Virus record (IMG/VR): IMGVR_UViG_3300017605_000497
Location: 1 to 21,185 of that record
DNA length: 21,185 bases
DNA from: a virus
Strand: one strand, 5' to 3'
Position numbers and translations under genes: made by a program. The first letter of the stretch is position 1, and each line of letters begins with the position of its first letter. Below are positions 1-21,185 of the stretch, one piece after another. The notes below the pieces were generated by a model that did no database searches, was not told where the DNA came from, and saw nothing but the letters and a program-made list of their open reading frames with translations.

Positions 1-1325
1 GGGAGCTGGAACACCATCGAGTTGGCATTGACCTTTTCAACGAAGGTCTGCATGTACTTCGTGGCGTCATCTCCTGTCTGCTTGCGTGCGAAAATCTTGG
101 ATGCGACGTAATACTTCAAGCAATCGTAGAACGGGATCACGGTTGTCGATGCATAATCCGTGAGGGTCGGAATCTTGCGAAGGTATTTGATCTTCAGTTT
201 CTTGCCAGCTTCAGCGGTTGATACAGGGACGTTGAGGACGACATACCCATCAAAGATCGTGTATTTTGTTGGTTTGCCTGGCGTGATTCCCTGCCACACA
301 GTTGCGCCATCAGCGACGTTCGCCGTGATTGCTGTGCCAGAGATGCCAGAAAGAACACCCGTTGATTCTGTATTCGTCGTATAGGCAACGCCGTTGCTCG
401 CCCCAAGCGAGATCGAACCGACGGAAGTGAACTCATGAGAATCGGCAAGGGTGACGGATGTGGCACCTGCAAGAATCGCACCGCTCAATGTGGATTGGAC
501 GGTATTCTTCAAGATGTCATCCATTTCGTCTGGGGAAATGTATTTGAGCGGTTCTGATCCGAAACGTACGTCCAAGATGCCCTGGAACGTGCCAGGGAAC
601 TTCATCTCATAGGTCAGTGCGGAGAGCGCGTAGCGGTTTTCGTTTTCCGTTGTCCCGATTGACGTGTCGTCCTTCAAGAGTTCAAAAACCCAGTTTTGGA
701 GTTCGCACACGTACTTCTGGGCTTCATTCGTATCACGTACGAGGTCGGCTTCATCGCTGTACTGGTCATTGATATCCACAGAAGCAAGGCCGCAGGCATC
801 CTCAATAATCTGTTGGACGGATGTGAGGCCATTGCCTGTGTAGTTCACGCCTGATGAATAGTCCGTGTAGGTCGTGGTAGCAGAGTTTTTGAAACGGTAG
901 AACGCATACCCCGTGGAGTTCGTGAGGTCTGTGTAGATCGTATCCTTGCGGTTCGCGGAAATGTCCGTCGTCGCAAGCACTGACTTCGAGCCAGCAAGGG
1001 TTGTGGCGCGGTTGAACTCAATCTGGTTCCACTCAATCATCGTGATTGGCGTATCAACGTAGTGGTCAAAAACCGTGTTGGCGTTGAGCGTGATTGTCGT
1101 CCCTGTTGGAGCAGTGACCGTGTGGATACGGACGATTTCAGCCGTCGCCTCCCCGAAGTTGCCGAGCAGGGCGTACTTGCCAATGGCAAAACCCGTGATG
1201 TTGGCCACGGTAAGCGTCCCTGATCCTGATGCCTTGTCAGCCGTCAGCGTTGTTTTGATGCCACCTTCCAAGATCGAGACGTGCGATGCGATCAGGTTTT
1301 TGTTGGCTACTTTGAGATTGAGCAT
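1..1325 (-). CDS. Virion structural / head-tail adaptor-like protein, 3' end missing
   Basis: An open frame of about 441 codons starts at ATG 1325 and has no stop before the left edge, so the C-terminus is cut off. The first 200 residues are rich in Thr, Gly and Ile and look like beta-sandwich repeats. A later part with many charged and aromatic residues (around residues 180-230, including ICEDAC-like and QNWVFELL text) reads like an adaptor or neck protein. No family is recognised with certainty. It overlaps the end of the cysteine peptidase gene by 19 nt, so it is the next cistron in the late transcript. Role as a structural protein is inferred from composition and position. Confidence 0.7.
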   Translation of the reverse strand, partial: MLNLKVANKNLIASHVSILEGGIKTTLTADKASGSGTLTVANITGFAIGKYALLGNFGEATAEIVRIHTVTAPTGTTITLNANTVFDHYVDTPITMIEWNQIEFNRATTLAGSKSVLATTDISANRKDTIYTDLTNSTGYAFYRFKNSATTTYTDYSSGVNYTGNGLTSVQQIIEDACGLASVDINDQYSDEADLVRDTNEAQKYVCELQNWVFELLKDDTSIGTTENENRYALSALTYEMKFPGTFQGILDVRFGSEPLKYISPDEMDDILKNTVQSTLSGAILAGATSVTLADSHEFTSVGSISLGASNGVAYTTNTESTGVLSGISGTAITANVADGATVWQGITPGKPTKYTIFDGYVVLNVPVSTAEAGKKLKIKYLRKIPTLTDYASTTVIPFYDCLKYYVASKIFARKQTGDDATKYMQTFVEKVNANSMVFQL

Positions 1326-1990
1326 ACGATTTTCTGAATAATGAAAGCGATCTTGGAGATGATTGTGGTGATGATGGAGTTGCGCGACACATCGTCAGGC
1401 ACTTCAGCGAAGTAGCAGGCGAAGGTCACTTGATCGAACGGGATTTGCACGACCTGTTGCTTTGACGCATCCCACCAGTTCACTGTTTCCCACGCACCGA
1501 CTGGTGAGGCATCGAAGGCAACCATCATGTGCGCCCCAACGCCTTCATAGTCATCAACGCCGATCATCACAGGCCGTTTCTTCAATACCTTGTAGATTTC
1601 GTTTGGGTTTTTGCACTTCGTGATGAAGAAATACCCAGGGATCTTGTGTTTGTCGGCGTCTGTGCCTTTCAGGTCAGTCGCAATGCCGATTTTCTTGGCC
1701 GCTTTCAAAACGGAAGACGGCTTGACGCCGTTTTCGGTTGTATTGCTGATGATGCTGAGGTATTTCCACGAAAGAACGCTTGGGTCATTCGTTTCCATCC
1801 ATTCCTTGATCCATGTGGCACTACAGGAGACGCATGACGGGTCTGAACCCTGGTAAATGAGCGGGATACCGTCGATCGAACGGTTCAATGGCACGATTGT
1901 CTCAGGGGCAGACGCGCCAAAAGTCCGTTCATGGGAATAATCCTTGAACTTCGGCGCTTCTTTGATCCATCCTGAGACAATCGGCTTCAT
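1307..1990 (-). CDS. Papain-like (C1-type) cysteine peptidase
   Basis: The 227-residue product shows the papain order of active-site residues. Gln47 is followed by the SCVSCSA segment (Cys53, or possibly Cys56, as nucleophile), then His154 in GAHMMVAFD, then Asn171 in VNWWD. Family knowledge: these form the oxyanion Gln and the Cys-His-Asn triad that cleaves peptide bonds. A hydrophobic stretch (about residues 205-223) ends the protein and could be a membrane segment. The start at ATG 1990 overlaps the TGA of the upstream C39-like peptidase as ATGA, so the two are translationally coupled. Possible roles are lysis of host wall peptides, or processing of virion or host proteins; the sequence does not decide. 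Confidence 0.7.
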   Translation of the reverse strand: MKPIVSGWIKEAPKFKDYSHERTFGASAPETIVPLNRSIDGIPLIYQGSDPSCVSCSATWIKEWMETNDPSVLSWKYLSIISNTTENGVKPSSVLKAAKKIGIATDLKGTDADKHKIPGYFFITKCKNPNEIYKVLKKRPVMIGVDDYEGVGAHMMVAFDASPVGAWETVNWWDASKQQVVQIPFDQVTFACYFAEVPDDVSRNSIITTIISKIAFIIQKIVCSISK

Positions 1991-2436
1991 GCTTTCTTGA
2001 AATGAGCGAACCCAGTGATGTTTTTGTAGTCCCCGATAGCCGCACACGTCTTCCCTGTCCATGGATCAATGCAAATGTAGTCGTTTGAGAGCCACATTTT
2101 GCGGACAGCCACGATCCAATGCTGTCCGAAGTTGACTTGGAGGATAATCGCCCCGTTTTTGTCGTTGATAGCTTCACGGATGTAGCTGTCATTGCGTCCA
2201 GTCCCGCGCCAAACGAACTTCATCCCTGGGATTGCGAGCTTCGGCCACTGCACAAGACCGTCTGGCGTGTAGAACTCACGGTGTGCGGCGATCTTGGCAG
2301 GGTCTTGGAACTTGCCGAAGAAGTCAGAGAGCATCGAGATACAAGTTGTCGTGCATCCGTAGCGTCCAATGGTCAGCTTGCTCGCGCCCAATGTCTTCTC
2401 AGCCCAGCGTCCATCACGTTGAGAGAGGTAGACCAT
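1987..2436 (-). CDS. C39-like cysteine peptidase
   Basis: The 149-residue protein begins with YLSQRDGRWAEKTLG and has GRYGCTTTCISML (Cys28), GQHWIVAV (His106) and YICIDPWTG (Asp124). This is the typical layout of the peptidase C39-like domain (Cys, His, Asp) found in phage lysins and secreted bacterial peptidases. No signal peptide is visible. ATG 2436 follows the upstream stop as TAG-T-ATG, and the gene ends in an ATGA overlap with the papain-like peptidase. The pair may be lysis enzymes cutting wall cross-bridges; inferred from family and from the absence of any other visible endolysin. Confidence 0.75.
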   Translation of the reverse strand: MVYLSQRDGRWAEKTLGASKLTIGRYGCTTTCISMLSDFFGKFQDPAKIAAHREFYTPDGLVQWPKLAIPGMKFVWRGTGRNDSYIREAINDKNGAIILQVNFGQHWIVAVRKMWLSNDYICIDPWTGKTCAAIGDYKNITGFAHFKKA

Positions 2437-2437
2437 A

Positions 2438-3019
2438 CTAGTTTGTGTCGCTTGAAATGATCCCGTACGTGAAGATACCCGATGCTGGATTGAATGACGC
2501 GGTTGACGTGTTCGATGTCCAGTCAATGTCGATGAAGTCCGCTGTACGCACACGTGCGCTTGTACGGATCACAGTGCCGCTCGCTGAATACGGATCAGTC
2601 ACGAAAGCCAAGTCACCCACTTTTGCGCCTGTCAAACCAATCGTGATCGAAGTCGTTGACCATGCTGTGAGTGCGTTGGCATCAATGGTGCTTGTCGCCA
2701 TCTTGATGAGGTCGATCTTTGATGCGTTCACACCACCGATCTTCGTAGAAGAAGCGGAAAGACCGCCGTTCGTGTAGAGCGTACCGTCACCCGTCCCTGT
2801 GGCGACGATAGTACCCGCTGTCAATGTTTGAATTGTCTGGCTTGCCGTTGTGACGCCACCGTTTGCGGTGAGCGTCCCTGTCACGACCACATTTCCACCG
2901 AAAGTCTGCGTCGATGTCCCAGAACCGAACTTGCCCGAGCTGAAGAACAGGTAGCCGCCGATTGCGCTTGCGATCAAGACGAAGAGGAAAGCCCCAAGGA
3001 AGATTTTGAGTTTGTTCAT
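2438..3019 (-). CDS. Membrane-anchored, beta-rich surface/fibre-like protein
   Basis: A 193-residue protein with a short basic N-terminus and one clear hydrophobic helix (about residues 5-27), then a Thr/Gly/Ser/Ala-rich region with TGTLTANGG-like repeats and ASSTKIGG. This matches the style of the N-terminal and shaft regions of the S74 protein encoded about 2.5 kb upstream in the transcript. The anchor is odd for an ordinary tail fibre and suggests a protein displayed on the infected cell, or a signal-anchor removed later. Start ATG 3019 follows the upstream stop as TAG-T-ATG. Function unknown. Confidence 0.7.
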   Translation of the reverse strand: MNKLKIFLGAFLFVLIASAIGGYLFFSSGKFGSGTSTQTFGGNVVVTGTLTANGGVTTASQTIQTLTAGTIVATGTGDGTLYTNGGLSASSTKIGGVNASKIDLIKMATSTIDANALTAWSTTSITIGLTGAKVGDLAFVTDPYSASGTVIRTSARVRTADFIDIDWTSNTSTASFNPASGIFTYGIISSDTN

Positions 3020-3020
3020 A

Positions 3021-3407
3021 CTATTTTACGACAGTGATCTTTACGACTGATGACCAGTTGATGTTGTTCCCTGAAGCCCCTGTGACTTGCAGGTTGACGT
3101 TTGGTGAGCTGACGCTGAACGCCGCATCACAGGTTTCCTGGCCTGTGCTTTCTGAGGCGAGCTGGTCTGGGCTACCAAGCGCTTCTGTGGCACCAGCGAT
3201 GTTGTTGAAACTCTGTTTGATGTAGTACGTCACGGCATCGCCAGCGGTTCCGCTAGCCCCGTCTGTACGTTTCCCGACGACTGTTGCTTGGACGAAGATA
3301 GTCTCGCCTGGGTAGACCATGATCGTGCTGAGCGTGACAGGCGTTGCATCTGTGGTGGAGATGGAATCCTTGAACTCACGCTGGACTGCATTTGGTGCTG
3401 ATGGCAT
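3021..3407 (-). CDS. Putative small virion structural protein
   Basis: A 128-residue beta-rich protein with no membrane segment; the C-terminal part (about residues 95-128) is rich in Val, Asn and Ser. It resembles in general style the 140-residue protein ending at 7063 (both open with short N-terminal tails and continue with alternating hydrophobic strands), but no family is recognised. ATG 3407 lies five bases after the TAA of the preceding 50-codon gene, with no Shine-Dalgarno. Late-gene position supports a virion role. Confidence 0.6.
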   Translation of the reverse strand: MPSAPNAVQREFKDSISTTDATPVTLSTIMVYPGETIFVQATVVGKRTDGASGTAGDAVTYYIKQSFNNIAGATEALGSPDQLASESTGQETCDAAFSVSSPNVNLQVTGASGNNINWSSVVKITVVK

Positions 3408-3412
3408 ATGGG

Positions 3413-3565
3413 TTATTTCTTGGTTGAACTAAATCCGATTTGGTTTTTCTTTTCTTGTGGGTAGTAGAACTCGAATGTTTCGTGGACGACCTGACCCTTA
3501 TCGTTGAAGACCCGTTTGACGACTTCGACACGCGAGATGGTGAGCTGTGTGTTTTCAATCTTCAT
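3413..3565 (-). CDS. Small hypothetical protein (50 aa)
   Basis: A short frame from ATG 3565 to TAA 3413 encodes a charged 50-residue protein containing SRVEVVKRVFNDKG, HETFEFYYPQEKK and a basic SSTKK end. It fills the gap between neighbours exactly, ending five bases before the next ATG. Its amino-acid composition looks natural while the other frames here do not. No family recognised. Confidence 0.6.
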   Translation of the reverse strand: MKIENTQLTISRVEVVKRVFNDKGQVVHETFEFYYPQEKKNQIGFSSTKK

Positions 3566-3577
3566 ATTCGACCCTGC

Positions 3578-3601
3578 GCCTTCGTCACTCGACGCAAAGG
3601 C
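3578..3601. other. Intergenic stem-loop
   Basis: GCCTT-CGTC-actc-GACG-ca-AAGGC forms a nine-pair stem with a two-base bulge and four-base loop. It lies in the roughly 100-base gap between the genes ending at 3667 and starting at 3565. There is no T-run, so it is not an obvious terminator; it could stabilise mRNA or be a processing site. The rest of the gap holds nothing else I can name. Confidence 0.4.
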
Positions 3602-3666
3602 GAACCCCGACTAGATCAATAGGCGCTTGGTGCGTTTCTTGATGAAGTCAGGCGGCTCTATCTCAC

Positions 3667-3903
3667 TTAGACCTGTTCCGACGAAGAGCCAGTGAAAGGT
3701 TCGTTGCGTTCCTGACCCTGACCAGCTTTGAGGACAGCGACACCACCGATGGCGGCGTTGAGCGTCTGCACGCCAGATGTCTTGACAAACTCCACGACTT
3801 CTTCAAGCGTCATGCCATTGTCGGCAAGGAGCTTTGATTCTTCTTCGGTTGGGACAAAGCCTTCAACCACTTCACGTTGCCCGAGGGCGAGTTCTTCTGA
3901 CAT
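3667..3903 (-). CDS. Small acidic hypothetical phage protein
   Basis: Starting at ATG 3903 this gives 78 residues: a charged helical first half (MSEELALGQREVVEGF, then TEEESKLL) and a Gly/Ala-rich middle, ending in a Ser/Glu tail. An in-frame ATG at 3927 would add eight residues. I prefer 3903 because a -10-like TATCAT ends seven bases before it, matching other starts in this window. No family is recognised. The next frame at its 3' end stays open with protein-like text but has no start codon. Confidence 0.6.
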   Translation of the reverse strand: MSEELALGQREVVEGFVPTEEESKLLADNGMTLEEVVEFVKTSGVQTLNAAIGGVAVLKAGQGQERNEPFTGSSSEQV

Positions 3904-3980
3904 AGGTTTGATGATATGCGATTGCATAAATGAATAATGAGTAAAGTGAAAGGTGTTTGAGGAGAACACCAAACCATGAG

Positions 3981-4065
3981 CGGAGTACCAGGGGTTGAAC
4001 ACTGGACATCCCATGCCTGCGTCACATCGACGCAATGCCGAGAGCGCTCCCGTCGAGCTACCCCA
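3981..4065 (-). tRNA. tRNA-like element, degenerate
   Basis: On the minus strand an 85-base stretch can be drawn as a cloverleaf. It has an acceptor-like TGGGGTA/TACTCCG (two wobbles), a D-arm-like GCTC-GACGG-GAGC, a central TGCGT-CGATGTG-ACGCA, and a T-arm-like CCAG-TGTTCAACCC-CTGG containing the GTTCAA signature. Against a real tRNA: the T-arm has one extra base, U33 is absent, spacing between D and anticodon arms is too long, and no CCA is encoded. It may be a decayed tRNA, a tRNA mimic or an attachment-site remnant. No gene occupies 3904-4071. Confidence 0.3.
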
Positions 4066-4071
4066 GAAGGG

Positions 4072-4299
4072 TCAAAGACCCCTGCGCTGTTGCGCGAAGC
4101 CGTTGACCCTCAACCGCTCGAACTCGTAGATGTCTACGTCCTTGACGTTTCCATCTTCGTCTTCGACGGCGATTGTGATGTTGAGAGAGGTGCTAGTTGC
4201 CAGCTTCCAGGCTGTTGCGTACTCGATTGGAGTAATGAGCACAGCGGCCTTGCGTCCATCCCGAAGGATGAAGTGCATTACGCGGCGCTCGGTGGCCAT
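4072..4299 (-). CDS. Small hypothetical protein (75 aa)
   Basis: From ATG 4299 this encodes MATERRVMHFILRDGRK onward, a compact alpha/beta-looking protein with VEDEDGNVKDVDIYEFERLRV near its end. The start is favoured over longer frames because AAAGGAG lies about ten bases upstream and the residues before it look random. It overlaps the end of the preceding gene by 22 nt. No family recognised. Confidence 0.6.
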   Translation of the reverse strand: MATERRVMHFILRDGRKAAVLITPIEYATAWKLATSTSLNITIAVEDEDGNVKDVDIYEFERLRVNGFAQQRRGL

Positions 4300-4547
4300 G
4301 AGGCCATCTCTCCTTTCGGTTGTTGAACTTCCTTGAAGTTGGCCTCGATCACCTCTCTGAATGTGCGATCCGCTTGGAGGTTTTCGACGTGGATGGATCG
4401 CGGGTAGCGACCAATCTTGACGTTGATGCGGAAGGACGAGATGTAACCCGTCTGCCATGCCTTCCACGTGTCGTAGAGGACTTGGGGTTCGATGTCACAT
4501 TCCGTCCGAAACTCACCTTGTGTTTTTGTTTTGAACCAGACTTTCAT
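4278..4547 (-). CDS. Small hypothetical protein (89 aa)
   Basis: The start at ATG 4547 has one of the few strong ribosome binding sites of the window (GGGGAGGG, four bases before ATG). The product begins MKVWFKTKTQGEFRTE and contains a basic central strand region (residues 30-45) and a helical HVENLQADRTFREVIEA segment. No family recognised. Together with the 75-aa gene it forms a pair that uses Shine-Dalgarno starts, unlike most neighbours, which may point to a different origin. Confidence 0.6.
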   Translation of the reverse strand: MKVWFKTKTQGEFRTECDIEPQVLYDTWKAWQTGYISSFRINVKIGRYPRSIHVENLQADRTFREVIEANFKEVQQPKGEMASWPPSAA

Positions 4548-4600
4548 TTTTCCCTCCCCGCTACCCATGAATCCTCACGGACAATGGGGAGGGAAAACGG

Positions 4601-4894
4601 CTACTTGTCGAAGTTCTTGTCGATGGTCGTCTTGATCTCTTGGATTTTTTCGAGAACGGTGTCGATCTTCACGTCGAGTACAGCCTGTTTGCTTGTGAGC
4701 TGTTGCTGGACGTTTTCTACGACTGTCACACGTGAGCGGAGTTCAGTGCTTTCATCCTGGACACGTGATACGTCGGAAGACACAGAAGCGATCCAGTAAA
4801 TCCATCCGCCGACGATGATGAGGATGGTTACCCCAACGCCTGCCGTGATGACAGTGCTGTTGAGGTAGACTGGCTTTGCTTCCTTGCCTCCCAT
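4601..4894 (-). CDS. Membrane-anchored coiled-coil protein, XhlA/holin-accessory-like
   Basis: The 97-residue protein has a short polar N-terminus, one hydrophobic helix (about residues 16-37, ending in GGWIYWIASV) and a C-terminal coiled coil with heptad spacing (about residues 40-95). That layout is like phage haemolysin/XhlA-type lysis helpers and some spanins, but homology is not shown. AAAGGA sits seven bases before ATG 4894, and the gene starts three bases after the stop of the holin-like gene. A lysis role is inferred. Confidence 0.6.
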   Translation of the reverse strand: MGGKEAKPVYLNSTVITAGVGVTILIIVGGWIYWIASVSSDVSRVQDESTELRSRVTVVENVQQQLTSKQAVLDVKIDTVLEKIQEIKTTIDKNFDK

Positions 4895-4897
4895 GTA

Positions 4898-5116
4898 CTA
4901 TTCCTTTGTATGATCCGTCGCCCACTTCTCGATGCCCACGATGATCGTGTTGGCAAGAGGGACGAGGAACAAATACTGCTCAGGTACCTGCGCGTGCGCC
5001 AAGAGCAACGCCGCTGATGCAGCAAGTGTGGCCGCAATCGAGTACCCAGCTACTTTGAGGATGTGGACGGCATCGGCCTTGTCGATGCTGAATCCTTTGG
5101 ATGTGAGGTCTGCCAT
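4898..5116 (-). CDS. Putative holin
   Basis: A 72-residue protein with two hydrophobic segments (about residues 20-42 and 46-62) joined by a short AQVPEQY turn, followed by a charged WATDHTKE tail. Size, two membrane spans and charged end fit small phage holins, which open the inner membrane at lysis. It is followed at once by the membrane coiled-coil gene. Start ATG 5116 is three bases after the upstream TAA. Holin function is inferred from topology only. Confidence 0.55.
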   Translation of the reverse strand: MADLTSKGFSIDKADAVHILKVAGYSIAATLAASAALLLAHAQVPEQYLFLVPLANTIIVGIEKWATDHTKE

Positions 5117-5119
5117 ATA

Positions 5120-5479
5120 TTATGTAGACAATTCGTTAGCTTGTTGTTCTGCGAGTTCGTCTTGGGCTGGTTCTTCAGGCGTAACAGGTTCCTTGACCAC
5201 GACTGGCTTTGGCTGTGTCAGTTCCGCCCCAAGAGCGGCGAGCAATGCAGTTTGTGCAGCCTTCTCAACGGCCTTTTCTGCTTCAACTTTGAGGCTTGCT
5301 TCATGGATCGAGGCGAGGCGTGATGCTTCTGCGTCGATAGAGGCTGTGACTTCTTCTGGCGTCCCTACAAGCCCCACAAACCCAGAACCGATCTGGTTGC
5401 CCTGCTCGTCCTTTACGAACACGTTGATGCGCTTTCCAGCGCTCGTTTCAAACGGTTCGGCTGTACGTGAGTAGTTCAT
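5120..5479 (-). CDS. Hypothetical Ala/Glu-rich phage protein
   Basis: From ATG 5479 (upstream stop joined as TAA-T-ATG) this encodes 119 residues. The first third looks folded, with RINVFVKDEQGNQIGSG and GLVGTPEEV. The middle is a long Ala/Glu helix, and the tail is Pro/Val/Glu-rich then acidic. It sits between the S74 fibre and the holin-like gene. It could be a fibre-associated or linker protein; no family recognised. Confidence 0.6.
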   Translation of the reverse strand: MNYSRTAEPFETSAGKRINVFVKDEQGNQIGSGFVGLVGTPEEVTASIDAEASRLASIHEASLKVEAEKAVEKAAQTALLAALGAELTQPKPVVVKEPVTPEEPAQDELAEQQANELST

Positions 5480-5480
5480 A

Positions 5481-7061
5481 TTAGTTGAAGAGTGATTTGA
5501 TTTTCTGCCAGATGCCTTCTGTTTGGCCTGAGCGTTCTTCGAGAGCTGTGATGCGATCATCTTCAGCCTGCAAAGCGCCAGTGAGAACGTACGTCACGCG
5601 AGCGTAGTCAACCGTGCGTGGGAGCAATGTCTTTCCGTCCTTGACCAAGATGACGTTCGGGTAGTTCTTCTTGTCAAAGGCGAGCTGTTCTGGTGTGAAG
5701 TCTGACGTGTAGCTCACAAGCTGAGGATCGACCATTGCGACCTCTTCAGCAATGAACCCAGCGGATTCTGTACCGCCACCATTCGTCCCTTCTTTTGGAG
5801 CCTGCCCAGGCTTCCAATCGAAGCTGACCGCGCGGAGTTTGAGTGCCTTAGCCAAAAGTTCCTTTGGTTCGAGGCTCTCGATGTGTTCCTTGAAGAACGC
5901 TGACGAAACCGTACAGTTCGTGGCTTGCTGGCCGATACGACCTGAACCAGTCACGAAACAAACGATGTTACCTGAAACTGACGGTGCGCCAAGGTTCGGG
6001 AAGGAGATTTGCGTTCCAGTACCCGTTGCGTTCACAAAGAAGATCGTGCCAGATGAGTAGATGTTCGCCAGCGAACCTGTGGCCGAGCCAAGGTTTGTGA
6101 TGTTGTTCGTTCCGAGGTTGATCTGTCCGTTGATGAAGAGGTTGGTGCTAGAGACGTTTTGGATGTATGCGTTTGCGTATGTACGGATCAGGCTTCCGAT
6201 ACTTCCCGTTCCAGTTGAGAGTGGAGCGATCAACCCTTGCAACAGTCCTTCTGTTGGGTCAAACAAAATCGAAGTGTTGCCATTGAGACACCACTGCACT
6301 TGGCTCCCCGAGTTGATCCAAAAGCCAGTACCAGGTGAAGCGATGCCCCTGAGGCCACCACTCGCGGCCAGCGTTCCACAGCTAGCACTTGCCCCGATTG
6401 CAAGACCTGTCGTTGTTGCGTTACCGCTCACCATGAGGTTGGTCGAAGTCACGGTTGCAAGGAACGCCGTACCTGATGCGTAGACGTTTCCCCACGAAAT
6501 CGCAGCCGTACCAAGATCGCGTGCGTTGTTAGCACTTGGCAGCACGTTCCCGTAGAAGTTATGCGTACCGTTGGTTGAATCAATCCCGTAATACGTGTTC
6601 CCACCTGTTGCTGGGGAAATAGCGAGGTTTGATGCATCAACACGGATACATGAAATGGCTGACCCAGCACAGTTCGTCACACTACTTGTGAGGTTGATTT
6701 TCCCAGTATTGCCACTAGGCGACGTGATCGTCATAAACGATGTCGTCGCGTTTGTGGAAGACACGCCCTGTGCCATCACGACACCCGTGAACGTCCCCGT
6801 TGTGGCGTTCAAACCCATCGAGAACGTCGGTGTTGATGTGGCTGTTGCGCCTGCATTGATGACCTGCGTGAGCTGAGGGACTGAGCTAGAACCGCCTGTT
6901 GGCAAGATCACTGGGTTCGAGAACCCGAACATCGTCCCTTTTTCTTTGAGGTTGGCTGAGATGGAGTTGCTCGCAACGCCAAGAACCATCAACCAGAGGG
7001 AGACGCCAAGGAAAGCCAATGCAGGAATCTTGATCTTTTGGATGAAGGCTTTGATATCCAT
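5481..7061 (-). CDS. Fibre-like protein with N-terminal membrane segment and C-terminal peptidase S74 domain
   Basis: A 526-residue protein. Residues about 10-33 form a hydrophobic anchor (IPALAFLGVSLWLMVLG). The shaft (about 50-390) is low in charge and carries degenerate repeats of the form LG.A...WGN(V/I)Y(A/S)SGT and (S/T)STNL. The C-terminal 130 residues (SAFFKEHIESLEP, LRAVSFDWKPG, AGFIAEEVAMVDPQLV, VDYARVTYVLTGALQ) match the intramolecular chaperone S74 domain, which trimerises fibres and then cleaves itself off. ATG 7061 follows the previous stop as TAG-T-ATG. The membrane anchor is unusual for a tail fibre. Confidence 0.85.
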   Translation of the reverse strand: MDIKAFIQKIKIPALAFLGVSLWLMVLGVASNSISANLKEKGTMFGFSNPVILPTGGSSSVPQLTQVINAGATATSTPTFSMGLNATTGTFTGVVMAQGVSSTNATTSFMTITSPSGNTGKINLTSSVTNCAGSAISCIRVDASNLAISPATGGNTYYGIDSTNGTHNFYGNVLPSANNARDLGTAAISWGNVYASGTAFLATVTSTNLMVSGNATTTGLAIGASASCGTLAASGGLRGIASPGTGFWINSGSQVQWCLNGNTSILFDPTEGLLQGLIAPLSTGTGSIGSLIRTYANAYIQNVSSTNLFINGQINLGTNNITNLGSATGSLANIYSSGTIFFVNATGTGTQISFPNLGAPSVSGNIVCFVTGSGRIGQQATNCTVSSAFFKEHIESLEPKELLAKALKLRAVSFDWKPGQAPKEGTNGGGTESAGFIAEEVAMVDPQLVSYTSDFTPEQLAFDKKNYPNVILVKDGKTLLPRTVDYARVTYVLTGALQAEDDRITALEERSGQTEGIWQKIKSLFN

Positions 7062-7062
7062 A

Positions 7063-7485
7063 CTAGTTTCCAAAGAATGAAGCGCGGCAGTAGAACGTAC
7101 CGAACGCCCCACCCGTTGTTTCAAGGACTGAAACCTTTACGTGAGTTGCGACCGAAGTGGTGTCGAAGTATCCCGAATAAACCGCAGCGCCAGTGGTGGC
7201 AGAGCTTGGGAACTTCACAGGCGTCACATAGGTGTCAACCTGTCCTGTAGCTGGCGAGATGCTCACAAGAGGGAAGAAGGTCACACCGTCATCGTTGGAG
7301 ACTTCGATCTTGACCAGTGCATACGCGTTATCAACCGCAGGCGTGTACTTGAAGTCCAGGTGGATGTTCGGCATGTACTTCGTAAGGAACGTCTTTGTGT
7401 TCCCCGTGTACGCAGCCGTCAACGTCGCTGGTGTGGATGCTGTACCAACGCAGTCGTATGAAACTTGTTCGGGATTGCTTTTCAT
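7063..7485 (-). CDS. Putative virion structural protein
   Basis: From ATG 7485 this encodes 140 residues (MKSNPEQVSYDCVGTAS start) with a beta-strand pattern throughout, including KYMPNIHLDFKY, VKIEVSNDDGVTFFPL and a Gly/Phe-rich end. No family recognised. It lies between the beta-helix spike and the S74 fibre and may be part of the same tail or spike structure. Longer upstream frames overlap a conserved-looking RNA stem-loop and are not convincing. Confidence 0.65.
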   Translation of the reverse strand: MKSNPEQVSYDCVGTASTPATLTAAYTGNTKTFLTKYMPNIHLDFKYTPAVDNAYALVKIEVSNDDGVTFFPLVSISPATGQVDTYVTPVKFPSSATTGAAVYSGYFDTTSVATHVKVSVLETTGGAFGTFYCRASFFGN

Positions 7486-7501
7486 AGGTAGTTTGATTTC
7501 T

Positions 7502-7548
7502 GCCTTTCTGACACCCCCTTGGATGAATCCAAGAGGGAAGCAGAAGGC
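7502..7548 (-). other. Long RNA stem-loop between two structural genes
   Basis: On the minus-strand RNA a ten-pair stem (CCCUCUUGGA with UCCAAGGGGG, UUCA loop) sits inside an outer stem GCCUUCUG/CAGAAAGGC with one bulged A. One inner pair is a U-G wobble in the minus RNA but a C-A mismatch in the plus RNA, so the fold favours the transcribed strand. No U-run follows, so it is not a normal terminator. It fills the 76-base gap between genes. Confidence 0.5.
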
Positions 7549-7561
7549 AAAACCGTGAAGT

Positions 7562-8461
7562 TTAGACCGTTCCGTCGGCGATGTTGTTGGCGAAAGAGGC
7601 AGCGTTTGAACCAGGAACAACCGCGTTCGTGTTGGTCGCGAGCATGAAGTTGTTGCGAGTACAGATCACTGACCCACCGAGTGCTGTTGTCCCGTAGTTG
7701 ACACCAGCAGTGAAGATACCGCCGTTGAACTCCGTGAACTCGTTGTTGCGGACACAGTTGCCTGCGTCGGCAGCGGCACCGAAGATCACGCCAGCCGTCA
7801 CTGTCCCTGTGTTTGCAGTCGTCACGCGACCAGCCACAAACACGTTTTCTTCGATCAAGTTACCGATACCAAGACCCGTGATGTGCGAGGTCTGAGTAAT
7901 TGCACCACCAGCAACCACAAGGTTGGAGATGAAGCGGTTTTTTGTGATCGTGTTGTAGTTGCAGGCCGTTGTTGCCATGCGGATGAAGTGCGAGCCTGAG
8001 CCGCCTACAGCCGAAAGGAACACGTTGTCGTGGATGTTGCACCCAGACGCACCAGCCATGTCAATACAAATCTGTGTAGAGGCGAGGTTCATTTGGAACC
8101 CAGCGACTTCGCAGCCATTCGCTGTGATGTCCATGATGTCAGCGGCAGAACCCGTGAGGATTGCTGAACCGACTGAACCAAGGGCGATCAAGTGGATGTC
8201 AGCCTTGCTCATGGCAAGAGCCGTTGTGATCGTGTATGTCCCTGGCAACACGTAGATATAGTCACCACGACCAGAAGAAGCCGCTGAAATAGCGTCAGCA
8301 ATGGTTGTGAATGAACGTACATCACCTTCCTCGTCAGTCACGAAGTGATTGGTGAGGTTTGGGAGATATGTGGCACCAGAGGCACCAACGAAGAACGCTT
8401 TACCAGCGCCTTGTGGCGATGGCTTGGCCACGCGGCCATATTTTGAAAAGAGGTTGCGCAT
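7562..8461 (-). CDS. Right-handed beta-helix (pectate-lyase-like) tail spike or structural protein
   Basis: The 299-residue protein has the GDVRSFTTIADAISAAS...YIYVLPGTYTI opening typical of pectate-lyase-fold proteins. It continues with stacked turns marked by repeats such as NIHDNVFLS, NTITKNRFIS, NLIEENVFV and CVRNNEFTE. Family knowledge: such beta-helices bind or cut surface polysaccharide. No catalytic residues can be assigned. A weak promoter-like pair (TTGGAG-17-TATACG, -10 at 8477..8472) ends ten bases before ATG 8461, just downstream of the capsid-gene hairpin. Confidence 0.75.
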   Translation of the reverse strand: MRNLFSKYGRVAKPSPQGAGKAFFVGASGATYLPNLTNHFVTDEEGDVRSFTTIADAISAASSGRGDYIYVLPGTYTITTALAMSKADIHLIALGSVGSAILTGSAADIMDITANGCEVAGFQMNLASTQICIDMAGASGCNIHDNVFLSAVGGSGSHFIRMATTACNYNTITKNRFISNLVVAGGAITQTSHITGLGIGNLIEENVFVAGRVTTANTGTVTAGVIFGAAADAGNCVRNNEFTEFNGGIFTAGVNYGTTALGGSVICTRNNFMLATNTNAVVPGSNAASFANNIADGTV

Positions 8462-8527
8462 ACGGTTATGTCGTATATTCGAGTGTTAGCCTTCCTCCAA
8501 TGTCCCGATCCATTGGCAGTACCGACC

Positions 8528-8570
8528 AAAGGGGCTGGAGTTTTCCAGCCCCTTTGTTTTGTTTTTGTTT
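8528..8570. terminator. Strong hairpin after the major capsid gene
   Basis: A perfect 12-pair stem (AAAGGGGCTGGA / TCCAGCCCCTTT, loop GTTT) starts 14 bases after the capsid stop on the minus strand. The long T-rich run (about 8553-8570) is on the plus-strand side. On the minus strand only UUU then GG follows. It may be a poor or partial terminator for capsid mRNA, an mRNA-stabilising end, or a plus-strand terminator against antisense reading. Confidence 0.6.
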
Positions 8571-9573
8571 ACGAGGCGTCGCCCTTTGAAATCTTGAACC
8601 AAGTGGCACCAGCGACACAGATGCCGTACCCACCGCGAGCACCGAAGTTCCAGTCATCAGTGGCGAAGTCTTCGCCAGCGTTGAGGTTCGCAGGTGTTTT
8701 GAGGTGCGGTTCTTCCCAGATGCCGAGGTAGGCTGACGAGTTGTCAGACGACGCAAGACCCCAGTAGTAGCGCTTTGTCGAATCCACAGCACCAGCGGCA
8801 GTCGTAGCAACGCGAGGAAGCACGACGTGGCGGTACTTGGAGAGATACACGTTCTTGACGTTGGCGTTTGCGCCTTCCACGTCCGCTGTGGACTGGAGGT
8901 ATTCCTTGGCTGTGTTGACCGTGTTCGGGTCGTCAGTTGTCCAAAGGATGTCAAACGTCATTGTCATCTTTTCACCGAATTGGTTGATGGTTTCTTCAAC
9001 AACCAAGCGTTCAATCGCTTCGAGCGCACCCTTCGACAAGCGTGGGTTGCTGGCAACGATGTTGCGGTAGGTTGAGGCTGAACCACGTACCGTGTGAACA
9101 GTGGAGGCAAGCGCGAGCGTGTCACCAACTGTCGTGTCAACCGTGATCCCGTCCATGTCAACGTATGAGGTTGAAGCAGCGAACGTGATGCGGTGAGCCA
9201 TGTCCAAGTCCATGCGGTTGGCGACCTGCTTACCAAGGTTGGTCAAGCGGGCTGTCACTTCTGGGTACTTGTTCTGCGTACGCATTTCGTACGAGATGCC
9301 GATATCAAGCGCAACGCGCTTCATCGTCATGGTCTTTGAGTAGCCTTGCTGAACCGCAGCGCGGACAGCTTGGTCGGATTCACCCTTTGTGCGGGCGTAT
9401 TCCTGGCCGTCGATTTCCGTAAACTCGCGGGTGTTCCCTGAGTTCATCGGGATTGGCTGTTCTTTGAACAAGCCAGACGAGCGCATCGCTTGTGGGACGG
9501 AGGTGTACCCCTTCAACCACAGGACGTTCGCCAATTTGACGAAATCTGAAAGTGTTACTGTATTGAGTTCCAT
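8569..9573 (-). CDS. Major capsid protein, HK97-fold
   Basis: The 334-residue product fits phage coat proteins in length and position. It has an N-terminal helical arm (FVKLANVLWLKGY), a SGNTREFTEIDGQEYA strand region, and a long spine-helix-like stretch with GISYEMRTQNKYPEVTARL and NRMDLDMAHRITF. The end, FATDDWNFGARGGYGICVAG, is typical of the P-domain and last strand of HK97-like and Mu-T-like coat proteins. ATG 9573 is ten bases after the preceding stop; a GTG at 9591 overlaps that gene and is less likely. A 12-pair hairpin follows its stop, fitting a highly expressed gene. Confidence 0.85.
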   Translation of the reverse strand: MELNTVTLSDFVKLANVLWLKGYTSVPQAMRSSGLFKEQPIPMNSGNTREFTEIDGQEYARTKGESDQAVRAAVQQGYSKTMTMKRVALDIGISYEMRTQNKYPEVTARLTNLGKQVANRMDLDMAHRITFAASTSYVDMDGITVDTTVGDTLALASTVHTVRGSASTYRNIVASNPRLSKGALEAIERLVVEETINQFGEKMTMTFDILWTTDDPNTVNTAKEYLQSTADVEGANANVKNVYLSKYRHVVLPRVATTAAGAVDSTKRYYWGLASSDNSSAYLGIWEEPHLKTPANLNAGEDFATDDWNFGARGGYGICVAGATWFKISKGDAS

Positions 9574-9583
9574 AGTATTAGGG

Positions 9584-10012
9584 TTAGGCACCGATCACAC
9601 CGCAACCAAAGGTTCCGATGTTCAAGAAACCACGACCAAGCGTTGATGAAAGAACCTGCATGACCTGAACCACATCGTATGTGGAGCCACCACGGTTGAC
9701 CGTGAGTGAATCTGTCAAGTCGCAATAGAGGCCGATATCAGCAGCCACGAGGGATGATGATGGGAACTCCCAGAGGACACCGTTTTCGAGCGGTACTTCG
9801 ACAGGGACAAGACGTGAAGACGCGTAGTCGGAATCGGTTGAAGCGACTGTGCGAGCGATAACACCAGCGATTGTCGAAGGCGCTGTTGTTGAGGTAGCCG
9901 CGATCAAAAGGCCAGATGACCACGCGACGAGAGCGCCTTTTGTGAGGGCAGTCGAAGTCGTGACAGGAAGCCACATGACTTTGGTTTTCCCAGCTTTACG
10001 GGTAAAAGCCAT
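9584..10012 (-). CDS. Capsid decoration-like protein
   Basis: A 142-residue protein, beta-rich, with LPVTTSTALTKGALVAWSSG at about residues 16-35 and a final FLNIGTFGCGVIGA. This resembles head decoration/stabilisation proteins that lie just upstream of coat genes, for example those with an early KG.lV elements pattern. No Shine-Dalgarno is seen before ATG 10012; the sequence is CTATTATTATG. It is the first gene after the structured leader at 10.02-10.20 kb. Decoration role is inferred from position and style. Confidence 0.6.
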   Translation of the reverse strand: MAFTRKAGKTKVMWLPVTTSTALTKGALVAWSSGLLIAATSTTAPSTIAGVIARTVASTDSDYASSRLVPVEVPLENGVLWEFPSSSLVAADIGLYCDLTDSLTVNRGGSTYDVVQVMQVLSSTLGRGFLNIGTFGCGVIGA

Positions 10013-10065
10013 AATAATAGTTTGAGAATGAGAGTAGATGAGCGTGCGTCATCCTTGATTTGCAT

Positions 10066-10106
10066 ACAAAAAATCGCAAACATCGGTAGACGCTTGCGAT
10101 TTTTGT
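10066..10106. terminator. Long A/T-flanked hairpin, possible intrinsic terminator or attenuator
   Basis: ACAAAAATCGCAA and TTGCGATTTTTTGT (minus strand) pair over about 13 bases with one extra T, around a 14-base loop. Both arms have A/T runs, so it could work on either strand. It lies between the 10215 promoter and ATG 10012, so it would block the capsid genes unless read through. Confidence 0.5.
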
Positions 10107-10203
10107 CCCTTGCGGGACTGACTACGGCTTTTCTGCCGCGAGTGCAAAGCGGACTTTTTTTGACGCGGGCTTCCCACCCTCGGATTCGGTTGTTTGACCT
10201 ACG
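10066..10203 (-). ncRNA. Structured leader or small RNA upstream of the capsid genes
   Basis: Downstream of the extended -10 at 10215-10210 the minus strand contains no gene for about 190 bases. It holds a series of short hairpins: CCGC...GCGG, CGGC-agaaaa-GCCG, and GTCCC-GCAA-GGGAC with a GNRA-type tetraloop (10105-10118). It ends in the long terminator-like hairpin at 10066-10106. The arrangement promoter, folded RNA, terminator suggests either a free small RNA of about 140 nt or an attenuator in the capsid mRNA leader. No known riboswitch consensus is recognised. Confidence 0.45.
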
Positions 10204-10209
10204 GTATCT

Positions 10210-10218
10210 ATTATACCA
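10210..10218 (-). promoter_or_regulatory. Extended -10 promoter for the capsid-region leader
   Basis: TGG-TATAAT, a perfect extended -10, on the minus strand with the hexamer at 10215-10210. No good -35 is seen 17 bases upstream. The expected start near 10203 leaves a leader of about 190 bases before ATG 10012. Confidence 0.6.
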
Positions 10219-10254
10219 CAGGTTTCACACCGATTCTAGCAGCCCTTTCCGCCC

Positions 10255-10650
10255 TTACGCTTGGGGGACTTCTTTGACTTCAACATTTTCGTCGATATCT
10301 TCAGGAATAAGCAGTTGGAGAGGGATCGCATCGCCGCCAGAACAGTTGAACGCCTTTTTGATCGCAGCTTCACGCAGGTTGTGAGCCAGTACGCCCATAG
10401 CGGTCGCCACGTTTTGTACAAAGTAGTAATCCAGTTCATGTGTAGCCAGTTCAGCAAGGAACTTGGTGGCGAAGTAGTGGTTGATGTGATCTGTGACGTT
10501 CCCGTCAATCGCCACATCCTTCTGAAGATGAAAGAACAGCGTCCCGCTCATCTTGCTCTTGAACCCATCAGCGTATTCGACTTCAACGAAGCTCCCGTCA
10601 CCAACGGCAGTGAATGACTTGATCTCACGGTTTCCAATGTAGGTAGGCAT
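10255..10650 (-). CDS. Hypothetical head-region protein
   Basis: A 131-residue protein beginning MPTYIGNREIKSFTAVGDG. It contains VEVEYADGFKSKMSG and a helical middle (DHINHYFATKFLAELATHEL). The stretch with DG.KS.M is also present in the 174-residue neighbour (VEVTFRDGSKSTM), so the two may be distant paralogues; this is by eye. It lies between scaffold and coat genes, ahead of the structured leader. ATG 10650 is five bases after the upstream TAA without a Shine-Dalgarno. Function unknown. Confidence 0.65.
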   Translation of the reverse strand: MPTYIGNREIKSFTAVGDGSFVEVEYADGFKSKMSGTLFFHLQKDVAIDGNVTDHINHYFATKFLAELATHELDYYFVQNVATAMGVLAHNLREAAIKKAFNCSGGDAIPLQLLIPEDIDENVEVKEVPQA

Positions 10651-10655
10651 GGTGT

Positions 10656-11180
10656 TTAGTTTACGAACTTAGACCCGACTTCGATGACATCGTTTCCTTC
10701 AAGGCGAAGTTTGAACAGGAACTCGCCAAGGGCGTCAATGTCGGCTTGAAGCATGTTCTGTGACTTGTTGATTACTGGACATACGATGTGCTTGTAGGCA
10801 CGTGTGTAGTACACGAACGGCATGGTTGACTTTGACCCATCACGGAACGTGACCTCAACCTCTTGGTCTTCACGCCAGACACCCTGTGGGGACTTTTCAA
10901 CAACATTCTTTGTCATCTTTTCCCCAACAACGATCTTGCCGTCAATGTGACGTACACGGACTTCCATGCCTGGGGCTTCACGGTTCTTTTCGTCGAAATG
11001 TGCGAGTGCGGACTTGGATGCAGCGGCTTCAAGACGCTCCATGCGTGAGAAAAGCGCCTCCAACTTGGACTTTTCCACAGATACCATCTCTTCTGAAGGG
11101 TTTTTTGACTTTTCTTCTGACTGTTGCGATGTCACTTGTGGCTTTTCGTCGGTGACTGCTTGTTTTGTGGTAGGTGCCAT
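10656..11180 (-). CDS. Hypothetical head-region protein with coiled coil
   Basis: A 174-residue protein. The first 40 residues are polar and disordered-looking (Gln/Ser/Lys/Glu), then comes a short coiled coil (KSKLEALFSRMERLEAA). The C-terminal domain has VRVRHIDGKIVVGEKM and VEVTFRDGSKSTMPFVYY. The DG.KS.M element is shared with the next gene product. Position between scaffold and coat suggests a head or vertex protein, but no family is recognised. Confidence 0.65.
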   Translation of the reverse strand: MAPTTKQAVTDEKPQVTSQQSEEKSKNPSEEMVSVEKSKLEALFSRMERLEAAASKSALAHFDEKNREAPGMEVRVRHIDGKIVVGEKMTKNVVEKSPQGVWREDQEVEVTFRDGSKSTMPFVYYTRAYKHIVCPVINKSQNMLQADIDALGEFLFKLRLEGNDVIEVGSKFVN

Positions 11181-11191
11181 ATGTGTTCAGG

Positions 11192-11785
11192 TTATGTGTT
11201 GTGCTTTTTGAGGTCTTCTTCTGACAAACCAAGGCTCTTGGCGAGCGTTTTGAGGTCGGACGACAGCTCTTTTGACCCCTTGCCAGTCGGAGCAGAGCCT
11301 TCACCTGAGTAGGACACGGCACGAGCGAACGGATCGGACGAGATGTTGGCATCTTCCTTGGCCAAACGGTACGCATCACGCATCTTGCGCTGGATATCGG
11401 CCTTCGAGATCGCTTCATCCTTGATGCGGTCGAAATGGAACAGCGTCTTTTTGCGCAGGTCGTCGTTATCCCCAGCGAGCACGGTCAACGCCTCATCCTT
11501 GAAGGACGAAACCTGAAGCTGGACAAAAGACTTCTGCTCGTCTTCGAGCTTTTCTTGGCGTTGCATCAACTCAATCTCTTTGGCACTGAGCTTGTTGCGT
11601 TCTTCTTCGTTGAGGTCACGGAACTTCTTGAAGTTCATGTCCTTGTTTTCGAGCTTGGCAAGCTGTTCCTTGATGGTTGCAGCTTCCGTTTTTGCGGCGT
11701 CGGCGGCGTCCTGGATCGCCTTCGCTTCTTCAGCGGTCAAAGCGCCCTGAACCAAGCTACCGTCTGCGTCGTAGAGTTCTGCCAT
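11192..11785 (-). CDS. Putative capsid scaffolding protein
   Basis: From ATG 11785 (joined to the upstream stop as TAG-T-ATG) this encodes 197 residues. It is highly helical and charged: a long coiled coil covers about residues 17-95 (Glu/Lys/Ala/Gln), followed by a helical LAKEDANISSDPF stretch and a basic, Lys-containing end (LSEEDLKKHNT). Acidic coiled-coil proteins with a basic tail encoded between portal and coat are typical phage scaffolds. No protease motif is seen in it or nearby. Confidence 0.7.
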   Translation of the reverse strand: MAELYDADGSLVQGALTAEEAKAIQDAADAAKTEAATIKEQLAKLENKDMNFKKFRDLNEEERNKLSAKEIELMQRQEKLEDEQKSFVQLQVSSFKDEALTVLAGDNDDLRKKTLFHFDRIKDEAISKADIQRKMRDAYRLAKEDANISSDPFARAVSYSGEGSAPTGKGSKELSSDLKTLAKSLGLSEEDLKKHNT

Positions 11786-11786
11786 A

Positions 11787-12011
11787 CTATTTCTTGTCTT
11801 CGCCCAAGAGCTGATTGAGCAAGCGGTACTCCCCTTGAAGGCGTGAGAGTTCCGTCTTGGTGGCCTCAACAAACTCGTTGTGGTTGTTGACGCGCTTCTG
11901 CAATTCCTGTGTGAGAGCGTCAAATGCGTTTTCCGCACGTTGGCGTTGACCCAGAAGACTTGCCTTGTCGAGCAGTGTTGAAACTGCCGTTGGTTTGGCT
12001 TTCTTTCCCAT
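11787..12011 (-). CDS. Small coiled-coil hypothetical protein
   Basis: A 74-residue basic-then-acidic helical protein (MGKKAKPTAVSTLLDKAS start), nearly all predicted helix, with heptad-like Leu spacing from about residue 27 to 70. It lies between the 131-residue protein and the scaffold. It may assist head assembly; no family recognised. Confidence 0.6.
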   Translation of the reverse strand: MGKKAKPTAVSTLLDKASLLGQRQRAENAFDALTQELQKRVNNHNEFVEATKTELSRLQGEYRLLNQLLGEDKK

Positions 12012-12035
12012 TAGTTTGGGCTAGTGAATAAGAGG

Positions 12036-12431
12036 TCAAACGACCGAGAATCTATCGTAATTCGCAACCCTGCCAGCCAGAATGTTCTCTTTGTGCAGGT
12101 CTGAGAGACGTTCAAACTCTTCCTCAACTACACGGTTGCCATTGATCGAGCCGCGTCCAAACCAGATGTAGTCCATGTTGGCGGCACGCTCGACAGTCTC
12201 TTCGCGCTGGTCGCTGATGAGGTAGTTGATGACGAACTTGAATGACGGGTTGACACACACCATGTGCGCTTCAGCGAGCATCTGTTCCTGTTCTTCCTTC
12301 GGTAAATCCTCGATGTGCTTTGGGTTACGTGGCGCGATGTGGAGTTGATGACGCACAAGCTCCAGTGGATCGACTGGATAGAGCATGAGCGCCAAACGAC
12401 GGCGCAGTCGTGTGATGAGCTGTTTGAGCAT
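12036..12431 (-). CDS. Hypothetical portal-adjacent protein
   Basis: A 131-residue protein with a basic N-terminus (MLKQLITRLRRRLAL), then a mostly helical body containing NPKHIEDLPKEEQEQML and YIWFGRGSINGNRVVEEEF. ATG 12431 directly abuts the portal stop (TAA-ATG), so it is strongly coupled to portal translation. No family is recognised; a head-assembly role is inferred from place alone. Confidence 0.65.
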   Translation of the reverse strand: MLKQLITRLRRRLALMLYPVDPLELVRHQLHIAPRNPKHIEDLPKEEQEQMLAEAHMVCVNPSFKFVINYLISDQREETVERAANMDYIWFGRGSINGNRVVEEEFERLSDLHKENILAGRVANYDRFSVV

Positions 12432-14414
12432 TTAGGCTGTAGCAGCGAGGTCTTTGAGAGACGGTTGGCCTGGTGGTTGAGCGCCGTTTGCGACTGATGC
12501 CGCCACTTCCCCACTGGCTCCTGGAGCTGGTGCGCCAGGCATCCCAGGTGCCATTGGCTGACCCTTCGTCCAAAACTTGTCTGGGTCTTCCTTGGCGAGC
12601 ACAGCGAAGCGTTCTTTGAGGTATTCCATGTTGAGGGATTGGATACCGAAGATCGTGGCAGCTTCCTTGATGTTGTTCACGAACATCACGCGCTGGAGTT
12701 CAGACGTGTTCTTTTCGGTCGGCGCAATGACGATGTACCAAACGTACTTCATCGTGCAGAGTTCCTTCGGGTTCAGGTACACCTTGCGGATCGGCTTACG
12801 GTACTCACGTGACAAGAAGTCTTCCTCAGACTTGACCTGATCGGATGACAACGTGTTGGCCATCTCAGGGTTCATCTCGATGATCTTCTGGCCTTCGACG
12901 CCATTATCAAACGACGTGTCAACCGTGATCGTGCGGTACACATCCTTCAGCTTCTTGGTTGATTCGTCGATCTCACTGTCAATCGGCTTCGTCCAGTTGG
13001 CCATGATGTTGTAGACACGGAGCCACGCCAACTGCTTCTCCATTTGGATGATGCCCCAGATCGTGAGGCCGAGCTTCATCATCTGTTGCTTCTTGATCTC
13101 CAAGATTTCCGTAGCTGTTTGGCTACCCTGAGAGCTGTCGCCACTGAACACAGGTGACACGGACTTTTCGTCAACGATCTGCTTGACGAGCTGGAAGGCA
13201 GAGAACTCAGCAGGCGTCACGCCCATTGGTGCATTGCCAAAGATCGGCTTGAGCTTGTCTGGGTCGATATCATTCTGAATGTGGCCAGGGCTGAAAATGC
13301 GCTTAGACAACACCTTTTTCGTGTTGTTGGCCATCGGCGGTTTGAACGATTGCTGGGTCTTCAAGATGACGAGCTTGATGAACTCATCGAGAGTTTGCTG
13401 GTCAACCTTGGTCTTGGCTGGAATGGACTTGGAGACGCCGAAGTATTGCGAGATCGGTTCGGCAGAGCCTTGCACAATCGTGTACTCCCCTGACGGTGAG
13501 ATGGCTGTGAGCGGGAAGCCGTTGTCGCGATCCTTGATCGGCAACATCATCACGCCGTTCAGCATAATCATGAAGTCGTTTGACCACTTGTCCTGGTACT
13601 TGATGACTTCCACCATGTCCTCTTCCTGTTCGACAAGCGACCAGTCGGCGTACTGGATGTTGTCGTTGGTTGTGATCTCTTTGACGATCTTCTTTGGCAC
13701 GAACTCCCAGCGTTCCCATTGCTGATAGATCGCCTTGATCTCGTCGTATGGCACGCTCTCAACGGACGCAATGTACGGTTGCTTGCGCATGTCGAGCTGT
13801 TTGAAGTTGCCTTTGAGCACCTTCGTCCCGATGAGCATGTTGGCTGTGCAGCCTTCGTATGCCTTCTTCAAGTCTGATTCCCACTTGGCCGCCTTCATCT
13901 TCACGCCTTCCGACCAATCCATCTTCAATTCCTTTTCGACGCGGAACTGTTGTGTCCACACTTCTTCCACAAACACGTCACCCTGGTCGAGATATTCCTT
14001 GTAAATCAACGGTTTCTTGCTGTCCCAGTCCTCGATTTCACGGGACTTCTTGACCATATCTTCCATGTGGTCGCCGAGTTCAGCAATGTACCCATCCTTG
14101 TTATCAAAAGCCTCGATGTTTGGTTCGAGGTTGTAGTTCAAGAGCGCAGACAACAGCGTCAACGTCTTTTCATGGGTTGTTCCAGTAACAACACGGGTGT
14201 CGTCTTTGTTCTCCTTTGGCGGGATGTACGAGTTTGCAGCCTTCGCGTTCGTTTCGTAGTACGTCAAATAGTCCATGTCATCCAACTCAGGATGCGTGGC
14301 GTCGCGCTGGCGCTTGGCGCGTTCAAGACGGCGAATGATCTTGCCACGGTAGGCAATTTCTTCGTCGGTGTAAGGGACTTTTTTGATTTCTTTTTCCTCC
14401 TGCGTTACTGGCAT
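12432..14414 (-). CDS. Portal protein
   Basis: The 660-residue product is encoded directly after the large terminase, as is usual for portals. It has a charged N-terminal arm, a DDTRVVTGTTHEKTLTLLSAL segment near residue 75, and a long body. A SSQGSQTATEILEIKKQQMM.. GL helix region (about residues 435-455) is typical of portal stem/wing helices. The C-terminal 50 residues are Pro/Gly/Ala-rich. ATG 14414 is preferred; an in-frame GTG lies at 14420. A perfect extended -10 (TGG-TATAAT) ends eight bases before ATG, so the message is probably leaderless. Confidence 0.85.
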   Translation of the reverse strand: MPVTQEEKEIKKVPYTDEEIAYRGKIIRRLERAKRQRDATHPELDDMDYLTYYETNAKAANSYIPPKENKDDTRVVTGTTHEKTLTLLSALLNYNLEPNIEAFDNKDGYIAELGDHMEDMVKKSREIEDWDSKKPLIYKEYLDQGDVFVEEVWTQQFRVEKELKMDWSEGVKMKAAKWESDLKKAYEGCTANMLIGTKVLKGNFKQLDMRKQPYIASVESVPYDEIKAIYQQWERWEFVPKKIVKEITTNDNIQYADWSLVEQEEDMVEVIKYQDKWSNDFMIMLNGVMMLPIKDRDNGFPLTAISPSGEYTIVQGSAEPISQYFGVSKSIPAKTKVDQQTLDEFIKLVILKTQQSFKPPMANNTKKVLSKRIFSPGHIQNDIDPDKLKPIFGNAPMGVTPAEFSAFQLVKQIVDEKSVSPVFSGDSSQGSQTATEILEIKKQQMMKLGLTIWGIIQMEKQLAWLRVYNIMANWTKPIDSEIDESTKKLKDVYRTITVDTSFDNGVEGQKIIEMNPEMANTLSSDQVKSEEDFLSREYRKPIRKVYLNPKELCTMKYVWYIVIAPTEKNTSELQRVMFVNNIKEAATIFGIQSLNMEYLKERFAVLAKEDPDKFWTKGQPMAPGMPGAPAPGASGEVAASVANGAQPPGQPSLKDLAATA

Positions 14415-14422
14415 GTACACAC

Positions 14423-14431
14423 ATTATACCA
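14423..14431 (-). promoter_or_regulatory. Extended -10 promoter of the portal gene
   Basis: TGG-TATAAT on the minus strand, hexamer 14428-14423, ends eight bases before ATG 14414. A TTGACA is present upstream but only seven bases away, too close to act as -35. Transcription should start at or just before the start codon. Confidence 0.6.
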
Positions 14432-14445
14432 CGATTGTCAATGCC

Positions 14446-15756
14446 TTATCCCCCGAACACGGCGAACCTATCGAGACGTTCATTGAAATCCTCATCCGCT
14501 TCTGTCTTGCGAGGGATGCCGAGTGGCTTTTCACCAGCTCCCCAAACGCTCAACGCCAAGCTCATCACACGGTCGTCATGCAATCCATCTGGCACAGTGA
14601 CCTGCACTTTTCCGTTCTTTGTCAAAGAGTATTGGAATGATTCAAGCTCACTCATCAACCCCTCGTCATTCGGCATTTTGATGCGGTCTTGCTCGATCAT
14701 GATGGCCAGGTTGTCGAGCAACTGGCGGCGGCGCTTTCCCGTGAACGTGACGGCCTCTTCCTGCCCCTCCTTGGCGTCACGGTCGATCTCGACACCCATT
14801 GCGATCAAGTCATCCACAATCGGGTCGCCAAGCCCTGTGCTGTCGATACGCACCACTGGCTGTTTCCAACGGTAATAGCTGGCCTCGATCTTGGCTTTCT
14901 GCATCGGCCAGTCCACCTGGTTGAAACGCGTCTGCTCCCCCACCTTGAAGGTGTTGAGACAGAACGGTGTGATGACCGTCCAGTCCTGGTATTTGGCCAA
15001 GTCAACGCCAAGTTGGTAGCTGTAGCCCGCCAAAGGCAAGACGTTCTCTTCGAGCTTGAGCAGATCGTAGGTGTTCGTACGGATGCGACGGAAGAATGAC
15101 GTTGCGCTCTCGATGAACTCGCACTCATACTCCTGGCCGAAGAAGGCCGCTGTGGTCGTATTCTTGGCTTCAGCGAGGTCTTCAGGGCGAATGATGCCAG
15201 ACGTAGACGCCTTCATCATCGACGAGTGCCAGTTCGGGTTCTGGTTCTGCGAAGCATGTGTGTACTTGGCAAAGAAATCGTTGCGACCCTTTGGCGTACC
15301 CAAGAACCACGTCCACGCCGCTGGATTGGCTGTCATGATCGGTTGCACGATCCCCGACCACACTTCTGGCTTCATGTCGCCGTATTCATCCAAAACAACG
15401 CCACGAGGGTTCGGGCCTCGGAGAGAATCAGGTTTATCAGCCCCAAGCACGTACAAGATCGAACCGTTGGGGAACTTGATCGTGAGGTCTGAGTTGTTGC
15501 GCTTGTCCCAAATGTCAGGCGGACAATACTTGGGAAGCATCTCTGGCTCTTCCCAGACGATCTTCTTAGCTTGGTTCAGGAACGGAGCCACGTACCAGTA
15601 CGTCCCCCGAACTGTCATCGCCCAGCGAAGCAGCTCGTTGATCGCCATTGAGGTCTTCCAGCACTTGCGGTGCCACACCCCCACCTTGAACCTCGCTGGA
15701 TTGGCCATGAACGCTTGCTGGTGAGGCGCTGGCGTCCAATTGTACGGAATGTTCAT
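14446..15756 (-). CDS. terL: Terminase large subunit (ATPase and nuclease)
   Basis: A 436-residue DNA-packaging motor. The opening NWTPAPHQQAF is a typical adenine-binding Q region. A deviant Walker A, VWHRKCWKTS (27-36), is followed by Walker B VVLDEY (120-125) and the coupling motif GTPKG (153-157). The nuclease domain has acidic residues at Asp252 (LGVDLAKYQDW), Asp305 (VRIDSTG) and Asp394/395 (DGLHDDR). The usual Walker glycine before Lys is Trp33, which is odd. The gene start overlaps the small-terminase frame by 191 nt. No Shine-Dalgarno is seen at ATG 15756. Confidence 0.93.
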   Translation of the reverse strand: MNIPYNWTPAPHQQAFMANPARFKVGVWHRKCWKTSMAINELLRWAMTVRGTYWYVAPFLNQAKKIVWEEPEMLPKYCPPDIWDKRNNSDLTIKFPNGSILYVLGADKPDSLRGPNPRGVVLDEYGDMKPEVWSGIVQPIMTANPAAWTWFLGTPKGRNDFFAKYTHASQNQNPNWHSSMMKASTSGIIRPEDLAEAKNTTTAAFFGQEYECEFIESATSFFRRIRTNTYDLLKLEENVLPLAGYSYQLGVDLAKYQDWTVITPFCLNTFKVGEQTRFNQVDWPMQKAKIEASYYRWKQPVVRIDSTGLGDPIVDDLIAMGVEIDRDAKEGQEEAVTFTGKRRRQLLDNLAIMIEQDRIKMPNDEGLMSELESFQYSLTKNGKVQVTVPDGLHDDRVMSLALSVWGAGEKPLGIPRKTEADEDFNERLDRFAVFGG

Positions 15757-16222
15757 TTGTTTTGTTGATGGCGGTTGCCAAAGGATCAGATGCGCCGAAC
15801 GTCATCACGTTGATCGTGTTGCCATTCGAGGTCACGTCAGTTTCAGTCTTGTCTTTCATGCCCAAGTTATTCTTTGCAAAGAAGATGGCGAACTGTGGAT
15901 TTGCAGCCCCATTCATCCCCGCTTGAAGCACAAAACGCTTCTGTAATGCCTTCGCACGTGCGTATGCGGCGGAGTATCCCACGTACTTGTCTTTGTACTC
16001 TGGCTTCGCCCATTCAACCAAAGTGTCACCGTCTACATCAATTTCATGCGCAAAACCCTCAAACGTCGGCATCAGCTTACGCATTGTCTGGTACGGCTTG
16101 CCCTTGGTGTCGTAGATCAATTCGCTAGCGTCAACATCGAAATACTCAATGATCCTGTCGTTGATTTCAGGCGTCCATTTTGTTGGTTGGCCAGCGATAT
16201 TTGGCTTTGTTTCCCCCTCCAT
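15566..16222 (-). CDS. terS: Terminase small subunit (DNA-recognition)
   Basis: The preferred start at ATG 16222 gives 218 residues. The text WTPEINDRIIEYFDV, DTLVEWAKPEY, YSAAYARAKALQ and NPQFAIFFAKNNLGMKDKTE is typical of small terminases with an N-terminal DNA-binding helical domain (P22-gp3-like style). An upstream ATG at 16276 would add 18 residues, but these cover a plus-strand promoter. 16222 sits seven bases after an extended -10. The last 60 or so residues overlap terL in another frame and are low-complexity, so they may be a by-product of the overlap. Confidence 0.75.
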   Translation of the reverse strand: MEGETKPNIAGQPTKWTPEINDRIIEYFDVDASELIYDTKGKPYQTMRKLMPTFEGFAHEIDVDGDTLVEWAKPEYKDKYVGYSAAYARAKALQKRFVLQAGMNGAANPQFAIFFAKNNLGMKDKTETDVTSNGNTINVMTFGASDPLATAINKTNEHSVQLDASASPASVHGQSSEVQGGGVAPQVLEDLNGDQRAASLGDDSSGDVLVRGSVPEPS

Positions 16223-16229
16223 TTCCTCC

Positions 16230-16238
16230 ATTATAGCA
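16230..16238 (-). promoter_or_regulatory. Extended -10 promoter of the small terminase gene
   Basis: TGC-TATAAT on the minus strand, hexamer 16235-16230, is seven bases before ATG 16222. No -35 is apparent. It lies back to back with the plus-strand promoter at 16242-16270. Confidence 0.5.
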
Positions 16239-16241
16239 TAC

Positions 16242-16270
16242 TTGACAGGTTCCACGGCCTGAAATATACT
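16242..16270 (+). promoter_or_regulatory. Sigma70-type promoter of the cloverleaf RNA
   Basis: TTGACA (16242-16247), 17-base spacer, TATACT (16265-16270). This is the best -35/-10 pair in the window. The expected start near 16277 lies just before the cloverleaf. It faces away from terS. Confidence 0.7.
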
Positions 16271-16276
16271 TGACAT

Positions 16277-16380
16277 GGCTTATGATCCAAGCTAAACTGA
16301 TATTGTCAGTACAACCCAAACAGGGACTGCACAAAGCAGTGCTTGGATCACGCACGAACCCGTCCTTGTGACGGGCTTTT
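16277..16380 (+). ncRNA. Candidate small RNA: 66-nt cloverleaf followed by terminator
   Basis: Right after the promoter, 16284-16349 can fold into a four-way junction. A perfect nine-pair outer stem (GATCCAAGC / GCTTGGATC) encloses ACTGA-tattg-TCAGT, CCC-aaaca-GGG and ACTGC-acaaa-GCAGT. The last hairpin directly abuts both its neighbours, allowing coaxial stacking. A CCCGTC/GACGGG hairpin with CTTTT follows. The size recalls a tRNA, but there is no T-loop signature or anticodon arm. The same fold is possible on the minus strand, so a DNA site (packaging or recombination) is an alternative. Confidence 0.55.
16359..16380 (+). terminator. Terminator-like hairpin of the small RNA
   Basis: CCCGTC-cttgt-GACGGG followed by CTTTT. 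An outer ACGCA/TGCGT pairing flanks it. The T-run is short, so read-through into the downstream leader is possible. Confidence 0.5.
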
Positions 16381-16653
16381 GCGTTGCCATGTGATCGGGA
16401 CAGGAGTAGACCCAACTTCGACGGCAGATCATCCCCAAATAAGTGCCGTGTATAAGGGGTTCGACGCGGACACCTCAAACTCGTCCTGGAATGTCGAAAG
16501 GCGAAAGTAATGTGCGCCGCCAAACTGGAGCATCCCAGCAAGTGCGTACAGCCCTCTCCCAGTATCAAGGGAAATAGAGGGTGCAGACGATCAAGTCCAT
16601 CGCGGGACATTCCCTTTGCGTTTCCTAAATCTGAGCCAAGAATCATACTCAAT
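16381..16653 (+). other. Gene-free stretch with further RNA-like structure
   Basis: No convincing gene is found on either strand. Visible structure: a possible H-type pseudoknot (ACGGCA 16421-16426 with TGCCGT 16444-16449; loop CCCC 16433-16436 with GGGG 16456-16459); GGCG...CGCC near 16500-16519; CTGG-agcatc-CCAG; and a nested hairpin at 16552-16581 (CCCTCT-CCC-agtatcaa-GGG-aaat-AGAGGG). It could be the leader of the plus-strand zinc-ribbon gene, a longer non-coding RNA, or a packaging/replication site. Confidence 0.4.
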
Positions 16654-16857
16654 ATGATCGACCTGTCGAAGCTCAAACCCTGCAAGGTATGCGGAAGAAA
16701 CGACTGGCACTTCCAGGACGTTTGGGCTGGTCTGGTCACTGTGTCCTGCGGCTACTGTTTTGATGACTCCCACTTTATGATCGAGAACGCAACCCAGCCC
16801 AACGCACAGAGCGGAGCCATCCAAACCCAGTCGAGTATCGCAAGGCGCTTCATGTGA
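16654..16857 (+). CDS. Small zinc-ribbon protein, Lar-like
   Basis: A 67-residue protein from ATG 16654: LKPCKVCGRNDWHF, then VSCGYCFDD, giving CxxC-(about 22)-CxxC as in small phage zinc ribbons such as Lar-type restriction-alleviation proteins (similarity in pattern only). It is the only inner gene on the plus strand and ends 15 bases from the convergent gene. The frame extends upstream, but the earlier residues look random. Expression would come from read-through of the 16242 promoter, as no clear closer one exists. Confidence 0.5.
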   Translation: MIDLSKLKPCKVCGRNDWHFQDVWAGLVTVSCGYCFDDSHFMIENATQPNAQSGAIQTQSSIARRFM

Positions 16858-16872
16858 ATAACTTGTGGACAA

Positions 16873-17127
16873 TCAGTTTGATAGCTTCACGTCAGTACCG
16901 TCAATCCTACTTGTCAAATGCCAGCCATCACACTTCCTGCATCGGTAGGTGGCGAGCAAGATGCCTTTGTTGAAATACTGTTTGTTGGCGAAGTCCTCAG
17001 CCGATGCGTAGTCGTAGATGAACTTCTTGCCACAGCGGATGCGTGATGAAAACCGTTGGTAGACCTTTTCGCCACGGATGTACTCGACCTGCGGGTGATC
17101 CGTACCCCAAAGAGGCTTCTTGCGCAT
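16873..17127 (-). CDS. Small Cys-rich hypothetical protein (zinc-binding?)
   Basis: From ATG 17127 (upstream stop joined as TGA-T-ATG) this encodes 84 residues with SRIRCGKKFIYDY, FANKQYFNKG and, near the end, YRCRKCDGWHLTSR. The CxxC..WHLTSR end is seen in many small bacterial and phage proteins with a zinc knuckle. Only one CxxC is present, so Cys42-region and His may complete the site. It is the last gene of the right-hand minus operon. Confidence 0.65.
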   Translation of the reverse strand: MRKKPLWGTDHPQVEYIRGEKVYQRFSSRIRCGKKFIYDYASAEDFANKQYFNKGILLATYRCRKCDGWHLTSRIDGTDVKLSN

Positions 17128-17128
17128 A

Positions 17129-17320
17129 TCACTTGAAGTCGTTGATGTCGTAGTGGTTGAACATCTTTTTTGACATGCTCTCGGCAAAATCATCGGACTT
17201 GCTGAGCTTGCGTGCCTTCCGACGCACAAGACGCGCGGCAGTCTTCTTCGCGCCGTCTGAGTTGGTACCAGACGGCCAAGAGCGTTTGCGCCAGTCCTTG
17301 CGGGTGAGGTGCTTGGCCAT
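17129..17320 (-). CDS. Small very basic hypothetical protein
   Basis: A 63-residue protein, strongly Lys/Arg-rich (MAKHLTRKDWRKRSW, then KKTAARLVRRKARKLSK), with an acidic/aromatic tail ending MFNHYDINDFK. Composition suggests nucleic-acid binding. An extended -10 (TGC-TATAAT) ends eight bases before ATG 17320 and overlaps the stop of the previous gene; GGGGG lies between. No family recognised. Confidence 0.65.
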   Translation of the reverse strand: MAKHLTRKDWRKRSWPSGTNSDGAKKTAARLVRRKARKLSKSDDFAESMSKKMFNHYDINDFK

Positions 17321-17328
17321 ATACCCCC

Positions 17329-17337
17329 ATTATAGCA
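17329..17337 (-). promoter_or_regulatory. Extended -10 overlapping a stop codon
   Basis: TGC-TATAAT on the minus strand, hexamer 17334-17329, includes the TAA stop of the upstream gene and ends eight bases before ATG 17320. The spacing equals that at the portal gene. It could be a chance match, since the stop codon supplies part of it. Confidence 0.4.
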
Positions 17338-17530
17338 AACCTGCACGCCGCATCTTGGCTTCCATTGTGTCGGCTTCAGGCGATGCCATGACCTTCGTGA
17401 ACTCAGTGTGGTCAATCTCAAACTCCCGACAGAATCGGGTCACGAATGGCGTCATGGGGTCACCACCTGCCTTCAGGTATGAGACGATCATATGGAACGT
17501 CTTTTTGGCTTCAGGTGGGATTTTCTTCAT
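17330..17530 (-). CDS. Small hypothetical protein (66 aa)
   Basis: Starts at ATG 17530, which overlaps the TGA of the upstream gene as ATGA. The product begins MKKIPPEAKKTFHMIVSYL and contains TRFCREFEIDHTEFTKVM, a helical, helix-turn-helix-sized protein. A GTG at 17575 would extend it but is less likely given the overlap. No family recognised. Confidence 0.6.
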   Translation of the reverse strand: MKKIPPEAKKTFHMIVSYLKAGGDPMTPFVTRFCREFEIDHTEFTKVMASPEADTMEAKMRRAGLL

Positions 17531-17781
17531 GACCAAAGACGCTTTGGAAGGATGAACGGCAACGATGCGAAACACTTGCTGTGCAGCTCAAACAGGAGTT
17601 TGGTGTGCTTACGATCCGTCAGCGTGCTTTCGTAGCACTTGATACTCAGGCCACGGATGCCCTTCTTACACAGTTTGCATGAGGGTAGTTTCGTCTCCTT
17701 CTTCCCAGTAGATGCGGCGGATGTAGAGCAGGGCTTCGTTGACCGCTTCGAGGTTTGTTTCCTTGTCTGAGTTTTCTTCAT
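17527..17781 (-). CDS. Small zinc-finger-like protein overlapping the nucleotidyltransferase gene
   Basis: From ATG 17781 this gives 84 residues. The first 33 are basic and overlap the nucleotidyltransferase frame. Then comes PSCKLCKKGIRGLSIKCYE and later LFELHSKCFASL, a CxxC...C...HxxC pattern suited to binding zinc. The part after 17666 is clearly protein-like, and the gene ends in ATGA with the next. No start codon exists between 17781 and the Cys cluster, so the 116-nt overlap seems real. Confidence 0.55.
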   Translation of the reverse strand: MKKTQTRKQTSKRSTKPCSTSAASTGKKETKLPSCKLCKKGIRGLSIKCYESTLTDRKHTKLLFELHSKCFASLPFILPKRLWS

Positions 17782-18361
17782 AGGCTGTAGCAATGTCACG
17801 TTCAAGTTTTGTTGCAAGGTCGAGGACTTGACCGCGCGTCATTTCCTGGTTGCGGATGGCGCGGAGCATTTGGTGCATGACTGGCTCGACTTCCTGCACG
17901 TTGATCGGCAAGACCCCGTGGTACAAAAGGTGTGTTCCCTGCCAAAGCGTGCGGATGTAGGCCACGGCAAACTTCCACGCACGCCCGTCCTTGTCGTCCA
18001 GGAACTTCTTGCGCTGGTTCATGGAGTACCCACGGAAGGCGTCAAACACCCCACGGGAGTTCCACACATGAGGGAAGAGGGCGCGTACCATGTCCCCTGC
18101 CTTTGTGGTCGATTTGAGGGGCGAGCAGAACGCTTCCAGGATCGTTGGGTTGCACTTGGTTGCGAGGTGCAGGAAGTGGCCGATCTCCCATGAGGTGTCG
18201 TCAACGTCACCCTCGATCCAGTGGGTTGTCTTCGGGTTCGCTCCCAGACCAAGTATACGGGTCGTAGGCACGGCGAACACCCCACGGTAGTCGTAGTCGC
18301 TTGTTTCGTCATTCAGGCCGTGTGCGCGGCTTCCGACGAGGCATTTGAAGAGTTCTTGCAT
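17666..18361 (-). CDS. Predicted nucleotidyltransferase (COG3541-like)
   Basis: A 231-residue protein with the polymerase-beta superfamily signature CLVGSRAHGLNDETSDYDYRGVF: Gly10-Ser11 for the nucleotide and Asp22/Asp24 for metal. THWIEGDVDDTSWEIGHFL follows, then a helical domain (KCNPTILEAFCSP, RAWKFAVAYIRTLWQG) as in COG3541/YcgL-type enzymes common in phages. The substrate is unknown. The start lies within the previous gene (49-nt overlap). Its end overlaps the zinc-finger-like gene. The short sequence before the GS motif is normal for this group. Confidence 0.8.
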   Translation of the reverse strand: MQELFKCLVGSRAHGLNDETSDYDYRGVFAVPTTRILGLGANPKTTHWIEGDVDDTSWEIGHFLHLATKCNPTILEAFCSPLKSTTKAGDMVRALFPHVWNSRGVFDAFRGYSMNQRKKFLDDKDGRAWKFAVAYIRTLWQGTHLLYHGVLPINVQEVEPVMHQMLRAIRNQEMTRGQVLDLATKLERDIATAYEENSDKETNLEAVNEALLYIRRIYWEEGDETTLMQTV

Positions 18362-18663
18362 ATCAATATTTGGTCGAGGAGGTCGAGGATATCAGAGCAA
18401 GCGGCAAAATAGGAAATAACCATCGTGAACCGTTGTGCTGGGTCAAGCCCATCCAAATAAATATTAGGGTCTTCTTTCAACTTCTCCACCTTCCCTCTCA
18501 ATTCCTTCATCTTCTCGCGTACCGCTTTAGTCTGCACCTTTTTGATGAACATTGCCATTTCGTATGGGTTGACACGCCAAACACCATCAACGGTGTCTTC
18601 TTGCAACTGCGAGCTTGTGAACGTCTCCAAGAACTCGCCGATCCACCATTCTTTTTTGGGCAT
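18313..18663 (-). CDS. Hypothetical helical protein (116 aa)
   Basis: Begins MPKKEWWIGEFLETF and contains a Lys/Glu coiled-coil-like helix (VREKMKELRGKVEKL), a DGLDPAQRF turn and a hydrophobic VISYFAACSDILDLLDQI helix. ATG 18663 follows the upstream stop as TGA-T-ATG. Its last 16 codons overlap the nucleotidyltransferase start. It may partner that enzyme; no family recognised. Confidence 0.6.
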   Translation of the reverse strand: MPKKEWWIGEFLETFTSSQLQEDTVDGVWRVNPYEMAMFIKKVQTKAVREKMKELRGKVEKLKEDPNIYLDGLDPAQRFTMVISYFAACSDILDLLDQILICKNSSNASSEAAHTA

Positions 18664-18664
18664 A

Positions 18665-18880
18665 TCAACAGCAACCTTTGTTGCAGTATCCGTTTACGTC
18701 GATTGAATGAGGTTTTTCGTTTTTCGCGTTCCAACCCGCACTGATTTTCTCGATCTTGCCGTGACACTTGGGACAGTCGGCAGGCCATTGGTCGGTCACA
18801 ATAACGCCCTGCACTCCAAACGCTACGTTCATTTGGTACTTGCAATCTACGCACTGAACGGTGTCTTGGATGAAGCTCAT
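18665..18880 (-). CDS. Small Cys-rich zinc-ribbon protein
   Basis: A 71-residue protein with CVDCKYQMNV near residue 10 and CPKCHGKIEKI near residue 36, giving CxxC-(about 23)-CxxC as in zinc ribbons. A further GYCNKGCC ends it. ATG 18880 overlaps the stop of the upstream 47-aa gene as ATGA. AAAAGG directly precedes the start but is too close for a normal ribosome binding site. Confidence 0.65.
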   Translation of the reverse strand: MSFIQDTVQCVDCKYQMNVAFGVQGVIVTDQWPADCPKCHGKIEKISAGWNAKNEKPHSIDVNGYCNKGCC

Positions 18881-19020
18881 ACCTTTTCGATCTCATCAAA
18901 CGGTACGAACTCGTCCACCTTGCTCGAAACGATCCAGGACACAGCGTCCTTGAACACATTTGCGACCGTGTGGACTTCACCTGTCGCGATCACGCGGAAC
19001 TTGTCACCTGGTTTATACAT
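18877..19020 (-). CDS. Small hypothetical protein (47 aa)
   Basis: A short frame from ATG 19020 to TGA 18877 encodes MYKPGDKFRVIATGEVHTV, then SWIVSSKVDEFVPFDEIEKV. It reads like a KOW/SH3-type small beta-barrel (PGDKFRV..TGEVHTV), a form typical of mini phage proteins. Its start lies inside the upstream gene (31-nt overlap) and its end forms ATGA with the next. Confidence 0.6.
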   Translation of the reverse strand: MYKPGDKFRVIATGEVHTVANVFKDAVSWIVSSKVDEFVPFDEIEKV

Positions 19021-19133
19021 AGTTTTTCGTAACACTCAAGGTGAATGATGACTGGCATCCCGTCTTCCGCCTTCATCATGACAGGAAGACGAAACGGGAT
19101 TGGATATTCGCAAACGGGGCAGATCATTTCCAT
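18990..19133 (-). CDS. Tiny zinc-finger-like protein (47 aa)
   Basis: ATG 19133 follows the HicA-like stop as TGA-A-ATG. The product has MICPVCEYPIPFR near the start and IIHLECYEKLC later, giving CxxC...HxxC for one zinc site. After that it runs on in a frame overlapping the next gene until 18990. Residues after the last Cys are probably just overlap. Confidence 0.5.
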   Translation of the reverse strand: MEMICPVCEYPIPFRLPVMMKAEDGMPVIIHLECYEKLCINQVTSSA

Positions 19134-19134
19134 T

Positions 19135-19350
19135 TCAGTGTATTTCGTAGCCGCATCGTCGGACGCGTGCTTTGACGTTTAGTAGTGCGCGATGATCGCT
19201 CGGTGATGATGCCATCGTGAGCATCGGTTTCGTTTTGTCTGGCGGGAACATCTTGTAGTGGTTCGAGCCATCACGGGAAATGCGCCAGCCAGCCCGTGAC
19301 AGCTCATCTAAAATATCGTTTATCTCTCGTTTTAGGTGGTGTGAACTCAT
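19135..19350 (-). CDS. HicA-like (YcfA) dsRBD-fold protein
   Basis: From ATG 19350, which overlaps the previous stop as ATGA, this encodes 71 residues: INDILDELSRAGWRISRDGSNHYKMFPPD, then SPSDHRALLNVKARVRRCG. The GW..SRDGSNHYK core with His31 matches the HicA toxin active-site region (mRNA interferase family). No HicB-like antitoxin is adjacent; the neighbours are a membrane protein and a zinc protein. It may be a phage orphan acting on host mRNA, or an RNA-binding protein without toxicity. Confidence 0.75.
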   Translation of the reverse strand: MSSHHLKREINDILDELSRAGWRISRDGSNHYKMFPPDKTKPMLTMASSPSDHRALLNVKARVRRCGYEIH

Positions 19351-19508
19351 AGGCTGAAAATCCAAGCAAGAAACGCTATATTGATGAGTGTCGAAATTGC
19401 TACTTGTACTTTCGTGCGTGGCGGGCGCGGTTTGTCGATCAACATGATTGCAGCGACTACATCCAACAGGATCAGAACTCCAAAGATGATTTTGAGGTAA
19501 ATTGGCAT
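19347..19508 (-). CDS. Small two-helix membrane protein (53 aa)
   Basis: A frame from ATG 19508 to TGA 19347 with two hydrophobic helices (about residues 4-24 and 37-52) separated by a basic DKPRPPRTK loop. It ends in ATGA with the HicA-like gene. Upstream, an inverted repeat GGGGATA...TATCCCC (about 19515-19540) lies just before the start and could be an operator or RNA hairpin. Role unknown. Confidence 0.6.
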   Translation of the reverse strand: MPIYLKIIFGVLILLDVVAAIMLIDKPRPPRTKVQVAISTLINIAFLAWIFSL

Positions 19509-19580
19509 AATTGGGGATAAAAGTTATCCACTATCCCCTCTTCATCGGATGCCCCTAAAATGCTGTTTTTGGGCGTTTTT

Positions 19581-19617
19581 GGGGTGGGGGAGTGCGGTAG
19601 GGGAGGGGAGTGTGGGG
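19581..19617 (+). repeat. G-quadruplex-forming G-tracts
   Basis: The plus strand has five runs of four or more G with short spacers (GGGG-t-GGGGG-n9-GGGG-a-GGGG-n5-GGGG), a strong G4 pattern. It lies in the gap of about 110 bases between two minus genes; the transcript would be C-rich, so the G4 would be on the template strand. The rest of the gap has CCCCAAAA...TTTTAGGGG on the minus strand. Confidence 0.6.
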
Positions 19618-19881
19618 TTATTTGTGGTCGTCCAGCTCACGTATGATGGCGTCGCGCATGAGCAGGAGGTCAGCACGGCTCATGATGATTTCCACGTGGT
19701 ACATCTTGCGATGCCGCCAAAGCTGTTTCAGAAGTGACCAGATGCCCTGCGGACGTGAGACGTGGGTGAACCAATGCTCATCCATCCAGTGATTCAACTC
19801 GATGTACTCGTCGCAACAGTGGCCGTCGTTGCCGTCACAGACGAACCACGTGCGCGATTTCGATTCATTTTGCAGAACCAT
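19618..19881 (-). CDS. Hypothetical protein (87 aa)
   Basis: From ATG 19881 (17-nt overlap with the Fic gene end) this encodes an aromatic-rich protein: WFVCDGNDGHCCDEYIELNH, then WMDEHWF, and a helical RADLLLMRDAIIREL end. Cys/His/Asp content hints at metal binding, but no family is recognised. It is followed by the G-rich gap, so it may end the first part of the right operon. Confidence 0.6.
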   Translation of the reverse strand: MVLQNESKSRTWFVCDGNDGHCCDEYIELNHWMDEHWFTHVSRPQGIWSLLKQLWRHRKMYHVEIIMSRADLLLMRDAIIRELDDHK

Positions 19882-20362
19882 ATTCACGAAGGGTCTGATA
19901 GTAATACTGATGCAGGAATGAGCGCTCGAACTTCCAGCCGTAACTCTTCATCTTGTTGAGCCACAGCAAGCGTCCAACGCGACCGTTCCCATCCTCAAAT
20001 GGGTGGATCGCCTCGAAACGATTGTGCGCTTCCCAGGCCGTCATGTCGCGCCAGTCAGCACAGAAGCTCGCAATGAGTTCAGGAACCTCGAAAGGAAGTG
20101 GCGCAACCCACGATCCAACACGTACTGGAACCTTGCGGAACATGCCGAGCCTGATGCTGTTCTGTTTCGCCATCTCTTCGCCAAGCAGTTCGTGGATTTT
20201 ACAGATGCGATTTGGCGTCATGTTGACTTGGTGAAGTGCGAACTCAGCGGCGGCCATCGGCAGTTTGTCCCACATCTCACCTTCGATCTGGTTGGATTCA
20301 ATCAGGAAGGCTTCAAGTCTATCCAACTCGTTTGCTTTTTTCATGGCTTCGTACAGGCTCAT
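19865..20362 (-). CDS. Fic-domain protein with N-terminal inhibitory motif
   Basis: A 165-residue protein. The catalytic Fic motif HPFEDGNGRVGR (120-131) is intact, including the His needed to transfer AMP (or another nucleotide group) to target hydroxyls. An N-terminal SNQIEG (23-28) fits the [S/T]xxxE[G/N] inhibitory helix of self-restrained class II Fic proteins. ATG 20362 overlaps the small membrane-protein stop as ATGA. The context of a phage accessory operon suggests modification of a host or competitor protein. Confidence 0.88.
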   Translation of the reverse strand: MSLYEAMKKANELDRLEAFLIESNQIEGEMWDKLPMAAAEFALHQVNMTPNRICKIHELLGEEMAKQNSIRLGMFRKVPVRVGSWVAPLPFEVPELIASFCADWRDMTAWEAHNRFEAIHPFEDGNGRVGRLLWLNKMKSYGWKFERSFLHQYYYQTLREYGSAK

Positions 20363-20478
20363 ACTTTTCGTTTCTTCATGACTAGGTGAGCGATATAAAC
20401 GTGAGCGGCGACGAGAATCAGGTGAAAAGCGGCGAAGCACCACAAGAGGCCGATCAGCAGTATGCTAGGACAGTTCAT
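20359..20478 (-). CDS. Single-pass mini membrane protein (39 aa)
   Basis: A frame from ATG 20478 to TGA 20359 with one long hydrophobic stretch (about residues 5-35, LLIGLLWCFAAFHLILV) and a basic KKRK end. ATGA overlaps exist on both sides (HAD-like gene before, Fic gene after), which supports real translation. Function unknown. Confidence 0.55.
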   Translation of the reverse strand: MNCPSILLIGLLWCFAAFHLILVAAHVYIAHLVMKKRKV

Positions 20479-20756
20479 ACTTTGATATTTACAGTGGCTA
20501 AATCGACATACTCATCATCGAAACAGATATCCACAGCCCCTTCTGGGGCTTCCTGCTTGCCGTAGCAAGCGTCCACGTACTCTTCGATGTTCAAGCGCCG
20601 AACCTTCTGCTGAGCGTATTCCTTGCCCCCACCAGACCAGACGACGACCGAATGGCCAAGTGCATGGAAGATACGGATGAGGTCGATCATCGTCCATCTA
20701 GGCTTCCCACTATACGTCTCCAGCGTACCGTCCACGTCAAATGCAATAATTGCCAT
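20475..20756 (-). CDS. HAD-superfamily-like phosphatase/hydrolase, short
   Basis: From ATG 20756 this gives 93 residues: MAIIAFDVDGTLE (HAD motif I with Asp7/Asp9), VVVWSGGG (motif II, Ser/Gly), and VDICFDDEYVDLATV near the end, as in motif IV. It lacks a cap domain and is short, like phage mini-HAD proteins. It is the first gene of the leftward operon, nine bases after a -10 element. Confidence 0.75.
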   Translation of the reverse strand: MAIIAFDVDGTLETYSGKPRWTMIDLIRIFHALGHSVVVWSGGGKEYAQQKVRRLNIEEYVDACYGKQEAPEGAVDICFDDEYVDLATVNIKV

Positions 20757-20765
20757 AGTTTCACC

Positions 20766-20795
20766 ACAATACCACACATGCAAAGCGTTTTGCAA
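20766..20795 (-). promoter_or_regulatory. Leftward promoter of the accessory operon
   Basis: TTGCAA (20795-20790), 18-base spacer, TATTGT (20771-20766) with TGG just before it. The -10 ends nine bases before ATG 20756. An inverted repeat GCAAA-gcgt-TTTGC (20780-20793) lies within the spacer and could be an operator. Confidence 0.5.
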
Positions 20796-20800
20796 TATGG

Positions 20801-20830
20801 TTGACATGGATGCTGAACGCATGGTATCAT
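20801..20830 (+). promoter_or_regulatory. Rightward promoter for the plus-strand membrane gene
   Basis: TTGACA (20801-20806), 18-base spacer, TGG then TATCAT (20825-20830). The -10 ends six bases before ATG 20837, implying a leaderless mRNA. Confidence 0.65.
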
Positions 20831-20836
20831 CAGGCC

Positions 20837-21185
20837 ATGAAAATCTCTGAAAAACTCGCCGTGTTTCTGGCGATAGAAGAATCCCAAGCCCGTACGATTC
20901 TTGTCAGCTTGATTATCCTCGCAGCATGTGGTGTAGCGATGTATGGAATCTCCAAACAATCATACACACAGGGCTACTCGGATGGTGGCACTGCAATGAC
21001 ACGTGTGCAGGAGGAAAAACACGCCGCAGAGCTGGCTTCAGCGCCTACAAGCACGATGTTCTACGTCGTCTACACTGCTTTGAGTGCTGATGGTGCTGGT
21101 CATGCTGAGTTCTCCGCGTTTATCGTAGCGCCAAAGGGTCTGCCAGATTTTGCGGAAATCTCGTCAACATTGATGCAACACCACC
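20837..21185 (+). CDS. Membrane-anchored protein, 3' end missing
   Basis: ATG 20837 opens a frame that runs off the right edge after 116 codons. Residues about 21-38 (ILVSLIILAACGVAMYG) form a membrane helix, followed by a short polar linker with Tyr/Gln/Gly and then a soluble region beginning near residue 73 (TMFYVVYTALSADGAG). It faces away from the leftward operon and has a near-ideal promoter. Unknown function. Confidence 0.65.
   Translation, partial: MKISEKLAVFLAIEESQARTILVSLIILAACGVAMYGISKQSYTQGYSDGGTAMTRVQEEKHAAELASAPTSTMFYVVYTALSADGAGHAEFSAFIVAPKGLPDFAEISSTLMQHH

Follow-up and report, generated by a model that had tools for sequence, protein, structure and literature searches.

The window analysed here is an entire viral contig record of 21,185 bases. 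Nearly all of its genes lie on the minus strand, among them terS, terL, the gene of a portal-like protein (assigned from its position and from relatives) and that of the major head protein. The product of terS is a match to the DNA-packaging family of P22 gp3. Beside terS, and pointing in the opposite direction, the plus strand carries a promoter, a four-way junction and a terminator-like hairpin (Table 1). The only gene-like ORF downstream on that strand is zinc-ribbon-like, with two CxxC pairs; as a protein query against viral contigs, it returned no known relative. On the minus strand, an RlaP-family nucleotidyltransferase (RNA repair pathway) is encoded near the packaging genes, at 17666–18361. 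A TerL search of genome contigs led to one distant Elusimicrobium MAG. Judging by how the viral genes and promoters look, we guess that the host is a candidate-phylum bacterium.

Table 1. Features of the terS region and of related phages; positions refer to the window unless a relative is named
Feature	Position	Strand	Remarks
terL	14446–15756	−	query used for finding relatives
terS, P22 gp3-type small terminase	15566–16222	−	ATG 16222–16220 preferred to longer ORF from 16276
terS extended −10 element TGCTATAAT	16230–16238	−	7 nt ahead of terS ATG
Sigma-70-type promoter of RNA unit	16242–16270	+	11 of 12 consensus matches
Predicted small RNA, ∼104 nt	16277–16380	+	from promoter and terminator positions
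Four-way junction	16283–16350	+	outer stem and three hairpins, each with 5-nt loop
Intrinsic-terminator-like hairpin and TTTT	16359–16380	+	6 pairs, 5 of them G-C
Zinc-ribbon-like ORF, 67 aa, CxxC...CxxC	16654–16857	+	sole gene-like plus-strand ORF downstream
−10 and structured stretch	L066 205–420; L067 4770–4945; L068 1215–1380; L072 1556–1810; L065 3478–3605	terS-sense	

The plus-strand promoter consists of a −35 element TTGACA (16242–16247), a 17-nt spacer and a −10 element TATACT (16265–16270); transcription is predicted to start near G16277. The best minus-strand promoter upstream of the element matches 10 of the 12 consensus bases and is ∼290 nt away. The terminator-like hairpin, CCCGTC-CTTGT-GACGGG, contains six pairs and is followed by CTTTTGCG. 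Its T-run is short (TTTT, then GCG), and no T-run follows the hairpin when it is read on the opposite strand. The original prediction had described both a TTGACA-17-TATACT promoter and a GC hairpin with a T-run, and both are present where Table 1 places them.

The stretch between promoter and terminator is predicted to fold into a cloverleaf. In the outer stem, residues 16283–16292 (TGATCCAAGC) pair with residues 16341–16350 (GCTTGGATCA). The three hairpins span 16296–16310, 16315–16325 and 16326–16340; their stems are ACTGA/TCAGT, CCC/GGG and ACTGC/GCAGT, with 5, 3 and 5 pairs, respectively. The four-way junction proposed earlier is therefore present and its pairing is perfect throughout, but the outer stem has 10 pairs, not 9. 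For the 76-nt stretch, the minimum free energy is −30.0 kcal/mol on the plus strand and −30.5 kcal/mol on the minus strand, with local shuffle z-scores of −5.3 and −4.6, respectively. On the plus strand, 93% of the ensemble is four-way, compared with 65% on the minus strand, and the cloverleaf is retained when 384 nt are folded.

Like phage tRNA genes, the element is of cloverleaf topology, and one of its hairpins lies directly against the outer stem's 3′ arm, in the manner of a T arm. Different from tRNA genes, it has a 10-bp outer stem, 5-nt loops and a 3-bp middle stem, and it contains neither a variable loop nor CCA. ARAGORN and cmscan both rejected it, in agreement with the earlier statement that it is not a tRNA. 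Among the relatives, a real tRNA gene (Asp) lies between terS and terL in L066, at 1485–1559. We also considered a tmRNA or another large RNA in the stretch 16385–16655 of the window; with z-scores of −1.1 and +0.5 and no Rfam match, this candidate was rejected.

The long ORF of terS begins at 16276, a start that would place the RNA promoter inside the gene. Ahead of the inner ATG stands the extended −10 element TGCTATAAT, and the same arrangement, with the ATG following after 7–8 bases, is found at 17329 and 14423 of the window. In three relatives (L067, L078 and L081), terS is likewise preceded by an extended −10 element, with the ATG 6–10 bases on. Because the TGCTATAAT-ATG layout recurs at several genes, we put the terS start at 16222, where the gene probably begins. 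With this start, the RNA promoter becomes intergenic and stands back to back with the promoter of terS. The −10 element of terS is located at 16230–16235 and its −35 area falls in the spacer of the RNA promoter; from these coordinates, the core elements of the two promoters interleave, so that they should not be occupied simultaneously. The terS mRNA would be leaderless or nearly so. Extended −10 elements (TGNTATNAT) with an ATG 6–10 bases later occur at many genes, for example at 20822 on the plus strand and, on the minus strand, at 16230 and the two positions named above. To judge from this layout, leaderless or near-leaderless mRNAs seem to be usual in this phage group.

Relatives were gathered by TerL and head-protein scans; single-protein queries with TerS and with the portal protein against viral contigs returned none. 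The close phages have TerL identities of 51–61% and head-protein identities of 55–78%, and more distant phages are included as well. Searched against ∼75 of the related phage loci, a covariance model of the cloverleaf recovered only the cloverleaf itself, plus an insignificant match in L096 (E = 7.6). The element had no match in Rfam, either at the gathering threshold or at E up to 5; a 21-base pattern of it matched nothing in the viral contigs, and blastn of the 4-kb neighbourhood gave no match among phages. A literature search on this element found no report. Within the reach of these searches, the cloverleaf sequence is an orphan.

A scan over all 21,185 bases ranked the cloverleaf first in stability among the four-way junctions. 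The fold alone is within chance at the scale of the window, being matched in a third to half of shuffles. Four-way loci number 39 in the real window and 30–51 in shuffled windows, a four-way stability of −30 kcal/mol was reached by 3 of 10 shuffled windows, and 11 of 24 contained a 76-nt stretch that, allowing for GC content, equalled or exceeded the cloverleaf in stability. In a descriptor search, 22–23 perfect cloverleaf pairs were often attained in whole-window shuffles. Shuffled windows contained, on average, 0.095 promoters with at least 11 of 12 consensus matches, and not one of 400 such windows had a terminator 40–140 nt behind a promoter of this quality. The unit as a whole therefore exceeds chance, and the location of the most stable four-way junction exactly between promoter and terminator adds to the case. 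The original prediction had called chance unlikely; this is borne out for the combination of promoter and terminator, but not for the fold, which is unremarkable by itself. A stable fold might still have fallen by accident between promoter-like and terminator-like matches, as the frequency of equally stable folds in shuffled windows and the lack of conservation would allow. However, the 400 shuffles yielded no promoter with a terminator behind it even before the fold was counted, and we consider an accident of this kind quite unlikely.

We prefer to read the unit as an orphan small RNA gene on the plus strand, ∼104 nt long, which shares a divergent promoter region with terS; we put the probability of this reading at roughly one half. 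Promoter, structure and terminator stand in the right order and at the right spacing, and no credible coding gene is left in the stretch once terS starts at 16222; both points argue for an RNA gene. As far as the sequence tells, the unit possesses a promoter and a terminator of its own, as is asked of a small RNA gene. The earlier reading as a compact RNA gene is thus supported by the order of the elements and by the fact that nothing there looks like a credible coding gene; conservation lends it no support, as no homologue was found in which covariation could be examined. RNA polymerase would start near 16277 from TTGACA-17-TATACT, copy the compact four-way junction and stop near 16380, at the hairpin with the U-run. 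The product would be a stable RNA of ∼104 nt. Firing of the RNA promoter may restrain terS, and vice versa, by mutual exclusion. The unit would then probably be a regulatory small RNA of the phage, any action of the RNA itself being putative. Base pairing of the RNA with the translation starts of the phage gave nothing significant (best z-score −1.7), so a trans-acting antisense role is without support yet. Should the unit be transcribed, this phage, a member of a little-known and uncultivated group, would have an RNA gene coupled to its packaging gene through the shared divergent promoter region.

Upstream of terS, several relatives (L066, L067, L068, L065 and L072/L077) have a structured stretch preceded by a promoter-like −10 element, both in the sense orientation of terS. 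The units of L066 and L067 are homologous, with GGGGAA..CCTCAATCG..TAAATAGC..CTGATAAGC..TACACTCAGACAA in common, and that of L067 resembles that of L068. The L066 and L068 units form four-way junctions in 97–99% of the ensemble, and their shuffles adopt a four-way fold in 5–9% of cases; RNAalifold on L066, L067 and L068 together supported only two local hairpins. In L067, terS has its own promoter behind the unit, so the unit there appears by its sequence to be separate from the terS message. The window element shows no sequence similarity to the L066–L068 units, and it does not fall among terS-sense units with a TGNTATAAT-like promoter, as its promoter is on the opposite strand. These units bear on the possibility that the minus strand of the window is the functional one, transcribed from further upstream into a structured RNA that precedes terS, runs in the terS direction and is a fast-changing member of the relatives' units. 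Several observations besides the layout and the four-way folds of the relatives fit such an RNA. A gapped 23-nt stretch, ACTGCTTT..TCCCTGTTT-GGGTTG, is common to the minus strand and to L089 (= L075), where it lies in the matching place, and 2 of 5000 shuffles were as good. In hindsight, a looser motif, CTGCTT..TCTGTTTAGG, was also noticed in L077, and the order of the hairpins relative to the outer stem, the first being stacked on the 5′ arm, agrees with L066–L068. The 23-nt match makes the strand uncertain. However, match scores like that of L089 are expected ∼8 times by chance in 1.3 Mb of loci, and the window, L089 and L077 share only a 4-pair hairpin in RNAalifold. No convincing minus-strand promoter lies nearer than 16642–16669, the terminator is oriented the other way, and the minus-strand ensemble is four-way in only 65%. 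The plus strand is favoured by its promoter, by the direction of the terminator and by its more homogeneous fold ensemble, and we regard a functional minus strand as doubtful, though it carries some weight. It is likewise unlikely, in our estimate, that the group keeps, where the terS region begins, a fast-changing four-way-junction RNA gene that acts in late expression or in packaging; by persisting layout and fold only, its members would be the window, L066, L067 and L068, and perhaps L072 and L089.

Back on the plus strand, the cloverleaf and the terminator could form a 5′ leader with an attenuator, which would decide whether transcription continues into the zinc-ribbon-like ORF. This ORF is a possible read-through target, since it is the only gene-like one downstream on the same strand. 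A promoter–leader–terminator–gene layout is usual, and within the group it is seen before terS in L065 and on the minus strand of the window at 10203–10068. However, 280 nt separate the terminator from the ORF, no clear antiterminator pairing emerges (the cloverleaf persists in the 384-nt fold) and the ORF has no known relative, all of which makes an attenuator rather improbable. The lambda late leader (pR′-tR′, 'phage 6S RNA') is a short promoter–RNA–terminator unit near the late genes, which is read through under Q. Like this leader, the window unit is a short promoter–RNA–terminator unit near late genes. Different from it, the window unit is directed away from the late genes, and neither an antiterminator gene nor a downstream late operon is seen on the plus strand of the window. 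The lambdoid layout is better fitted by the minus-strand unit at 10203–10068, in which a promoter (TGGTATAAT), a structured stretch (z-score −5.4) and a strong terminator precede the capsid genes. The place beside terS had also invited comparison with the packaging RNA (pRNA) of phi29-like phages. Like phi29 pRNA (Rfam Phage_pRNA), which is a phage-encoded compact multi-branch RNA of ∼100–170 nt, the window RNA is compact and multi-branched, here with small loops, and it lies beside a packaging gene; its UUG and CAA could pair. The phi29-type packaging motor works without the usual kind of TerS/TerL pair, whereas a P22 gp3-type TerS and terL are both encoded in the window. Even with E relaxed to 5, Rfam gave no match, and the element is not kept beside terS in the relatives. 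In pRNAs, the sequence drifts but the three-way junction is retained, as is the complementarity between the right-hand and left-hand loops (PMC12670572). Different from these RNAs, the window RNA has a four-way junction in 93% of its ensemble and no clear left/right loop pair, the loops matching over only 3 nt (UUG/CAA). With nothing beyond position in its favour, a pRNA-like role is not supported, and an RNA working like phi29 pRNA is hardly credible here. A DNA site beside terS, used for packaging (pac) or recombination and with palindromes that resemble an RNA by chance, would be consistent with the adjoining P22-type terS and with ATACTTGACA, which occurs at 16238 and again 28 bp on, at 16266. 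The palindromes and repeats are not seen upstream of terS in the relatives, however, and promoter and terminator would have to be a coincidence; we hold such a site to be very unlikely.

Other elements were met in the window and in the relatives. Some hundred bases upstream of terS, three relatives contain a G-rich motif, GGGG(T/C)GGGG(G)TGGG(T/C)(A/C)CC, located at ∼1405 in L072, ∼3013 in L081 and ∼3705 in L086; it is possibly a packaging or replication site. On the minus strand of the window, two DnaA-box-like words, TTATTCACA and TTGTCCACA, lie 2 bases apart at 16853–16872. A replication origin with DnaA boxes at this position was rejected, the number of near-matches in the window being not above chance. 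In L070, residues 6351–6582 correspond to a group I intron (Rfam Intron_gpI, 91 bits).

A separate RNA element, which is better supported than the cloverleaf unit, was found ahead of the capsid genes. It combines a short hairpin, A-rich in its loop, with GU(U)AAAAA downstream of it, and is enriched in 41 regions of the window and its relatives. In the pre-capsid regions (L077–L122), it is located ∼30–300 nt upstream of the gene that precedes the head protein. Sixteen sense copies were counted in 14 regions, compared to 1 antisense copy and a shuffle mean of 1.1, and the copies use many different stem pairs. The window copy, GGG-TGGGAAG-CCC-GCGTCAAAAAAA, belongs to the minus-strand unit at 10203–10068; it was found by eye and missed by the strict search, and Rfam gave no match for the window element. 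The function of this element in the related phages is open to testing. In L108 (3191–3262), L115 (9353–9427) and L118 (8377–8448), a Met (CAT) tRNA gene lies immediately ahead of the gene that comes before the head-protein gene, occupying the slot of the hairpin-GU(U)AAAAA motif.
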